NCBI GenBank assembly: GCA_014860745.1 | Contig: JACZJC010000014.1 | Coordinates: forward strand, 1-62,390 | Direction of reading: 5' to 3' | Origin: Anaerolineales bacterium | GTDB taxonomy: Bacteria; Chloroflexota; Anaerolineae; Anaerolineales; Villigracilaceae | Length of the DNA: 62,390 bases | Shown: one piece after another, positions 1 to 62,390 of the stretch | How the letters are laid out: each line of letters opens with the position of its first letter | Numbering within the stretch: the stretch's first letter is position 1 | Made by a program: the position numbers and the translations under genes | Notes under the pieces: model-generated | The model's database searches: none | What the model saw: the letters and a program-made list of their open reading frames with translations, nothing else | What the model was told of the DNA's origin: nothing

Positions 1-2
1 GA

Positions 3-980
3 GCTTTGACCGTGCAAAGCGACCAGTTGAATGCGTTTTCAGAAGATGACATCAACTCTTTGCAAGCGATGGCTGAACAGGTTGCAATTGCCATCAACAA
101 TGCGCAATTGATGAATAAACTTGAGAGCGCGAATGCTGAAATTTTACGCACGAAAACATTCGAAGCGATTGCCACCGCCACGGGTGAAGCCATCCATTGG
201 GTGGGGAACAAGGCCGCGCCGATCCCGGGCAGTGTCAAGCGCGTCCGCGAGGATTTGCAATACCTGCTGGCTTTGATCGCGCAGATGAATGATTCAGCGT
301 TGGGAAATGAATCTTTGCGGGCGGCAGTTCGAACGGTCCGGGAAGAGGCGCAGGCACTCGGCTTGGATCTGGGCAAAGTCATCGGAGAGATGTCTGCCAT
401 GAAGCCGAATCGTTTGCAGGCATTGGTCAGCGTCGAATCTATAATGGAAGACCTGGATATTGCCGAAGACAGCGCGGTGACAATCCTTGACATCAAGGAA
501 GGCTTGATCGGACCCGCTCGGCAGCGCAATGACGCAGCGGTGTCGTTGCAGGAAATGATTTCTGCCACTGTGGAAAATATGGGTCTGCCCGATAGCGTGG
601 TTGAAATGAAATGGGCCGACGATATGCCCCCGGCACATGTGGATGCTCGGCAAGTGGAACAGGTTTTCAATAATCTGATCAAGAACGCATGGGAGTCGAT
701 GACCCCAGCCTCGGCGCCGAAAATTTTTGTGCATGGCCGCCGCGACGACAATCCGAATTTTGTATTGGTGACGGTGAAAGATAACGGCCCCGGAATCCCG
801 AAGGAGATTCAGGAAAAAATATGGGTTTCGTTTTTCACGACCAAAGGCGGCAGCGGCGGGACGGGACTTGGGCTTTCGTCTGTGATGCAGATTGTGAATC
901 AGCATGGAGGAAAGATTTCTTTGGAAAGTGAAACGGGCAAAGGCGCAACATTTTTTGTCCGCCTGCCTGCGGCGAAATAA
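3..980 (+). CDS. GAF-domain sensor histidine kinase, 5' end outside window
   Basis: Cytoplasmic-type sensor kinase, cut by the left edge. The reading frame is open to base 3, and the first residues (ALTVQS...FSEDDI) match the end of the GAF domains in the kinase at 1554, so the start lies upstream. After about 40 residues of GAF tail comes a DHp-like helix with EAIHWVGNK; the His near residue 64 is the probable phospho-acceptor. The C-terminal ATPase has an N-box (NNLIKNAWESM, about residue 220), a G1 box (DNGPGIP, about 258) and a G2 box (GTGLGLSS, about 285). No membrane segment is visible. The receiver gene at 1089 is its likely partner. The ligand sensed is unknown. Confidence 0.88.
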   Translation, partial: ALTVQSDQLNAFSEDDINSLQAMAEQVAIAINNAQLMNKLESANAEILRTKTFEAIATATGEAIHWVGNKAAPIPGSVKRVREDLQYLLALIAQMNDSALGNESLRAAVRTVREEAQALGLDLGKVIGEMSAMKPNRLQALVSVESIMEDLDIAEDSAVTILDIKEGLIGPARQRNDAAVSLQEMISATVENMGLPDSVVEMKWADDMPPAHVDARQVEQVFNNLIKNAWESMTPASAPKIFVHGRRDDNPNFVLVTVKDNGPGIPKEIQEKIWVSFFTTKGGSGGTGLGLSSVMQIVNQHGGKISLESETGKGATFFVRLPAAK

Positions 981-1002
981 ATTAATGCTGTTTCAACCCG
1001 CT

Positions 1003-1053
1003 GGTTGAGCAGGCTTGAGCGGCACCAAACGCAAGTGCGGTGTCGAAACTACC
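1003..1053. repeat. dispersed palindromic intergenic repeat (GGTTGAG family)
   Basis: About 50 bases between the kinase and the receiver gene. It begins with ggttgag and ends with gtcgaaactacc, with an imperfect palindrome in the centre (gcac...gtgc, caccaaacg/gcggtg). It resembles the clearer copies at 1479 and 50704. No gene is visible in it. Confidence 0.5.
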
Positions 1054-1088
1054 GGAATGGCTCAGAATTAAATAATTTTGGAGATTAC

Positions 1089-1469
1089 ATGACAACAGTA
1101 CTTTTAGTGGACGATGAGAAGTTGATCCAACGCAGCCTGGAGAAGACTCTTTTGCGGGCGGGTTTCGATGTGTTAACCGCGTCCGATTGCAAAAGCGGAA
1201 GCGAGGTTTTTTCGCAGAATAAAAATGAAGTCAACATTGCCGTGCTGGACCTGAACATGCCCGGGTTTGACGGCACACCCAAAACAGGCGCAGGCTTCGA
1301 CCTGCTGGATGACTTGAAAATGAAAAAAGCCAGCCTGCCCGTGGTGATTCTGACCGCCTATGATGAAGTGAACAAGGCCAAAGATGCGGTTTCCCGCGGC
1401 GCAAGCGCGTTCTTCGTCAAAGGCCGCGAGCAGGGATTGGTGGAGTTGATTCAGAAGATATTGGGATAA
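1089..1469 (+). CDS. stand-alone CheY-like response regulator
   Basis: Single receiver domain of 126 residues with no output domain. The acidic pair DDE is at residues 8-10, the phospho-acceptor Asp is in AVLDLNMPG (about 52), the switch Thr is in VILTAYD and the conserved Lys is in FFVKGREQG. ATG at 1089 is chosen over the upstream frame extension because ggag lies six bases before it and the receiver fold begins exactly there. A short extra loop (GTPKTGAG) follows the Asp motif. It sits between two GAF kinases and is probably phosphorylated by one or both; the downstream target is unknown. Confidence 0.9.
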   Translation: MTTVLLVDDEKLIQRSLEKTLLRAGFDVLTASDCKSGSEVFSQNKNEVNIAVLDLNMPGFDGTPKTGAGFDLLDDLKMKKASLPVVILTAYDEVNKAKDAVSRGASAFFVKGREQGLVELIQKILG

Positions 1470-1478
1470 CCAAATCCC

Positions 1479-1526
1479 GGTGGTCGAGTAGCCCTGAGCG
1501 ATAGCGAAGTGCGTATCGAGACCACC
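1479..1526. repeat. dispersed palindromic intergenic repeat (GGTGGTCGAGTAG family)
   Basis: A 48-base element with terminal arms ggtggtc and gaccacc and an interior gtagccctgagcgatagcgaagtgcg-type core. It shares the pattern gag-tag...gcgtatcga with 50704-50736, so it is one copy of a genome-wide family. It lies 28 bases before the next start codon. Confidence 0.75.
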
Positions 1527-1553
1527 ATTGAATACTAAAAAAAGGAAATTTTT

Positions 1554-3623
1554 ATGACAAACGATATTCAACGACATGCCACTTTATTGAAAGCTGCGGC
1601 GCATGCCGCGAAGAACATCACCACTATTCTCGACCCGTATGAATTATTTCAACGCACCGTGGACATCATCTGTGATGAATTCGGTTTTTATTACGCAGGC
1701 GTATTTTTGCTCGATGATAAAAAACAATACGCGGTTCTACGGGCAGGCCGCGGCGAGGCAGGCAGGGCGATGATCAACGAGGGACACAAGCTCGCCGTGG
1801 GCGGGAACTCGATGATCGGAGCTTCGATTGCAAATCGTCAGGGGCGCATCGCTCTGGACGTTGGGCATGAGGCGGTTTTCTTCGAGAATCCGCATCTGCC
1901 GAAAACGCGCTCCGAGATGGCGTTGCCGTTGATCGTCGTTGACGATGTCATCGGCGCATTGACGGTTCAGTCCACTGAAGAAGCCGCCTTCCACGATGAA
2001 GATATCGCCGCCCTGCAGACCATGGCAGACCAGCTTGCGATTGCCATTCAAAATTCCAATTTGCATCGCCAGGCCGAACGCCGCTCGCGTTTGCTCAAAG
2101 CCGCGAACCGCGTGGGCAAGGAAGTCACTTCCATATTAGATCTGGAGAAATTACTTCCGCAGACTGTGAACATTATCTGCGAATCCTATGGCTTGTATTA
2201 TGCGGGTGTCTTCCTTTTGGATGTAGCGGGCGAGTATGCCGTCCTCCGTGCTGGCTATGGCAAGGCAGGCAAGGCTATGGTGGCGGAAGGACATAAATTA
2301 AAAGTCGGCACCGACTCAATGATCGGTGCATGCATCGCTATGGGTGAAGCGCGCATTGCTCTCGATGTGGGCGAGGAGCATGTGCATTTCAAGAATCCGC
2401 ATTTGCCGCATACCCGCTCTGAAATGGCTTTGCCTCTTATTTATGGCGGCAAGGCTTTGGGCGCGGTTACTATCCAAAGTTCGGAAGAGCGCGCCTTCAG
2501 CGAGGATGACATCACCACCCTGTTGACGATGGCAGAACATCTTGCCGTGGCGATCAACAATGCCCGGTTGATCGATGAACTCAAGGAAGCTCATAGCGAA
2601 ATCCTGCGCAACAAAGTTTTCGAAGCGCTCACCACCGCCTCCACCGAAGCCATTCACTGGATCGGCAACAAAACGCTTCCGATTTCACTGACGGTTACCC
2701 GCCTGCGCGAAGAGATTGCCGATGGGAAGGTGGATATAGAATCGTTGAAGGAAGACCTCGATATGATCTCTGAAAGCGCCGCCCAGATCATTCAAGTGAA
2801 GGAACAATTAATTGGCGCTGTGCGTGAAATGAAGCCGCGCCCCATTCTCATCGCGGATGTGCTGCGGACCGCCGCCCGCCAGCGTGGAATTTCTGAAAAT
2901 ATGCTCAAGGTCAAAATTGACCCCGCCGCCGAATACGTGATTGCCGATAGTACCCAGCTCACGCGCGCGCTTGGCAATATACTGCAAAACGCATCGGAGG
3001 CAGGCGCAAAGTCTCTTGTGGTGAGCGTGCATCCCACCGAGGAACGCGGCATTCTTGAGATCGATATCGAAGATGACGGTGCAGGTATGGACGAGGAAAC
3101 CATGCAGAAGGCATGGTCGCCGTTCTTTACCACGCACGGCGTGGCCCATCATGGACTGGGCCTTCCCGCGGCCATGCATGTTGTCTCCCAGTCACAGGGA
3201 CGCATTGCCCTGGTCAGTGAGCGGGGCAGGGGAACAACCGTCGCCATGTTCATGCCGCGGGGAGTGGTCAACAACTCCCAGGTCCAGGCGGGAGGCGTGA
3301 AGAATATACTTCTGATCGACGATAACGATGATTGGTCAAAACTCTTTGTAGATCTGCTCAAGGATTCAAAGATCAAATTAACGCAGTCTGTGGATCTGAA
3401 GAATATCCCTGCTGCCGATTTAATTCTCGTCGATGAAGACATCGCCTCCATTTCCCTGACCGATGTCCAGTCTGCCCTTTCAAAAGCAGGCCTCGCCGCG
3501 AAGACCGTGATTCTAACCTCGGCGATCAATCCCGAACGCGTGACGAAATTCCTGCGCGATGGCGTGAAAGATGTAACTGTAAAGCCGTATTCTGCAAGTG
3601 AAGTAAGTGAATTGTTGAAGTAG
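1554..3623 (+). CDS. hybrid histidine kinase: GAF-GAF-HK-receiver
   Basis: Soluble hybrid sensor kinase of 689 residues. Two closely similar GAF domains (about 22-175 and 185-345) share the motifs YYAGVFLLD, RAGxGxAGxAM and NPHLPxTRSEMALPL, so they look like an internal duplication. A DHp helix follows with EAIHWIGNK (His near 368), the same motif as in the kinase at the window start. The ATPase domain has LGNILQNASEAG, DDGAGM and a reduced G2 box (HHGLGLPAA). The C-terminal 105 residues form a receiver-like domain (LLIDDNDDW, LVDEDIAS, VTVKPYS). The ATG has aaaggaa upstream. Without transmembrane segments it should sense a small cytosolic ligand or redox state through GAF; the ligand is unknown. 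Confidence 0.9.
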   Translation: MTNDIQRHATLLKAAAHAAKNITTILDPYELFQRTVDIICDEFGFYYAGVFLLDDKKQYAVLRAGRGEAGRAMINEGHKLAVGGNSMIGASIANRQGRIALDVGHEAVFFENPHLPKTRSEMALPLIVVDDVIGALTVQSTEEAAFHDEDIAALQTMADQLAIAIQNSNLHRQAERRSRLLKAANRVGKEVTSILDLEKLLPQTVNIICESYGLYYAGVFLLDVAGEYAVLRAGYGKAGKAMVAEGHKLKVGTDSMIGACIAMGEARIALDVGEEHVHFKNPHLPHTRSEMALPLIYGGKALGAVTIQSSEERAFSEDDITTLLTMAEHLAVAINNARLIDELKEAHSEILRNKVFEALTTASTEAIHWIGNKTLPISLTVTRLREEIADGKVDIESLKEDLDMISESAAQIIQVKEQLIGAVREMKPRPILIADVLRTAARQRGISENMLKVKIDPAAEYVIADSTQLTRALGNILQNASEAGAKSLVVSVHPTEERGILEIDIEDDGAGMDEETMQKAWSPFFTTHGVAHHGLGLPAAMHVVSQSQGRIALVSERGRGTTVAMFMPRGVVNNSQVQAGGVKNILLIDDNDDWSKLFVDLLKDSKIKLTQSVDLKNIPAADLILVDEDIASISLTDVQSALSKAGLAAKTVILTSAINPERVTKFLRDGVKDVTVKPYSASEVSELLK

Positions 3624-3629
3624 TTTATC

Positions 3630-3703
3630 GTACCGCACACTTGCCCTGGCGGGCAGTGCCAGGGAGGTTTATCCTGCGCGAGCAACATGAATGTTGCGGT
3701 ACG
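3630..3703. repeat. palindromic intergenic element
   Basis: Arms cgtaccgca and tgcggtacg pair over nine bases; inside them ccctggc...gtgccaggg forms a second stem. The element fills almost the whole gap between the hybrid kinase and the permease gene. It may act as a terminator or mRNA stabiliser, but there is no U-run. Confidence 0.6.
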
Positions 3704-3715
3704 TGAAAGAAGTAT

Positions 3716-6145
3716 ATGAGACCTCGATGGCGTAAAGTATTACACGATTTATGGGACAACAAAGGACGCACTCTGTTGGTGGTGTTTTCCATTGCTGTCG
3801 GTGTGTTTTCCATTGGCGTGATCTCAGGCGCCTACCAGATCATTTCCAATGACATGAGCGAATCCTATGCGATGAACAATCCATCCAACGTGGAACTCCG
3901 CACAGTGAATTTCGATGATGATGTACTGGCGTCCATCAATAATATGCGCGGCGTGGCGGAGGCTGAAGGCCGCCGGGTGTTCAACATCCGCGTGAGGGTG
4001 GCCGGCACCGAGAAATGGACCACCCTCGATATGGTGGCATTCGAGGACTTCGAAACCAATTCCATTAACCTGCTTTTCCCGATCGAAGGAAATCCCATCC
4101 CTGACAAGAGAGAAGTTGTGCTCGAGCGTGATGCTCTCACCAAACTGGATGTCCAGATCGGTGGAACACTCGAATTCCAATTGCAGAATGGTTCAATCAA
4201 GACCATGCCTGTTGTTGGCGTAGTGCAGGATACAGCCATGGGTGCGGGCGATTTTTTAGCGTCGCCGTATGCCTACATTAACACGAGTTCTTTGCAGTAC
4301 CTGCACCAGCCCGAATTGTATAACCGCGCGTACGTTACGGTTGAAACCGGCGGCGACGATATTTACCACATCCGCGAGATCGGCGCGGAGCTAAAGGACA
4401 AGCTTGATAAGAACGGAACGCTTGTCATTCGCACGCGGTTTGCAGAATCATCCGAACATCCGCTCGCAAGCACGGTGAATGCGATCCTTGGAATTTTGAT
4501 GGCGCTGGGAATTTTGATCGTTTTCCTTTCCAGCTCTTTGATCGCGAATACATTGAGCGCGTTGCTGAATCAACACCTGCGTCACATCGGAGTGATCAAG
4601 CTAGTGGGTGGCAGCAGGCGGCAGGTCTTCATCATGTATCTGACGTTGATCATGTCATTTGCGGCGCTGGCTTTGTTGATCGCCGTCCCGCTCGGTGGAC
4701 AGGGCGCGTATGGGCTGGCAGTCTTCATTGCCACCGAATTAAATTTCAACATCCTCGGTTATCGCATTGTGCCGATGGCTTTGCTAATCCAGATCGCAGT
4801 TGGGATTTTGGTTCCGCTGGTGGCAGGGCTTGCGCCTGTCATCAACGGATCACGGATCACGGTGTTACGGGCTCTCAGCGGAGACTTGGGCGGGGACGAG
4901 AATCAGCCTCAAGCTGGTCAGACGCGTATCTCCTGGTTCGATTGGGCGATGATTCGCGCGACGAGAATCCTCGCCTCACGCGGGATTCACTTCCCCCGCC
5001 CATTCATCATCTCATTGAGGAATACGTTCAGGCGGCGCGGACGGTTGATTCTGACTCTATTTACATTGACCATGGGCGGGGCGATCTTTATCGCCGTGTT
5101 CAACGTCCGCACGACGCTGCATGATTACATCGGTTCGATCGGAAAATATTTTGCCGCCGATATTTCACTGGATTTCGACAAGCCATATCGGCTGCGCGAG
5201 GTCGAACAAACGGCAATGCAAGTGGACGGCATCGTGGGTGTGGAAGGCTGGCAGTTTGTGAGCGGCGAACTTCTGGATGTGAACGGAGATGTGTTCGAAA
5301 ATATCAATATCTTTGGCCCGCCTGCCGACAGCTCCTTGATCGAGCCGCTGCTTGTGCGGGGACGCTGGATACAACCCGGCGATGTGCGCAAGTTTGCGAT
5401 CAGCGAAGCCGCGTATGGTTATTTCCCAAATCTTAAGGTCGGCGATTTCGTAACCCTGAAGATCGACGGGCGCAAGGAACAATGGGAAGTGATCGGCATC
5501 TTCAAATTCGTGGATCGCGAAGGCGTGCTGGCATATGCTCCCTTCGATTACATTTCGCAAATGAATAACCTCGCGAACCGTTCCTATTCCTACCGCTTGG
5601 TTACGGAAAATCACGAACGCGCTTATCAAGATGCAAAGGCGGAGGAGTTGGATAAGTTCTTCCGTGATCGCGGATTTGATGTCCGCGTGGCGGAGGCGGG
5701 GCGTGCTTCTTTGGATGTCGCCGTGGAAAGTTTGGATACGCTGGTGGTCTTCCTGCTCATCATGGCGATCCTGACGGCGGTTGTCGGCGCGATGGGACTG
5801 ACGGGTACGATGGGCATGAATGTGCTCGAACGCACCCGCGAGATCGGTATTACCCGCGCCATCGGTGCGGACGACCGTGCCGTGATGCGGACGGTTATTG
5901 CGGAAGGCTTTGTGATCGGCTCCATCTCATTTGTGTTGGCCATCCTTCTGTCCATTCCGTTCACATACCTGCTCTCGACGATTGTAAGTTTGGCCGTGTT
6001 TGAAACGCCTATTGACGTGATCTTTACGTTCACGGGTTATGGCATCTGGTTTGGGTTGGTTTTGATCCTCTCGGTGGTCGCATCCATTGTGCCGGCGCGG
6101 AATGCGGCAAGGCTGACCATTCGAGAAGTGTTGGCGTACGAATAA
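3716..6145 (+). CDS. ABC-type efflux permease (FtsX/MacB-like, double FtsX)
   Basis: Integral membrane protein of 809 residues. Layout: N-terminal membrane helix (about 15-35, LLVVFSIAVGVFSIGVISG), a large extracytoplasmic MacB_PCD-type domain (about 50-250), an FtsX-type bundle (about 260-385), a second helix near 440, a second extracytoplasmic domain, and a final FtsX bundle (about 675-800) containing the EIGITRAIGA motif that contacts the ATPase. Two FtsX units in one chain are typical of lipoprotein or macrolide export permeases. The lipoprotein adaptor at 6177 follows after 31 bases and is its likely partner. No nucleotide-binding subunit is encoded beside it, so the ATPase must come from elsewhere. 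The substrate is unknown. Confidence 0.87.
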   Translation: MRPRWRKVLHDLWDNKGRTLLVVFSIAVGVFSIGVISGAYQIISNDMSESYAMNNPSNVELRTVNFDDDVLASINNMRGVAEAEGRRVFNIRVRVAGTEKWTTLDMVAFEDFETNSINLLFPIEGNPIPDKREVVLERDALTKLDVQIGGTLEFQLQNGSIKTMPVVGVVQDTAMGAGDFLASPYAYINTSSLQYLHQPELYNRAYVTVETGGDDIYHIREIGAELKDKLDKNGTLVIRTRFAESSEHPLASTVNAILGILMALGILIVFLSSSLIANTLSALLNQHLRHIGVIKLVGGSRRQVFIMYLTLIMSFAALALLIAVPLGGQGAYGLAVFIATELNFNILGYRIVPMALLIQIAVGILVPLVAGLAPVINGSRITVLRALSGDLGGDENQPQAGQTRISWFDWAMIRATRILASRGIHFPRPFIISLRNTFRRRGRLILTLFTLTMGGAIFIAVFNVRTTLHDYIGSIGKYFAADISLDFDKPYRLREVEQTAMQVDGIVGVEGWQFVSGELLDVNGDVFENINIFGPPADSSLIEPLLVRGRWIQPGDVRKFAISEAAYGYFPNLKVGDFVTLKIDGRKEQWEVIGIFKFVDREGVLAYAPFDYISQMNNLANRSYSYRLVTENHERAYQDAKAEELDKFFRDRGFDVRVAEAGRASLDVAVESLDTLVVFLLIMAILTAVVGAMGLTGTMGMNVLERTREIGITRAIGADDRAVMRTVIAEGFVIGSISFVLAILLSIPFTYLLSTIVSLAVFETPIDVIFTFTGYGIWFGLVLILSVVASIVPARNAARLTIREVLAYE

Positions 6146-6176
6146 AATCGTAAATCGTAAATCGAAGAAGGCTCTC

Positions 6177-7301
6177 ATGAAAAAAAATACCTTGAAATTT
6201 GTACCCTTGTTTTTCATCCTTGCGCTGTTTCTTGCGGCGTGCGGAAATGCCGCGGAGGCCACACCTGCTCCCGCGGAAATTATTCCCTCGAATGAAGTGG
6301 TGGCAGAAGGACGACTTGAACCTATCCATGCCGCGAATCTGACCTTTCAGGCGCGTGGTGTCGTGGAGGATGTTATCGTAAAGGCTGGGGATACCATCAG
6401 CGAGGGAGATGTACTCGTCCGCCTGGCAAATGCGGGCGGGGCCGAGGCGCAAGTTGTCATTGCCCAGAACGCGTATGACCTGCTGCTCCGCAATGAAAGC
6501 GGTGACCGTGCCAAACTTTGGCAGGCGTATATGGATGCGCAAATTATCCGCGCAGAGGCGGAGAAGGAATGGGAGGGCGTGAATGTGGATGACATCGACG
6601 ACCGCATTGAAAACCTCGAAGCGGATGTTGAAGACCGCAGGGCCGATCTCAAAGATGCGCAGGATGAATTCGATAAATACAAGGACCTCAGCAAAGATAA
6701 TTCCAAGCGTAAGACTGCCGAGGATGATCTCGAACAGGCGCAGAAAGATTTGAACCAGGCCTTGCGTGACTTGGAAGAGGAAACCCGCAGCCGCGATGAA
6801 GTGTATGCGGCATACGAGGCAGCGCTGGCCACGGAAGTCGAAACCAAGTATCAATACGAGATTAGCCTGGATGGCCCCAATGCCGATCAGTTGACTTTGG
6901 CAAAGGCCCAGTTGGATGCTGCAAAGGATAGCCTTGCGAATTACGTCATCACCGCACCTTTTGGCGGTGTGGTGGCGGATGTAAATGTAAAAGTGGGCGA
7001 GCAGGTCGGCACTGATACCCGCGCTGTAAGCCTTGCAGATTTCAGCATGTGGATCGTTGAAACCACCGACATCACCGAACTGGAAGTTGTGAAATTAAAT
7101 ATCGGCCAGAAGGTCAGCCTCATCCCGGATGCCCTGCCCGACCTCGAACTGAGCGGTGAGGTGATCGAGATAAGCAATGCCTACACCGAGCAGGGCGGCG
7201 ACATTTTTTATACCGTCACCATCCGTGTCAAAGAGGGCGATCCGCGCCTGCGCTGGGGGATGACTGTGGAAGCCGTATTTTTAGAACAATTGAGTGATTG
7301 A
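6177..7301 (+). CDS. efflux membrane-fusion lipoprotein (HlyD/MacA-like adaptor)
   Basis: Lipoprotein of 374 residues. The signal peptide ends in a lipobox LAAC (Cys22), followed by a short Thr/Pro/Ala linker. A first biotinyl-lipoyl half (VEDVIVKAGDTISEGDVLVRL, about 60-80) leads into a long charged coiled-coil hairpin (about 100-235, rich in DLxxAxxEL heptads). The second lipoyl half (ITAPFGGVVADVNVKVGEQV, about 260) and beta-barrel strands follow. This is the usual order of periplasmic adaptors for ABC exporters. It pairs with the permease upstream. The final codons overlap a good sigma-70 promoter for the downstream riboswitch array. Confidence 0.9.
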   Translation: MKKNTLKFVPLFFILALFLAACGNAAEATPAPAEIIPSNEVVAEGRLEPIHAANLTFQARGVVEDVIVKAGDTISEGDVLVRLANAGGAEAQVVIAQNAYDLLLRNESGDRAKLWQAYMDAQIIRAEAEKEWEGVNVDDIDDRIENLEADVEDRRADLKDAQDEFDKYKDLSKDNSKRKTAEDDLEQAQKDLNQALRDLEEETRSRDEVYAAYEAALATEVETKYQYEISLDGPNADQLTLAKAQLDAAKDSLANYVITAPFGGVVADVNVKVGEQVGTDTRAVSLADFSMWIVETTDITELEVVKLNIGQKVSLIPDALPDLELSGEVIEISNAYTEQGGDIFYTVTIRVKEGDPRLRWGMTVEAVFLEQLSD

Positions 7302-7326
7302 AAATAAGGCTGAAAAATGCAATAAT
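7298..7326 (+). promoter_or_regulatory. promoter of the GEMM riboswitch array
   Basis: TTGAAA (7298-7303), a 17-base spacer, and AATAAT (7321-7326). Each hexamer differs from consensus by one base. It overlaps the stop codon of the adaptor gene and would start RNA near 7333, just before the first aptamer. Confidence 0.65.
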
Positions 7327-7340
7327 GAAAGTGCTCCGAT

Positions 7341-7422
7341 AAAGAGCTACACCGGGGAAACCCCGGTGGCGCAAAGCCCCGAACCTAAAGCTGAACTGAG
7401 CCAGGGTTGCCAGGGCTGCCGA
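7341..7422 (+). promoter_or_regulatory. GEMM / c-di-GMP-I-like riboswitch aptamer 1
   Basis: A GAAA-capped stem accggg/cccggt (7351-7366) is followed by the conserved ggcgcaaagcc (GCAAAG at 7371-7376), then cctaaag as the tetraloop-receptor side, a second stem and the closing gggctgccga. The order stem, GCAAAGCC, CCTAA, stem, GCCG is that of the Vc2-type GEMM-I aptamer. First of three tandem copies. Confidence 0.83.
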
Positions 7423-7425
7423 CAA

Positions 7426-7509
7426 AAGCAAAACCGCCAAAAGGCGGCGGCGCAAAGTCAGAGCGTCTAAAACCAGTGAAAATTCTGGTCAGGACCGACC
7501 GACTACCGA
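7426..7509 (+). promoter_or_regulatory. GEMM / c-di-GMP-I-like riboswitch aptamer 2
   Basis: It opens with agcaaaaccgcc, has the hairpin ccgcc-aaaa-ggcgg, the core cggcgcaaagtc (GCAAAG at 7452-7457), gtctaaaaccag pairing with ctggtc, and ends gactaccga. The core lies 81 bases after the core of copy 1. Copies differ widely in stem sequence while keeping loops and core, as expected for functional aptamers rather than recent duplications. Confidence 0.85.
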
Positions 7510-7510
7510 A

Positions 7511-7594
7511 AGGCAAAATCAGGGAAACCTGATGACGCAAAGTCATGGGTCTAAAATCATGTTTTATCTGCGATCATGACCGCCAGACTGCCGA
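7511..7594 (+). promoter_or_regulatory. GEMM / c-di-GMP-I-like riboswitch aptamer 3
   Basis: It opens with aggcaaaatcagg, has the GAAA-capped hairpin atcagg/cctgat (7518-7533), the core gacgcaaagtc (GCAAAG at 7537-7542), gggtctaaaatcatg pairing with gatcatgacc, and ends gactgccga. The core lies 85 bases after that of copy 2. The terminator hairpin begins 15 bases beyond the end, so this copy is the one placed to control termination. Confidence 0.86.
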
Positions 7595-7608
7595 AGAGCA
7601 AACCTCTT

Positions 7609-7647
7609 ACAGGGACGACCGAACGCTGGGTCGTCCCTGTTTGATTT
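7609..7647 (+). terminator. hairpin terminator / expression platform after GEMM array
   Basis: Perfect 12-bp stem acagggacgacc (7609-7620) with ggtcgtccctgt (7629-7640) and an 8-base loop, followed by ttgattt. The U-run is weak but the stem is strong. It separates the riboswitches from ruvB. Confidence 0.7.
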
Positions 7648-7683
7648 AATCGCCTCCTCCTTAACTGAAAGTTGGCCGGCAGT

Positions 7684-7714
7684 TTATCGTTAGACTCTAC
7701 CCGCAGGGTATAAT
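7684..7714 (+). promoter_or_regulatory. promoter of ruvB, probably giving a leaderless mRNA
   Basis: TATAAT at 7709-7714, only 7 bases before the ATG at 7722. A -35 is poor (ttatcg or ttagac nearby). No Shine-Dalgarno sequence is present, so transcription would start almost at the start codon. Confidence 0.5.
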
Positions 7715-7721
7715 CGCCGCT

Positions 7722-8771
7722 ATGAGCAAATCCCCGTCTCCTTCGACAGGCTCAGGGCGGACTCGGCCCCTCGACCCAGAATCCAAACCTGATGACCGCG
7801 TGGATAATGCCCTGCGTCCACAAAAATTGGGCGATTTGATCGGGCAGGATCAAGTAAAAGAGAATCTATCCATTCTCATCGATGCCGCGCGGCACCGCAG
7901 CGAAGCGTTGGATCATGTTTTGTTTTATGGGCCTCCCGGTTTAGGCAAGACCACACTTGCACACGTGTTGGGCAATGAGATGGGAGTCAACGTTAAAGTG
8001 ACGGCGGGTCCTGCCATCGAGCGCGCAGGCGACCTGGCTGCCATCCTCACCAACCTCCGCGCCGGGGACGTGATTTTCATCGACGAAATTCACCGCCTTG
8101 GCCGTGCCGTGGAAGAAGTACTTTACCCCGCCATGGAAGATTTTGCATTGGATATCGTCATTGGCAAAGGTCCCTCGGCGCGTTCCATTCGTTTGAAATT
8201 GCCGAAGTTCACAGTGGTTGGCGCGACGACGCGTTTGGCATTGGTCACAGCTCCGCTGCGGGCGCGTTTTGGCGCGGTCTATCGCTTGGATTATTATGAG
8301 ATCGAAGCGATGAAGAAGATCGTCAAGCGCGCTGCGGGGATGTTGAAAGTCAGCGCGGATGAATCGGGCATCGATGAGATGGCGCGCCGCGCGCGGGGGA
8401 CTCCGCGGATTGCGCTGCGTCTTCTGCGCCGTGTTCGGGACTATGCCCAAGTCCGTGCGGATGGAGTCATCAACCAAAAGGTTGCGAAAGAGGCGTTGGA
8501 TCTTTTGCAGGTCGATCCGCTCGGCCTGGACGATGTGGACCGCCGCGTTTTGAAAACCATCATTGAAAAATACAACGGCGGACCCGTCGGACTGAACACC
8601 ATCGCCGCATCCATCAGCGAAGAACAGGACACGATCATGGATGTGGTCGAGCCGTATCTTTTACAGCTTGGCTTTTTGGACAGAACTTCGCAGGGCCGCA
8701 TGGCAACCAGATCCGCTTATGAACATTTGGGGTATACGTACACTGGGGATGGCCAGCAGAGATTGTTGTAG
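7722..8771 (+). CDS. ruvB: Holliday junction branch migration ATPase RuvB
   Basis: Hexameric AAA+ motor that drives RuvA-bound Holliday junctions in recombination and repair. 349 residues, close to the family norm. The typical start of the fold ([11 protein letters not shown], about 32-42) is followed by Walker [10 protein letters not shown] (about 69-77), Walker B with DEIH (about 122-125), sensor motif GATTRL and a C-terminal winged helix ending in GYTYTG. Residues 5-20 are extra compared with most RuvB proteins and are encoded by a repeat-like palindrome (7739-7777). ruvA and ruvC are absent here; DUF2905 and queA downstream are frequent ruvB neighbours. Possible control comes from the upstream GEMM array by read-through or from its own promoter. 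Confidence 0.96.
7739..7777. repeat. dispersed-repeat sequence inside ruvB coding region
   Basis: The bases cttcgacaggctcagggcgg followed by actcggcccctcgaccc match the style of the intergenic CGACAGGCTCAG/TCGA palindromes. It is in frame and encodes a Ser/Thr/Gly/Arg/Pro-rich stretch near residues 6-18 of RuvB. Confidence 0.6.
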
Positions 8772-8778
8772 TAATTTG

Positions 8779-8830
8779 GTCAAAGGTCAAAAGTCAACCA
8801 ACCTTCAACCTTAGACTTTCGACCTTTAAC
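8779..8830. repeat. inverted repeat between ruvB and the toxin-antitoxin pair
   Basis: Arms gtcaaaggtcaaaagtc (8779-8795) and gactttcgacctttaac (8814-8830) pair with two differences around an 18-base loop. It may end the ruvB transcript, though no U-run follows. Confidence 0.65.
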
Positions 8831-8854
8831 TCATGTTTGAAGGAAGGACGATCT

Positions 8855-9145
8855 ATGTTACAGGAAGTTGTTATTAAAACAAATGCCAATGAATCACTTA
8901 AGCCTATATTGGAAGTGGCGATTCAGAATCAATTAAAAGCCCTGCAGCATGGTATTCAGCGCACCAGGGAACGAGTGGCGGAATTTGAAAAACGCGCGGG
9001 AATGTCTTCAGCTGATTTTGAGAAAAAATTACAAAATGAAGAAATTGACGAAACGATTGAAACCATAGATTGGAATATGGAACTCGCAGCCCTACGCTTG
9101 ATGGAAGGACAATATCAATCGCTCAGTGAGGCGAAAATTGATTGA
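8855..9145 (+). CDS. probable antitoxin of a TumE-type toxin-antitoxin pair
   Basis: Small acidic helical protein of 96 residues, partner of the TumE-like protein whose gene overlaps its last 20 bases. There is no recognisable DNA-binding motif. A charged helix covers residues 20-60 (RTRERVAEFEKRAG) and an acidic C-terminal part follows (EEIDETIETIDW). ATG 8855 is preferred to the upstream TTG at 8837 because gaaggaagg lies 8 bases before it. The antitoxin role is inferred from position, size and overlap; the sequence itself was not recognised as a named family. Confidence 0.7.
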   Translation: MLQEVVIKTNANESLKPILEVAIQNQLKALQHGIQRTRERVAEFEKRAGMSSADFEKKLQNEEIDETIETIDWNMELAALRLMEGQYQSLSEAKID

Positions 9146-9518
9146 GCAGTATTTCCAGTCCATGCTGGATTTGCTTGCCGCCCTGCCATTTGTGGAATCT
9201 TCCAATGTTAATCTTGAAAAGCGCGGAGATTTAGCTGGGTTTATTCGCGGTGAAGTTGAATTTCAGGACGGCTCTTCTTTGCTTTTCTTTCGTGAATTAA
9301 TTGACTTGCGCCTGCCGCTTCAAAAGATAATGTATGCTTATCATTATCAAAAAGTGGATGGCACATTGATTTTCCGCTACGATAATACGGCTCATCACAG
9401 GTCAGTTTCTACATTTCCAATTCATAAACACTTAAGAGGTGGGGATGTAACCTCCGCTGAAGTTCCTACATTGGAACGAATATTGAGAGAGATTGAAGAA
9501 TTTATTTTGCAGGGATGA
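9126..9518 (+). CDS. TumE-family toxin (DUF6516)
   Basis: 130 residues with the pattern I associate with TumE/DUF6516: a helical N-terminus, a strand with FQDGSSLLFFREL, then YAYHYQ, the core LIFRYDNTAHH (about 83-93), FPIHKH and a C-terminal helix LERILREIEEFI. The proposed start is GTG 9126, inside the preceding gene, which implies translational coupling; a TTG 12 bases later is an alternative. The family is annotated as the toxin of type II-like pairs; its target is not known to me. The pair interrupts an otherwise standard ruvB-DUF2905-queA order. Confidence 0.8.
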   Translation: MRRKLIEQYFQSMLDLLAALPFVESSNVNLEKRGDLAGFIRGEVEFQDGSSLLFFRELIDLRLPLQKIMYAYHYQKVDGTLIFRYDNTAHHRSVSTFPIHKHLRGGDVTSAEVPTLERILREIEEFILQG

Positions 9519-9527
9519 GACATAGTA

Positions 9528-9755
9528 ATGGAAACCCTCGCTCGCTACCTCATGATTGGTGGAATTGCACTCTTTCTCATCGGCGGGGGAGTGTATCTAG
9601 CTGCGAAATTTGGAATTCCGTTTGGAAGATTACCCGGTGATATCCGCATTGAGGGGGAGCATGGCAGTTTTTATTTCCCAGTCACAACTTCGATATTGGT
9701 TTCGGTCCTGCTAACTCTTATATTGAATATTATTTCTCGCCTCATGCGAAAATAG
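9528..9755 (+). CDS. DUF2905 small membrane protein
   Basis: 75 residues with two membrane helices (about 7-27 and 50-70) separated by the family hallmark FGRLPGDIRIEGEHGSFYFP. Function is unknown. Genes of this family often lie between ruvB and queA, as here, which supports the call and suggests the toxin-antitoxin pair was inserted later. It ends 4 bases before the queA start. Confidence 0.9.
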   Translation: METLARYLMIGGIALFLIGGGVYLAAKFGIPFGRLPGDIRIEGEHGSFYFPVTTSILVSVLLTLILNIISRLMRK

Positions 9756-9759
9756 AAAA

Positions 9760-10800
9760 TTGAAAACCTCCGACTTCGACTACCATCTCCCCGAATCCTC
9801 CATCGCGCAGACTCCCATTGAGCCGCGCGATTCCTCGCGTTTGCTTGTGCTGAATCGTGAGACGGGGAAACTGGAACATAAAATATTCCGTGACATCAAA
9901 GAGTATTTACGAGAGGGGGATTTGCTGGTTTTGAATCAAACGCGAGTCATTCCCGCGCGCATCTTTGCCAAAAAAGAGACAGGCGGCAAAGTGGAAATTT
10001 TGCTGCTGCGCCGCCGCGATGAATTAAGTTGGGAAGCCCTTGTGGGCGGTAAGGGCTTGCGCGTAGGCAAGCTAGTGTTTGTGGAGAACGGACCAAGCGC
10101 TGAGATCATTGAAACCCTTGAAGGTTCTGAGCGACTCATCAAATTTTCCGAACCCATCGAACCGTATTTCCCAAAAGTGGGGCACGTCCCTTTACCGCCA
10201 TACATTCATGAAAAATTGAACGACCCCGAACGCTACCAGACCGTCTTCGCAAAGGAAATGGGTTCCGCCGCCGCACCCACTGCAGGCCTTCACTTCACTC
10301 CCCAATTGCTGGATGAATTGAAGGCCAAAGGCGTAAAGATTGCTTATGTTACTTTGCATGTTGGGTTGGATACCTTCGCGCCCGTCACAGAAGATGATCC
10401 CGCCGAACATAAGATCCACACCGAGTGGTGCGAACTTCCGCAGGATACTGCAGATTTAATTAATGCTGCTAAAAATTCAGGCGGACGGGTGGTTGCAGTT
10501 GGCACAACCTCGGTGAGAACACTTGAAAGCACGGGGAGGAATTCGATACTCGATACTCGTGAATCGAATAACGAATATCGAATTTCTGCATTTATCGGCC
10601 CAACGGATATCTTCATCCTCCCTGGCTATCATTTCAAAATCGTGGATGCAATGATCACGAACTTCCATTTGCCCAAATCCACGCTGATCATGCTGGTCAG
10701 TGCGTTTGCGGGGCGCGAGAAGATTTTGTCCGCGTATGAGACAGCGATCAAAGAAGGCTATCGGTTTTATTCTTTTGGGGATGCGATGTTTATCGAATGA
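9760..10800 (+). CDS. queA: S-adenosylmethionine:tRNA ribosyltransferase-isomerase QueA
   Basis: Transfers and isomerises the ribosyl part of SAM to preQ1 in tRNA, giving epoxyqueuosine. 346 residues covering the full family: N-terminal FDYHLPESSIAQTP, NQTRVIPARI, PTAGLHFT, and C-terminal TNFHLPKSTLIMLVSAFAG and YRFYSFGDAMFI. The start is TTG 9760; no other in-frame start keeps the conserved N-terminus and no clear Shine-Dalgarno is present, so coupling to the DUF2905 stop is likely. About ten extra residues between TSVRTLES and TDIFILPGY come from a palindromic repeat (10541-10583). tgt is not in the window. Confidence 0.95.
   Translation: MKTSDFDYHLPESSIAQTPIEPRDSSRLLVLNRETGKLEHKIFRDIKEYLREGDLLVLNQTRVIPARIFAKKETGGKVEILLLRRRDELSWEALVGGKGLRVGKLVFVENGPSAEIIETLEGSERLIKFSEPIEPYFPKVGHVPLPPYIHEKLNDPERYQTVFAKEMGSAAAPTAGLHFTPQLLDELKAKGVKIAYVTLHVGLDTFAPVTEDDPAEHKIHTEWCELPQDTADLINAAKNSGGRVVAVGTTSVRTLESTGRNSILDTRESNNEYRISAFIGPTDIFILPGYHFKIVDAMITNFHLPKSTLIMLVSAFAGREKILSAYETAIKEGYRFYSFGDAMFIE
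10541..10583. repeat. palindromic repeat sequence inside queA
   Basis: Arms attcgata and tatcgaat flank cgatactcg/cgaataacga-type units. The segment is in frame and encodes a loop (NSILDTRESNNEYRI) absent from typical QueA proteins. Confidence 0.6.
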
Positions 10801-10836
10801 TGCATATTTCTTTCATCTTTCCTCTTTCAACCTCAC

Positions 10837-11502
10837 ATGACACTTGAAAAATTAAATCAACAGATCATTCAATGCCGCAAATGTCCCCGCCTTGTCGAAT
10901 GGCGCGAGGAGATGGCCCAAGTCAAACGCAAGGCTTATAGGGATGAGGAATATTGGGGAAAGCCTGTCCCTGGGTTTGGTGATACGCAGGCGCGGGTGCT
11001 GGTGGTGGGACTCGCACCCGGCGCGCACGGTTCGAACCGCACAGGCCGTCAATTCACCGGGGATGCCTCCGGGAATTTTCTATTCCCAGCCTTGCACCGC
11101 GCCGGGTTCGCGAATCAGGCATCAGCGGAATCGCGAGGCGATGGTCTCATCCTTAAGGATATGTATATTACTGCGTCCGGTCGCTGCGCTCCCCCGGATA
11201 ACAAGCCCAGTCCGGAAGAATTGAATAATTGCCAGCCCTTTCTTGAAAGGGAGATTAAGATTCTCAAACCAAAGGTGATCGTTTGCCTGGGGCGGATCGC
11301 ATTCGAGCGCATTCTTAAAATTTTCTTAGCTCGTAATCCCGTATTTAAGTTTACTCACGGCGTGTCCTACCACCTGGCGAATGGAGTGTGGGTGCTGTGT
11401 TCCTACCATCCCAGCCAGCAGAATACCTTGACGGGAAAATTAACCACGAAGATGTTCGATGCCATTTGGGCGCAGGCAAGAAATTTGTTGGAAGGTGAAT
11501 AA
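10837..11502 (+). CDS. family 5 uracil-DNA glycosylase (UdgB-like)
   Basis: Removes uracil and related deaminated bases from DNA. 221 residues. Cysteines for a 4Fe-4S cluster are present in the family positions: CRKC (about 13-16), GRCAPP and NNCQPF. Motif I is GLAPGAHGSNRTGRQFTGD, where family 5 enzymes lack the catalytic Asp of family 1. The C-terminal motif is SYHPSQQNT. The KPVPGFGD stretch before motif I is also characteristic. It starts 36 bases after queA and overlaps closely with the hydrolase that follows. Confidence 0.92.
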   Translation: MTLEKLNQQIIQCRKCPRLVEWREEMAQVKRKAYRDEEYWGKPVPGFGDTQARVLVVGLAPGAHGSNRTGRQFTGDASGNFLFPALHRAGFANQASAESRGDGLILKDMYITASGRCAPPDNKPSPEELNNCQPFLEREIKILKPKVIVCLGRIAFERILKIFLARNPVFKFTHGVSYHLANGVWVLCSYHPSQQNTLTGKLTTKMFDAIWAQARNLLEGE

Positions 11503-11503
11503 G

Positions 11504-12253
11504 TTGAAGAGAATAAATTGGAAAATAACGCTGACGGCTTTTGTGGTCGTTTTGGTTTCGGTTTTTGTCATCGCGTTTGTGTATTGGGAAGGGAGGACAT
11601 TACCTGCAACCGATATTGCTCTGGATGCCATGCAATCCGATTCACAGGTGTATGTGAGCATGGAAAATGGATGGGCGATCTTTTTCCCTGCCGATGAGTC
11701 GCGCCCACAGACAGGTTTTATTTTTTACCCGGGTGCGGGTGTGGATTATCGCGCGTATGCGCCGGTGATGAAGTTGGTTGCGCAGGAGGGCTATTTTGTT
11801 GTGCTCCTGCCTGTCCCGTTGAACCTCGCGTTTTTTGATATCAATGCTTCGGCGCGGGTGATTGCTCGATATCCCGAGATTCAACATTGGGCGGTTGGCG
11901 GACATTCCCTTGGCGGTGTAGCCGCTTCATCATATGCCGCGACTCACCGCGATATCGAAGGGCTGGTTTTTTGGGCTTCATACCCTGCAAATGACGCGTT
12001 GAGATCGAAGGATATAAACGTGATTTCCATTTTTAGCACGAACGATGGACTGGCAACGGGCGTTAAGATTGACGAATCGCGTTCTTTGCTCCCGGCGGAT
12101 GCGCGATTCGTTTCCATCGAGGGCGGCAATCATGCTCAATTCGGCTCTTACGGACCTCAGGCTGGCGACAATGAAGCTTCCATTTCTCCCGAAGAGCAGT
12201 GGACTCAAACCGCGGATGCAACGACAAAATTTTTAGAAGAGCTATCTCAATAA
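11504..12253 (+). CDS. membrane-anchored alpha/beta hydrolase
   Basis: 249 residues. One N-terminal membrane helix (about 8-28) anchors an alpha/beta hydrolase domain facing out. Catalytic elements: nucleophile in GGHSLGG, acid in STNDGL, histidine in GGNHAQFG. The fold resembles dienelactone-hydrolase-type esterases; the substrate is unknown. TTG 11504 is favoured because gaagg is 8 bases upstream; GTG 11495 overlapping the glycosylase stop is the alternative. A second, unrelated-looking hydrolase follows after 5 bases, so the two are probably cotranscribed. Confidence 0.82.
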   Translation: MKRINWKITLTAFVVVLVSVFVIAFVYWEGRTLPATDIALDAMQSDSQVYVSMENGWAIFFPADESRPQTGFIFYPGAGVDYRAYAPVMKLVAQEGYFVVLLPVPLNLAFFDINASARVIARYPEIQHWAVGGHSLGGVAASSYAATHRDIEGLVFWASYPANDALRSKDINVISIFSTNDGLATGVKIDESRSLLPADARFVSIEGGNHAQFGSYGPQAGDNEASISPEEQWTQTADATTKFLEELSQ

Positions 12254-12258
12254 TTTGT

Positions 12259-13227
12259 ATGCAGAAACATTGGAAAAAGATCGTTCTTGCTGCATTAATT
12301 TTTGCCTGCCTCACCGTTGCAATTGGGCCATTTTTTGTCCCCGTCACTGAATTGGATGAATTGGTTCCGGTGGAAGAATTCATCGAAGTTGATAGTAAAT
12401 TTATAGAAGTTAATGGTGTCACCACCCACTTTAAAGAGGCGGGGGATGGGGACCCGGTTTTCATCCTTCTGCATGGATTTGGTGGAAGCACCTTTTCATG
12501 GCGCGAGGTGATGGATGATTTCTCCCGGCTTGGCCGCGTGATTGCCTATGACCGCCCCGCGTTTGGCTTGACCGAACGTCCCATGCCTGAAGAATGGGCT
12601 GAGAATCCCTACAGCATGAAGGCCAACATCGAGTTGCTGCTTGGGTTAATGGACAAATTGGGAATTGAAAAAGCGATACTTGTCGGCAACTCGGCGGGCG
12701 GCGGTTTGGCGGTGGCATTCGCATTGGAATATCCCCAAAGGGTCGAGTCGCTTATTTTGGTCGATCCAGGAGTCGGCGGAGGACGAGGCCCGCAGTTCCC
12801 TGCCTGGGCATTACCGTTGATGTGGACTCCGCAAATGCGGCATATCGGCCCTTTGATGATGCGCGATTATCAGGAAACCCTCCCAAACACGATCCAGCGA
12901 GAATGGTATGATTCAACCAAACTTACCGATGAGATCAGGCGGGAATATTTAAAGGTATTCAGAATCGAAAATTGGGACCGCGCGCTTTACGAATTGACGT
13001 TCGCGCCAGCCTATCCTGAGCTGCGTCCGCTGCTGCCGCAATTGAGCGTGCCCGTTTTCATTGTGGCGGGCCGGGAAGACCGGTTGATCCGTGCGTTTTA
13101 TTTTGAAGCCATTGCAACCGAAATTCCAAATGCCCGGCTTACGCTCCTCCCGCAGTGCGGGCATGTCCCTCATGAGGAATGCCCGCTTGATTTTATGCAA
13201 GCCGTAATGAGTTATCTGGAACCCTGA
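12259..13227 (+). CDS. alpha/beta hydrolase, signal-anchored
   Basis: 322 residues with an N-terminal hydrophobic segment (about 8-27) and an alpha/beta hydrolase fold. The oxyanion motif is LLHGFGG, the nucleophile elbow VGNSAGGG (Ser near 152), the acid AGREDRLI and the histidine CGHVPHEE. The YDRPAFGLTERP motif is typical of haloperoxidase/epoxide-hydrolase-like members. Substrate unknown. The ATG at 12259 starts just before the hydrophobic segment. Its stop codon shares one base with the start of the next gene (TGATG), so the peroxiredoxin-like selenoprotein is translationally coupled. Confidence 0.87.
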   Translation: MQKHWKKIVLAALIFACLTVAIGPFFVPVTELDELVPVEEFIEVDSKFIEVNGVTTHFKEAGDGDPVFILLHGFGGSTFSWREVMDDFSRLGRVIAYDRPAFGLTERPMPEEWAENPYSMKANIELLLGLMDKLGIEKAILVGNSAGGGLAVAFALEYPQRVESLILVDPGVGGGRGPQFPAWALPLMWTPQMRHIGPLMMRDYQETLPNTIQREWYDSTKLTDEIRREYLKVFRIENWDRALYELTFAPAYPELRPLLPQLSVPVFIVAGREDRLIRAFYFEAIATEIPNARLTLLPQCGHVPHEECPLDFMQAVMSYLEP

Positions 13228-13709
13228 TGAAACTAAATTTGATCACCCCCGGTGAACTGGCCCCCGATTTTGAACTGGAAGATGTGCATGGCCGGCTTAT
13301 CCGCCTTTCGAGTTTTCGCGGCGGGAAGCCCGTTGTCCTCGCGTTTTTACGCGGCTTTATGTGACCACATTGCCGCGCGCAGTTGGCGCGCATGCGCGAC
13401 CATTATGATGAATTTACCTCCCGCGGCGCGGTGATTTTGGCGGTCGGGCCTGACGGTGTGGAAGCGTTCAAAAAATATTGGGCAACAGAAAATATTCCCT
13501 ATTTCGGTCTGCCTGATCCAAGCCATGTGGTTGCAAAACAATATCGCCAGGAAGTGAATCTCTTCAAACTTGGACGCATGCCTTTGAACAGCATCGTGGA
13601 TGTGGAAGGCCGCATTCGCTATGTGCATTACGGTTCCTCCATGGCCGATATTCCCGATAACGAAACCTTTCTGGATGTAATAGAAAAACTTAACGCATCA
13701 TCCAGTTAA
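13227..13709 (+). CDS. peroxiredoxin-like selenoprotein with in-frame UGA (Sec46, UxxC)
   Basis: AhpC/TSA-type thiol peroxidase-like protein of 160 residues if UGA 13362-13364 is read as selenocysteine. Before the UGA: PGELAPDFELEDVHG, LSSFRGGKPVVLAFLRGFM; after it: PHCRAQLARMRDHYDEF, VILAVGPDG and LGRMPLNSIVDVEG. Family members normally have Cys at this exact place (RGFMCPHCR-type), so the product carries U46-P-H-C49. The frame is the same on both sides of the UGA. A 6-bp GC hairpin follows 10 bases later (see bSECIS), and selB is encoded at 29671. Read conventionally, the gene would be a 45-residue fragment plus an orphan 3' ORF. The start overlaps the hydrolase stop by one base. Role: probably peroxide or disulfide reduction in the cytosol. 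Confidence 0.85.
13362..13391 (+). promoter_or_regulatory. candidate bacterial SECIS element
   Basis: UGA 13362-13364, then a perfect stem gcgcgc (13375-13380) with gcgcgc (13386-13391) closing the loop agttg. The loop starts 16 bases after the UGA and has a G among its first two bases, both of which fit the published bacterial SECIS pattern. It lies inside the coding region, as bacterial SECIS elements do. Confidence 0.65.
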
Positions 13710-13710
13710 C

Positions 13711-14748
13711 ATGACTTTAGGACACATCGCCTTTCTCGGTTCCGGAGAGACCTCCCTTGCCGGGGGCCGCATCTTTGAAACACTTGCCCGCCTCATCCCT
13801 GACCCATTGCGGGTTGCCATACTGGAAACGCCGGCAGGCTTTGAGTTAAACGCTTCCCTCGTTGCAGGTCGTGTGGGGGATTTTCTGAAGACCCGTTTGC
13901 AAAATTACAAGCCGACGATCAATCTCATCCCAGCCCGCAAACAAGGGACGGAGTTCAGCCCCGATAATCTCGAAATCCTGAAACCTTTATTACAAGCGAA
14001 CCTCATCTTTATGGGACCCGGCAGCCCCAGTTATGTTGTGCGTCAGCTGCAAAACACACTTGCCTGGGATATCATCCGCGCAAGGCACAGACTCGGCGCC
14101 ACGTTGGTCTTCGCCTCCGCCGCAACCATATCCGTCAGCGAATGGGTGCTGCCTGTTTATGAAATTTATAAAGTCGGCGAGGACGTGCATGTGAAGGATG
14201 GGCTGAAGTTCTTCGCAGACTTTGGAATGCATCTATCTTTCATCCCGCATTGGAATAATGCCGAGGGCGGCGTGGATCTGGATACCAGCCGCTGTTTCAT
14301 GGGTATGGAACGTTTCGAGCAATGGCGCAAACTTACCCCCAAACAAAACATCATCGTTGGGCTGGATGAACACTCCGGTATCATTATGGATTGTGAAAAA
14401 GGCGTCTGTGATGTACATGGTGTCAGCTCGGTAACAGTTTTGAAAAGTGACGGAGCAGAGATGTATGCTTCCGGAGCGAATTTTTCCCTGAACGAGCTTG
14501 GGACCTGCACACCGCCGGAACCGATCGATAAAGGAATACGGCCTGAGGTGTGGCAAATGGTGCTCGATGCGGCCAATGCGAACCGTGATGAGACTCCTCC
14601 GGAAGAAGTGCTATCCTTGCTGGAACAGCGCAGGCAGGTCCGCGCCGATAAGAACTTTGCCGAGTCAGACCGCCTGCGGGATGAGATCTCTGCGCTTGGC
14701 TGGGTGGTAAAAGATTCTAAAGAAGGCCAGCAATTGACGAAAACGTAA
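13711..14748 (+). CDS. S51 peptidase/cyanophycinase-like protein fused to a cysteinyl-tRNA synthetase C-terminal tail
   Basis: 345 residues. The first 240 resemble the class I glutamine amidotransferase-like fold of peptidase S51/cyanophycinase: FLGSGETS at the start, ILETPAGFE, MGPGSPSYVV, a possible nucleophile Ser in FASAAT, and PHWNNAEGG. The last 50 (EQRRQVRADKNFAESDRLRD, ISALGWVVKDSKEGQQL) match the helical tail of cysteinyl-tRNA synthetase, without any synthetase catalytic domain. It starts one base after the selenoprotein stop, so they are probably in one operon. Function unknown; the tail might bind tRNA. Confidence 0.75.
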   Translation: MTLGHIAFLGSGETSLAGGRIFETLARLIPDPLRVAILETPAGFELNASLVAGRVGDFLKTRLQNYKPTINLIPARKQGTEFSPDNLEILKPLLQANLIFMGPGSPSYVVRQLQNTLAWDIIRARHRLGATLVFASAATISVSEWVLPVYEIYKVGEDVHVKDGLKFFADFGMHLSFIPHWNNAEGGVDLDTSRCFMGMERFEQWRKLTPKQNIIVGLDEHSGIIMDCEKGVCDVHGVSSVTVLKSDGAEMYASGANFSLNELGTCTPPEPIDKGIRPEVWQMVLDAANANRDETPPEEVLSLLEQRRQVRADKNFAESDRLRDEISALGWVVKDSKEGQQLTKT

Positions 14749-14826
14749 ACAAAGGTGATGTGCCCGGCGTTTTCTGCGGGACAAAATGCGATAAAATAAT
14801 CGCGCAAGATTATCAGAGGAGAATCC

Positions 14827-16122
14827 ATGCGCGCGGTAGACATCATCATCAAAAAACGCGATAAACAGGAATTAACACCCGAAGAGATCGGATTTTTCAT
14901 CCGCGGCTTTACGAATGGGGAAATTCCCGATTACCAGGCTTCCGCTTTTGCAATGGCGATCATGCTCAATGGCATGACGCCGGTCGAAACGACCGAACTT
15001 ACCCTTGCCATGGCGCATTCCGGCCAGGTCCTTGACTTGACCGGAATCGTGGATATTGCGGTGGATAAACATTCCTCCGGCGGTGTGGGTGATAAGACCA
15101 GCATCTCCGTTCTGCCGATGGTGGCAGCCTGTGGACTACCCGTTGGAAAAATGTCCGGGCGCGGGCTGGGATTCAGCGGCGGGACGCTCGATAAATTGGA
15201 ATCCATCCCCGGCTATCGCGTAGACCTCTCCACCGAAGAATTCAAGAAGCAATTAAAAGAAAAAGGCATTGTGCTGACCGGCCAATCGATGGACCTGGCA
15301 CCAGCAGATGGAAAAATGTACGCCCTGCGCGATGTGACCGGGACGGTTCCATCACTGCCATTGATCGCGTCGTCCATTATGTCAAAAAAGATTGCGGCTG
15401 GCGCACAAGCCATCGTGCTGGATGTAAAGATGGGTCTGGGCGCTTTCATGGAAACCCTGGAGGATGCCCGTGAGCTTGCCAACTTGATGGTTGATATTGG
15501 CCGTCTCGCGGGGCGTAAAACCGTAGCACTGCTTTCGGATATGAATCAGCCGCTCGGCGCGGCAGTGGGGAATGCGCTTGAAGTGATCGAAGCGATTGAT
15601 ACCCTGCGCGGCGGCGGGCCTGCGGATTTCCGTGAGCATTGCTTGCACGTCGCCTCGCATGTGCTGGTTATAGGTCAGCGCGCGAAGAATCTTGCAGAAG
15701 GCCGCACGATGGCGGAGAAATCCATTGCGGATGGGAGTGCGCTGGAAAAATTCCGTGTGCTGGTAGCCGCCCAGGGTGGGGATGTATCCTATGTGGATGA
15801 CGTCTCCAAATTCGAGCGGGCAAAATTTGTAGAAGTGGTGAATGCCCCTCGGAGCGGATTCATCTCACAGGTCCACGCAAGAGGCGTTGGCGAAGCCTCC
15901 GTGGCGCTGGGCGCCGGTCGGGCAAAGAAAAGCGATGCGGTGGATCACGCTGTCGGGTTTTTAATCCACAAAAAAGTGGGGGATAAGGTGCGGGAGGGCG
16001 AACAGTTATTCGAAGTCCATGCGAACGACCGGGCAAAATTGGATGAAGCCCGCACGGCTGTGCTCTCGGCGCACGAGTTCCGGGATGAATTTGTGCCGCC
16101 ATTGCCACTGTTTTACGAGTAA
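14827..16122 (+). CDS. pdp: pyrimidine-nucleoside phosphorylase
   Basis: Cleaves thymidine and uridine with phosphate to base and (deoxy)ribose-1-phosphate in pyrimidine salvage. 431 residues, full length. The family signature KHSSGGVGDKTS (about 81-92), SGRGLGFSGGTLDKLE and the C-terminal domain (LGAGRAKKSDAVD) are all present. It is distinguished from AnPRT by the C-terminal all-beta domain. A good ribosome-binding site (agaggag) lies 6 bases before the ATG. No deoC or cdd is adjacent. It could also be called thymidine phosphorylase (deoA); the length favours the Gram-positive-type Pdp. Confidence 0.93.
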   Translation: MRAVDIIIKKRDKQELTPEEIGFFIRGFTNGEIPDYQASAFAMAIMLNGMTPVETTELTLAMAHSGQVLDLTGIVDIAVDKHSSGGVGDKTSISVLPMVAACGLPVGKMSGRGLGFSGGTLDKLESIPGYRVDLSTEEFKKQLKEKGIVLTGQSMDLAPADGKMYALRDVTGTVPSLPLIASSIMSKKIAAGAQAIVLDVKMGLGAFMETLEDARELANLMVDIGRLAGRKTVALLSDMNQPLGAAVGNALEVIEAIDTLRGGGPADFREHCLHVASHVLVIGQRAKNLAEGRTMAEKSIADGSALEKFRVLVAAQGGDVSYVDDVSKFERAKFVEVVNAPRSGFISQVHARGVGEASVALGAGRAKKSDAVDHAVGFLIHKKVGDKVREGEQLFEVHANDRAKLDEARTAVLSAHEFRDEFVPPLPLFYE

Positions 16123-16136
16123 AATAGCGTATAGCC

Positions 16137-16165
16137 TTGCGAATTACTTAAGAATCAGGCATACT
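16137..16165 (+). promoter_or_regulatory. candidate promoter of the PDWL/TPR gene
   Basis: TTGCGA (16137-16142), a 17-base spacer and CATACT (16160-16165), 17 bases before the ATG at 16183. The -10 matches consensus at four of six bases. Confidence 0.4.
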
Positions 16166-16182
16166 TAATGCAGGAACAGATA

Positions 16183-19164
16183 ATGGCAAAAGTCTCTTTG
16201 AGAATTTACAATCGTGAAATCGAACGCCTTGTTGAACAGGCACATATAGATGAAGCTATTGCTCATTGTCATCATATCCTGAAAACTTTTCCAAAGCATC
16301 TTGAAACGTACCGCCATCTGGGTAAAGCCTACCTTGAGGCAAAGCGCTATGGCGAAGCGGTGGATATTTTTGGGCGTGTGCTGATGGCAGTGCCCGGAGA
16401 TTTTGTTGCGCACGTCGGCCTCAGCATCATTAATGATGAAGAAAATAAATTAGACGATGCCATCTGGCATATGGAGCGCGCGTTCGAGGCGCAGCCTTCC
16501 AACGCCGCCATTCAAGGCGAGTTGCAAAGGTTGTACGGCCGCCGCGATGGCATGGAGCCGCCCAAGATCCGCATGACGCGCGGCGCGCTTGCCCACATGT
16601 ATGTGCAGGGCGAGTTGTATCCGCAGGCCATTGCGGAAATTCGCGCGGTCCTGGCGCAGGACCCGCAGCGTTCCGACATGCAGTCGCTGCTGGCATATTC
16701 CTATTTCATGGCCGGGCAAAAATCGGATGCCTCCGATATTTGCGACCAACTGCTGAAACGTTATCCGTATTGTTACGACGCAAATCGTATCAAGGTTGAA
16801 TTATTGCCGGCCACGGCCGGTGCAACGGAAAGCACCCAGGTTTATCGGATGCGACTGGGCGAACTGGATCCCTATTCAAATTTTGTGAAGGGCTCAGTCT
16901 TTCAAACCCAGGAGGTTTCCGACGCCTCCGTAAATTTGGAACGGCACGAATACAACGGCGAACAGGTTCCAGCGGGGCAGGAATGGAGTTCGTCACTCGG
17001 CATCGAACTTGGAAGTTCCGCAGCAGGTATCGCTTCCACATTTGATGAACAACCCGATTGGTTAAAGTCAGCCGGACTTACATCCGAAACGCCTCCCTCC
17101 GCGCCGATGCCTGATTCTGCTTTCGAGAAGAAGGAAGAAATCCCGGACTTTCTCCGTGCCGCGGGTTGGGGAGAATCCAGCAAGCCGGAACAGCCTACAT
17201 CCATGTTCGATGAGGAACCTGCCGGTGAACCGCTCGTTCCCGCTGATTTGCCGGATTGGTTGAAAGGCCAGATGCCGGCTTCGGAAGATCGCGAACGCCC
17301 TACTGAGCCTCAACCCAGCGAAATGATGGGAACCACGGAAACCCCGGATTGGTTAAGCGGCCTTGACGGCAATGAACCCACCGGCTCAAGCGAATCCCCG
17401 CAAGCAGAATCTACAGCCACAGGCGATGTTCCAGATTGGTTAAGTGGACTTGGCCGCGACCAGAAAGAAAACGAGCCTCTGACCGTGCCGGATTGGTTAA
17501 GCACCCCAGATAGCTCACAGCCTGCCGCGGAACCTGCCAACCTACCCGACTGGTTGAGCGGGGATGAACCGAAAAGCAGTGCAACACCTTCTATAGAAAA
17601 TCTCGGCACATCCGCGCAGGAGCAGGATGATGCCGTCGCCTGGCTTGAATCACTGGCCGCCAAACACGGCGCAAAGCCGGAAGAACTTGTTACCGACCCG
17701 AACAAACGCAGCGAGACCCCTCCCGACTGGGTTTCACAGGCACAGTCTGCCAATCAACAGCCGGCAGCCCAGCAGCCGAATATTCAAGACCTTGGCGCGA
17801 CTTCACAGGAGCAGGATGACGCAGTGGCCTGGCTCGAATCGCTGGCCGCCAAACACGGCGCAAAGCCGGAGGAACTTGTCACCGACCCGAACAAACGCAG
17901 CGAAACCCCGCCTGAATGGGTACAGCAGGCCCAGTCCATCGGCGAAGCCCAATCTATTTCTTCAAGTGAAACTCCCGCTGAAAAGACCGAATGGGTTGAG
18001 GGCGCTCAAAATATCGGCGAACAATTTTTTGCTGAATTTGAAAGCGGATCCAAACCTGCGCCTGCAGCCGATGAAACCGGCATGTGGCTCCGCGACCTGG
18101 CCGAGAAAGAACCGCAGGAAGACCAGCCCCTTCAGCGCGGTGAAATTCCTGAATGGTTAAGCGACAGCCAGCAGCCTTCCGAAAAACAATCCACATCTGA
18201 TTTGCCTGATTGGTTGAGCGGTCTTGATAAAGAAACACCTGCTGAAAGCGGAGAGTACATAAGTCAGAACCTCTCCAATCAGGACCTCTCCGACTGGCTC
18301 AGCGGTTTGGATGACGAACCCGGCCTGGATATCGATCCTGAGCTTATCCGCGCCCCCGCGCGGCCGCCTCTTCCTGACAGTTTCGAAAAAACGATGACAC
18401 CTCAACCTACCCAAACAGATTTACCAGATTGGTTGGGCGGACTGGATTCCGAATCAAAAGCGGATGACAATGAATGGAAGCAATCCATCGAGCAGGAACC
18501 CGCCTCATTCCCGACTGGGGAACCTGTCTCTGCACAAGAAAGTCCCGTTACGCTGTCAGCGGATCTGCCCGACTGGCTAAAGGGTGTGGACGAGGAGGCT
18601 GCCGAAAGCGGTCAAGTTGACGAAGATACGCCGCCCTGGCTGCACCGCGAACAGTGGGAAGCGGAAACTCCTCAACAGCTTAGACCCACATCACCTTCCG
18701 ATTGGCATCCGCTCGAACCCAAACCCGCCACGACACAAAAGCAAACGCCAGACGCCCAATCACGACCACCTGTGTACATGCCTCCTCCGTCACAGACTCG
18801 CGCGCCATCAATCATGCAGAATCCCCCTCCACCGGAACCGAGTGAGAAGACCACCGTGGAGAAAAAGAAACCAGCCAGGCAGGCACGTCCACCCAAGGCA
18901 GAAGGGCAGTCCAACATCAATGTGTTGGGGCAGGCTAAGGGTGAGTTGGACCGAGGTGACATTCCCGCCGCATTGGACCATTATGGAAAGCTCATCAAAA
19001 AAGGCAAACATCTCGAAGAGACGATCCGCGACCTAACCGAGTCGATCTATCGTTACCCGGTCGAGGTTGGTATCTGGCAGACCTTGGGCGACGCCTACAT
19101 GCGTGCCAACCGTTTGAAGGAAGCGCTCGAAGCGTATAACAAAGCCGAAGAGTTAATTCGTTAA
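16183..19164 (+). CDS. large TPR protein with a disordered PDWL-repeat region
   Basis: 993 residues. Residues 1-200 contain TPR-like helices ([35 protein letters not shown]). Residues 285-880 are low-complexity, acidic and Pro/Ser/Glu-rich, and carry nine PDWL and one SDWL motif, often as [10 protein letters not shown], plus looser forms (PEWL, PPWL, MWLRDL). Two long direct repeats (DNA 17594-17720 and 17783-17910) contain [18 protein letters not shown] Lys/Pro-rich linker leads to two TPRs at the C-terminus. No signal peptide or membrane helix. ATG 16183 is favoured over ATG 16168 because aggaa precedes it. The regular aromatic motifs look like docking sites on a scaffold; function unknown. 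Confidence 0.85.
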
Positions 19165-19193
19165 TCACAGAGCGGGCAGCCCCCGCTCTGTGA
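19165..19193 (+). terminator. hairpin between the PDWL/TPR gene and ndk
   Basis: Stem tcacagagcggg (19165-19176) with cccgctctgtga (19182-19193), 12 bp, 5-base loop, but no U-run. Possibly a terminator, or a processing or attenuation stem 26 bases before the ndk start. Confidence 0.6.
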
Positions 19194-19219
19194 ATCCAGT
19201 TCATATTTTGGAGGAATTT

Positions 19220-19672
19220 GTGGAAAGAACGCTCGTACTTGTAAAACCTGATGGTGTGCAGCGCGGCTTGATCGGTGAAGTGATTGCGCGTTTTGAACGC
19301 CGCGGTCTCCGCCTGGTTGGCGCGAAATTCATTCAGGTCAGTCAGACATTGGCCGAAACCCATTATGCTGAACATAAAGGCAAACCTTTTTACGACGGCT
19401 TGATCTCATACATCACTTCTGCGCCAGTAATGGCGATGGTGTGGGAAGGACCCAATGCTGTGGCTGCTGTGCGCCAGACGGTTGGTTCTACAAAACCTGT
19501 TGAAGCCGCTCCCGGCACCATCCGCCATGATTTTGCCCTCGAAGTTGGCCGCAACCTCATCCATGCTTCGGACAAACCCGAGACCGGCGAACGCGAAGTT
19601 GCACTTTGGTTTAAAAAGGATGAACTTGTGGATTGGAAACGTGCGGTCGATGCATGGGTGTTTGAAAAATAA
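19220..19672 (+). CDS. ndk: nucleoside diphosphate kinase
   Basis: Moves the gamma-phosphate of ATP to nucleoside diphosphates through a phospho-histidine. 150 residues. The N-terminal [20 protein letters not shown] and the catalytic loop GTIRHDFA (His near 115), followed by NLIHASD and SxExA-like GEREVALWF, define the family. The start is GTG 19220, eight bases after ggagga; the frame extends further upstream but that part is not conserved. A 20-bp perfect inverted repeat ends the transcript. Confidence 0.96.
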
Positions 19673-19696
19673 AGCGTTTGATTTGTAGATCATAAA

Positions 19697-19740
19697 TCGA
19701 AAAGTATCCCGCAGGCAAGCGCCTGCGGGATACTTTTCGA
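19697..19740. terminator. bidirectional-type terminator after ndk
   Basis: Perfect 20-bp inverted repeat: tcgaaaagtatcccgcaggc (19697-19716) and its complement (19721-19740), loop aagc. The A and T runs are in the stem ends. Confidence 0.8.
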
Positions 19741-19776
19741 TATGTAATTGGGTGATTAAAATTGTGTGAAAAGTTA

Positions 19777-19782
19777 TATAAT
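19777..19782 (+). promoter_or_regulatory. -10 element upstream of the lipoprotein gene
   Basis: Consensus TATAAT 54 bases before the ATG at 19836, in an AT-rich stretch just after the ndk terminator. No convincing -35 at 16-18 bases. Confidence 0.4.
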
Positions 19783-19835
19783 GAATTTGCAAGTTTGTGT
19801 CGTTTCTTCCCGGTTTTGATAAAGGAGAGCTGTTC

Positions 19836-20831
19836 ATGAAAAAATCGCGATGGTTTACGGCAGTATTGGTGCTTGTTTTGTTGGCGCTCGCATGCAGTGT
19901 CCCCGGCACTACCGGCACTGGTGATGGGATCGAAGAGACCAGGGTGGCGCTGGCCATTCAACAAACCAGCCTGGCCATGCAGCAAGCGGCGCTGACGCAA
20001 GGCAGTTCACAGCAATCCCAGCCCCTGCCAGCGGAGACCTATACGCCCTATCCAACCTACACAGCAATTGCGCCTGCTGCTCCTGCCGTTGGAGGGGTGG
20101 CTGCCACACCCACCATGGATATACGCGCCCGCATCAAAGCTTCCAATATCCTTATTTACGAGGATATTGTAGGGTATCCGGTCTTGATGCCCATGGTCGA
20201 TAGTACGATCAGTTCAATGGGCTTTTCGGGCGGCAGGATTGTGAATGCCGCCGACGGCCTGGGAACTTTCAAAGGACATGCAAATTCCGCCACCCCATGG
20301 GACTTGATGATCGTTGCAACTGAGGTCCGCTCGGGTTTCAGTGGCGAGATGTTCGAGATGATGTATGACCACATTGACGATGGCGGAGCGGTTGTCATCG
20401 AAATCTGGAATTTGGATGATATTGCCAGCGGCAAGATCTCTCCGATATTAAGCAGGTGCGGCGTCAAACTTTTCCGGGATTGGATACGCGAGTATAATTA
20501 TGATCCGTTCGATTATTCGATCTACTGGCTGGATAAATCGCACCCGCTGCTCACCACCCCGAACATTGTTCAAGCGCCATCTTATCCCTACCCGGTATGG
20601 TTTACGGATGCCGGTGACTTATTGGAATTGGGTTCCGGGGGAGACGCTGTGCTGGTTGGCGGTCTTCACGCCAACCGCAAATCGGATTACGGAGTGCTGG
20701 CTGTCTGCATGGGCGGGCGGATGGTGATTCAAACCTTTTCCTCCCATGATTATGAATGGGAGGACGTTCAGCCTTTATGGGTTAATTACATTACCTATAC
20801 CCTGACCAAGCATTATGAATACATCCCTTAA
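19836..20831 (+). CDS. secreted lipoprotein, unknown function
   Basis: 331 residues. The signal peptide ends in lipobox LALAC, then a Thr/Pro/Gln-rich linker (to about residue 100) and a globular domain that starts IRARIKASNILIYEDIVGYP. Segments such as WDLMIVATEV, DHIDDGGAVVIEIWN, LLELGSGGDAVLVGG and MGGRMVIQTFSSHDY suggest an alpha/beta fold of the glutamine-amidotransferase-like type, but no catalytic triad was identified. ATG 19836 has ggagag upstream; the longer frame from 19797 is rejected because it would bury the signal peptide. Monocistronic between two terminators. Confidence 0.8.
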   Translation: MKKSRWFTAVLVLVLLALACSVPGTTGTGDGIEETRVALAIQQTSLAMQQAALTQGSSQQSQPLPAETYTPYPTYTAIAPAAPAVGGVAATPTMDIRARIKASNILIYEDIVGYPVLMPMVDSTISSMGFSGGRIVNAADGLGTFKGHANSATPWDLMIVATEVRSGFSGEMFEMMYDHIDDGGAVVIEIWNLDDIASGKISPILSRCGVKLFRDWIREYNYDPFDYSIYWLDKSHPLLTTPNIVQAPSYPYPVWFTDAGDLLELGSGGDAVLVGGLHANRKSDYGVLAVCMGGRMVIQTFSSHDYEWEDVQPLWVNYITYTLTKHYEYIP

Positions 20832-20846
20832 ATTGACCAGGTGATT

Positions 20847-20885
20847 AAACAAATCCCACAGGCACTACGCCTGCGGGATTTGTTT
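20847..20885. terminator. bidirectional terminator between convergent genes
   Basis: Arms aaacaaatccc-a-caggc and gcctg-c-gggatttgttt pair over 16 bp with one mismatch; loop actac. Suits both the lipoprotein gene and rsfS. Confidence 0.8.
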
Positions 20886-20898
20886 GACCGGGGAACTT

Positions 20899-21243
20899 TC
20901 ATTGGACCCTTAAAAGTACTTTGCCATCCTCCCAAAGCTCTTCGAGCAGGTAGTAATCACGTTGGTCCGGCGAGAAGAGATGGACGATCACATCGCCGTA
21001 ATCCACGATCACCCAGCCGTCGCGGGCGAAGCCTTGTTTTTTGCCCTTTTTTCTATGCCTGGCGCGGATATCCTCGATGACGGATTTGGCAAGGGCGTCG
21101 ATCATGCGGTCGCTGGTGCCGGTGCAAATAATGAAATAATCGGTAAAGGAGACGATGTCTTTCAGGTCGATCAGGACGATATCCTCGCCCTTTTTATCTT
21201 CCAGGGAATTTACGATTTCGCGGGCAAGTTCGAGTGCGTTCAG
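20899..21243 (-). CDS. rsfS: ribosome silencing factor RsfS, probable CTG start
   Basis: Binds ribosomal protein uL14 and blocks subunit joining in starvation. 114 residues, the normal family size, only if translation starts at a CTG (21241-21243): the N-terminal ALELAREIVNSLEDKKGEDI and DLKDIVSFTDYFIICTGTSD are conserved, yet the first ATG in frame is codon 47. An in-frame stop sits two codons above the CTG, and gaggtga is correctly spaced before it. The C-terminal half has GWVIVDYGDVIVHLFSPDQRDYY. It lies 8 bases after thpR in the same direction. Automatic annotation would probably truncate or miss it. Confidence 0.85.
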   Translation of the reverse strand: MNALELAREIVNSLEDKKGEDIVLIDLKDIVSFTDYFIICTGTSDRMIDALAKSVIEDIRARHRKKGKKQGFARDGWVIVDYGDVIVHLFSPDQRDYYLLEELWEDGKVLLRVQ

Positions 21244-21251
21244 ATTTCACC

Positions 21252-21839
21252 TCAGTTGGATTTTTTTAATTGGGCGGAAAATAATTTTGTGTAGACCGAA
21301 CCGCTGGAATGCAGTTCGCTTTTGTACAGGTGGATGGTGTCTACTCTGGCGGAGCCTATCCTGCCAAGTTGGATTGAATCCAATGTTGCGCGGATCTTTT
21401 GAATATCCGCTTGTTCGATTTTCTGGCGGACGCGCCCAAGAGTAAGATGGGGGGAAAATGGGCGTTCTTCCATTTCATACCCCAGGCGGATTGTACCTGC
21501 TTCTATGTTCTTTTGCAGGGAGACGAGAGCTGCCGGGGCGTGGATTCCAGCCCAAAGAACCCGGGGCAGTTTCGAGTTTGGGAAGGAGCCGATGCCGCTG
21601 ATTTGCAGTTCGAATTGCGGGTGCGAGTCTGCTATTTGGATGAGGAGCTGCTTAATGAAATCCAGGTGCGAGGCGGCGGTGTTTCCGATGAATTTTAAGG
21701 TCAAATGCATGTTTTGTGTGGGGATCCAGCGGACGAGGTCGTCCCCCAGGGTTTGGCGCAGGCGGGCGGTTTGTTTTTCGAGCGCGTTTTGAAGCTGTTC
21801 CGGGAGTTCGATGGCAATGAAGGCGCGCAGCAAATTCAT
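21252..21839 (-). CDS. thpR: RNA 2',3'-cyclic phosphodiesterase ThpR (LigT family)
   Basis: 2H phosphoesterase that opens 2',3'-cyclic phosphates at RNA ends. 195 residues. Both HxTL motifs are seen: NMHLTLKF (His45) and SPHLTLGR (about 131). It begins LLRAFIAIELP, typical of the family. The start codon overlaps the stop of the receiver gene upstream by four bases (ATGA), so it is translationally coupled; rsfS follows after 8 bases. Confidence 0.92.
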   Translation of the reverse strand: MNLLRAFIAIELPEQLQNALEKQTARLRQTLGDDLVRWIPTQNMHLTLKFIGNTAASHLDFIKQLLIQIADSHPQFELQISGIGSFPNSKLPRVLWAGIHAPAALVSLQKNIEAGTIRLGYEMEERPFSPHLTLGRVRQKIEQADIQKIRATLDSIQLGRIGSARVDTIHLYKSELHSSGSVYTKLFSAQLKKSN

Positions 21840-22225
21840 GTGTTGTGGTTGTTTGACAAAACTTTTTCCACGGCCAGCTTGAGGTCCTGGAAGCCGACGG
21901 GTTTGGTAAGGTAGAGTGATGCGCCTGCTTCCAGGCCGGTTTTAATGTCGCCTGGCATGCTTTTGGCGGATACGACGATGACAGGGATCGAGGCTAATTC
22001 CGGTTCGCGGCGCATAAACCGCAGGACTTCCAGCCCGGAGATATCTGGCATCATGATGTCGAGAAGGATAAGGTCGGGTTTTATCTGTGAGATCATTGGA
22101 ATGGCAGGCGCGCTGGAGAACATTTTTATTACATGGAAGCCGTTGATGCGCATCATTTCCGCAAAAAGTTCGGCGGCGTCGATTTCATCTTCGATGATCA
22201 TGACAGTTTTTTGTGTGGAAGTCAT
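21836..22225 (-). CDS. stand-alone response regulator receiver
   Basis: 129 residues, one receiver domain. Acidic pocket IIEDE, phospho-Asp in LILLDIMMPDISG (about 56), Ser/Thr switch in VIVVSAKS, Lys in LYLTKPVG. No output domain. It is the first gene of an operon with thpR and rsfS, an unusual link between phospho-signalling and RNA/ribosome factors. No kinase lies next to it. Confidence 0.92.
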   Translation of the reverse strand: MTSTQKTVMIIEDEIDAAELFAEMMRINGFHVIKMFSSAPAIPMISQIKPDLILLDIMMPDISGLEVLRFMRREPELASIPVIVVSAKSMPGDIKTGLEAGASLYLTKPVGFQDLKLAVEKVLSNNHNT

Positions 22226-22243
22226 TCGATTTTCCTCGTTCCT

Positions 22244-22272
22244 AAAATAGCATAAAGCAGATGAATTGGCAA
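22244..22272 (-). promoter_or_regulatory. promoter of the receiver-thpR-rsfS operon
   Basis: On the minus strand TTGCCA (22267-22272), a 17-base spacer and TATTTT (22244-22249). The -35 overlaps that of the divergent promoter for DUF1684. Confidence 0.5.
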
Positions 22273-22295
22273 GGGGTTCATGGTTTGGTTATGAT
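22266..22295 (+). promoter_or_regulatory. promoter of the DUF1684 gene
   Basis: TTGGCA (22266-22271), an 18-base spacer, TATGAT (22290-22295). Its -35 shares six bases with the opposite promoter. Confidence 0.5.
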
Positions 22296-22352
22296 TCCGT
22301 AAGAAATCGGATGATGTTCATATCTAATCAGAAAATACCCGATGGAGGCAGA

Positions 22353-22859
22353 ATGACAGAGTTGGATGCATTTCGCAAAGAGAAGGATGAATTTTTTGGC
22401 GGCCACCCGCAAAGCCCTTTAACGCCTGAACAGCGGAAGGATTTTCATGGGCTGCAGTATTTCCCCGAAAATGAGGGCTTGCGGCTTGATGTGAAGGTGG
22501 AAGAGTTTGAAAATAAGGAGCGTTTTGAAATGCAAACCTCGACCGGGGATGTTCAGAAGTACGAGAGGTTTGGAAAGTTCCATTTTGCGGTCGATGGGGA
22601 GGAGGTGGAATTGACCATTTACCAAAGCCAGCACGGGTTCTTCCTGCCGTTCGTTGATTCTCTGGCGGGAAGCGAAACCTATCCGGCTGGCCGGTACCTT
22701 GAACCGGAGCCATTAGCAGGCGGCCGCTTTCTGGTGGATTTCAATATCGCGTATAACCCTTATTGCGCTTATAACGAAATGTGGTCCTGTCCGATCACTC
22801 CGGCGGAGAACCGTCTGAAGGTGGCGATCCGCGCAGGGGAAAAGCTGTTCCACTCCTAA
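22353..22859 (+). CDS. DUF1684 family protein
   Basis: 168 residues. Family features: N-terminal FRKEKDEFF, HPQSPLTPEQR, GLQYFPEN, then two beta-rich halves ending in DFNIAYNPYCAYNEMWSCPI and ENRLKVAIRAGEK. The two cysteines and the NPYCAYN motif are hallmarks. Function is unknown; the protein is soluble with no signal peptide. ATG 22353 is chosen because ggagg lies 7 bases upstream and the family begins here. Followed directly by a terminator shared with the convergent anti-sigma gene. Confidence 0.9.
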   Translation: MTELDAFRKEKDEFFGGHPQSPLTPEQRKDFHGLQYFPENEGLRLDVKVEEFENKERFEMQTSTGDVQKYERFGKFHFAVDGEEVELTIYQSQHGFFLPFVDSLAGSETYPAGRYLEPEPLAGGRFLVDFNIAYNPYCAYNEMWSCPITPAENRLKVAIRAGEKLFHS

Positions 22860-22888
22860 AAAATGACGGGCTTTTGGCCCGTCATTTT
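22860..22888. terminator. bidirectional terminator
   Basis: Stem aaaatgacgggc (22860-22871) with gcccgtcatttt (22877-22888), loop ttttg. It overlaps the last codons of the anti-sigma gene on the other strand. Confidence 0.85.
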
Positions 22889-23178
22889 CCTTCTTCCTTT
22901 GTGTTTTCCAAAACCGTAAGAAGCGCCTCATATTCTTCGCAGCAGTCGTTACAAATATCAAGGTGATCTCGCAACAGGGGCATGATCCGGGCTGCGTCTT
23001 TTTTTTCCACTTCCCGTTCCACGAATTCATCCAGGTGCGCATATAACTCGCCGCAGGAGATTTCCTCGCTTTTAAGATGTTCGAGCACATGCAAAAACTT
23101 GATGATGACTTCGTCTTCAAGTTCCGGCTGCGGTTTATTTTTATTCATGGCGCTTTGGATGAGTTTATTGATTTTCAT
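22882..23178 (-). CDS. putative zinc-finger anti-sigma factor
   Basis: 98 residues, soluble. A zf-HC2-like motif H-x3-C-x2-C is at RDHLDICNDC with an extra Cys next to it (NDCCEEY); another Cys is in EEISCGELYAHLDEF, a region typical of ZAS-type anti-sigma domains. It lies 33 bases behind an ECF sigma gene in the same direction, the usual order of sigma and anti-sigma genes. Cys/His could make it redox- or zinc-responsive. There is no membrane helix, unlike many anti-sigma factors. Confidence 0.78.
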   Translation of the reverse strand: MKINKLIQSAMNKNKPQPELEDEVIIKFLHVLEHLKSEEISCGELYAHLDEFVEREVEKKDAARIMPLLRDHLDICNDCCEEYEALLTVLENTKEEGK

Positions 23179-23211
23179 GCTATTGCATTGACGGATGGAT
23201 TAATGACATTC

Positions 23212-23877
23212 TTACTTTTGTTCGAAGGCGGTTAAAAGGTCTTGCGGGGTGAGGTCTTCGAGAGCGAGCCGCCTTTTCAACCGCAGGCGGGCGTCGTGCA
23301 GGAGTTTGTAGAGCGCATTGCGGTTGGTCTTCATGCGTTTGGCGGCCTCTTCCATGGGAACATCCTGCAGGCCAAGCAGCATGAGCGCCTCCCGTTGTTT
23401 TGGAGTGAGTTCTTCTTCAAGGATGCGGCGAACGCGGACGAGCATGTCCGAACGTTCCGCCGAGGTTTCGGGAGATGCGTGAGGGTCAGCGAGCAGGCCG
23501 GGGGGTGGGGGAGCGTCTTCGTTTTCCGTCAACTCATCGAGGGATGCATCCCGCCAGCGTTTGCGGCGCAGTTCGGTCAGTGCGATCCGAATCGCGATCT
23601 TGTGAACCCAGGTGGTGAATAGGCTGCGGCCTTCGAAAGTGTCGAGCTGGTCGAGCACACGCAGGAGTGTTTCCTGTGTCACTTCTTCCACTAGGGGTTG
23701 GAAGAGAGGGTCGTCTGATGAAAGCCAGCGCGAAAGGGCATAGGGCAGGCCTTTCTGCACGATTTCACGCAGATCGGTTAGCGCTTCGCTGTGGTTTTCG
23801 CCGCTGTCCCGCAGGTCTGCCAGCCAGGTTTCGTTGGTCCGTCCACTCCGCTTTGCTTCGGGATGATAAGTCGTCAT
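23212..23877 (-). CDS. ECF-type RNA polymerase sigma factor
   Basis: 221 residues. Region 2 (about 40-105) has PLVEEVTQETLLRVLDQLDT and FTTWVHKIAIRIALTELRRK; region 4 (about 150-205) has LTPKQREALMLLGLQDVPME followed by a helix-turn-helix (EAAKRMKTNRNALYKLLHDA). An acidic Pro-rich linker joins them. It should direct polymerase to a stress regulon under control of the downstream zinc-finger protein. ATG 23877 is the only good start. Confidence 0.92.
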   Translation of the reverse strand: MTTYHPEAKRSGRTNETWLADLRDSGENHSEALTDLREIVQKGLPYALSRWLSSDDPLFQPLVEEVTQETLLRVLDQLDTFEGRSLFTTWVHKIAIRIALTELRRKRWRDASLDELTENEDAPPPPGLLADPHASPETSAERSDMLVRVRRILEEELTPKQREALMLLGLQDVPMEEAAKRMKTNRNALYKLLHDARLRLKRRLALEDLTPQDLLTAFEQK

Positions 23878-23951
23878 GATGGGCCTGATTATAAGAGAGA
23901 TTCAACAAGCAGGGTAAACTCTTATAAAATGTTGAGACTTTTTGATAGCCT

Positions 23952-24000
23952 GGTTTTGCGGGGGCTCGAACCCCGGACCTTGCATCTCCGCTGAGAGAGC
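23952..24000 (-). pseudogene. tRNA 3'-half remnant
   Basis: On the minus strand a perfect T-arm (cggggttcgagccccg) is preceded by aaggtc and an anticodon-arm-like gctctctcagcgg, and followed by caaaacca. No matching acceptor or D-arm exists upstream, so it is not a working tRNA. It shares 16 bases (ctcgaaccccggacct) with the tRNA-Val gene 220 bases away. The isotype was not determined. Confidence 0.5.
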
Positions 24001-24029
24001 GTTTCTTAAGTCCTTATCGCCTTCTTTTA

Positions 24030-24119
24030 GTACACGGATTTCACGGAACATTCGGAAAAGAGCAGCTTTTTAATGGGTTTTTCCGTGAACTTCAGTGTAA
24101 TCCGTGTTGTCCGTGTCCC
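24030..24119. repeat. dispersed palindromic repeat (ACACGGATTTCACGGA family)
   Basis: It begins gtacacggatttcacggaa and ends ttccgtgaacttcagtgtaa then tccgtgttgtccgtgt. The second copy of the family is at 55842-55910. It lies between the tRNA remnant and tRNA-Val. Confidence 0.7.
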
Positions 24120-24148
24120 AAAAACTAAGGGAAAAACGTGGAAAACAA

Positions 24149-24170
24149 AAAACTGCTTTTTAGCAGTTTT
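24149..24170 (-). terminator. terminator of tRNA-Val
   Basis: Perfect stem aaaactgct/agcagtttt with loop tttt, three bases beyond the tRNA 3' end; read on the minus strand it is followed by a T-rich tract (gttttc). Confidence 0.75.
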
Positions 24171-24172
24171 TG

Positions 24173-24246
24173 TGGGCGCACAGGGACTCGAACCCCGGAC
24201 CTCTACTGTGTGATAGTAGCGCTCTAACCAACTGAGCCATGCGCCC
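24173..24246 (-). tRNA. tRNA-Val (anticodon CAC)
   Basis: 74 bases folding as a complete cloverleaf: acceptor GGGCGCA/TGCGCCC, D-arm GCTC/GAGC, anticodon stem CTACT/AGTAG with loop ATCACAC (anticodon CAC), variable loop AGGTC, T-arm CGGGG/CCCTG with TTCGAGT, discriminator A. CCA is not encoded. It has its own promoter and terminator. Confidence 0.93.
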
Positions 24247-24261
24247 GATCAAGCGACGGAG

Positions 24262-24290
24262 ATTATAGTATAGCCTTTTGGCTTTGGCAA
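24262..24290 (-). promoter_or_regulatory. promoter of tRNA-Val
   Basis: Minus strand TTGCCA (24285-24290), 17-base spacer, TATAAT (24262-24267), 15 bases before the mature tRNA 5' end. Strong match. Confidence 0.75.
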
Positions 24291-24293
24291 GTA

Positions 24294-25520
24294 TTAAGGC
24301 GGCGGAAGATAATCCCAGGGATTGACCTTCATGCCGGCCATTAATTCAAAGTGTAAATGCGATCCGGAGGAACGGCCTGTGGAGCCGACTGCGCCGATCA
24401 CTTCACCCTGCCCCACGCTTTGCCCGCAGCCGACATTAAATGCACTCAGGTGGGCATACAAGGATTGGAATCCATTGCCGTGATCGATCATGATCATGTT
24501 GCCGTAGCCGTAGTCGTTCCAGCCTGCATAAACGATCACTCCTGCATCAGAGGCATAAACGCCCTCGCCTTCATTTCCGGCAAGGTCAATGCCCAGGTGA
24601 TTTGACTTGGTGGAAAAATCAAAGCCGGAGAGGTAATGTTTATTGGTAGGGTAGACGTAGTATCCGTACCCAATCGCCCCGCCGCTGACCGGGTCACAAG
24701 CGCCAGCTCCAAGGACGCGCGCAGAAGCGGGGTTTTCACGAGTCACACCCAGCGGGGCGCTCCAGCTTACGAATTCCCTTTTTCCGTGGGGAATGATCAA
24801 CCAGGTGCCGACTTCGATATTCGCATTTTCATAATCGGGGAATGATTTGGGGTCAAGATTATTGCCGGGGTATTCGATGATATCCGCGGCGGTTACGCCA
24901 TAGAATTCAGCCCATGAACCGAAGGTAAGCCCGCCCAGCCATTCCCAATAAACACCGTCCACCGGTAGAATACTCAACTCCTGGCCGGGACGCAGGGAAT
25001 GGGGATCGTCCAGAAGAACTTCGTAATTGCCCCACAAAATCGTCTGCGGTTCGAGCCCGAATTTTTCAGCAATTCCAAAAACCGTGTCGCCATCCTGCAC
25101 AGTGTAGATCGCGATTTCATCACGCGGACGGCTTGGAACGTTGGTGTGGATTTGCGCGGAGCGCGCGATACCCTCGACAATCGAGATGTTCACCTCTGGC
25201 GCAGGAATCGAGCTCACGCTCTCGGTCACTACCGGACCTGATACCTGCCCGGCGTTTGCTGAAAGCGGATTCTCACCCTGACGATAAAAGCCCTGCACGA
25301 GCAGAATCACAAGCCCGATCGCGATGATCGAAAACAGGTTTGTGCCAATTCTTAAAAGCGGTTCGCCCAGCCCCATATCCACAAGGCTGTTTATCCAACG
25401 GCTGATCAAGCCGGGCTGGTTGAGGGGTGAGTCTGTATTTGATTCCCGTCTTTTTTTCGCGTCATTTTCAACAGGGTTTGGAACATCTTCCTTGAAATTA
25501 TTTTGCATATTTGTCATCAT
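24294..25520 (-). CDS. membrane-anchored LysM / M23 peptidase
   Basis: 408 residues. A polar N-terminal tail of about 60 residues, one membrane helix (IIAIGLVILLVQGF, about 65-80), LysM domain 1 (YTVQDGDTVFGIAEKFGLE, about 138-180), a second LysM-like segment (EFYGVTAADIIEY...LIIPHG, about 205-250), and a C-terminal M23 domain with zinc ligands in SNHLGIDLAG and SGSHLHFEL. Two Cys residues in the M23 region may bridge. It should bind and cut, or regulate cutting of, peptidoglycan outside the membrane. It ends just before the tRNA-Val promoter. Confidence 0.92.
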   Translation of the reverse strand: MMTNMQNNFKEDVPNPVENDAKKRRESNTDSPLNQPGLISRWINSLVDMGLGEPLLRIGTNLFSIIAIGLVILLVQGFYRQGENPLSANAGQVSGPVVTESVSSIPAPEVNISIVEGIARSAQIHTNVPSRPRDEIAIYTVQDGDTVFGIAEKFGLEPQTILWGNYEVLLDDPHSLRPGQELSILPVDGVYWEWLGGLTFGSWAEFYGVTAADIIEYPGNNLDPKSFPDYENANIEVGTWLIIPHGKREFVSWSAPLGVTRENPASARVLGAGACDPVSGGAIGYGYYVYPTNKHYLSGFDFSTKSNHLGIDLAGNEGEGVYASDAGVIVYAGWNDYGYGNMIMIDHGNGFQSLYAHLSAFNVGCGQSVGQGEVIGAVGSTGRSSGSHLHFELMAGMKVNPWDYLPPP

Positions 25521-25572
25521 AACATGGGCAAAAAATCGAAGTCAAGCGAAAGGGCTGAATACTTATCCGGCC

Positions 25573-26832
25573 TTAAGCCGGGGTTTTCCCGTTTCGGAGG
25601 AAAAACAGCCTTACAAGAAGAATTCCAAGCAGGCAAACTGATCCGCCTGCCACGGTGGCAGTCTGCACATTCCAGGTTTGTGCGAGCCAGCCGATCATGA
25701 TACTTCCAAAAGGGGCCACGCCCTGCAAGGCCCAAAAATAGATGCTGAACACCCGTCCGCGCAGATCGTTTGGGACCTGCATCTGGATCATGGTATTCAT
25801 CGTCACCAGTTGGGTTACCGTCCCCCACCCGATAAAGGCCAGCAGCACAAGCGCGATGTTCATATTCAGGGTGATGCCGAGGGCGATCACCGGGAAAATA
25901 AAAGCAACCTGTCCCCACAACAGTAATTTGCTTTTATTTGCAGAACTGAGATATGCAACCATAAAAGCCGCCACAACCGCCCCGACTCCCTGCGCGGTGT
26001 ATAAACTGCTGGTTCGGGCTGCGATCAAGAGTTCGGTATCCATCCCGGTTTTTAGCACGTCGCGCGCGAGAGCGGGGATTTGTTGCAGCAAGGGAATTCC
26101 GAAGAATCCCAACAATGCCGACATTATGATTGCGGATAATACAACCGCATTGCGCCTGATGTAGATTAAGCCTTCCTTGAATTCGCTCCCCATGCCCTGG
26201 GATTTAATCGCTTCACCCCCGACCTTGAAACTGGTCCTCGCCAAGAATAGACCCGCGATCACAAAGACGAAACTGATCCCATTCGCCAAAAAGACACTGC
26301 CTTCGCTTCCAGTGGCAGAGATCAACCACGCCGCACTCAGCGGACCAAGCACCCGCCCAAGATTGAATACGGTGGTCTGTAATGCAATGGCGCTGGGCAG
26401 TGCCTCCCGCCCTGCCAGCTCGATCAACATGGCCTGCCGGGCTGTTACTTCCACAGCCACGGCCGAACCATAAAAAAAAGCCAGGGTGACGATATGCCAG
26501 ATTTTAATTTGACCTGTGTATGCAAGATATGCCAGTCCAAATGCCTGAATGGACATCAGCGCTTGGAATAAGATCACCGTCTTCCGTTTGTCCCAGCGTT
26601 CCACCAGCACACCTGCGGGGAGTGCGAACAATAACGTGGGTAAAGTGTTCGAAAATCCGATAAGACCCAGATCCAGCGGACGGCCGGAGATGCGGTAGGC
26701 AAGATAGGGCAGGGCTGTAGCCTGCATCCAGGTCCCGATAACCGAGACGAATTGACCGATCAGGAAGATGACATAATCACGTGAACCAAGGGCGGGGAAA
26801 TGAGTGATCAACCAGGGTTTGAGTTGGCGCAT
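25573..26832 (-). CDS. MFS transporter (MFS_3 / EntS-like exporter)
   Basis: 419 residues with about twelve hydrophobic segments. Family motifs: FLIGQFVSVIGTWMQATALP near the N-terminus, the loop 2-3 motif PAGVLVERWDKRKTV, and PNDLRGRVFSIYFWALQGVAPFGS in the second half. These mark the subgroup that includes enterobactin exporter EntS and macrolide efflux proteins. Substrate unknown. Monocistronic. Confidence 0.9.
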   Translation of the reverse strand: MRQLKPWLITHFPALGSRDYVIFLIGQFVSVIGTWMQATALPYLAYRISGRPLDLGLIGFSNTLPTLLFALPAGVLVERWDKRKTVILFQALMSIQAFGLAYLAYTGQIKIWHIVTLAFFYGSAVAVEVTARQAMLIELAGREALPSAIALQTTVFNLGRVLGPLSAAWLISATGSEGSVFLANGISFVFVIAGLFLARTSFKVGGEAIKSQGMGSEFKEGLIYIRRNAVVLSAIIMSALLGFFGIPLLQQIPALARDVLKTGMDTELLIAARTSSLYTAQGVGAVVAAFMVAYLSSANKSKLLLWGQVAFIFPVIALGITLNMNIALVLLAFIGWGTVTQLVTMNTMIQMQVPNDLRGRVFSIYFWALQGVAPFGSIMIGWLAQTWNVQTATVAGGSVCLLGILLVRLFFLRNGKTPA

Positions 26833-26893
26833 TTTTGAAGTTTTGTTGAAGAATTATCGCTGGTCGCTTTTAGCCGAACGACTGATTTCATTC

Positions 26894-27565
26894 CTAGTTT
26901 AAGGGTACAACACATTCGGGGCGGTCATTGCCTGGTTTGTTGACCAATGTCGAAACAGGGTAGGCGGACATTTTATCCGCGGGGAAAGGCTTGATGAGCG
27001 GGAGCAGGTTTTCGGGAGTCTGAGGCGCGGCGTCGAGCCATTGAGCATAATCCTTTTGGTGGAGGATCACCGGCATGCGGTTGTGCAAGGCCGCCATCAA
27101 TTCATTGGGCTCGGTGGTAATGATGGTGCAGGTGCGTAATGTTCCGCCGTCGGGCGAATGCCACTCATCCCATAGGCCTGCGAAGGCGAATGGGTGGCGG
27201 TCTTTCATGTGAATGAAGTAGGGGACTTTTGTTTTTTCACCGCCCTGCGCCTTCCATTCGTAGAACCCGTCGGCGGGGATGAGGCAGCGCTTGTATTTGA
27301 AACTACCTCGAAAGGACGGTTTTTCGGCGACGGTTTCACCACGCGCATTGATAAGGCGGGATGCGATGGTTGGGTCCTTGGACCAGGATGGGATGAGCCC
27401 CCAGGAAAAGAAATCCGCCTTGTTCCTTGTGTCATTTGGGATGGCCAGCACCGGCTGGGTTGGGGAGATATTAAAGCGCGGCGCGAACTGTTCTGGAAAC
27501 ATATATTCGCCAAACGCCTCCTGCAATTCGGCCGGGTCGACGGTCAGGGTAAATCGTCCGCACAT
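26894..27565 (-). CDS. SRAP-domain protein (HMCES/YedK family)
   Basis: Forms a thiazolidine DNA-protein crosslink with abasic sites in single-stranded DNA, shielding them. 223 residues starting MCGRFTL, where Cys2 is the catalytic residue after Met removal; this fixes the start at 27565, with aaaggag upstream. Other family residues: RFNISPTQ, WGLIPSW, NARGETVAEKPSFR, RCLIPADGFYEW and the Glu of this motif, and LHNRMPVIL. The upstream frame extension is antisense to the neighbouring kinase and is not used. The kinase gene lies 52 bases upstream. Confidence 0.95.
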   Translation of the reverse strand: MCGRFTLTVDPAELQEAFGEYMFPEQFAPRFNISPTQPVLAIPNDTRNKADFFSWGLIPSWSKDPTIASRLINARGETVAEKPSFRGSFKYKRCLIPADGFYEWKAQGGEKTKVPYFIHMKDRHPFAFAGLWDEWHSPDGGTLRTCTIITTEPNELMAALHNRMPVILHQKDYAQWLDAAPQTPENLLPLIKPFPADKMSAYPVSTLVNKPGNDRPECVVPLN

Positions 27566-27617
27566 GGCTGCTCCTTTTTTATTTTTGTAATTTTGTAAAG
27601 TGATCCGACGTAAAGTG

Positions 27618-29663
27618 TTACGCGGACAGGGTGAAATAGAATATGGAACCTTTGCCCGCCTGGGATTCGACCCAGATCCTGCCGCCATGGACTTCGATGA
27701 TGCGTTTGACGATGGCCAGGCCGACACCCGAGCCTTGTGTGTTTGCATCCAATTTATTGAACAGGCCAAAGATGCGTTCGGTGTACTTCGGGTCGATTCC
27801 GATGCCGTTATCCTTCACGAAGAAGATCGGAATATTGTTTTCATCCAGGATCGTGCCGATCTTGATACGCGGATTGGGCTGGCTGCCCATGAATTTGATG
27901 GCGTTGTCGATCAGGTTTTGAAGGGCTTCCACCAGGCGGATGCGGTCGCCGGTAATCATTTGACCACTGTCAGTGAATTCCACGCTCACGCCTCTTTCTT
28001 TGATCTGTCCATCCACGAGGGCAAGCGCATCTTTGACGATCTCGGAAAATTTTATTTCAACGGGCTCGTTCATCAACCTGCCGATGCGCGATAATTCCAG
28101 AAGGTCTTTCAAAAGTTCCTGCATTTTTTGCACCGCCTGCTGGATGCGGTCGATATCCCTGCTGAATTTATCGAAGTTCCCGCTTCGCGCATCCCGTTCG
28201 AGATAGCTGAGAAACCCGGTAATTGTAACAAGCGGGGATTTCAAGTCGTGTGATACGGTATAGGTGAAACGTTCGAGTTCGGCGTTCTTGGCTTCCAGTT
28301 CGGTGATGAGTGCTTCGCGCTCGAGTTCCGCTCTTTTTCTTTCGGTGATCTCGCGGGCGATACCCGTGGTGCCGATGATCTCTCCCTGTACATTGCGGAT
28401 GGGGGTCTTTGTGGTTTCCACCCAGTATTTCCTGCCGGTGCTGTCCATCTGGGATTCTTCGAGCTGCCTGCGCTGTCCGCTTTTTATCACTTCAAGGTCA
28501 TCCTGGTGATATTTCTCGGCGAAATTTTTCTGCCAGATTTCATAATCGGTCTTGCCGACAATGTCTTCGATTTTAAATCCGCAGGTCTTTGCGAATTGTT
28601 CGTTCACCGCGATGTAGCGGCTGTTGACATCTTTTAGCCAGGCCATATCCGGGATATTATCCAATATCGCGTTTTGTCGGATCAACGTTTCTTTTAGGAG
28701 TTCGTCCGCCTGCTTTTGTGTGGTCACGTCCTGCACCGCTCCTACAATGCCTGCAAGACGGTTTTTCTTATTATCCCAAACCGGGTGGGCGAAGATGCGT
28801 TCCCAGCGGATCTCCCCGCTCTTTGTAAATGTGCGGATTTCAGAGCCGATGATATCTTCATTCTTCATTAGTACCTGCATATCCAGCGCGTCTTTTTCAT
28901 GATCATCGGGGTGGACGTGAGCCAGCCAGCCGCCTTTGGCAACGTATTCCTCGTAGGTGTACCCCGTCATTTTTTCGAAGGCGCCCGCCACCCAGATCAG
29001 GTTCGCATTACCTTCTTCATCCACACTGCTTTCAAACGTATAGTCCGAGCTAACCCTGGAAATTAATTCATATTTTTCCTCGCTGGTATAAGCCCGCCTC
29101 AACGCCTTTCGAACCGTGTGCGAAGCGAGGTATTGCATGGTCGCCCCCATGGGAAAGACGATAAAACTAAGGATCCATGAAGTAATTGAGGATCGATTCG
29201 TCTCTGCGGCGATCAACCCCCGACCTTCGGCATAAATCATGATCAGACCGGAAACCAGCGAGAGGATTGTCACAGTTAATGCGGCGGGTCCGCCAAGCAA
29301 GACGCCGGCGATCACGATCGCAAGCGGGTATCCCAGTAAATATGATTCTCCCTGTACTCCCATATCTGTGTAAGCAGAAACTGTCAGGAAAAGCCAGAAG
29401 GCGGTTATTTGCGCGATCGAAGCGGCGCGTACATGACCTTGTCTCAACATTACCATCAAGATGATATTGATGACTTCGCCCGCCGCGCCCTGGATGAAAG
29501 CGCGGGTTGCAGCCTCTGGAACAAACAGCACGTAATACAAAACGTATGGAACCGGCACGAGGATCAGCCCCCACAAAACAACATGCAGTAGATACGCCTG
29601 ATGGGTATCTTCTTCAGAGTCAAATTGAGGAGGGGAGAACAGGTGCATTATTCGGGCAAACAA
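27618..29663 (-). CDS. membrane PAS-PAS sensor histidine kinase
   Basis: 681 residues. About six N-terminal membrane helices (to residue 180) form an integral sensor. PAS 1 (about 200-320, with the PAC motif RLAGIVGAVQDVT), PAS 2 (about 330-450, IIGTTGIAREIT) and a short coiled linker lead to HisKA with TYTVSHDLKSPLVTITGF (His near 472). The ATPase has ALQNLIDNAIKF, DNGIGIDPKY and GSGVGLAIVKRI. The SHDLKSPL form of the H-box is typical of phytochrome-like PAS kinases. It is 7 bases behind selB; no cognate regulator is adjacent. Confidence 0.92.
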   Translation of the reverse strand: MFARIMHLFSPPQFDSEEDTHQAYLLHVVLWGLILVPVPYVLYYVLFVPEAATRAFIQGAAGEVINIILMVMLRQGHVRAASIAQITAFWLFLTVSAYTDMGVQGESYLLGYPLAIVIAGVLLGGPAALTVTILSLVSGLIMIYAEGRGLIAAETNRSSITSWILSFIVFPMGATMQYLASHTVRKALRRAYTSEEKYELISRVSSDYTFESSVDEEGNANLIWVAGAFEKMTGYTYEEYVAKGGWLAHVHPDDHEKDALDMQVLMKNEDIIGSEIRTFTKSGEIRWERIFAHPVWDNKKNRLAGIVGAVQDVTTQKQADELLKETLIRQNAILDNIPDMAWLKDVNSRYIAVNEQFAKTCGFKIEDIVGKTDYEIWQKNFAEKYHQDDLEVIKSGQRRQLEESQMDSTGRKYWVETTKTPIRNVQGEIIGTTGIAREITERKRAELEREALITELEAKNAELERFTYTVSHDLKSPLVTITGFLSYLERDARSGNFDKFSRDIDRIQQAVQKMQELLKDLLELSRIGRLMNEPVEIKFSEIVKDALALVDGQIKERGVSVEFTDSGQMITGDRIRLVEALQNLIDNAIKFMGSQPNPRIKIGTILDENNIPIFFVKDNGIGIDPKYTERIFGLFNKLDANTQGSGVGLAIVKRIIEVHGGRIWVESQAGKGSIFYFTLSA

Positions 29664-29670
29664 GGCGAGC

Positions 29671-31566
29671 TCACTTCCTTAATTTTCTTGCATCCCCATC
29701 GCGCATGGTCACACCCACGGCATCCAGATGTTCCAGCAATGCCTGAATATATTTTCGGGTCGTGCCAAGCATATCGCGCACTTCGCCGAGAGTGACCTGT
29801 CCGTTTTTTTGAATGGCGGTTTTGATCTTCCCGACCATCTCCTCATAATCCTGTTTACGGAAAAGGACATCCGATGAAACGGCGACAAGCACACCGGTTT
29901 CGATCAGGGCATTGACGATTTCCTCGCCGGCCTCTGCCTGGCATTCCTTGACGCTGGGCGTGGCATACGGATTTGCCGAAAACTTCCGCATCAATTCCTC
30001 GACCTTGGCCTGTTGACCAGCCTCAAATCTAATCTCATGCCCCGGGCGGGATATGACTCCCCGTCCATCTGCCAGCAAATTGGATTCAGCCAGTTTCTTC
30101 ATTGTCGCGTTGAAAATGCGCGGAGCAAGTTTTAGTCTGCTCTTTAATTCTTCCCGAGGTATCCCGCGCCTTAATGGATACTGTTCGTGATATGCGTTCA
30201 AGGTGTTTTCCACCCGCTTGCCCAATTCATTCCAGTGGGGAAGGGCAATTGCCAGCGAATCGCTTTTGGGGTCGGTTTTCTCTCCTTCCAAAAGGATGAG
30301 TTGGCCGCTGTTCAGCAGTTCGTTTATTGCCGCCTCCACATGGGAGGCATTCAAACGGGATTTGGCGGTTATTTCCTTCAAGGGAGCGGCGTTAAGCGCA
30401 AGAGCAGCTTCAAACAACACATCGGCGGGCGAGCCTTGCGCAAGCGATTCCAGGGATTTCAATATGCCTTCGTCAAAGCGCTTGTGCCTGCCTTTGGGTT
30501 GATGGTCGATCACTACGCCGCCGCCGAGAGTTTCACTTGGCGATGGTCGGCGCAAAATATATCGATCTCCCCGCACCGCGATGAGCGGCTCGCGCAATTC
30601 CAGTTGAATCCAGCCTTCTTCGCCAGCGCTCAATTCCTCTGTTCCGAGCAGACGCAGAGTTGCGATGGTCTCACTCGCGCCAACAAAAAACTTTACTTCG
30701 TCGCCATGCTTGATGGCTAAGCCGACATCCTTGAGCAGGCGAACACGCGCATCAAGCCGACGGGTTGGCTGGTACTGATTTGGGTGGGTTACCACATCGC
30801 CGCGGCGAATCGATTCCGTATCCACGCCTGAAATATTCACAGCTGTCCGCGACCCCGGCATTGCGCGCTCTTCTTTTTTCTTGTGAGTTTGAAGCCCGCG
30901 AACGCGGCCTTTCATGCCGCCCGGCAAAATTTCCACTTCATCGCCGATGGAGAGGTGGCCGTCCCTGAGTGTGCCGGTGACGACGGTTCCGAATCCGCTC
31001 ATGCTGAAGACGCGGTCGATGGGCAGGCGCGGACGGTTCAAGTCGAGCTGTGCGGGTTTTTCCTGCAATATTTTTTCGAGTGAGGAAATTAATTCGGCAA
31101 GCCCCGTTTTATTTCTGGCTGAGACTCTGACAATGGGCGCGTCTTTGAGGACGGTGCCGCTCACAGCGGAGCGAATGTCTGTTTCCAGCAGATCAAGCCA
31201 CCCTGAGTCCGAAGCGAGGTCGGTTTTTGTCACGACGATCAACCCGGCAGGAATCTGTAAGAGATCCAAAATCGCCAGATGTTCCTTCGTCTGGGGCATC
31301 ACGCCTTCATCGGCGGCAATGACGAGCAAAGCGGCATCGATGCCGCTAATGCCTGAGAGCATGTTCTCGATGAAATCGCGATGGCCGGGCACATCCACAA
31401 TGCCGACTTCTTCGCCGTCGGGGAGGCTCAGCCATCCGAATCCGAGTTCGATGGTCATCTCGCGCGCCTGTTCTTCCTTGAGGCGGTCGGGATGTGTGCC
31501 GGTGAGCGCTTCAATTAATGTGGATTTGCCGTGGTCCACATGGCCTGCCGTACCGATTACTCTCAT
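29671..31566 (-). CDS. selB: selenocysteine-specific translation elongation factor SelB
   Basis: GTPase that delivers Sec-tRNA to UGA codons marked by a SECIS hairpin. 631 residues, full length. G-domain motifs: GHVDHGKST (about 8-16), DVPGHRDF, TKTD. Then EF-Tu-like domains 2 and 3 (IDRVFSMSGFGTVVTGTL), and a C-terminal winged-helix array (about 380-631, RRGIPREELKSRL, QVTLGEVRDMLGTTRKYIQA, LEHLDAVGVTMR) that binds SECIS. The CDS starts at the first ATG; the head MRVIGTAGHVDHGK is canonical. It strongly supports selenoprotein synthesis in this organism and hence the UGA-containing gene at 13227. selA, selD and the Sec-tRNA gene are not in the window. Confidence 0.96.
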   Translation of the reverse strand: MRVIGTAGHVDHGKSTLIEALTGTHPDRLKEEQAREMTIELGFGWLSLPDGEEVGIVDVPGHRDFIENMLSGISGIDAALLVIAADEGVMPQTKEHLAILDLLQIPAGLIVVTKTDLASDSGWLDLLETDIRSAVSGTVLKDAPIVRVSARNKTGLAELISSLEKILQEKPAQLDLNRPRLPIDRVFSMSGFGTVVTGTLRDGHLSIGDEVEILPGGMKGRVRGLQTHKKKEERAMPGSRTAVNISGVDTESIRRGDVVTHPNQYQPTRRLDARVRLLKDVGLAIKHGDEVKFFVGASETIATLRLLGTEELSAGEEGWIQLELREPLIAVRGDRYILRRPSPSETLGGGVVIDHQPKGRHKRFDEGILKSLESLAQGSPADVLFEAALALNAAPLKEITAKSRLNASHVEAAINELLNSGQLILLEGEKTDPKSDSLAIALPHWNELGKRVENTLNAYHEQYPLRRGIPREELKSRLKLAPRIFNATMKKLAESNLLADGRGVISRPGHEIRFEAGQQAKVEELMRKFSANPYATPSVKECQAEAGEEIVNALIETGVLVAVSSDVLFRKQDYEEMVGKIKTAIQKNGQVTLGEVRDMLGTTRKYIQALLEHLDAVGVTMRDGDARKLRK

Positions 31567-31595
31567 GTTTTAATTTAACCACACTTTGAAAATAA

Positions 31596-31626
31596 AAAAG
31601 TGGAAATCATGCAGACTTCCACTTTT
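31596..31626 (-). terminator. terminator of the coiled-coil gene, upstream of selB
   Basis: Stem aaaagtggaa/ttccactttt with an 11-base loop; on the minus strand it is followed by a T-rich run (tttttattttc). Confidence 0.8.
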
Positions 31627-31645
31627 CCATACCCGGTAAAGAGGA

Positions 31646-32836
31646 TTATTTCTTTGCCGTTTTTTTGCCGTGCCCCATGATGCGCTGGTAGGATGTCATC
31701 CATTCATGGACGACGTTCGTCAATTCCTGTAATTGTTTTTCGGTGGTGTCTGTTGTTTGGTGCATTTGATCCTGCAATACCTGGGCGGCGTCGTTCAAGA
31801 CGGTCATTCGTTCGTCATATTTTTGAACTTCCTTGCGGATATCGCGGAACGATTCTTCGGAGGATAAACTGTAGCCGGTCCAGCGTTTTTGATCATCGGC
31901 TTTGAAGCTGAGCCATTCCTGTCTTAATCGGTCTTCGGTCAGGCGCTGCATTTCGGTCACTTCGTTGATGCGCCGTTCGAGTTTGGTGTTGAGTTCAAGG
32001 TAGGTGTCCTGCGCCTTTTTTGCGCCGCGCAGGGCTTCGTCCAGTTTTTGGATCTGTGTATCGAGGGTTTCGGCTTCCTTTTGGAAGGCTTCATATTTTT
32101 CCTTCCATTCCTTCCAGGCACGGTCGCGGTCGATCTGCGCGATGGCTTGTCCTTCGAGGAAGGCAGCCTGGGCCTGCTTGCGTTCCAACTCGGAGGCGAT
32201 TAACTCGGTGAAACGATTTTCCACATTGCGGATGCTGTCTGCTGTGATCGTTGTTTTTTCGCGGTTTTCATCCACTCGTTTGCGAAGGGCGGTCAACTCG
32301 CCTTGCATGTCGGTGATCCGTTTCAGGTCGTTCCTGCGGATTTCCTCGGTGGTCTTCAAGGCATGTTGAACGTCTTCGTTGGAGCGTTTTGCGGATTCCA
32401 CACCTGCCTTAAGGTCGCTGACATTATTAAGCAGGCGCTGGATTTCATCCGCCCGCTCCTTGAGCAGTTTTTTGATCTCAGCGAAGTTTGCAGTTGATTT
32501 AAATTGGATAAAAGATTTGTTGAGATCGTTGATTTCCGTCTGAACCCTTTTTTCCGAATCCTTTTCCAGTTTTACGCGGGCTTTTTCTTTATCCTCGATG
32601 AGTTTAACGATGTCGCTGCGTTGTTTGGTCAGCAGGGACTCAAACTGTTCCACCCGTTTGGCCGCAGGGGCAATCTCTGTCACCTGTTTGCTGATCGCTT
32701 TGATCTGTTTGGATGCCGCATTGACCGAGGTTTCGAAGGAAGTCAAACGCTCGCCCAGGGAGGAAATATTTTCCTTGTTTTCGCGCTGTTGTTTTTCCAG
32801 CCAATCGAGCCGTTTGACGATTTGTTCAAATTCCAT
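31646..32836 (-). CDS. coiled-coil protein, unknown function
   Basis: 396 residues, almost entirely charged heptad-repeat helix (EKQQRENKENISSLGERLTS, LKERADEIQRLLNNVSDLKA, and so on), ending in a Lys-rich tail. No signal peptide, membrane helix or recognisable catalytic motif. Two Trp-rich spots (DRAWKEWKEKYEAF and WMTSYQRI) may mark bends. It could be a structural or chromosome/cell-division associated filament, but nothing in the neighbourhood decides this. Monocistronic with its own terminator. Confidence 0.8.
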   Translation of the reverse strand: MEFEQIVKRLDWLEKQQRENKENISSLGERLTSFETSVNAASKQIKAISKQVTEIAPAAKRVEQFESLLTKQRSDIVKLIEDKEKARVKLEKDSEKRVQTEINDLNKSFIQFKSTANFAEIKKLLKERADEIQRLLNNVSDLKAGVESAKRSNEDVQHALKTTEEIRRNDLKRITDMQGELTALRKRVDENREKTTITADSIRNVENRFTELIASELERKQAQAAFLEGQAIAQIDRDRAWKEWKEKYEAFQKEAETLDTQIQKLDEALRGAKKAQDTYLELNTKLERRINEVTEMQRLTEDRLRQEWLSFKADDQKRWTGYSLSSEESFRDIRKEVQKYDERMTVLNDAAQVLQDQMHQTTDTTEKQLQELTNVVHEWMTSYQRIMGHGKKTAKK

Positions 32837-32898
32837 GTTGATCTCCGGTGTTCAAGGGGAAATAATGCGATTAAATTATAGCACGCCGTAAACGCGGC

Positions 32899-34296
32899 TT
32901 ATTGGCCGATGTGATCGAACAGGGATGGCAGGTTTACCATAAAGGGAAGCAGAACCTGAGGGAATAAACCCAGGATAAAAAGCCCGATCACTCCCAGCCC
33001 AAGCATGGCAGACTGAACCCAGGACTCGTTCAACCCCCATTTTTTTTCCTCGTCCACCATCACAAAAACTGCCAGCGTGCGGATGGCGGCAACCAACAAA
33101 CCCAGCGACCCTGCAAAGACCCAGACCGTTATGCCAAGGGATTGTGCCGCCAGTTCCTGCCAGATTGCGAGACGGGCGGGAAAGCCTGCCAGCAGGGGAA
33201 AGCCGGACATGGAGAGTTGCGCCAGAAGAAGAGCGATGACCGCCAGCGGGTATCTGCGGGCCAGTCCCTGTATTTCGTTAAACCGAAGAGAATAGGCAAG
33301 GCGCTTTATGATGGAAAGAGCCAGCGCCCAAACCGCAAGCGCCAATCCGCGCGGGATGAGAATCAGGAAGGTGAGATTGACGATTTCGGAAGGTTTTAAT
33401 CCCATGATCAGAATCAACAACCCGGTTTCAGCGATCGAGGCATATCCGAGCATTCTCCCGATATGGCGCTGCAGGGCTGCGAAGATTCCACCACTTGCCA
33501 CCATGAGAACTCCGGCAAATTGGATGGCACTGGCAAGTTGCGGCGAAGTGCGAAGCCAGGCGTAGCGGTCCAGAAAGCCGAGCGCGAAAATGACCGTGAA
33601 AGTGGGCAACACCCAAAGCAGGAAGCCGGTCGCATACGGCGAGTTTTCCTCCATCAGCATGGGAATCCAGTTGTAAAGGGGAAAGACCGCCAGCAAAAAC
33701 GCAAATCCCAGCCCTAGGATCGTGCCCGCCTGCGTGGTCGTGCTCAAGTCACCGGGGCTGGATTCCACACCGGCCAGCATCCACCCTGAAAAAAGAATGA
33801 AAGGCATGGCAAGCGTTTGGTAGATCAAGAAACGCACAACGCCGCGCCCGGGTTTTTGATAAGCGGGGACAAGCAGGAGGACGATCAGCATGGCTGCAAT
33901 CTCAAGCAGAAGCGCCGCATATAAAAACGGTTCCACCGCAATGGATGCGGTCAGCAGAGAAATGATCATTAACCCCAACGAGACAAAGCGGTTTGCTGTA
34001 CCGGATGCCTCGGTCCCAAAGAACCACAACGTGGCAATCCCGAAAATGATGGCCAGCAATGGACCATCCGCAGTGTTAAGCTCAAAGCTGCGGCCAAAGA
34101 ATTGAATGGAAGGCGAAATCTTTAATGAGATGGAACCAATCAGCAGGGCGGTGTCGATCGGGATGATCAACGCAATAAGGGCAAGAATGGCGGACAAGCC
34201 GCCCCCCGCAAGCGCGGAATATCGTTCGCGCAGGAAAAATAAAATCAAAACACCGGTGATGAATGGGAGGGCAATCCATAGAAGCGGCGCATTCAT
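32899..34296 (-). CDS. NuoN/MrpD-like proton-antiporter-type membrane protein
   Basis: 465 residues, about fourteen hydrophobic segments. Family traces: a membrane Glu in AALLLEIAAML (TM5 position), FPLYNWIPMLMEENSPYATG replacing the usual FPFHxWLPDAH motif, and RHIGRMLGYASIAETGLL, equivalent to the TM8/half-helix motif of NuoL/M/N. The invariant Lys and His residues are partly changed, so ion pumping is uncertain. It overlaps the upstream small membrane gene by four bases. No other Complex I or Mrp subunits are present, so the three genes may form a reduced antiporter-like module. Confidence 0.75.
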   Translation of the reverse strand: MNAPLLWIALPFITGVLILFFLRERYSALAGGGLSAILALIALIIPIDTALLIGSISLKISPSIQFFGRSFELNTADGPLLAIIFGIATLWFFGTEASGTANRFVSLGLMIISLLTASIAVEPFLYAALLLEIAAMLIVLLLVPAYQKPGRGVVRFLIYQTLAMPFILFSGWMLAGVESSPGDLSTTTQAGTILGLGFAFLLAVFPLYNWIPMLMEENSPYATGFLLWVLPTFTVIFALGFLDRYAWLRTSPQLASAIQFAGVLMVASGGIFAALQRHIGRMLGYASIAETGLLILIMGLKPSEIVNLTFLILIPRGLALAVWALALSIIKRLAYSLRFNEIQGLARRYPLAVIALLLAQLSMSGFPLLAGFPARLAIWQELAAQSLGITVWVFAGSLGLLVAAIRTLAVFVMVDEEKKWGLNESWVQSAMLGLGVIGLFILGLFPQVLLPFMVNLPSLFDHIGQ

Positions 34297-34904
34297 AGGT
34301 CTTCCCCGCTTTCCAGAGGTGTCGATCCGGCTACCAGAAGATAGGAGCCAACAATTCCCAGCCCCAAATTTGTAACAGCCAGGAATCCTGTGACGAGGAT
34401 CGAACTTTCCACCGCCGCGTAAATGATTTCAAACCCTGCCAGCATTGTTAGCAGGCCGAGGATCACACGCAAGAGATCGGAGGTTACTCCCAAATGAAAT
34501 ACCCCCGCGCCGATTAAAAGCAGGCCGCCGGCTATGACCGGGAGTCCGAGGCCGGGTATGGCAGCCTCTATTCGCGGCGTGGCTCCGGCAGTGACTAGCG
34601 CGACGATCATTATTAAGATGATTCGGAACCACCGTCCGCGCGGCCAGAAGGTATCCTCTTCTTCCCGATCTAAATTTGTTAGTCCAAGACGAGTCATGCC
34701 GAGGGCGGCCACCACCATCCAGCCTGCGATTAATTTGACAGAGCCCATTACAAAAGGCAGATGGCGCGAGACCAGCCAGAACACTGCAATATACTGCACT
34801 GCCAGCGAGCCAAGACTCACGCGCCAATCCCGATTAATAAGAATGGTCGCAGATGTGGCAAGGATCAATCCCACCGACAGCCATGAGATGATTTCGTTCG
34901 TCAT
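34293..34904 (-). CDS. small polytopic membrane protein of the antiporter-like cluster
   Basis: 203 residues with about six hydrophobic segments. The C-terminal part (LLRVILGLLTMLAGFEIIYA) recalls NuoK/MrpC/HyfE-type subunits, which carry a membrane Glu at this place (Glu in FEIIYAAVE). The N-terminal half is not recognised. Coupled to the following gene by a four-base overlap and preceded by the larger membrane gene with a one-base gap, so all three are one operon. Confidence 0.65.
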   Translation of the reverse strand: MTNEIISWLSVGLILATSATILINRDWRVSLGSLAVQYIAVFWLVSRHLPFVMGSVKLIAGWMVVAALGMTRLGLTNLDREEEDTFWPRGRWFRIILIMIVALVTAGATPRIEAAIPGLGLPVIAGGLLLIGAGVFHLGVTSDLLRVILGLLTMLAGFEIIYAAVESSILVTGFLAVTNLGLGIVGSYLLVAGSTPLESGEDL

Positions 34905-34905
34905 G

Positions 34906-36456
34906 TTAAGGAGCCCCCTGGGTTAATAATGAAACAAAGAGGATCAGGAAAAGCAGTGTCCACATGATTCCGCCTTCCCCTTCGAGAGTCAGGATGATGG
35001 TTTGGCTGATCCCTGCCAGCGAGCGATAGAACGACCATAACAGTCGGCTGATGCCGCCGAACTGCGAAGCAGTGGATATGATCCAGTGGGCGCGAATGGG
35101 GTTGAGGATGCGGAAACGCGGCATAGCCCAGACCAGCCCAAAGGTCAGAAGAGAGGCGATGACAGCTTGCAGCCATGCCCCGACTTGCATCGCTCCATTC
35201 CAGCCGGCCAATCCCAATAAAAACTGAATAAGAATAAGCAATAATATTCCCGCAGGGTAAACGGCGCGCGCCCAACCCGGTTGAGCTTCAAGTGAGTCAC
35301 GGCCGATGGGGCGGAGAGCGTGGCGGATAAAACCGGCAACGGTCAATGCCTGTGCAGCGATTACAAATGGAAGGAAAATTCCCAAATTTCCCAGCCAGGC
35401 CCCGGCGGTAAGCGAAAATGGCAGGGATGAAAGACTCCATGCGCCAGCCAGCATCGCGCGGTTTAACCACGGGAGTTGTACCGAAGAAAGGAAAAGCGAA
35501 CCGCCCACTAGGATCAGAGAACATCCCCAGGCGATAGCGCCGGTTGGGTTGCCGGTCAATGCGGAAATGACGGCTAACGAAACAATGCTGATGATCCAAT
35601 ACGGGCGGCCATTCAGTTCATCGGGCGCGCGCAGCCACATCCATCCGCCATACAAAGTGGCGACCAACGCCAGTGTGATCAAGATCGGTGTCGCAATTGA
35701 ATTCAAACTTTCAGCGGGAACATGTGCCAGCACCACCATGCTGGATGCCGCTGAAATTAATCGAAGCGATGTGCCAAGCCCGCGGCGCAGCGAAGAATCA
35801 GGCGAATATGGCAGGTGAAGGGGGAACACCCCCAGGCGCAAACCCGCCGCCGCGATCAAATACAAACCCGAGCCTGCCGACATGGATTTAAAATCGAATA
35901 CACTGCCTCCGGCAGCGCTCGCGATATTTGCCCAAAGCAATAACGCGAGGCCAAAGACGCGGGTCGAAAATGAAATAACAACTTTTTCATTATTGGTTTT
36001 TCCCTCCACCGAACGTAACTGTGTGAATAGTTCGGTCAGGTCCAGAGACGCCCAAACCAGCAACAAAGTCAACGGGTTTTCTGCCGTCACGGCCAGGATG
36101 CCGACCCCGCCCAAAGCGAGCACGCCCACCCATGCATAAGAGTTGACAAAGACCGGTCCCGCTGCAGCGGTAAGGAGCGCGGCCAGGGTCAACGCAGCAA
36201 TGCTGATCGAAAAAGGCCACGAGATTTCATCCGCCCGAAAAAGGATCGGGGTTGAGAATAACGAATTCGGCTGCCATGCAGGCAGGACGAGCTCGAAAGG
36301 CATTTGAGCCAGCCAAAGAAGCACGCTCAGCAAGGCAAGGATTCCCCCGCTCACGGCCACGAGCCATGTGTAGCGGGCGGAGGGCTGCACCACACGCAAA
36401 ACGATCAATGTCAGCCCGCTGACAAATAACAAAAGACAGGAAATCAAAATTAACAT
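34906..36456 (-). CDS. degenerate NuoL/M-like membrane protein
   Basis: 516 residues, about fourteen hydrophobic segments. ENPLTLLLVWASLDLTELFTQ corresponds to the TM5 Glu region of NuoM/MrpA, and FPLHLPYSPDSSLRRGLGTSL to the TM7-8 loop, but key Lys/His residues are not obvious. ATG 36456 is chosen because an extended -10 (TGATACAAT) lies ten bases upstream, which makes the longer frame (to 36543) untranscribed. It is the first gene of the three-gene cluster. Distant relation to Complex I/Mrp antiporter subunits is inference. Confidence 0.68.
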   Translation of the reverse strand: MLILISCLLLFVSGLTLIVLRVVQPSARYTWLVAVSGGILALLSVLLWLAQMPFELVLPAWQPNSLFSTPILFRADEISWPFSISIAALTLAALLTAAAGPVFVNSYAWVGVLALGGVGILAVTAENPLTLLLVWASLDLTELFTQLRSVEGKTNNEKVVISFSTRVFGLALLLWANIASAAGGSVFDFKSMSAGSGLYLIAAAGLRLGVFPLHLPYSPDSSLRRGLGTSLRLISAASSMVVLAHVPAESLNSIATPILITLALVATLYGGWMWLRAPDELNGRPYWIISIVSLAVISALTGNPTGAIAWGCSLILVGGSLFLSSVQLPWLNRAMLAGAWSLSSLPFSLTAGAWLGNLGIFLPFVIAAQALTVAGFIRHALRPIGRDSLEAQPGWARAVYPAGILLLILIQFLLGLAGWNGAMQVGAWLQAVIASLLTFGLVWAMPRFRILNPIRAHWIISTASQFGGISRLLWSFYRSLAGISQTIILTLEGEGGIMWTLLFLILFVSLLTQGAP

Positions 36457-36466
36457 GGGATAAGTA

Positions 36467-36475
36467 ATTGTATCA
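36467..36475 (-). promoter_or_regulatory. extended -10 promoter of the antiporter-like cluster
   Basis: TGATACAAT on the minus strand; the -10 ends ten bases before the ATG, so the mRNA should be leaderless or nearly so. Confidence 0.5.
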
Positions 36476-36509
36476 GTTTTATTGCCGTGGCACTTTGCCC
36501 AATTGCTTT

Positions 36510-36518
36510 TGGTACAAT
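36510..36518 (+). promoter_or_regulatory. extended -10 promoter of the DUF3048 gene
   Basis: TGGTACAAT, ten bases before the ATG at 36529. Same geometry as the divergent promoter 40 bases away; no Shine-Dalgarno sequence between. Confidence 0.5.
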
Positions 36519-36528
36519 CATCTTCATT

Positions 36529-37833
36529 ATGTATCGCGATCACAAACCATCTGGAAGAAAAATACTACTTTCGATTTTAACATTCCTTTGGATTTCATCC
36601 TGCACCCCTTCCGCCGCCTCCACAACAGATGGAACGCCTTTTCCCCCACTGCAAATTGAGTCTGTTTCCTCGAACATTCAACCCACATTGACGCCTTTTC
36701 AACCCCTGGATGCATCACCGGATCCATATCTTGCATTGACCACCCCTCAGCCCCAGCCAACCTTCACGCCTTATCCGACGAAATATGTTCCCGTGGAAGG
36801 CTTGCCCGGTCCATCGAACATTGTCCCATCCGCAGATGCATCTGTTTCCATCGTCACCAACCCGTTGACCGGCCTGCCCGTCAGCGACCCTGCTTCGTTG
36901 CAACACAGGCCGCTGGCCATCAAGATTGCCAATTCTCCAGATTACATCCGCCCGCAATCCAGCCTGACTCTGGCGGATGTGGTCTATGAATATTACATCG
37001 AGTGGGGGGATACCCGTTTCATCGCAGTTTTTTTGAGCAATGATTCGACACGGGTGGGTCCCGTGCGTTCCGGCCGATTTTTGGATGAACACGTGGCACG
37101 CATGTACCACGCATTCCTGATGTTCAAGGGTGCCGACCCGCGTGAGTTGAATTATTTACAAGCGACGGATATCAGCGAGTTCCTCATCAGCGTGGGGATC
37201 GGCTCCTGTCCGCCTTATTTTATCGGCCCGTACAAACGCGATTCCTATAACAATGTATTTTTCAATACAACCAAATGGGCTGCCTGTGCAACAACAAAAG
37301 GGCTCGATAATTCCCCGCAAACCATCAATGGCGGATTCTTTTCCACGGAAGTGCCGCAAAGCCAGCTGCAGGCAACGCGGATATATTCCTTCTACTCGGT
37401 ATACAACTATAATTATTGGGAGTACGATCCCGCTACAAATAATTACTTCCGCTATCAGGAAGCGAAAGACATGATCAAGGGCAGGGCTGAATCATACGAG
37501 CCTCTTTCCGACGCACAGACAGGCTTGCCGGTCACCGCGGCAAATGTGGTGGTTTTGTTTGTGCCGCATATTTTTACCAATTCGTACAATGCCGAAGATG
37601 AAGTCTTCAACATCGACCTGATCGACTTTGGAAATGCGATCGTCTTCCGTGACGGAGTTGCGATGCCCGCCTACTGGAATCGCACCGAAAGGGACCAGCC
37701 AATCTCGATGACTCATTTGGATGGGACGCCCATCTTCCTCCGTCCGGGCCGCACCTTTTATCAGGTGCTTGGAACAACTTCCACCTACACACAGGATGGC
37801 ACGGACTGGCATTTCGTCTTCCAAACCCCTTAA
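36529..37833 (+). CDS. DUF3048 lipoprotein (YerB family)
   Basis: 434 residues. Signal peptide with lipobox-like SILTFLWISSC, then a Ser/Thr/Pro linker to about 95. The DUF3048 core starts at NPLTGLPVSDPASLQHRPLA and includes YEYYIEWGDTRFIAVFLSND, VGPVRSGR, FMFKGADP-type FLMFKGADPREL, and a C-terminal half with VVVLFVPHIF and YWNRTERDQPISMTHLDGTP. Function unknown; YerB-like proteins are cell-surface lipoproteins. ATG 36529 follows directly on the promoter, favouring it over the longer frame from 36487. Confidence 0.9.
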   Translation: MYRDHKPSGRKILLSILTFLWISSCTPSAASTTDGTPFPPLQIESVSSNIQPTLTPFQPLDASPDPYLALTTPQPQPTFTPYPTKYVPVEGLPGPSNIVPSADASVSIVTNPLTGLPVSDPASLQHRPLAIKIANSPDYIRPQSSLTLADVVYEYYIEWGDTRFIAVFLSNDSTRVGPVRSGRFLDEHVARMYHAFLMFKGADPRELNYLQATDISEFLISVGIGSCPPYFIGPYKRDSYNNVFFNTTKWAACATTKGLDNSPQTINGGFFSTEVPQSQLQATRIYSFYSVYNYNYWEYDPATNNYFRYQEAKDMIKGRAESYEPLSDAQTGLPVTAANVVVLFVPHIFTNSYNAEDEVFNIDLIDFGNAIVFRDGVAMPAYWNRTERDQPISMTHLDGTPIFLRPGRTFYQVLGTTSTYTQDGTDWHFVFQTP

Positions 37834-37908
37834 TACTGCCCGGTATCGCCAGTCCCTTTTGAATTAATGGATTAAAATGACCGCATCCCCGTTTGACGTG
37901 GAGTCCTC

Positions 37909-38436
37909 ATGACCTTCGACCCCGTTTTCCTTAGCAGCCTAACCCTAGTATTGACCGCATTTGGCGGAGCATTTCTCGCCGCTTTATGGATCAGCCTCGT
38001 GGTATGGACCTACCGCGATATTCGCGCGCGCGCCAGAGACCCGTTGATGCGAATGCTCGCGGCTTTGCTTGTAGCTGTCTTGAACCTGCCCGGTGTTCTC
38101 GTATACCTGATTCTTCGTCCGCCGCGTACTTTGGAGGAGGAATACCAGCGCACCCTGGAAGAGGAAGCCTTGCTTCAAGCGTTGGAAGACCTTCCGCTTT
38201 GCCCGGGTTGTGAACGCCGTGTAAAAGAGGATTGGCAGATCTGCCCCAACTGCCACACCAAATTAAAAAAGACCTGCCATAACTGCTCGAAGTTCATGGA
38301 ATTATCCTGGAACCTTTGCCCGTATTGCGGAACACCTGCGCCCGGTATGCGGCTCGAATCCACCAGCATGGACGATGCCTTGCGCGGCATGAAAATGAAC
38401 GAAGAACAGGGTGACGTTAAGATTGATAATGGATGA
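37909..38436 (+). CDS. membrane protein with double zinc-ribbon tail
   Basis: 175 residues. Two membrane helices (about 8-32 and 45-65, with YRDIRARARDPLMRM between) are followed by an acidic helix and two zinc ribbons: CPGC...CPNC (about 99-120) and CHNC...CPYC (about 126-145). The ribbons should face the cytoplasm. ggag lies before the ATG. Such proteins often act as adaptor or regulator subunits; no partner is evident. It is closely followed by the enolase-superfamily gene. Confidence 0.85.
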   Translation: MTFDPVFLSSLTLVLTAFGGAFLAALWISLVVWTYRDIRARARDPLMRMLAALLVAVLNLPGVLVYLILRPPRTLEEEYQRTLEEEALLQALEDLPLCPGCERRVKEDWQICPNCHTKLKKTCHNCSKFMELSWNLCPYCGTPAPGMRLESTSMDDALRGMKMNEEQGDVKIDNG

Positions 38437-38445
38437 CCCAAACGG

Positions 38446-39549
38446 ATGAAAATAGAATCAGGAAGCCTTTATCACGTTTCCATGCCGTTGATTGCCCCGT
38501 TCGAGACCTCCTTTGGGCGCGAGACGAATCGCCAGTGCATCATCATTGAGATCCGCTCCGAGGGACTCGTTGGTTATGGGGAATGTGTCGCCACCCGTGA
38601 CCCCGGCTACAACTACGAAACCACCGGCACATCCATGCACATTCTAAAAGACTTTATTGCTCCTTTGCTGCTTGGTAAAGATCTAAAAGATGCGGTGGAT
38701 TTTCAGGAGAAAGTCTCCGGTATTCGCGGGCATCACCTCGCGAAAGCGGGAGTTGAAATGGCGATCTGGGATTTGCTCGGCAAGCGCGCGGGTAAATCAT
38801 TGCGCGAACTTTTCGGCGGCGTGCGGGACAAGGTGGAGGTTGGGGTTTCCATCGGCATTCAGTCTTCTCCTGAAAAAATGGTGGAAACCGTCGCTGAATT
38901 TGTCAAGCAGGGCTATACGCGTGTCAAGCTCAAGATCAAACCCGGCAAGGATGTGGAAGTTGCTGCAGCCGTTCGCAAAGCATTTCCCAACCTCCGTCTG
39001 CAAGTGGATGCGAATTCCGCCTACTCGATGGAGGATGCGCCCCGCCTTAAACCATTGGATGATCTGAATTTACTCCTGATCGAACAACCCCTGTTCGAAG
39101 ATGATATTTGGGACCACCATAAATTCCAGCAACAGTTTGAAACGCCTGTTTGTTTGGATGAAAGCATCGTAACACCTCGCCATGCGCGGTATGCCATCGA
39201 GATGAAAGCCTGCAAAATTATCAACATCAAAGCGGGCAGGCTGGGCGGTTTAAGTCAGGGCGTAATGGTGCATGACCTATGCCAGAAAAATAATATGCCA
39301 GTCTGGTGTGGCGGCATGTTGGAGACTGGCATTGGCCGCGCCTCCAACCTTGCGTTGGCTTCCCTGCCAAACTTTCTTCTGCCCGGCGATGTCTCCGCGT
39401 CTGACCGGTATTATGAACGCGACATTACCAATGAACGCTTTGTGTTGAACCCGGATTCAACCATCGATGTGCCGCGCGGTCCGGGATTGGGTGTCACTAT
39501 CGACGAGGATGCCTTGAAGTCGTTTTCGCTTGCTCAGGTAAACTTGTAA
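38446..39549 (+). CDS. enolase-superfamily enzyme: o-succinylbenzoate synthase / N-succinylamino-acid racemase type
   Basis: 367 residues. The KxK acid/base motif is in RVKLKIKPG (Lys163/165), metal ligands are Asp in QVDANS (about 188), Glu in IEQPL (about 213) and Asp in LDESI (about 239), and the second catalytic Lys is in NIKAGR (about 263). The N-terminal cap has APFETSFG. This pattern is the MenC/NSAR branch. No other men genes are nearby, so either menaquinone synthesis with a scattered menC or N-succinylamino-acid racemisation is possible. It starts 9 bases after the zinc-ribbon gene. Confidence 0.85.
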   Translation: MKIESGSLYHVSMPLIAPFETSFGRETNRQCIIIEIRSEGLVGYGECVATRDPGYNYETTGTSMHILKDFIAPLLLGKDLKDAVDFQEKVSGIRGHHLAKAGVEMAIWDLLGKRAGKSLRELFGGVRDKVEVGVSIGIQSSPEKMVETVAEFVKQGYTRVKLKIKPGKDVEVAAAVRKAFPNLRLQVDANSAYSMEDAPRLKPLDDLNLLLIEQPLFEDDIWDHHKFQQQFETPVCLDESIVTPRHARYAIEMKACKIINIKAGRLGGLSQGVMVHDLCQKNNMPVWCGGMLETGIGRASNLALASLPNFLLPGDVSASDRYYERDITNERFVLNPDSTIDVPRGPGLGVTIDEDALKSFSLAQVNL

Positions 39550-39592
39550 AAAAATTCGGAAAAATCCATCAGTTCACTAGTGAATTGATTTC

Positions 39593-39626
39593 CAAAGCAC
39601 GAGGCGTGCAATTGGCTTCGTGCTTT
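39593..39626 (+). terminator. hairpin terminator after the enolase-superfamily gene
   Basis: Stem aaagcacgag/cttcgtgctttt with a 12-base loop, followed by a short pyrimidine run (tttcctttg). Confidence 0.6.
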
Positions 39627-39652
39627 TCCTTTGAAAAGTAATCGAGATTTCC

Positions 39653-41305
39653 ATGAAAAAATTTTTATGTTTCTTTCTTTGTATTTCCATCCTTACGGCC
39701 TGTACACCTGCTACAGTTGTACCGACCGTTCCTGTTTATGCGAGTCCAACATCCACTCAGCCACCCCCGCCAGACGCATTGTGGGTGAGTCCTGCCGTGC
39801 CCGATGACCTGCACGAACTTGCTAAATCATGGGGCATTCCCATCGTCAATGACTCCGCGCTAGCCACGCAAAAATTGGATGTGGCCGATTCAGGCGCGTT
39901 GTGGATTTATGCCCTCGTTGCGCCTTTTCCCACCATTACAGATGATGTGACATCTTCTGAATTAATCTCAGCCTGGAAAGGCGCCTCAACCGGACCTTTG
40001 GCTGGGCACGATTTACTAATGGCAGAATCCACCCTGAGGGCCTTCACTGCCCTTTGGGGTGAACCAGCTTCAGGCGCGGTCCGAACCGTTTCATCTGATG
40101 AATTGTTGGATATCGCATGGAGTGACATGTCCAGTTGGGCCGTCATCCCCTTTGAAGAGATCCAGCCAAAATGGAAAGTGCTCGGCGTGGACGGACAATC
40201 TCCCATTCGCAAAGATTTTATGGCGGATGCATATCCATTAAAAATAAATTTTGGTTTATCAAATTCAGACCTTGCACCCCTGCCAGAATCAAACCGCGAT
40301 GCTTTAAAATTGACAACGGTTGTTTTGACAGGTGTAACTGCGCTCGTACGCGCGACGGCATTCACGATGGAAACAAAAGGGGTTACACGCCCCGGTGATT
40401 TGATCTACGACTGGCTGTATAACGCAGACGTGACCCACATCAGCAATGAAGTGGCTTTCGATAAAAACTGCCCAATGCCTACGCCGGGATATACCAATTT
40501 CATTTTGTGCAGCGACCCCGGGTATTTTGAATTATTGAAATATGTTGGAACCGATATTGTTGAATTGACGGGCGATCATTTTACAGATCGCGGTGTACAG
40601 GCCATGTTTGATACGCTGGATATGTATAAGCAAAATAATATTCCATATTATGGCGGCGGTGCAAATGAAACGGAGGCGCGCCAGCCGATATTGATGGAGG
40701 TGAACGGAAATAAAATTGCCTTCATGGGCTGCAATGGCAAGGAGTCCTACACTTTTGTGAAGGCTACGGCGTTTTCCCCCGGGGCGGCAAATTGTGATTA
40801 CGATTTTTTCACCAAACAAATCCAGGATGTGAAAACGCAGGGCTACATGGTGATCTTCACCTTCCAGCATGAAGAATGCTATCATTTCGGTCCGTGCTAT
40901 CAACATGAAGCAGGCTTCCATGCTGCCGCGGATGCGGGGGCAACGATTGTGAGCGGAAGCCAGGCACACTTCCCGCATTTGATGGAGTTTCGCGGCGACT
41001 CATTCATTCATTTCGGGCTGGGCAATCTCTTCTTCGACCAGATGACTTACGAACTTCCGGACGGCTCGGTGATCGATGGAACCCGCCGCGAATTTATTGA
41101 CCGGCATGTTTTTTATGACGGCAGATATCTCGGTGTGGAGTTGCTGACCGCGATGCTGGAGGATTTCTCGCGTCCGCGCCCGATGAACGAGCGCGAGCGG
41201 ACCCAATTCCTCTCGGAGTATTTTGCTTACAGTGGGTGGGCGCCGCTGTTGCCGACGCCTATTCCGCAGCCCACGGTTACACTCACGCCGATTGCACTGC
41301 CGTAG
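39653..41305 (+). CDS. CapA-family lipoprotein (poly-gamma-glutamate synthesis-like)
   Basis: 550 residues. Lipobox LTAC near residue 17, then a Thr/Pro linker. Residues 45-210 are an unusual extra N-terminal domain resembling a periplasmic binding half. The CapA metallophosphatase-like domain starts about 220 (LKLTTVVLTGVTALVRATAF) and includes HISNEVAF, VELTGDHFTDRG, GGGANETEARQP, FTFQHEEC and GSQAHFPHLMEF-FIHFGLGNLFFDQ, all typical. No CapB/C genes are nearby, so a capsule role is not implied. The C-terminus returns to Pro/Thr repeats. Confidence 0.88.
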   Translation: MKKFLCFFLCISILTACTPATVVPTVPVYASPTSTQPPPPDALWVSPAVPDDLHELAKSWGIPIVNDSALATQKLDVADSGALWIYALVAPFPTITDDVTSSELISAWKGASTGPLAGHDLLMAESTLRAFTALWGEPASGAVRTVSSDELLDIAWSDMSSWAVIPFEEIQPKWKVLGVDGQSPIRKDFMADAYPLKINFGLSNSDLAPLPESNRDALKLTTVVLTGVTALVRATAFTMETKGVTRPGDLIYDWLYNADVTHISNEVAFDKNCPMPTPGYTNFILCSDPGYFELLKYVGTDIVELTGDHFTDRGVQAMFDTLDMYKQNNIPYYGGGANETEARQPILMEVNGNKIAFMGCNGKESYTFVKATAFSPGAANCDYDFFTKQIQDVKTQGYMVIFTFQHEECYHFGPCYQHEAGFHAAADAGATIVSGSQAHFPHLMEFRGDSFIHFGLGNLFFDQMTYELPDGSVIDGTRREFIDRHVFYDGRYLGVELLTAMLEDFSRPRPMNERERTQFLSEYFAYSGWAPLLPTPIPQPTVTLTPIALP

Positions 41306-41466
41306 AGAATTCATCCGTTGAATATTCCTTACAGATTGTAAGGGCATCCGCTGCTGTGTAAGGTGAGTTTATTAATCGAATGAATTTACAATCTTTTTAC
41401 ATCCCCGCCACACGCACTTAACCCGCTTATTCTAAAATTTCATCGTAACCCAAAAGGAGGCTTACG

Positions 41467-42006
41467 ATGAAAAATATGATCAAGAAAATAATTCTGGCGG
41501 TGTCTGCTGCTGCCCTGGTCTTTGCGGCATTCCCTTCCACGAGCGTTTTTGCCGCAGATGAAACGCCGCCCGCTTCGAATGAGGCGTCAAACGAACGGTT
41601 GGAAAAGATCTGGTCCCGCCAGCTGCGGGCGTACGAAAGACTCGGCAGGACATTTGAAAATTCTGAATCCCACCTTGCCAAAATTCAGTCAATGATCGAC
41701 AAAGCCGCTGAAAATGGCAAGGATGTCACCACGCTTCAAGCCGCGCTGGATGATTACGCCGCCGCATTGACCGCCGCCAAACCAACCTACGACAGCATCG
41801 GTGGTATTGTCAGCTCCCATGCAGGTTTCGACTCGGATGGCAAGGTCACCGATGCCGACCAGGCTCGGTCTACTGTGGAGCAGATGCGCGAGAAAATGAT
41901 GGAGGTCAGGTCTGCAGTGGGGGATTCGTTCAAAGCGTTGCATGAAGCGTTGAAGGCATTCCGCGATGCCAACAAGCCCGCCGAACCAAGACAGGAGCGG
42001 GATTAG
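41467..42006 (+). CDS. secreted helical protein, unknown
   Basis: 179 residues. A Sec signal peptide (KKIILAVSAAALVFAAFPSTSVFA) with likely cleavage after FAA; the mature part is an alpha-helical, Ala/Lys/Glu-rich bundle (IWSRQLRAYERLGRTFENSE, LQAALDDYAAALTAAKPTYD, VEQMREKMMEVRSAVGDSFK). No cysteines. The shape resembles periplasmic CpxP/Spy-type or surface helical proteins only in a general way. Strong ribosome-binding site (aggagg). The preceding 160-base gap holds a small inverted repeat (ccttacagattgtaagg) and no gene. Confidence 0.82.
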   Translation: MKNMIKKIILAVSAAALVFAAFPSTSVFAADETPPASNEASNERLEKIWSRQLRAYERLGRTFENSESHLAKIQSMIDKAAENGKDVTTLQAALDDYAAALTAAKPTYDSIGGIVSSHAGFDSDGKVTDADQARSTVEQMREKMMEVRSAVGDSFKALHEALKAFRDANKPAEPRQERD

Positions 42007-42024
42007 AAATTTGATTTTACACAA

Positions 42025-42050
42025 GACAGGCGCAAAATTTTGCGCCTGTC
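42025..42050. terminator. terminator after the helical secreted protein
   Basis: Perfect palindrome gacaggcgca-aaattt-tgcgcctgtc followed by acctattattttta. Confidence 0.8.
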
Positions 42051-42074
42051 ACCTATTATTTTTATAGATATTCT

Positions 42075-42104
42075 TTGCGATGAAAATTCCTCATGCGGTA
42101 CAAT
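42075..42104 (+). promoter_or_regulatory. promoter of the ridA-two-component operon
   Basis: TTGCGA (42075-42080), 18-base spacer, TACAAT (42099-42104); 55 bases before the ridA ATG. Confidence 0.5.
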
Positions 42105-42158
42105 AAAACAACTTCCAGATGGAAATGCAAAATATCAAACGGATTAAGTGAGGTGCTC

Positions 42159-42542
42159 ATGCAAAGGAAAATCATCCACACTGAAAAAGCTCCAAAGGCG
42201 ATTGGTCCCTACTCCCAGGCCATTTGTACCGACACAATGATCTACACCGCGGGGCAGACTGGCCTTGACCCCGCCACGATGGAATTGGTCGCAGGCGGAG
42301 TTGAAGAGCAGACGCGGCAGGTTCTGATTAATCTCAAAAATGTTTTGGAAGCGGCTGGTTCCGATTTTGAGCATGTCGTAAAAACGACCGTCTTTTTGAA
42401 AGATATGAACGATTTTCAAAAAATGAACGCGATCTACGCTGAATTTTTTGGCGATACCCCGCCTGCGCGCAGCACCATTGCCGTTGCCGGCCTTCCCAAA
42501 GGCGGGCTGGTTGAAATCGAAGTGGTTGCCTTGATCGCATAA
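42159..42542 (+). CDS. ridA: RidA-family enamine/imine deaminase
   Basis: Hydrolyses reactive enamine/imine intermediates such as 2-aminoacrylate. 127 residues, one trimer subunit. It starts QRKIIHTEKAPKAIGPYSQ, has YTAGQTGLDPAT, and the substrate-binding Arg is in PPARSTIAVAGLPKGGLVEIE. ATG 42159 has gaggtg upstream; the longer frame from 42093 is not conserved. The stop lies three bases before the response regulator ATG, so ridA is probably the first gene of that operon. Confidence 0.93.
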   Translation: MQRKIIHTEKAPKAIGPYSQAICTDTMIYTAGQTGLDPATMELVAGGVEEQTRQVLINLKNVLEAAGSDFEHVVKTTVFLKDMNDFQKMNAIYAEFFGDTPPARSTIAVAGLPKGGLVEIEVVALIA

Positions 42543-42545
42543 ACC

Positions 42546-43226
42546 ATGTCCTCCGAATTGATCCTGCTGGTCGACGATGAACCCTCCATCATCCAACTTT
42601 CGCGCATGTACTTCGAACGCGAAGGGTTTCGCGTGCAGGAAATTTCAGACGGCGAATCCGCTCTGGACGCGGTTGCAAAACACCAACCTGCCCTCGTTGT
42701 GCTGGATGTTATGCTCCCCGGACTGGACGGTTTCGATGTGTGCCGAAAATTGCGCGCCAGCGGAAATCAAACCCCGATCATCATGTTGACTGCGCGGGAT
42801 GAAGATATCGATAAAATCCTCGGGCTCGAACTCGGCGCGGACGACTACCTTACCAAGCCATTTAATCCGCGTGAATTGATTGCCCGCGTCAAAGCCATTT
42901 TGCGCAGGGGCGAAACTAAAAAGCAGGCGGATGGAAAAACCGTCCATCACGGGGAACTGACCATCGATCCCGTCACCCGGGAAGTTCGCATCGCTTCGCG
43001 GACCCTCGACCTGCGTACCCAGGAATTCGACCTTTTACTCACCCTGGCGGAACAGCCCGGCCGCGTTTTCACGCGTGAACAATTACTCCAACTTGCCTGG
43101 GGTTTTGATTACTACGGCCAGACCCGCACCGTGGATGTGCACATTGCCCACCTCCGCAAGAAGATGGAAGGCGGAAGTGTGAAAATTGAAACGGTTACGG
43201 GTGTGGGATATAAACTTGTAACATAA
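42546..43226 (+). CDS. OmpR/PhoB-family response regulator
   Basis: 226 residues. Receiver: LVDDE, phospho-Asp in VVLDVMLPGLDG (about 54), LTARDE, DYLTKPF. The C-terminal winged helix (about 130-226) has TRREVR-like EVRIASRTLDLRTQEFDLLL, RVFTREQLL and TVDVHIAHLRKKM. The kinase at 43339 is its partner; a palindromic repeat separates them. Confidence 0.95.
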   Translation: MSSELILLVDDEPSIIQLSRMYFEREGFRVQEISDGESALDAVAKHQPALVVLDVMLPGLDGFDVCRKLRASGNQTPIIMLTARDEDIDKILGLELGADDYLTKPFNPRELIARVKAILRRGETKKQADGKTVHHGELTIDPVTREVRIASRTLDLRTQEFDLLLTLAEQPGRVFTREQLLQLAWGFDYYGQTRTVDVHIAHLRKKMEGGSVKIETVTGVGYKLVT

Positions 43227-43227
43227 T

Positions 43228-43324
43228 GTCGTTGCGAGGAGCGCTCTTGCTTTTTGCGACGAAGCAATCTCAGTTTGGCGATGAGATTGCTTCCGGCTAA
43301 GAAAAATACCGCCCTCGCCATGAC
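43228..43324. repeat. dispersed palindromic repeat (GTCGTTGCGAGGAGCG family)
   Basis: Outer arms gtcgttgcgagg and cctcgccatgac, inner arms gaagcaatctca (43261-43272) and tgagattgcttc. It fills the gap between the regulator and kinase genes of one operon. Similar GTCATTGCGAGGAGCG elements are common in several bacterial phyla. Confidence 0.8.
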
Positions 43325-43338
43325 ACCATAACCTCTCC

Positions 43339-44733
43339 ATGTTCTCCACTCTTCGCTCCCGTCTTTGGTTAAGCTACGCCTTTATCATCGTCACAGCATT
43401 AGGTGTTGTGGCGATGATCCTTTTTGTGTTTCTCCTCCGCAACCCCATTTTATCCCGTCAAACCCTCGAGCGGTTGAGGGCGGTGCAGATGGTTGTGAAG
43501 GAGCGCGAGAATGTGCCGGAATCCCAGTCGATTACCATGGCAGCAGAGAAAGCTTCGCAAACTTTTGGTGTGCGTGTTCTGTTGTATTCGCGGGAAAAGC
43601 AGCTCACCCTCGATACCTACGCCGATACGGAAGCTCCCCTCCCATTTCCAAAACAAAGAATATTGACTCGCAATACAACGCCGCTGGTCCGCGATGAAAA
43701 CGGAGCGAACTGGCTGTATTCGATAGAGAAACTTCCAGATGGAAGTTTCTTGATGGTCGCATCCCCGCGTCCGCGCTTTTCCATTTTGAACGTGTTCAAC
43801 GATGAATTTTTACCCATCATTTTACAAGGCGGGCTGATTGCACTCCTTCTCTCGCTTGTGCTTGCCTTCTTTGTTGCGCGCTGGATCGCAGACCCGTTGC
43901 AAAAGGTGGTGCTGGCGGCGCGGACCCTTCCGTCAGATGAGATTCGCCCGGTCGAAACGCGCGGCCCGCACGAGGTCCAGGAATTGACGCGGGCATTCAA
44001 TGCCATGATCGCGCGGATGCAGGCGAGTCAAAGGTCACAACGGGAGTTCGTGGCAAACGTCTCACATGAATTGAAAACGCCGCTTACTTCCATTCAGGGA
44101 TTTGCGCAGGCGATTCTGGATGGCACGGCTGATTCGAATGAATCCCGTCAACAGGCGGCGCAGGTGATCTACACCGAGTCGGGGAGGATGCATCGCTTGG
44201 TGTTGGATTTGCTCGACCTGGCGCGCCTCGATGCGGGCACAGCAGATATGACGATGAGTCCTGTGCATCTGCAGGCTTTGTTGAGCGCTGTCGCTGAAAA
44301 ATTTTCGCCGCAATTGCAGAGGGCGGGAGTGAATATCGAAGTGAAGGTTCTGCCTGACCTGCCGACTGTCACTGCCGATGGCGACCGCATGGCTCAGGTC
44401 TTCACCAACCTGGTGGACAATGCCCTTAAGTTCACACCGCGGGACGGGTTGATCACCATGCAGGCCGCGGTTCTAAATAATGAAATACAAGTTTCAGTGA
44501 CAGATTCCGGGACGGGTATACCTGAGGAGGCGCAGGCGAAAATTTTTACACGCTTTTACCAGGCTGACCCTGCCCGCCGGGGCGGAGAAAAACACGGCGC
44601 AGGGCTGGGCCTGGCGATTGCCCGTGAAATCGTCCTCGCACATGGTGGTAGAATTAGCGTCCGCAGCGGGTTGGGGGAGGGAACAACCTTCGATGTGTTC
44701 CTGCCGCTAATAAAACCCAGGTTGCAAAAATAA
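43339..44733 (+). CDS. HAMP-containing membrane sensor histidine kinase
   Basis: 464 residues. TM1 at about 10-33, an extracytoplasmic sensor region of about 120 residues, TM2 (IALLLSLVLAFFVARW, about 160-182), HAMP, HisKA with FVANVSHELKTPLTSIQG (His near 244), ATPase with FTNLVDNALKFTP, DSGTGIP and GAGLGLAIAREI. It is the partner of the OmpR-type regulator directly upstream. The signal is unknown. Confidence 0.95.
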   Translation: MFSTLRSRLWLSYAFIIVTALGVVAMILFVFLLRNPILSRQTLERLRAVQMVVKERENVPESQSITMAAEKASQTFGVRVLLYSREKQLTLDTYADTEAPLPFPKQRILTRNTTPLVRDENGANWLYSIEKLPDGSFLMVASPRPRFSILNVFNDEFLPIILQGGLIALLLSLVLAFFVARWIADPLQKVVLAARTLPSDEIRPVETRGPHEVQELTRAFNAMIARMQASQRSQREFVANVSHELKTPLTSIQGFAQAILDGTADSNESRQQAAQVIYTESGRMHRLVLDLLDLARLDAGTADMTMSPVHLQALLSAVAEKFSPQLQRAGVNIEVKVLPDLPTVTADGDRMAQVFTNLVDNALKFTPRDGLITMQAAVLNNEIQVSVTDSGTGIPEEAQAKIFTRFYQADPARRGGEKHGAGLGLAIAREIVLAHGGRISVRSGLGEGTTFDVFLPLIKPRLQK

Positions 44734-44734
44734 G

Positions 44735-44765
44735 ATTACGTAATACGTGACGCGTATTACGTAAT
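44735..44765. repeat. inverted repeat after the kinase gene
   Basis: Arms attacgtaatacg and cgtattacgtaat (13 bp, perfect) with loop tgacg. Either a terminator without a U-run or a dispersed repeat; 25 bases before the glycosyltransferase start. Confidence 0.65.
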
Positions 44766-44790
44766 TTGCTGAAAACCCAAAGATCGAACC

Positions 44791-45795
44791 ATGCCGCCAT
44801 TTGTCTCCATTATCGTCCCCTGTTATAACGAGGAAGCCACCATCCGTCATTTGCTGGAGGCTGTTCTCGCGCAGACCTATCCACGCGGGCAGATGGAATT
44901 GGTCATCTCGGACGGCATGTCCACAGATCATACACGGGTTGCGATTACAGCTTTCCAAGAGGAGCATCCCGACCTGGCAGTGCGTATGGTGACGAATTCG
45001 GCGCGGACGATTCCCTCGGGGCTGAATCAGGCTATTCGCGAGTCGAGAGGCGAGATCATCATCCGTTTGGATGCCCATTCCATGCCCATCCCTGAATATG
45101 TGGAGCGTTGTGTCGCGGCGCATCAGGCAGGCAAGGGGGAGAACATCGGCGGCGTGTGGGAGATCCGCCCGGGCGCAGAGACGTGGACGGGGGAGTCGAT
45201 TTCGTTCGCGGCGGCGCATCCGCTGGGCGTGGGTGATGCGATGTACCGTCTCAATGCTAAGGCAGGCGCGGTGGATACCGTTCCATTTGGTTCCTTCCGC
45301 CGCTCATTGATCGAAACCATCGGAGCCTTCGATGAAACCCTGCTCGCAAATGAAGATTATGAATTCAATACCCGCGTGCGCGAATCAGGCGGCGTGGTCT
45401 GGCTCGACCCTGGGATTCGCTCTATTTATTTTTCGCGCAGCACACTTGGAAAACTGGCAGTCCAATATTGGCGTTATGGTTTTTGGAAATTTCGGATGCT
45501 CCAGCGCTACCCGCACACCTTGCGCTGGCGGCAGGCTTTGCCGCCCGCATTTATATTAATCCTCGTTCTGCTGATTGTGTTATCCTTGTGGATTGTGCCT
45601 GCGCGCTATCTGCTGGGATTGCAATTATTCGTTTATTTTATTACCCTGGGGCTGGCTGGTTTGAAACTGGCATTCAATAAAAGGAAAGGCTTTTTATTTT
45701 GGGGTCTGCCGCTTGCGATCGCAACCATGCATTTCGCCTGGGGGGCGGGCTTTTTATGGAGCGGCATTCTAAATTTGTTCAAGAAAAATGGCTGA
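44791..45795 (+). CDS. family 2 glycosyltransferase, exopolysaccharide type
   Basis: 334 residues. GT-A fold: VSIIVPCYNEEATI at the start, VISDGMSTDHT, a metal-binding DAH in IIIRLDAHSMP (about 92), GSFRRSLIETIG and the ED acceptor-base motif NEDYEFNTR. Two or three C-terminal membrane helices (about 255-325) tether it to the membrane. Overlaps the following sugar-phosphate transferase by eight bases; the pair and the next genes form an exopolysaccharide block. Sugar specificity unknown. Confidence 0.92.
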   Translation: MPPFVSIIVPCYNEEATIRHLLEAVLAQTYPRGQMELVISDGMSTDHTRVAITAFQEEHPDLAVRMVTNSARTIPSGLNQAIRESRGEIIIRLDAHSMPIPEYVERCVAAHQAGKGENIGGVWEIRPGAETWTGESISFAAAHPLGVGDAMYRLNAKAGAVDTVPFGSFRRSLIETIGAFDETLLANEDYEFNTRVRESGGVVWLDPGIRSIYFSRSTLGKLAVQYWRYGFWKFRMLQRYPHTLRWRQALPPAFILILVLLIVLSLWIVPARYLLGLQLFVYFITLGLAGLKLAFNKRKGFLFWGLPLAIATMHFAWGAGFLWSGILNLFKKNG

Positions 45796-47230
45796 TATTT
45801 ACAGACCTTCATTGCGATTAAGACCCAGCGAGCAGCGCACCATTTTATTGGTGGGGGATTTTATCGCATCCGTCAGCGCCATGGTTGGCGCAATTTATTT
45901 TTGGTACCAATATTCCCTTTATAAACTGATCGACAACGGCATTTCCCCGGGCAGGGCCGAACGCCTCATTACCATAGAAGTGCCGTTTTGGTTTTACCTG
46001 CTGCCTCTCGTCTGGCTTCTTTTGATGGTGGAGTCCTACGACCCGCATTCCGCGGGCAACTGGCGAAAAACCCTGCGGGGAATCGCAGTCGCGCCGATCG
46101 TCGGCTTGCTGACGTACTCCCTGCTGTTTACGATTAATCTCGATCCGAACTCCCTCCCGCGTATTGCGGTGGGGGCATTCCTTGTCTTCGCCTCCTTCCT
46201 GACTTTGGGCTGGCGCGCCATCTTTATCCGACTCTACACTTCATCCGGGTTGATGCGCCGTGTGCTGATCGTTGGCGCGGGCAAGGCGGGCCGTTCCCTT
46301 GCAGACATATATCGCAAGCTCAGTCCGCCTCCATTTATATTGCTTGGGTTCATCGACGATGATCCGCGAAAAAAAAGCAATTCGTTTTTGGGCTTTGCCG
46401 TTCTTGGGACGAGTGAACATCTCCTCGAAATCATCGAGGATTACCGGGTTTCCGATATTGTGGTGGCGATCAACGGCGAGATAAAGGGTGAAACCTTTCA
46501 GACTATTCTGGATACGCAGGAACGCGGTGTGGAAGTATCCCGCATGCCGATCATGTACGAAGAACTGACCCAGCGCGTGCCCATTGAGCATCTCGAATCG
46601 GATTGGGTGATTCGATCCTTCGTCGATCAGGTGCGAGTCAGCGGTATGTATGAGTTTTCCAAACGGATCATGGATATCTTTGGCGGTGTTATCGGGACCC
46701 TCATTTTCATCGTCACATTTCCCATCATATCGCTGGCGATTCTGCTGGAGAGCGGGTCTCCGATTTTTTATTCCCAGTCCAGGCTGGGCAAGGGCGGGTC
46801 TGTCTTCAGAATCTACAAATACCGCACCATGAAGCAGGATGCCGAAGCGGACGGCGAGGCGAAAGCGGCCATCGAAAACGACCCGCGGGTTACGCGTGTT
46901 GGAAATATCCTCCGCCGCACCCGCTTCGATGAAATGCCTCAATTCCTGAGCGTTTTACAGGGTGAAATGAGTCTGGTTGGCCCGCGCGCGGAACGCCCCG
47001 AATTGGTGGCGGAATACCAAAAGCAGATCCCTTTTTACCGCGCGAGGCTGCTGGTGAAGCCCGGCCTCACCGGCTGGGCGCAGATCAATTATGGATATGT
47101 TGCCACTGTCAGAGAGACGGTGGTTAAACTGGAGTATGACCTTTATTACATCAAGCATCGCACGTTGAACATGGATATTAATATCGTTTTACGAACTATT
47201 GGCACAGTCATAAGAAGGACGGGCAGATGA
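45788..47230 (+). CDS. polyprenyl sugar-1-phosphate transferase (exopolysaccharide priming)
   Basis: Starts repeat-unit synthesis by moving a sugar phosphate to undecaprenyl phosphate. 480 residues: N-terminal membrane helices (to about 135), a CoA-binding-like Rossmann domain (VLIVGAGKAGRSL, about 155-260), one hydrophobic re-entrant segment (about 290-315), and the catalytic domain with YKYRTMKQDA (about 343), LVGPRAERPE (about 396) and KPGLTGWAQI (about 423). This is the WbaP/WcaJ architecture. Coupled to the epimerase gene by a four-base overlap. Confidence 0.94.
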   Translation: MADIYRPSLRLRPSEQRTILLVGDFIASVSAMVGAIYFWYQYSLYKLIDNGISPGRAERLITIEVPFWFYLLPLVWLLLMVESYDPHSAGNWRKTLRGIAVAPIVGLLTYSLLFTINLDPNSLPRIAVGAFLVFASFLTLGWRAIFIRLYTSSGLMRRVLIVGAGKAGRSLADIYRKLSPPPFILLGFIDDDPRKKSNSFLGFAVLGTSEHLLEIIEDYRVSDIVVAINGEIKGETFQTILDTQERGVEVSRMPIMYEELTQRVPIEHLESDWVIRSFVDQVRVSGMYEFSKRIMDIFGGVIGTLIFIVTFPIISLAILLESGSPIFYSQSRLGKGGSVFRIYKYRTMKQDAEADGEAKAAIENDPRVTRVGNILRRTRFDEMPQFLSVLQGEMSLVGPRAERPELVAEYQKQIPFYRARLLVKPGLTGWAQINYGYVATVRETVVKLEYDLYYIKHRTLNMDINIVLRTIGTVIRRTGR

Positions 47231-48156
47231 AAAAATATTTGGTGACAGGCGGCGCAGGCTTTATCGGTTCCCATATTTCCCGCACTCTTTTGGAGAACGG
47301 CAATAAGGTCCGCATCTTGGACAACTTCTCTTCTGGCAAACGTGAGAATTTAAAAGGCCAGGATGTGGAAATCATTGAAGGGGACCTGCGCGATGTTTCC
47401 AAAGTCGCGGACGCCGTCAAAGGCATGGACATCATCTTCCACGAGGCAGCTTTTGTCTCGGTTCCTGAATCGATGGAAAAGCCGCAGGAATGTCTTGATG
47501 TAAACATTACAGGTACATCCATTTTGTTTGACGCGGCCCGTAAGGCGGGCATCGGACGGGTGGTGGTTGCCTCCAGCGCAGCGGTTTACGGTGATTCGGA
47601 AGCTTATCCGCTGTCGGAGGATTCTCCCCTTCGCCAGTTGTCGCCGTATGCCATCTCCAAACGCGTCGATGAGATGTACGCGGAATTATTCACCCAGCAA
47701 TTCAGCCTGGAGGTTGCCGCCCTGCGTTACTTCAACGTCTACGGCCCGCGCCAGCGGCCTGATTCCATGTACGCTGCCGCCGTCCCGATTTTTATCCGCC
47801 GCATGTTGGACAACAAACCTATCACCATATATGGTGATGGCGGCCAGACCCGTGACCTCGTTAACGTCCGTGACGTGGTGCAGGCGAACTTGCTCGCATC
47901 CGAGCATCCCGCTGCGCCCGGCAGAATCTTCAACGTCTGCACAGGTGTTGAGACTCGTCTGCTCGACCTACTTGACATCCTCTACGAAATCTTTCCAAAT
48001 GCCCCCAAACATGTCCATGCCGAACCGCGTGCAGGCGACATCTACCGTTCCATTGGTACACCGAAGAAGATCGTGGAAACCCTCGGCTTCAAACCTCAAG
48101 TCACGCTGGCGGATGGTTTATATGAAGCCGTAGAGTCGATGCGGAATAGCCATTAA
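47227..48156 (+). CDS. NAD-dependent nucleotide-sugar epimerase (GalE-like)
   Basis: 309 residues. SDR extended fold: GGAGFIGSHI (about 8-17), DNFSSGKREN, catalytic Tyr/Lys in SPYAISKRVDE (about 140-146), YFNVYGPRQRPDS, and GDGGQTRDLVNVRDVV. Probably UDP-glucose/GlcNAc 4-epimerase, providing sugars for the neighbouring transferases. Starts inside the end of the phosphotransferase gene. Confidence 0.92.
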   Translation: MKKYLVTGGAGFIGSHISRTLLENGNKVRILDNFSSGKRENLKGQDVEIIEGDLRDVSKVADAVKGMDIIFHEAAFVSVPESMEKPQECLDVNITGTSILFDAARKAGIGRVVVASSAAVYGDSEAYPLSEDSPLRQLSPYAISKRVDEMYAELFTQQFSLEVAALRYFNVYGPRQRPDSMYAAAVPIFIRRMLDNKPITIYGDGGQTRDLVNVRDVVQANLLASEHPAAPGRIFNVCTGVETRLLDLLDILYEIFPNAPKHVHAEPRAGDIYRSIGTPKKIVETLGFKPQVTLADGLYEAVESMRNSH

Positions 48157-48225
48157 TAAGTAACGAAAAATGAGAGGCGAGTAACGAATTGGTAAGTTCG
48201 TCAGGCAGATGTTAAGGTTTTGTTT

Positions 48226-48714
48226 ATGGCTTTTGATTTCAAATCGCTCGATCATATATTTTATATGCGTGAGGCGCTTAAAGAGGCAGCATTCGCCGCA
48301 CAGTCTGGAGAACGTCCGATTGGCGCTGTAATCGTCCACCATGAAAGGATTGTTGGACGCGGACGAGCGGAACACCTGAAAAAACATAATCGCCTTGCTC
48401 ATGCTGAGTTGAATGCGCTGTTAGAAACAGCCACAAACCTCTACGATTATCCACATGACAACGCAGTCATCTACACTACTCTTGAGCCGTGTGAAATGTG
48501 TCTGGGCGCGATTGTGATGAGCGATGTAGTAAACCATGTTGTTTTTGCTTTGGCGGATCGTTGGATAAATCCTTCGCCCATGTTTGAAATACCCCATGTT
48601 CGCCACCATATCCAAAACTATGTTGGCGGGGTTCTTGAAAAAGAAAGTGCAGCACTCTGGCAGCAGTACCGCCCTGATGAACTTGTACTAATTCACGATG
48701 GGAGAAAACTGTAA
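48226..48714 (+). CDS. cytidine/deoxycytidylate deaminase-fold protein (TadA/guanine-deaminase-like)
   Basis: 162 residues. Zinc deaminase motifs HAE in LAHAELNAL (about 58-60) and PCEMC in TTLEPCEMCLGAI (about 87-91). The order and spacing fit the TadA/CodA-like group. The core is shorter than TadA and the C-terminal part (HHIQNYVGGVLEKESAALWQ) differs, so a nucleoside, base or tRNA substrate cannot be assigned. ATG 48226 has aagg upstream. It separates two exopolysaccharide genes, and its flanks (48160-48215 and 48716-48823) are repeat-like non-coding DNA, so it may be an insertion in the operon. Confidence 0.85.
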   Translation: MAFDFKSLDHIFYMREALKEAAFAAQSGERPIGAVIVHHERIVGRGRAEHLKKHNRLAHAELNALLETATNLYDYPHDNAVIYTTLEPCEMCLGAIVMSDVVNHVVFALADRWINPSPMFEIPHVRHHIQNYVGGVLEKESAALWQQYRPDELVLIHDGRKL

Positions 48715-48823
48715 AGAATGAACATCTCTTGGCTTTTGGTTGCTGATTATCCCTCGTACCTTATTTCTCGTTACTTACATCTTTTTTCATCTGTTCTCAT
48801 TCACCCTTCATCCTTTACCAATT

Positions 48824-50704
48824 ATGTCCTCCCGACCTCAAATCCGTAACCGCTTCGTCTTAATTGGCGATATTGCCCTCATCATCGTTTCGGTGCTGGG
48901 CAGTTTCGCGCTGCGGTTGGACGTCAGTGAATTGCCGTTCTATTTCCCCGCCGCGTTGACGATGTGTGCGGTGGCATTGCTTGTAAAAATTCCCGTTTAT
49001 TATTCTTTTGGCTTATATCGTCGTTTGTGGGTCTATGCCAGTACAAGCGAACTTCGCCTGATCACGGTCGCAGTGACGGCTGCCTCCGTGTTGACATCCG
49101 GGGTCATGCTTTTGCTCATCAACTTCAGGCTGCTTCAACCCGGCATGCCCCGCTCCGCGCTGGGCATTGACTGGCTGCTCTCGCTTGTCCTTATCGGTGG
49201 TTCGCGCTTTGCCCTTCGTATCCTCGCGGAACAAAACACAGTTTCACGCGCAGGAAATACGAAGCGTGTACTTATCATCGGCGCGGGGGATGAAGGTGCG
49301 CTTGTTGTTCGCGAATTACAGAAATCATCCCAACTTAATCTCATTCCTGTTGGCTTTCTCGATGATGACTCCGCCAAGCAGAAGCATCAAATTTACGGCG
49401 TCTCTGTGATTGGCAAAGTAAACAATATTGCAGAAGTGCTCGATAACCAGCATGTGGATGAAGTCATCATTGCCATTCCGTCCGCGCCTGGCAGCATCAT
49501 CCGCCTCGTCAATGACGCCTGCCGTCAAAAAGGGATTTCGTCCCGGACCATGCCTGGCATGTATGAACTGATCGGCGGCAAAGTTAGCGTCAATCGTCTG
49601 CGCGAAGTGGACATCACCGATTTGCTTCGCCGCGAACCTGTCACCATTGATGACCATCTGGTTGGCTCGATTCTCGGCGGCAAACGCATAATGGTCACAG
49701 GCGCGGGCGGCTCCATCGGACGCGAGATATGCCGTCAAATTGCACGCTGGTCTCCCGCTGAACTTGTTTTGCTTGGTCACGGCGAGAACAGCATCTTTGA
49801 ATCGCTGCTCGAACTCAACGAAGATTTTCCTTCGCTATCCATTCATCCCGTCATTGCCGATGTGCGCGACGCAAGCCGCATCGAAGAGATGTTCAAACTG
49901 CATCAGCCGCAGGTGGTCTTTCATGCGGCGGCGCACAAACATGTCCCTTTGATGGAAGCGAATGTCGAAGAGGCGATCACGAACAATGTCCTCGGCACGA
50001 GAAATATCGTTGGAACAGCGAACAGGTACGGGGTGGAAAGACTCGTTCTCATTTCCACGGATAAAGCCGTTCGCCCCGTCAGCATCATGGGTGCAACCAA
50101 GCGCCTCGCCGAGATGATCGTCCTCGACACCGCGCAGTGCACAAAGCGCGCCTATTCCGTGGTTCGTTTTGGAAATGTGCTTGGCAGCCGCGGCAGTGTG
50201 GTTCCGAAATTCAAAAATCAAATTGCTCGCGGCGGACCTGTTACCATCACGCATCCTGAAATGTATCGTTATTTCATGACCATCCCCGAAGCCGTGCATC
50301 TTGTTTTGCAGGCCGCGTCGATGGGCAAGGGCGGCGAGGTCTTTATGCTCAATATGGGTCAGCAGGTTCGCATCCTCGATCTTGCCGAAGATCTCATCAA
50401 ACTATCTGGCTTGGAGCCGCATCGCGATATTGAGATCACGTTCACGGGTATTCGCCCTGGCGAAAAATTGCGCGAGGATCTTTGGGAGGAAGGTATGCAG
50501 TTCGAGCCAACGCAGCACTCCGAAATTTTCCGCGCCGTCGAAGAGGAAAAGGTGGATGGAGACTCGCTCGCACGCGCCATCGAGCAACTAGCTCAATCCG
50601 CGCTTCACTCCGAGACCGACAGCCTGATTCGCCAGCTCAATGATTTTCTCCCCTCAGGCTCTGTCCGCTCCACGCCGCCGCCTGACATGACGTCTGTGGT
50701 CTAG
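48824..50704 (+). CDS. CapD/PglF-type nucleotide-sugar 4,6-dehydratase
   Basis: 626 residues. Four N-terminal membrane helices (to about 125), a first Rossmann-like domain (RVLIIGAGDEGALVVREL, about 148), and the SDR domain with VTGAGGSIGREICRQIA (about 291), HAAAHKHVPLME, STDKAVRPVSIMGATKRLAE (Met in place of the usual Tyr, Lys retained) and FGNVLGSRGSVV. It should make UDP-4-keto-6-deoxy sugars for surface glycans. ATG 48824 is used because the upstream frame is AT/CT-rich non-coding DNA with no start signal. Confidence 0.93.
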   Translation: MSSRPQIRNRFVLIGDIALIIVSVLGSFALRLDVSELPFYFPAALTMCAVALLVKIPVYYSFGLYRRLWVYASTSELRLITVAVTAASVLTSGVMLLLINFRLLQPGMPRSALGIDWLLSLVLIGGSRFALRILAEQNTVSRAGNTKRVLIIGAGDEGALVVRELQKSSQLNLIPVGFLDDDSAKQKHQIYGVSVIGKVNNIAEVLDNQHVDEVIIAIPSAPGSIIRLVNDACRQKGISSRTMPGMYELIGGKVSVNRLREVDITDLLRREPVTIDDHLVGSILGGKRIMVTGAGGSIGREICRQIARWSPAELVLLGHGENSIFESLLELNEDFPSLSIHPVIADVRDASRIEEMFKLHQPQVVFHAAAHKHVPLMEANVEEAITNNVLGTRNIVGTANRYGVERLVLISTDKAVRPVSIMGATKRLAEMIVLDTAQCTKRAYSVVRFGNVLGSRGSVVPKFKNQIARGGPVTITHPEMYRYFMTIPEAVHLVLQAASMGKGGEVFMLNMGQQVRILDLAEDLIKLSGLEPHRDIEITFTGIRPGEKLREDLWEEGMQFEPTQHSEIFRAVEEEKVDGDSLARAIEQLAQSALHSETDSLIRQLNDFLPSGSVRSTPPPDMTSVV

Positions 50705-50736
50705 GTGATTGAGTAGCGGAGCGTATCGAAATCACC
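50704..50736. repeat. dispersed palindromic repeat abutting the next start codon
   Basis: Arms ggtgatt (50704-50710) and aatcacc (50730-50736), core gagtagcggagcgtatcga. Same family as 1479-1526. It ends exactly before ATG 50737. Confidence 0.8.
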
Positions 50737-51726
50737 ATGCCCGAAGTTTCCCTCACCGAATGGAATATTTTTTTAGAGAATCATCCCAACGCGCATCTCT
50801 TGCAGATGGGCGAATGGGGCGAATTAAAAAATAATTTTGGATGGAAACCCGTGCGCTTCGTCCTTAACAACGAAGTTGGTGCGCAAATCCTCTTCCGCCG
50901 CCTGCCTTTGGCTTTGACTCTCGGCTACATGCCGAAGCCAGCTTTTAGCATTCAGCAATCAGCGATTAGCGATGACTTCTGGAAAGAAGTTGATTCTGTT
51001 TGCAAAAAGAACCATGCTGTCTTCTTGAAAGTTGAATCCGATGTTTGGACAGAGGAATTCATCCTTCATCCTTCACCCTTCGTCCTTTCCCCTCATAACA
51101 TCCAACCTCCCCGTTCCATCGTAATTTCCATTAATGACAATGAAGAACAAATTTTGGCAAGAATGAAACCGAAGTGCCGCTACAACATCCGCCTCGCTGA
51201 GAAGAAGGGCATCACCGTCCGCGCATGGGACGACATCCCAGCCTTCCACGAGATGATGACCGTCACAGGCGGGCGCGATAAGTTCGGTGTACATTCACAA
51301 GAATATTATCAACGCGCTTATGAACTCTTTCATCCTAAAGGGACCTGCGAACTACTCGTTGCAGAATTTGAGGGCAAGCCTCTCGCTTCATTAATGGTCT
51401 TCGCAAACGGGGAACGCGCATGGTATGTCTACGGCGCGTCGAACGACCAGGAGCGCAACCGTATGCCAACCTATCTTTTGCAGTGGGAAGCCATCCGCTG
51501 GGCAAAGGCGCGCGGATGTGACGAGTACGATCTGTGGGGCGTCCCTGATGAAAATGAAGAAACTCTTGAAGCTCAATTTGAATCCCGCCACGATGGACTC
51601 TGGGGAGTCTACCGTTTCAAACGCGGATTCGGCGGCCAAGTCAAACGCGCCGCGCAGGCAGTGGACAGAGTGTACAATCCGCTGTTGTATTGGGCGTATT
51701 TGAAATTAATAGGAAATAGAGAATAG
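50737..51726 (+). CDS. FemABX-type aminoacyl/peptidyl transferase 1
   Basis: 329 residues, two GNAT-like halves as in FemA/FemX, which add amino acids to peptidoglycan precursors. Motifs: LLQMGEWGELKNNFGWKP at the start, RMKPKCRYNIRLAEKKGI (about 145), WYVYGASNDQERNRMPTYLL and EYDLWGVPDENEE, closing with GVYRFKRGFGGQV. Two in-frame segments (50941-50975 and 51058-51095) look like intergenic repeat sequence. There is no Shine-Dalgarno; a palindrome touches the ATG. It overlaps the next, homologous gene by one base. Confidence 0.88.
   Translation: MPEVSLTEWNIFLENHPNAHLLQMGEWGELKNNFGWKPVRFVLNNEVGAQILFRRLPLALTLGYMPKPAFSIQQSAISDDFWKEVDSVCKKNHAVFLKVESDVWTEEFILHPSPFVLSPHNIQPPRSIVISINDNEEQILARMKPKCRYNIRLAEKKGITVRAWDDIPAFHEMMTVTGGRDKFGVHSQEYYQRAYELFHPKGTCELLVAEFEGKPLASLMVFANGERAWYVYGASNDQERNRMPTYLLQWEAIRWAKARGCDEYDLWGVPDENEETLEAQFESRHDGLWGVYRFKRGFGGQVKRAAQAVDRVYNPLLYWAYLKLIGNRE
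50941..50975. repeat. repeat-like segment inside FemABX gene 1
   Basis: gcttttagcattcagcaatc then agcgattagcgatg, a run of near-repeats (agcattc/agcaatc/agcgatt) typical of intergenic repeats, in frame and encoding FSIQQSAISDD. Confidence 0.5.
51058..51095. repeat. second repeat-like segment inside FemABX gene 1
   Basis: Repeats of atccttc/caccctt/cgtccttt, the same units as the intergenic stretch at 48797-48823. In frame, encoding FILHPSPFVLSPHN. Confidence 0.5.
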
Positions 51727-52880
51727 TGACCAGCCAGAATTGGAATCAGATCATCTCTGCGCTTCCCCATCCTCACTTTCTCCAAACCTACGAATGGGGA
51801 CAGGTGAAGGCGAAGTATGGTTGGCAGCCAATCTATTTGGTATGGGATAAAGATGGAAGAATGAAAGAAGAGAGAACGAATCTTTCCTCTTTCATCTTTC
51901 CTGTTCAAGCGGCTTGTCTTGTTTTGAAACGTACTGTTCTTAATCGCGGTTTCGCCGCCCGCCTATCCATTCTCTACGCTCCCAAAGGCCCTTTGATGGA
52001 CTGGAACAACGAGCCCCTGCGGGCTCGCGTGCTGAATGACCTGCAAGCCTTTGCAAGAAAACAAGGCGCGATCTTTCTGAAACTTGACCCCGATGTCGTG
52101 CTTGCGCACGGAGTCCCTAACAGCGGGGAAGATGTCACAGAAAACAGCGGACAGGTCGTGATGTCCGATTTGAAGCGCAGGGGGTGGGTATATTCATTCG
52201 ACCAGATCCAATTCAGAAATTCTGTCCTCGTTGATTTAACTGCTGCCGAAGATGAAATCCTCATGCGCATGAAGCCGAAGACGCGCTACAACGTCCGTCT
52301 TGCGGGTAAAAAAGGTGTGACCGTGCGCGTCGGCACAATTGATGATCTGTCTATGCTTTACAAAATGTACGCCGAAACATCTGTACGAGACGGCTTTGTG
52401 ATTCGAAACGAAGACTACTACATGACTGTTTGGAAACTGTTCATGCAATCCACCGTCCACGGTCAACCGTCCACTGTCCCTCTCATCGCCGAAGTGGATG
52501 GTGAAGCCGTCGCCGCAATTTTCCTGTTCATGTTCGCAGGCCGTGGATATTATGTCTACGGCATGTCACGTAATGCTCATCGCGAAAAGATGCCGACCTA
52601 TCTTTTGCAATGGGAAGCGATGAGACACGCAAAATTCAATGGATGCGAGACCTATGATCTATGGGGCGCGCCAGAGGTCTTTGATGAAAGCGATTCGATG
52701 TGGGGTGTCTACCGCTTCAAGGAGGGATTGGGCGGCGAAGTGGTGTGCACTCTCGGCGCGTATGATTTTGCGCCGAACAAACTTTGGTATAAGATGTATG
52801 CCGATATCATGCCGCGTGTGTTGGATGTGATGCGCTCGCGTGGAAAACAAAAAACGAAGCAAGTTGTTGGAGGTGCATAG
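51726..52880 (+). CDS. FemABX-type aminoacyl/peptidyl transferase 2
   Basis: 384 residues, paralogous to the previous gene: FLQTYEWGQVKAKYGWQP, RMKPKTRYNVRLAGKKGVTV, YYVYGMSRNAHREKMPTYLL, YDLWGAPEVFDESDSMWGVY and FKEGLGGEVV. It is longer through an insert near residues 40-60 and one near 245. GTG 51726 shares its first base with the stop of the previous gene, so the pair is coupled. Likely role: a peptidoglycan cross-bridge or similar tRNA-dependent aminoacyl transfer; specificity unknown. Confidence 0.88.
   Translation: MTSQNWNQIISALPHPHFLQTYEWGQVKAKYGWQPIYLVWDKDGRMKEERTNLSSFIFPVQAACLVLKRTVLNRGFAARLSILYAPKGPLMDWNNEPLRARVLNDLQAFARKQGAIFLKLDPDVVLAHGVPNSGEDVTENSGQVVMSDLKRRGWVYSFDQIQFRNSVLVDLTAAEDEILMRMKPKTRYNVRLAGKKGVTVRVGTIDDLSMLYKMYAETSVRDGFVIRNEDYYMTVWKLFMQSTVHGQPSTVPLIAEVDGEAVAAIFLFMFAGRGYYVYGMSRNAHREKMPTYLLQWEAMRHAKFNGCETYDLWGAPEVFDESDSMWGVYRFKEGLGGEVVCTLGAYDFAPNKLWYKMYADIMPRVLDVMRSRGKQKTKQVVGGA
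51852..51901. repeat. repeat-like segment inside FemABX gene 2 (a)
   Basis: gatggaagaatgaaagaaga then gagaacgaatctttcctctttcatctttc, an imperfect inverted repeat (gaaagaagag/ctctttc), in frame and encoding RMKEERTNLSSFIF. Confidence 0.5.
52449..52481. repeat. repeat-like segment inside FemABX gene 2 (b)
   Basis: tccaccgtccacggtcaacc then gtccactgtccc, an iteration of ccaccgtcca/cggtcaa units; in frame, encoding STVHGQPSTVP. Confidence 0.55.
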
Positions 52881-53846
52881 ATGCCTGTCTCAAGATTGAA
52901 CTTTGCCCATCTTCCTACGCCCATCGAAGAATTGCCGAACCTCACCAAAACTCTTGGAGGCTCGCGGCTTCTCGTTAAACGCGATGACCAAACGGGATTG
53001 GCCTTTGGCGGGAACAAGACTCGCAAGCTGGAATTCCTGATCGCAGAAGCGCGCGAGCAAGGCGCGGACATGTTGATCTCAGGCGGCGCGATGCAGTCCA
53101 ATCATTGCCGCCAGACTGCCGCCGCGGCTGCCCGCTACGGCTTTGACTGTACGCTGGTGTTGACAGGTGAAAAGCCAAAACAACCCTCTGCAAATTTTCT
53201 GCTTGACCAACTCTTCGACGCGGAAATTATCACCGTGGAAGACCGCGCCTTTCGTGACCAAACTTTGCAGGATACTTTTGATAAAGCTGTTGCTAAGGGG
53301 AAGAAACCTTATCTTGTGCCGTATGGCGGGTCAAGCCCCACAGGGGCAATGGGATATACGTTCGCGATGGAAGAATTCATGAATCAAAACATGCGAGTGG
53401 ATTGGATCGTCTTTGGCACATCATCAGGCGGCACGCACGCGGGGCTTGTGCTCGGACAACGATTGTTTGGTTTTAAAGGCAGGGTGCTGGGAATCAGCAT
53501 CGACGAGCCAGAAGAGGAATTGAAATCCCACGTCTCTGAATTGGCTTCACAGGCCAGCGAAAAACTAGGCCAGCGGATTGATTTCACCCGCAACGATGTG
53601 CTTGCCACTGAAGATTATTGTCAGGCGGGCTATGGAGTCTTTGGGGAAGGGGAGCATGAAGCCATCCATTTATTTGCCAGCAGCGAAGGCTTGCTGTTGG
53701 ACCCCGTCTACACGGGACGCGCTGCCGCAGGGATGATCGACTTAATCCGTAAGGGATTCTTCAAGAAGGATGAAACTGTACTTTTTTGGCACACAGGTGG
53801 TCAGCCTGCACTGTTTGCGGATAAATATTCGAATTCCCTTTTGTAG
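52881..53846 (+). CDS. D-cysteine desulfhydrase-like PLP enzyme
   Basis: 321 residues, fold type II PLP enzyme. PLP Lys region KRDDQTGLAFGGNKTRKLE (about 33-51), SNHCRQTAAAAARYG (DcyD-type, where ACC deaminases have SNQTR), a phosphate loop GTSSGGTHAGL, and a C-terminal WHTGGQPALFA. The reaction expected is D-cysteine to pyruvate, sulfide and ammonia; related enzymes act on ACC or other D-amino acids. It starts on the base following the stop of FemABX gene 2, so cotranscription is likely. Confidence 0.87.
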   Translation: MPVSRLNFAHLPTPIEELPNLTKTLGGSRLLVKRDDQTGLAFGGNKTRKLEFLIAEAREQGADMLISGGAMQSNHCRQTAAAAARYGFDCTLVLTGEKPKQPSANFLLDQLFDAEIITVEDRAFRDQTLQDTFDKAVAKGKKPYLVPYGGSSPTGAMGYTFAMEEFMNQNMRVDWIVFGTSSGGTHAGLVLGQRLFGFKGRVLGISIDEPEEELKSHVSELASQASEKLGQRIDFTRNDVLATEDYCQAGYGVFGEGEHEAIHLFASSEGLLLDPVYTGRAAAGMIDLIRKGFFKKDETVLFWHTGGQPALFADKYSNSLL

Positions 53847-53886
53847 TTACGATGGTGGTTTCGATTCTCAACCACCGAGTTTTTTC

Positions 53887-54135
53887 TTAACCCTTTGCCC
53901 AAAACTTCCTTCCCAATGTCAAAACCGCGATCCCAACCCAGGCGATGTTCAGCCCTGCGGACGGGTAGGCGCGCAGATAAAACGTGTTGACGATGAGCAG
54001 TGTCCCAGCGACGATGTTCAAGCCCTGATACAGCCACGAATCGCTTTCTGCTTTTTTCGCAGAGACCAATCCATAGGCGATGAGATACAAAATCGTACCG
54101 ATCCACCCGATGATGTCGATAATGATTCGTTCCAT
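53887..54135 (-). CDS. small three-helix membrane protein (CBU_0592-like)
   Basis: 82 residues with three hydrophobic helices: IIGWIGTILYLIAYGLVS, YQGLNIVAGTLLIVNTFYL and GLNIAWVGIAVLTLGRKFW. It resembles the small conserved membrane family labelled CBU_0592. Function unknown. Its start overlaps the MOSC gene stop by one base, so it is translationally coupled to it. Confidence 0.82.
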   Translation of the reverse strand: MERIIIDIIGWIGTILYLIAYGLVSAKKAESDSWLYQGLNIVAGTLLIVNTFYLRAYPSAGLNIAWVGIAVLTLGRKFWAKG

Positions 54136-54968
54136 TATGAAACGACCTTCACGCTCATCCCGACCTTGAGCCTGCCTTCATTCAGCGGAATAACGTTCAT
54201 TCCAAAGATCGCGCCCAGCTTGTGTTTGCGATACCCGCCCAGAGTTTTGAGCGGTTCTTTCTTCCTCTCGAGCGTGACCTGGTCTGTGGTGGTCACTTCG
54301 CAGCGAGCGCAGGGTTTGACAAGCGCCATTTCCACGCCGCCGATTTTGACGCGCTTCCATAAATCTTCCGCAAAAGGCTCACAGCCCTTGACGACAATGT
54401 TCGGGCGGAATCGATTCATCGGGAGCGGGGAATCCAGCTTCGAGTTTATGTCCTGAAGCGATGCTTCGGAGATGATCAGGATCGGGTAGCCGTCTGCAAA
54501 TCCTGTGTGATCGTCGGAATTGACGGCATACGTCGAATTGACCTTTCGTTTGTATCCTTCCGCAATGTGGACGAGACGGACAGGTGTGCCGAGCCAATCC
54601 GAAAACCATTGTGCAGACTCTTCGCCCTGATCCACGGCTTGCACGCCTGAACTCTTCCAAATATTGACAGGATACATTGCGCCAGATCTTTGAATGCCGA
54701 ATTGGATCGAATCAAAATTCGGCGCGGAGAGCGTGACCGAATCATTTTCCGTTTCTTTCGCACTGAGCAGAGCGGAGCGCAGTCGAAGTGTAGGCATGAC
54801 GAGCGCGAGTTTTGGATGGTCGCGCTGGGTGAGGAATTTGCCATCGGGTGTGACCACCATCATGCGGCGGTCGTGTTCGAGACCCATGCGTTCGACATTG
54901 GATTCCTGAACATCGAATCCGCGGCAGGCTTTGATGGGGTAATACGTGAGGTTGGATAATGTGATCAT
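54135..54968 (-). CDS. MOSC-domain protein (mARC/YcbX-like molybdenum cofactor enzyme)
   Basis: 277 residues. MOSC N-terminal barrel (LSNLTYYPIKACRGFDVQES, EHDRRMMVVTPDGKFLTQRD) and MOSC domain with MNRFRPNIVVKGCEPFAED and the Cys-containing LVKPCARCEVTTTD, where the first Cys is the likely Mo ligand. Expected activity: reduction of N-hydroxylated compounds with an electron-transfer partner; no such partner is adjacent. An in-frame repeat-like segment (54761-54791) encodes part of the loop after PTLRLRSALL. Overlaps the hydrolase gene upstream by four bases. Confidence 0.9.
   Translation of the reverse strand: MITLSNLTYYPIKACRGFDVQESNVERMGLEHDRRMMVVTPDGKFLTQRDHPKLALVMPTLRLRSALLSAKETENDSVTLSAPNFDSIQFGIQRSGAMYPVNIWKSSGVQAVDQGEESAQWFSDWLGTPVRLVHIAEGYKRKVNSTYAVNSDDHTGFADGYPILIISEASLQDINSKLDSPLPMNRFRPNIVVKGCEPFAEDLWKRVKIGGVEMALVKPCARCEVTTTDQVTLERKKEPLKTLGGYRKHKLGAIFGMNVIPLNEGRLKVGMSVKVVS
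54761..54791. repeat. repeat-like segment inside the MOSC gene
   Basis: cactgagcagagcggagcgc then agtcgaagtgt, matching the GAGCGGAGC/GTCGAA style of the intergenic palindromes (compare 50704-50736). In frame. Confidence 0.6.
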
Positions 54969-55777
54969 AAGAGTTCATCGTAAATGATTTTTGAAATTTG
55001 CGCCATGCAGACATGCGCTTCGTTTTCGTTCTCTTCGGGAAAGCCTTGCGTGAAGATCGAGATGGCATACGCCTTGCGGTGCGGCGGAAAGACAATGCCC
55101 GTGTCGTGAAAGAATGAACCCGTCCAGCCTGTTTTGTGCGCAACCCTTGTAGTCGGCGGCAATAGTGCAGGGATGCTTTCGTTGAATTCCTGCCCGAGCA
55201 TGATCTGTATCATATCAGTGCAGGCTTCTTTTGAAACCACCCTGCCTTCGGCGATCAGGCGCATCATGAAAGTGGAACTGTGCGCGCTGGCCGAATTATT
55301 GATGTTCATCTGGTATGCTTTTTTATCTTCCAACCCGCGGATGACGTTCATATCTGGAATGCCGAGTTCCTTGAGGAAGGCATCCACCCGCGCAGCGCCG
55401 ACCTGTTCCATTAGCAGGTTGGTGGCAAGGTTGCTCGAGCGCACGATCATCAGGCGTGTCAACTCGCGGATGCTTTCTGATTCGCCGATGCGCCTGTATA
55501 AAGTGAGTTCAGAATCATCGGCAGGATCGAGGGAGAACCCGCTGCCATCCACGATGCTCTTGAACGAATTGAAAATTTCCAAACGATCGTCCAATGAAAT
55601 AATTTTTTCCCGCGCCTGACGGAATACTTCCATCATCACCGGGACCTTCATGGTGCTGGCAGGGTGCATCATCTCATCGGCATTGACGAGAATTTCATTT
55701 TGCGTGTGCAAGTCAAATACTGCAAGGCTGATGGTCTTTTCTTTGAATTGGGATATATAAGCTTCAAGTCGGCTCAT
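54965..55777 (-). CDS. class A beta-lactamase-like serine hydrolase, no signal peptide
   Basis: 270 residues. Catalytic motifs: SxxK in HPASTMKVP (Ser near 42), SxN in VRSSNLATN (about 115), KTG in AHKTGWTG (about 212). A Glu-166-type loop is not clear. There is no signal sequence or lipobox, so it is predicted cytoplasmic, unlike secreted beta-lactamases. It could be an esterase or amidase of the beta-lactamase superfamily. First gene of a coupled trio with MOSC and the small membrane protein. Confidence 0.85.
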   Translation of the reverse strand: MSRLEAYISQFKEKTISLAVFDLHTQNEILVNADEMMHPASTMKVPVMMEVFRQAREKIISLDDRLEIFNSFKSIVDGSGFSLDPADDSELTLYRRIGESESIRELTRLMIVRSSNLATNLLMEQVGAARVDAFLKELGIPDMNVIRGLEDKKAYQMNINNSASAHSSTFMMRLIAEGRVVSKEACTDMIQIMLGQEFNESIPALLPPTTRVAHKTGWTGSFFHDTGIVFPPHRKAYAISIFTQGFPEENENEAHVCMAQISKIIYDELL

Positions 55778-55841
55778 GGGCGCAATTGTAACAAACCCCG
55801 CTTACTAGGAACGCTTCTTGAGCAGTCGTTCTTTTTTATTT

Positions 55842-55910
55842 GTACACGGATTTAACGGATTTCACGGACAACCGCGGATTTTTCCGTGATCGCCCGTGAG
55901 TTCCGTGTAC
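55842..55910. repeat. dispersed palindromic repeat (ACACGGATTT family), second copy
   Basis: Arms gtacacgga and tccgtgtac, nine perfect pairs; interior aacggatttcacgga/ttccgtgatcgcccgtga. Lies between divergent-free genes in a 219-base gap; the rest of that gap shows nothing. Confidence 0.8.
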
Positions 55911-55996
55911 TTGGAAACTACCGCCCATAGATATCATCCCGTTCAATTCATTCCCGGGATGACGAACTATTTTATTTTGCCGACCTCCGCGCGGAG

Positions 55997-56212
55997 TTAT
56001 CCGCCGCTCTCGTATTTGAACGAAACCTTCACTTTGGTTCGATACATCGTCACCTTGCCGTCTTCCAACACCATGTCCATTTCGACGACCTCGGCAACGC
56101 GCAGTTCGCGCAGGGATTGGGCCGCGCGTTCCACAGCGGCGGCGGCGGCTTTCTCCCAGGATTCAGAACTGGTGCCTACCAACTCGATCACTTTATAAAC
56201 GCTTTCTGTCAT
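55997..56212 (-). CDS. dodecin-family flavin-binding protein
   Basis: 71 residues, whole family length. YKVIELVGTSSESWEKAAAA, AAQSLRELRVAEVVEMD and KVTMYRTKVKVSFKYE follow the dodecin pattern, a beta-alpha-beta-beta fold that assembles into dodecamers storing flavin; a Trp in SESWEKA is the flavin-stacking residue. ATG 56212 has ggagag upstream; the longer frame to 56263 is promoter DNA. Confidence 0.94.
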   Translation of the reverse strand: MTESVYKVIELVGTSSESWEKAAAAAVERAAQSLRELRVAEVVEMDMVLEDGKVTMYRTKVKVSFKYESGG

Positions 56213-56254
56213 GACTCTCTCCTTTTTTTTGTAATGGTTTATGGTCGTAAAATC

Positions 56255-56283
56255 ACTATACAATATTTTTCAAGGCATTACAA
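56255..56283 (-). promoter_or_regulatory. promoter of the dodecin gene
   Basis: Minus strand TTGTAA (56278-56283), 17-base spacer, TATAGT (56255-56260). The -35 overlaps the stop codon of the upstream gene. Confidence 0.5.
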
Positions 56284-58350
56284 CATTTTCATGCGTACAT
56301 CCAAAGCAAAGGCGCCTTTGCTCAACACGCGCAAGGGATTGATCTCGATCTCGGCAATGGTTTCGTTTTCCATGGCAAGCTGCGAAAGTTTGATGAGGAC
56401 GTCGATGACAGATGCCTGGTCCACGGGCGGGATGCTACGGAAGCCTTTGAGTTTTATCCCAGCCCAGGTTCTTCGCATCATCGACTCCGCCTCGGCCTGA
56501 TTCAGCGGCGCCAGTGCAAATGCCACATCCTTGAGTCCCTCCACTTCGATGCCGCCCGAGCCGAACATCATCAACGGGCCAAAGAGTGGATCGCGCACCA
56601 TGCCGATGATGACTTCCTGCCCTTCTGGAATTTGACGCTGCAAATGCACCCCGTCGATGCGGGCTGGAGGAACGAGTCTTTCAATCCGTTTTACAATCTG
56701 CGTGTAGGCACTTTGAAGGGATTTTTTATCCTGGATGTTGAGCATCACTCCGCCGACATCCGACTTGTGCAAAATATCCGGTGATGCAATTTTCATCACC
56801 AAAGGGAAGCCGAGTTCGTTCGCAATTTCAAAGGCTTCGTTCTCATTACGGGCAAGTTTGATCGGCGCGGTCGGGATGCCGTAAGCAGAGATGAGTTCTT
56901 CGGGAGAGGAAGGTGGATGAAGAACGGAAGCCGACGGACGGAGAATACTCGATGGCTCAACCTGGTCGTTGGCCTTTCGTACCCGGCCAAGATATTCCGC
57001 TCGCTTCGCCAACACCCCCAACGCGGATGCCGCTCTTTCAGGGAATGGATAGGTTGGGATATTTGCGCGTTGGAATACCCCGCCTGCTTTTTCGACGAGG
57101 GTTGAACCCATCAGGGCAATGACAACAGGTTTGGTAAATTGACGGATGACTTCAACGATTTTTTCAGCCACTTCTTCGGCTTTGAACATGGGAGGGGGCG
57201 GGAGGATCACCATCACGCCGTCCACGTTTTCATCATGCAATAAAAGTTTCAGGCAGGCTGCGTAGGTAGCGGGGGATGCGGAGGCGAGCATATCCACGGG
57301 GTTGTGAAAACTGGCTGAGGGGGGCAGGGTTGTTGCTAAAATTTTCAGTGTGGACTCTGCCAATTGAGATAGAAGCAGGCCGTTCGTTTCGAGTGAATCG
57401 GCGGCGATCACGCCGGGTCCGCCTGCGTTGGTTAATATCGCCATGTTTTTCCCGCTCGGCAGTGGACAATTCTCCAGAGCCCGTGCCCAGTCGAACATCT
57501 GCTCGGCGGTGTCGGCGCGTAATACGCCTGCTTTTTCGAAAGCCGCGTTGAATGCCTCTTCGGAGCCAGCCATTGCGCCCGTATGCGAGGCGGCGGCTTT
57601 TTGTCCCGCATCGAAGCGGCCGACTTTCAAGGCAATGACGGGTTTGAGTTGTGTGACTTCCTTTGCGGCTTGTACAAATTTTATTCCATTCGAAACACTT
57701 TCCATGTACAGCGCGATGATGCGCGTATGTTCATCCTCTGCCACTTCGGGCAGCACATCGGTCTCGTTGACATCCGCCTGGTTGCCGAGGCTGACGATCT
57801 GCGAAAAACCGAAACCCTGTTCGCGCGCCCAGTCCACGATGGCGGCGGCGAATGCGCCGGAGTGTGAGATGAAACCGATACCGCCTGCGGTTGGCATGGG
57901 CGGTTGGAGGAAGGTGGTATCGAGCGGGAGATGGGTATCGATGGTGCCGATGCAGTTGGGGCCGAGCAAGCGGACGCCAAATTTATTTGCGATCTTCACG
58001 CATTCCTGTTCGAGCGCCGCGCCTTCCGCTCCCACTTCGCGAAATCCCGCAGAGACAATAATGGCGGCTTTGATGCCGCGCTTCGCACAATCTTCGATCA
58101 TCCGCGGCGTGGATTGGGTTGGGACGATGAGGATCGCAAGGTCAACGGGATCAGGAACCTCGCTCAGACTCAGAAGCAGCGGGTACCCAAACAACTCGCC
58201 TTTTTTCTGGCTGACGAAGTGGATCGCGCCCCGGTATCCGCTGGCAATCAAATTACGCGCCACACCATACCCAAGTTTTTCAGGCGAGGTCGTTGCGCCG
58301 ATGACGACGACGCCCTTGGGGGAGAAGAAAGGCAGCAGGGATGAGTCCAT
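56278..58350 (-). CDS. ADP-forming acyl-CoA synthetase, fused alpha-beta
   Basis: 690 residues. N-terminal CoA-binding domain (GVVVIGATTSPEKLGYGVAR), succinyl-CoA-ligase-like domains (GPNCIGTIDTHLP, GFISHSGAFAAAI, with the phospho-His candidate in ASHTGAMAGSEEAF), then an ATP-grasp half (EELISAYGIPTAPIKLARNE, DILHKSDVGGVMLNIQ, EIEINPLRVLSKG). It makes ATP from acyl-CoA, ADP and phosphate, or acts as a protein/acid-CoA ligase. ATG 58350 is preferred to an upstream TTG. A repeat-like segment (56903-56950) sits in frame between the two halves. Divergent from the DUF4231 gene. Confidence 0.92.
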   Translation of the reverse strand: MDSSLLPFFSPKGVVVIGATTSPEKLGYGVARNLIASGYRGAIHFVSQKKGELFGYPLLLSLSEVPDPVDLAILIVPTQSTPRMIEDCAKRGIKAAIIVSAGFREVGAEGAALEQECVKIANKFGVRLLGPNCIGTIDTHLPLDTTFLQPPMPTAGGIGFISHSGAFAAAIVDWAREQGFGFSQIVSLGNQADVNETDVLPEVAEDEHTRIIALYMESVSNGIKFVQAAKEVTQLKPVIALKVGRFDAGQKAAASHTGAMAGSEEAFNAAFEKAGVLRADTAEQMFDWARALENCPLPSGKNMAILTNAGGPGVIAADSLETNGLLLSQLAESTLKILATTLPPSASFHNPVDMLASASPATYAACLKLLLHDENVDGVMVILPPPPMFKAEEVAEKIVEVIRQFTKPVVIALMGSTLVEKAGGVFQRANIPTYPFPERAASALGVLAKRAEYLGRVRKANDQVEPSSILRPSASVLHPPSSPEELISAYGIPTAPIKLARNENEAFEIANELGFPLVMKIASPDILHKSDVGGVMLNIQDKKSLQSAYTQIVKRIERLVPPARIDGVHLQRQIPEGQEVIIGMVRDPLFGPLMMFGSGGIEVEGLKDVAFALAPLNQAEAESMMRRTWAGIKLKGFRSIPPVDQASVIDVLIKLSQLAMENETIAEIEINPLRVLSKGAFALDVRMKML
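56903..56950. repeat. repeat-like linker segment inside the acyl-CoA synthetase gene
   Basis: On the coding strand atcctccgt/ccgtcgg/cttccgttcttcatccacctt, of the ATCCTTC kind seen elsewhere. In frame, encoding SSILRPSASVLHPPSS in the linker between the two halves. Confidence 0.5.
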
Positions 58351-58455
58351 GCGTGGATTAAACCACAAAAGCGGCGGGCATCGAAAGCTGGTTCAGGCCG
58401 ACCCGGCAAGTCCCATGTTCGCGGGAAAATCCCCTGTTCGTTTTTCGGAAAATGG

Positions 58456-58464
58456 TGTGATAAT
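58456..58464 (+). promoter_or_regulatory. extended -10 upstream of DUF4231
   Basis: TGTGATAAT, 54 bases before the ATG at 58519; no clear -35. Confidence 0.35.
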
Positions 58465-58518
58465 ATATCGAATTCATTCCATTTGCAGGCAGAAGCATTA
58501 ACACAAGGAGGCATTGTT

Positions 58519-59013
58519 ATGATCGATTTGAATAACCCCAAGGTTGTGGATGGCGAATATGTTTTGAGCCAATATAAGAACAAAATTGACTATTATTGGG
58601 GGGCAAGCCGCAGCAACAAACATGCATTCAAGCGCTACCGCACCTGGACGATCATCCTCGGTTCGCTGGTAACGCTGGTTTCCTCGATCTCCGCCGCGGA
58701 GTTTCTTCAGAACCCCGAATGGCTGAAGAACGTCTTTTCCGTCGCGACCCCAATCATCGCGGCCACGTTGACCGTCATCAGCGGGCTGGGACAGAACTTC
58801 CATTGGGGCTCTACCTGGCGGGACATGGTCATCAATGCCACGCGCCTCGAGAAGGAACGCGATCGCTTCCTCGCGACCAAGCCTGAAAAAAGGGACATCG
58901 AAAAGGAACTCGACATTCTGAACTCGATCATTCTCGAAGAGACCAGGAACTTTTTCCAAAGGGTGCTCGATAGCGAGATCAAGCCAAAAGAGCAGAATGG
59001 TTCAGCGGGCTGA
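58519..59013 (+). CDS. DUF4231 membrane protein
   Basis: 164 residues. Hydrophilic N-terminus, YVLSQYKNKIDYYWGASRSNKHAFKRY (YxxYW-type family head in two stretches), two membrane helices (about 47-62 and 70-90), then a charged amphipathic C-terminal half (RLEKERDRFLATKPEKRDIE). Function unknown; related SLATT/DUF4231 proteins are thought to be pore-forming effectors in some defence gene clusters. aaggagg precedes ATG 58519. Ends in a strong terminator. Confidence 0.82.
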   Translation: MIDLNNPKVVDGEYVLSQYKNKIDYYWGASRSNKHAFKRYRTWTIILGSLVTLVSSISAAEFLQNPEWLKNVFSVATPIIAATLTVISGLGQNFHWGSTWRDMVINATRLEKERDRFLATKPEKRDIEKELDILNSIILEETRNFFQRVLDSEIKPKEQNGSAG

Positions 59014-59020
59014 AAATATA

Positions 59021-59056
59021 AAACCTCTGTGTTATTGAAGACACAGAGGTTTCGTT
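59021..59056 (+). terminator. terminator of the DUF4231 gene
   Basis: Stem aaacctctgtgt/acacagaggttt, 12 bp, 8-base loop, then cgtttt. Confidence 0.85.
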
Positions 59057-59074
59057 TTAATTTGTAATTTCCGA

Positions 59075-59099
59075 ACGTAGGGGCGGGGTCTCCCCGCCC
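59075..59099. repeat. GC-rich hairpin repeat
   Basis: gtaggggcggggtctccccgccct: arms ggggcgggg and ccccgccc. A short dispersed-looking hairpin directly before the decayed DUF4160 frame. Confidence 0.6.
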
Positions 59100-59100
59100 T

Positions 59101-59316
59101 GTATTTGGCTTTTATTCATAAGATTGCATCGAGCCGCGCCACATGCACGTGGATCGCGAAGGTATGAGCGCCAAAATATGGCTTGACCCTGTTGTATCTC
59201 TTGCGGAAAATCATGGATACAGCCGCAGGGAGTTACGTGAAATCGAAAGAATTGCGACGGAAAATTTGGAGAAACTGAGAAATGAATGGGACAACTTCTG
59301 TAACGGTAACGCTTAG
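59101..59316 (+). pseudogene. DUF4160 gene remnant (N-terminally truncated, in-frame stop)
   Basis: The frame from 59131 to the TAG at 59314 encodes EPRHMHVDREGMSAKIWLDP, then ENHGYSRRELREIERIATEN and LRNEWDNF, matching the C-terminal two thirds of DUF4160. Upstream the same frame reads VFGFYS then TAA (59119-59121) then DCI-EPRH, so a nonsense codon interrupts the domain; the first strands are missing and replaced by the GC-rich hairpin. A short product from ATG 59143 is possible. It overlaps the DUF2442 start by 35 bases, the usual gene order of this pair. Confidence 0.7.
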
Positions 59317-59587
59317 CTTGCCCAGAGTCGTGAATGTCTCTGTGACGGATGACACCTTGTCTGTGGACTTGGAGGATGGGCGCACGGTTTCCGTGCCGAT
59401 TGGCTGGTATCCGCGCCTAGCGCATGGAACTCCCGCTGAGCGCGCCAATGTTCAAATTGCAGGCGCGGGTTTTGGACTCCACTGGCCCGATTTGGATGAA
59501 GACATTGGCGTCGAGGGAATTTTGCTCGGCAAACCATCCACCGAAAGCCCGCAATCATTCGAGAAGTGGTTGAAGGCAAGGAAGTGA
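59282..59587 (+). CDS. DUF2442 protein, probable antitoxin-like partner of DUF4160
   Basis: 101 residues. The family core is VVNVSVTDDTLSVDLEDGRT, VSVPIGWYPRLAHGTPAERA, GAGFGLHWPDLDEDIGVEGI and a closing LLGKPSTES, all intact. DUF2442 proteins are often paired with DUF4160 and are predicted to act like antitoxins; the activity itself is not proven here. The upstream DUF4160 gene is broken, so this copy appears orphaned. Confidence 0.85.
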   Translation: MNGTTSVTVTLSLPRVVNVSVTDDTLSVDLEDGRTVSVPIGWYPRLAHGTPAERANVQIAGAGFGLHWPDLDEDIGVEGILLGKPSTESPQSFEKWLKARK

Positions 59588-59653
59588 AAATGATAAACCT
59601 CCGATTTCAAAACTCGGAGGTCTGCATTTGTGTAACTCATTTCTCGTTTCTCG

Positions 59654-59773
59654 TCACTTTTTTCCTTCAATCACCTCTCTCAAGCCTTTCAACACCCCCT
59701 CCTCATCACACTTGACCAACTCATCAAACAACCTCAGCACGGACTTGACCACCCCCGCATGTGGCGCGATCAT
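59654..59773 (-). pseudogene. 3' fragment of a second STAND/TPR gene
   Basis: The minus-strand frame reads IAPHAGVVKSVLRLFDELVK, then CDEEGVLKGLREVIEG and a stop at 59654. The intact gene upstream ends TIAPHAGVVKPVLRLFDELV then KCEGGEILKDVRKAVEG, so about 37 codons of a paralogue survive. The rest has been lost or replaced by the transposase locus. The remaining part of the 59588-59797 gap shows repeat-like pyrimidine tracts only. Confidence 0.8.
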
Positions 59774-59797
59774 CGTTGGGCGAATTTGTGTTGGGTT

Positions 59798-60214
59798 TCA
59801 CGCGTCATCCTCTTCCATTCTCTCATACACCTCAATAATCTTATTCTCGCGATGATGTTCCTTTTGTTTCGCGGCATATTCCTTGACAGCTTCCAATGAC
59901 CGCTCACCAATACTCAATGCGCCATAGCCTTCCTGCCATTTAAATTTCCCATCGCTTCCATCCATGTGATTGATCGCATACGAACTCGCCCCTTTGAGAT
60001 GACGGACGCAATCTGCCACGGCAAGTTTTGGCGGGATGGAAGCGACAACGTGGGCATGATCTTCAATATTACCTGCGGCATGGATTTTCACTCCTAATTC
60101 CTCAGCTTTGTTATACAACACACCATAAAATATTTTTTCGCGTTCAGGCGTAATGCTTGGCTCGCGTTCAAAGGTTGCCCAGATGAGATGATAGTGAAGC
60201 CGCCAGTAAGTCAT
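59798..60214 (-). CDS. single-HUH (Y1) transposase, IS200/RAYT-like
   Basis: 138 residues. YWRLHYHLIWATFEREPSIT at the N-terminus, the HUH motif as EDHAHVVASIPP (His-Ala-His, about 58-62), KGASSYAIN, WQEGYGALSIG and the catalytic Tyr in AVKEYAAKQKEHH (about 118). This is the Y1_Tnp fold that nicks single-stranded DNA at hairpins. The start ATG 60214 has aaagga upstream; the longer frame into the palindromic region is not used. A four-hairpin cluster lies 100 bases upstream, as expected for a RAYT and its REP target. No tnpB is present. Confidence 0.9.
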   Translation of the reverse strand: MTYWRLHYHLIWATFEREPSITPEREKIFYGVLYNKAEELGVKIHAAGNIEDHAHVVASIPPKLAVADCVRHLKGASSYAINHMDGSDGKFKWQEGYGALSIGERSLEAVKEYAAKQKEHHRENKIIEVYERMEEDDA

Positions 60215-60313
60215 GACAATATTCCTTTCAGAGTATGGGTTTTGGCTTGCGGTGATTCGGCGGGATGATTTTGTGGAATGTGATTCAGCATTACGTGATT
60301 TGGCGCAAGATTC

Positions 60314-60411
60314 GGCGGGATAAATCCCTGCCTCAGTACATGAAAGTCCGCTGAAGCGGACTCGCTCCTCAGCCCGCAGGGCTTCCATGAACTGAGCAGG
60401 CGGCTTCAGCC
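60314..60411. repeat. REP-like four-hairpin palindrome cluster beside the Y1 transposase
   Basis: In about 100 bases: gcgggat-aa-atccctgc (60316-60331), an outer pair ctcagt-a-catg / catg-a-actgag (60332-60342 and 60386-60396), inside it agtccgct-ga-agcggact (60345-60362) and agccc-gca-gggct (60371-60383), then ggct-tc-agcc. This looks like a bacterial interspersed mosaic (BIME)-type REP array. Confidence 0.7.
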
Positions 60412-60431
60412 CCGCTCAACTCAACCCACAC

Positions 60432-62390
60432 TCAACCCACACCCTCCACTGCTTTTCTCACATCCTTCAAAATTTCTCCTCCCTCGCACTTGACCAATTC
60501 ATCGAACAACCTCAGCACGGGCTTGACCACCCCCGCATGTGGCGCAATCGTCCGCGCCTTCTTAAACGTCTCAACCGCCTCGGCAATCGTCTTTCCGCGG
60601 TCTACCGTCTGTCGTCCATCGTCGGCGGCGATAGCCGCCCCACACAACGCCAACCCCTTCGCATCCAGCGCGGAATAATAATCGGGCGTCTTGGCAAGGA
60701 TTTCATCCGCCTGCGCAATGGATTTCATAAAAGCCTCTTGCGCGGTTTTCCTTTCCCCTTGCCGCAAAGCGATGATTCCGTGCAGGGCGCTTGCATTGTG
60801 ATTGTTTTCTAGCACATCATATTGAAGCGCGACTTCGATGGTGGTGCGGGCATTGACCAAATTATTTTGGATAAGATAAACTTCTGTCAGCCCTTGGCGT
60901 GCATAACTCTGGGTTTGCGGGAAGGAAATATCATCAGCAATTTTAATGGCTTGCTGATAACTTTCTTTGGCTTTTTGATACTCTCCAAGACTTACCCAAG
61001 CATCTCCTGTGTTTCCAAAGCTATTTGCTTCGCCACTACGATCACCAATCTCTTGTTTAATTAGAATGGACTTTTCATAATACTCGATTGCCTTTTTATA
61101 TTCTGCAATTTCAGAATATCGGTTTCCTAGATTCGATAGGTTACTACTTTCATTTCTTCGATCTCCAATTTCTTGCGCAATCATCAAAGCTATTTCTTGG
61201 TATTCAATTGCTTTTTCAATATTTCCTAAAACTTTATAGTCGCTCCCCATACTGCCGAGAATCGACCCTTCGCCTGTGCGATTGCCAATCTCGCGGGCAA
61301 TCACCAATGCCTGTTCATGGAATTCGATGGCTTTGTGCATATTCCCTAAATTAGCATAATAAACTCCCAACCTTTGCAACGAGTTTTCTTCGCCTACGCG
61401 GTTGCCAGTCTCGCGGGCAATGAACAATGCCTGTTCATCAAATTCAATGGCTTTGATGCTGTCGCCTAAATCGTCATAGGCATTTCCAAGATTACCTAAC
61501 CATGTACCTTCTGCCTGACGATTTTTGGCTTGTCTTGCCATAACAAGTGCCTTTTCATAATTCGATATTGCTTCTTTAATTTTTCCGATCGAACTTAATG
61601 CATGACCCAAATTGCCAATGTTGATTCTGGCAAGCGTTAAATCTTTTATCTTTCCGATTAACTTCTCGTGTAATTCAATCATCAAACGATAATGTCCCCA
61701 CAGAAGTAGATAATTAAAATCGATTTCCAACAACACGCCTGCAGCGGTATCGTAATCTCCCGCTTCACAACGCAATTCAAATTCCGCCAGTTGTGCATTC
61801 AGATCGTCCAGTTTTTTCCATTCCGCGCGCGGCTTGCGGGCTTGGGCAAAGTAATCCGCGGCGCGGTTGAGCAGGTCGTGCTGGGTGAAGGGCAGATTAT
61901 CAGAGACAAGAGATTGGGGATTAGTCGTTGGAGGCTCGGGGGACTCACTATTCACTACTTTCTGTTCTCTATTCTCTCCCACGGAAATCAAACTGAAAGC
62001 ATATTCCTTATCCGCAGGATGTAAATAATAACGTCCAGCCTCGCGGCGGGCGAAGTGCATGTTCACCAAACGATTCAGCACCAGCGCGCTGTCAATGCTC
62101 GGCAAATGCGGCTGCAACAGGTAATCAATCGCGGCGGGGCTGACGGGTCGGTTATATACAGCCAGCGCCTGCATCACTTTTTGTGCGCTCGGGTCAAGGC
62201 GGTTGAAGGCTTCGCCCACCAGTTTCTGCACCACTTCATCAGGCAGGCTGATCTCCAGCAATTCTTCGAGCGTGGTGTAACGGTCAACCGAGAGGATGGC
62301 ATACAACGCTTCCAACGCACGCGGGTAACCGCGTGTCTTTTCGCGGGCTTTGTTCAGTAACGCATCAGGCGCGGACTTGAGTCCCACGCG
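60432..62390 (-). CDS. STAND (NB-ARC-type) ATPase with TPR repeats, N-terminus outside window
   Basis: Partial; the frame is open at the right edge (RVGLKSAPD...), 652 residues visible. The first 130 residues resemble the winged-helix part of an NB-ARC module (KTRGYPRALEALYAILSVDR, RLDPSAQKVMQALAVYNRPV, AIDYLLQ, RLVNMHFA). Then come about ten TPRs of the CHAT/NB-ARC kind (NLGNAYDDLGDSIKAIEFDE, ALVIAREIGNRTGEGSILGS and similar). A tail (IAPHAGVVKPVLRLFDELVK) is duplicated in the remnant at 59654. Two repeat-like in-frame segments (about 60595-60625 and 61900-61980). STAND proteins of this form often act as sensors of phage or stress; the effector domain would be upstream, unseen. Confidence 0.82.
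   Translation of the reverse strand, partial: RVGLKSAPDALLNKAREKTRGYPRALEALYAILSVDRYTTLEELLEISLPDEVVQKLVGEAFNRLDPSAQKVMQALAVYNRPVSPAAIDYLLQPHLPSIDSALVLNRLVNMHFARREAGRYYLHPADKEYAFSLISVGENREQKVVNSESPEPPTTNPQSLVSDNLPFTQHDLLNRAADYFAQARKPRAEWKKLDDLNAQLAEFELRCEAGDYDTAAGVLLEIDFNYLLLWGHYRLMIELHEKLIGKIKDLTLARINIGNLGHALSSIGKIKEAISNYEKALVMARQAKNRQAEGTWLGNLGNAYDDLGDSIKAIEFDEQALFIARETGNRVGEENSLQRLGVYYANLGNMHKAIEFHEQALVIAREIGNRTGEGSILGSMGSDYKVLGNIEKAIEYQEIALMIAQEIGDRRNESSNLSNLGNRYSEIAEYKKAIEYYEKSILIKQEIGDRSGEANSFGNTGDAWVSLGEYQKAKESYQQAIKIADDISFPQTQSYARQGLTEVYLIQNNLVNARTTIEVALQYDVLENNHNASALHGIIALRQGERKTAQEAFMKSIAQADEILAKTPDYYSALDAKGLALCGAAIAADDGRQTVDRGKTIAEAVETFKKARTIAPHAGVVKPVLRLFDELVKCEGGEILKDVRKAVEGVG
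60595..60625. repeat. repeat-like segment inside the STAND/TPR gene (a)
   Basis: tccgcggtctaccgtctgtc then gtccatcgtc, an iteration of gtc-taccgtc/gtccatcgtc units; encodes DDGRQTVDRGKT in a loop after the TPRs. Confidence 0.5.
61900..61980. repeat. repeat-like segment inside the STAND/TPR gene (b)
   Basis: A tract agattatcagagacaagaga then ttggggattagtcgttggag and ttcactactttctgttctctattctctccc; simple, repeat-rich DNA encoding ENREQKVVNSESPEPPTTNP between the winged helix and the TPRs. Confidence 0.45.

Follow-up and report, generated by a model that had tools for sequence, protein, structure and literature searches.

Three c-di-GMP-I aptamers closed by a single helix form a probable free-standing RNA gene in Anaerolineales

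Within a 62,390 nt stretch of DNA from an Anaerolineales bacterium (hereafter, the window), three GEMM-I aptamers lie between a promoter-like site and a terminator-like hairpin, and a single predicted helix (P1) closes all three. We favor, with moderate confidence, the reading that this unit is an autonomous, free-standing RNA gene of ~300 nt that would bind c-di-GMP and most likely act in trans; the free-standing status taken alone is probable. Riboswitch aptamers are habitually taken as switches of the next gene; here, with promoter-like site, structure, and hairpin conserved while the neighbors change, the RNA would instead have c-di-GMP itself as its target. New here are the single closing helix, the free-standing look, and the succession of A, A, and G at position 20 of the three aptamers.

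An earlier sequence-only reading had proposed three consecutive GEMM aptamers, and searches with the Rfam c-di-GMP-I model (RF01051) bore this out; the closing helix, the bases at position 20, and the conservation among relatives lay outside that reading. On the plus strand, slot 1 (7335–7423), slot 2 (7417–7510), and slot 3 (7502–7595) scored 45.4, 52.9, and 75.8 bits, respectively, all above the 35-bit gathering score that is the Rfam cut-off. E was 1.1e-05 for slot 1 and 4.2e-13 for slot 3 with the window as search space, and 2.7e-9 for slot 2 with the genome as search space. Slot 2 was missing from the cmscan tables with RF01051, presumably through overlap removal, and also from a default-filter search with R1, a covariance model made from 23 aptamers with slots 1 and 2 left out of the training set. 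R1 gave 43.2 bits for slot 1 and, for slot 2, 35.9 bits with filters off or 63.2 bits in the genome search. The GCAAAG cores begin at 7371, 7452, and 7537, exactly where that reading had placed them. A GAAA loop is present in slot 3, and AAAA replaces the GNRA loop in slot 2. The aptamers abut head to tail within 7334–7595, and the segment 7298–7650 folds with a z score of −5.68, none of 100 shuffles being equally stable. In an alignment of 55 arrays (A5), the core bases, with roles and Vc2 numbering as we take them to be, were kept almost throughout: for slots 1, 2, and 3, A47 in 55, 54, and 55 arrays, C92 in 50, 53, and 54, C44 in 54, 55, and 55, and G83 in 51, 54, and 55.

For A5, the assigned structure took slots 1 and 3 from their Rfam alignments; slot 2 was placed by hand, and the closing helix and hairpin were added. 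Over this whole structure, 93.0% of 4,320 cells pair, and double changes occur in 60 of the 82 pairs. Cells with double changes numbered 450 versus 131 in shuffles, a value that none of 500 shuffles reached, and at most 81 when partners were slid. P2 and P3 have double changes in every slot, the weakest helix being P2 of slot 2 (80% of cells pair). P1b is nearly invariant, with double changes in one slot 3 pair, and is thus little informative. One hand-drawn slot 1 pair (columns 87 and 92) was rejected as wrong, with pairing in 5.6% of cells.

The closing helix joins 7331–7336 to 7596–7601 (both plus strand), with five pairs and one mismatch in the window. It contains 22 double-change cells in A5, compared with 6.4 in shuffles (0/500) and at most six when slid; two of five measures were unexceptional, namely the four pairs with double changes (85/500 shuffles) and the seven pair types (365/500). 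Seven arrays from other genera and families were added to the 55 of A5, and in this extended set every one of the 62 arrays can form four or more consecutive pairs, and 49 can form five or more. The helix takes forms that include GCUC/GAGC, GCACUU/AAGUGC, GCACUC/GAGUGC, GCAUCC/GGAUGC, and ACGCUC/GAGCGU. All 17 distinct five-letter types pair, whereas in 2,000 shuffles the number averaged 10.0 and never exceeded 15; G–U pairs and a one-letter shift were permitted throughout, shuffles included, and the independent events are fewer than 17 because the strand types stem from few clades. RNAduplex over long flanks was too loose for judging this helix, and covariation and shuffle tests were used instead. 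By free-energy folding, the closing helix is part of the minimum free energy structure in the window, as it is in 28 of the 55 arrays; P1b probabilities, calculated without ligand, are mostly low.

The distance from C93 to the first P1b pair of the next slot is six or seven letters between slots 1 and 2 and four or five between slots 2 and 3 across the 55 arrays. Because only four to seven letters separate neighboring aptamers, inner P1 stems or separate platforms are excluded by space. An architecture of three aptamers, one closing helix, and one hairpin is well supported by these comparisons of predicted structure. The sequence-only reading had mentioned a triple array in Bacillus thuringiensis, which resembles the present one in having three c-di-GMP-I aptamers in series. 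Bc3-5 of B. thuringiensis CT-43 is a triple-tandem c-di-GMP-I riboswitch in the 5′ UTR of cspABCDE and is described as three complete, independent riboswitches, each with its own P1 stem, that use a common terminator-type mechanism (PMC4759541). In the array, by contrast, the aptamers abut and share one closing helix and one terminator-like hairpin, and no target gene is constant. A review of tandem riboswitches counts c-di-GMP-I aptamers in 347 doublets and 12 triplets, and its Table 1 apparently places c-di-GMP-I under several expression platforms (PMC9481103). According to the same review, the tandem glycine riboswitch likewise has adjacent like aptamers on one platform, for which cooperativity was proposed, but it differs in ligand and aptamer class, usually has two aptamers, and has target genes in cis (PMC9481103).

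A promoter and a terminator of the array's own had also been proposed from the sequence. Both sites are present, as consensus matches. The promoter-like site, TTGAAA-N17-AATAAT with TG before the −10, spans 7298–7326 on the plus strand (−10 at 7321–7326) and overlaps the end of an HlyD-like gene. The terminator-like hairpin (7609–7640, plus strand) has 12 pairs, and its arms covary; it is followed by TTGATTTAAT, a modest U-tract. In the region, two promoter-like sites were found versus 0.4 expected, and five terminator-like sites versus 1.1 expected. Of 58 anchored arrays, 55 are best fitted by a 17 nt spacer and three by a 16 nt one, and 37 have AATAAT as the −10; these figures describe the layout and are no independent test, because the anchor itself demanded TTG and an AAT-like −10. 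In A5, columns 322–345 hold at least four T per eight letters soon after the closing helix in 34 of the 55 arrays; the closing helix could itself act as a terminator stem.

The array is widespread among relatives of the host. Across 152 genomes of the family, a DNA search recovered it with E of 2.1e-53 or better in 42 of the 57 that belong to the genus; the remaining 15 of the genus had E of 2.8e-10 or weaker, or no match. Eight of these 15 are <90% complete, and four of the seven that are at least 90% complete (G012, G015, G024, and G038) have no RF01051 match. We read the array DNA in all 42 genomes of the genus (G020 in part only) and in 20 genomes from other genera of the family (G070 being cut at a contig end). 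When R1 was applied with filters off to stretches upstream of ruvB, 27 of 49 contained three slots and three more held partial arrays cut by the edge. In other families of the order, R1 found three slots in L375, L376, and L388, three with an insertion in L377, two in L382 (the third was recognized by eye), and two in L378, with a doubtful middle one (12.1 bits, E 0.7). These order-level arrays were selected among the hits that a single divergent array, used as query, gave across 400 genomes of the order, and they therefore give no frequency at that level.

A three-core pattern scan of named genomes returned at least 117 stretches, each checked with R1; six matched (L247, L255, L287, L307, L312, and L352), and the others were chance occurrences. 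The records of L247, L307, and L312 are titled Chloroflexi bacterium, and the scan points to a likely phylum for the window, Chloroflexota, rather than to a distribution. A complete array of this kind also occupies L287 2780–3280, in a record titled Chthonomonas calidirosea MAG, which looks like a mislabeled or misbinned contig. L255 1–320 and L352 181–440 hold further closely spaced GEMM arrays or doublets, L255 being another kind of array. Another family of the order (L380, L381, L386, and L390) has longer GEMM arrays with other closing sequences and, it appears, three to four slots; a gene that by eye resembles lactate/malate dehydrogenase lies 3′ of those in L380, L386, and L390, and in L381 (2564–2781) the array end recurs as an inverted copy at the contig end, probably an assembly artifact. 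The open-licence literature searched yielded no paper on c-di-GMP riboswitches of this sort in Chloroflexi or Anaerolineae.

The genes on either side of the array change. In the window, a gene for an HlyD/RND-type membrane fusion protein (6177–7301, plus strand; PF13437, PF16576) lies upstream, outside the RNA, and ruvB (7722–8771, plus strand; PF05496, PF17864, PF05491; TIGR00635) lies downstream. We tallied the next gene by hand at 60 array loci, 57 of them readable, excluding short frames that overlap the array or are antisense to ruvB; for each type named below, a single representative was identified, and the others were assigned by eye. The next gene is ruvB at 33 loci, MBOAT followed by an AlgX-like gene at eight, a REC-ATPase gene at four, and another same-strand gene at three. 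At the remaining nine it is convergent: a xanthine-dehydrogenase-like molybdenum subunit gene at five, a DnaJ-domain gene at two, purA at one, and an unknown gene at one. The conserved same-strand downstream target that marks a cis riboswitch was thus not found, with ruvB at 33 loci set beside other same-strand genes at 15 and convergent genes at nine. Purine genes (purA, guaB, and 8-oxoguanine deaminase) adjoin the array repeatedly in other genera (L164, L165, L168, L170, and L177), perhaps through local synteny only.

The tie to ruvB that the sequence-only reading had drawn was not supported as a regulatory one. In the window, a TATAAT belonging to a promoter-like site of ruvB (7709–7714, plus strand) ends 7 nt 5′ of the ATG at 7722, and all 53 readable ruvB orthologs (five of 58 were unreadable) have a perfect TATAAT that precedes the ATG by 6 or 7 nt. 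The readable orthologs comprise 39 with an array in the sequence examined or upstream of it and 14 without, four of the latter (L075, L078, L080, and L107) coming from genomes in which the family DNA search found no array. This TATAAT, present with or without an array in front, suggests that ruvB is transcribed separately as a leaderless mRNA. As a general target, ruvB was rejected on the changing and convergent next genes together with this TATAAT, and the array, kept in related bacteria while the neighboring genes change, probably does not control ruvB.

A broader cis-regulatory explanation is that the three aptamers share one transcription-termination platform and control whichever gene follows, be it ruvB, MBOAT/AlgX, or REC-ATPase. 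Read-through control is possible at the 48 of 57 readable loci where the next gene lies on the same strand, and the terminator-like hairpin is suitably placed 3′ of the array. MBOAT/AlgX genes would suit control of the matrix by c-di-GMP, which is a role expected of that messenger. We nonetheless think this explanation improbable, if the most serious of the competitors, given the convergent next gene at nine loci, the TATAAT that ruvB carries of its own, and the prediction that in the window the closing helix forms together with the terminator core, with which it has no overlap. The convergent loci invite another proposal, in which read-through past the hairpin would produce an antisense RNA to the convergent gene, and among riboswitch families the antisense tendency is strongest in the c-di-GMP riboswitches (PMC9943018). 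Such loci make up nine of the 57, however, and involve at least four different genes; we judge antisense action very unlikely. Least likely of all is a 3′ untranslated element of the upstream HlyD/ABC exporter operon. The promoter-like site does overlap the stop codon of HlyD, and most loci of the genus have an HlyD-like gene upstream, but in other genera the same promoter–array unit follows guaB, a histidine kinase gene, a gene that by eye resembles an ABC permease, or others.

Trans action of a free-standing RNA is the most likely reading because the neighbors change and are sometimes convergent. We suppose that the array would be transcribed on its own, from the promoter-like site to the hairpin, and that each module would bind a cyclic dinucleotide, most likely c-di-GMP. 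Since all three aptamers share one P1, the binding events may help one another and lock the RNA into a single compact bound form; the shared helix would be a simple way to let three like aptamers bind cooperatively. In trans, the RNA would serve as a store or buffer of c-di-GMP, for which it would have to be highly abundant, or else as a small RNA with activity gated by the change to the bound form. A more specific version, in which an order-wide trans RNA joins A20 and G20 aptamers into one cooperative unit through the shared helix and works as a buffer or ligand-gated RNA rather than as the riboswitch of any gene, is held tentatively, at somewhat less than an even chance.

The store function has a precedent in merRNA of Bdellovibrio bacteriovorus, a noncoding RNA that contains a c-di-GMP riboswitch, is followed by no conserved open frame, and was proposed to be an intracellular store of c-di-GMP (PMC3627812). 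At 445 nt it was measured to be massively expressed, and its report found no conservation outside Bdellovibrio (PMC3627812). It is mentioned once in a later paper (PMC11323537) and, as far as the text of the literature searched goes, is the sole free-standing c-di-GMP riboswitch RNA found there. Like merRNA, the array lacks a conserved downstream gene, here as judged from comparison of neighbors; they differ in that the available text does not describe merRNA as three aptamers in one helix. The array would make the idea of a merRNA-like store testable in a second lineage.

Position 20, which we take to be the base preceding the GC of P1b in Vc2 numbering, differs among the slots. In the window it is A in slots 1 and 2 and G in slot 3; slots 1 and 2 thus carry the A20 of GEMM-Ib, and slot 3 the G20 of the c-di-GMP subtype. 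Across A5, A20 occurs in 44 of 55 arrays in slot 1 and 51 of 55 in slot 2, and slot 3 has G in 41, C in nine, A in four, and a gap in one. Outside the arrays, 23 of 25 GEMMs from eight genomes have G20; the other two have A, and both are first members of doublets. The array has the fold and core of c-di-GMP-I (GEMM-I, RF01051) aptamers, and the A20 of GEMM-Ib, but differs from both in sharing P1 among three aptamers and in mixing A20 with G20 (or C20) in one RNA.

This pattern raises the question of a two-ligand sensor with cGAMP in slots 1 and 2 (A20, GEMM-Ib) and c-di-GMP in slot 3 (G20), an arrangement that would be compatible with a free-standing RNA and that we judge unlikely. A change at the ligand-contacting pocket base marks the c-AMP-GMP riboswitches (PMC9481103), and both the slot-specific bases and the G20 of the non-array GEMMs accord with this; that base nevertheless tunes selectivity and is no hard filter (PMC9262584). 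It also drifts, with C or A in 13 of the 55 third slots. Enzymes that make cGAMP (Hypr) are marked by aspartate to serine at the GGDEF site. The host has 23 GGDEF hits, and all 18 in which the motif is readable keep the aspartate (five are unreadable there); a search for SMODS, alone among the CD-NTase families, gave no hit in the host. We rejected cGAMP as the main ligand on this lack of a synthase sign in the 18 readable GGDEF hits and in the SMODS search. Because base 20 tunes selectivity, readable GGDEF domains keep their aspartate, and SMODS gave no hit, c-di-GMP appears the likelier ligand in every slot, with slots that carry A20 perhaps more relaxed in their choice.

The host genome contains other GEMMs. 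A doublet with a linker of ~80 nt lies at 2027–2115 and 2197–2287 of L119 (G000:C8), and similar doublet spacings, many ~170 nt apart, recur in other genomes. A filters-off search of 21 loci revealed no middle aptamer in these doublets, which were rejected as hidden triples. In L121 (G000:C29), three single GEMMs with short P3 and GCGA/GTGA loops lie ~1.75 kb apart, at 3580, 5337, and 7074, and perhaps represent repeated genes with one riboswitch apiece.
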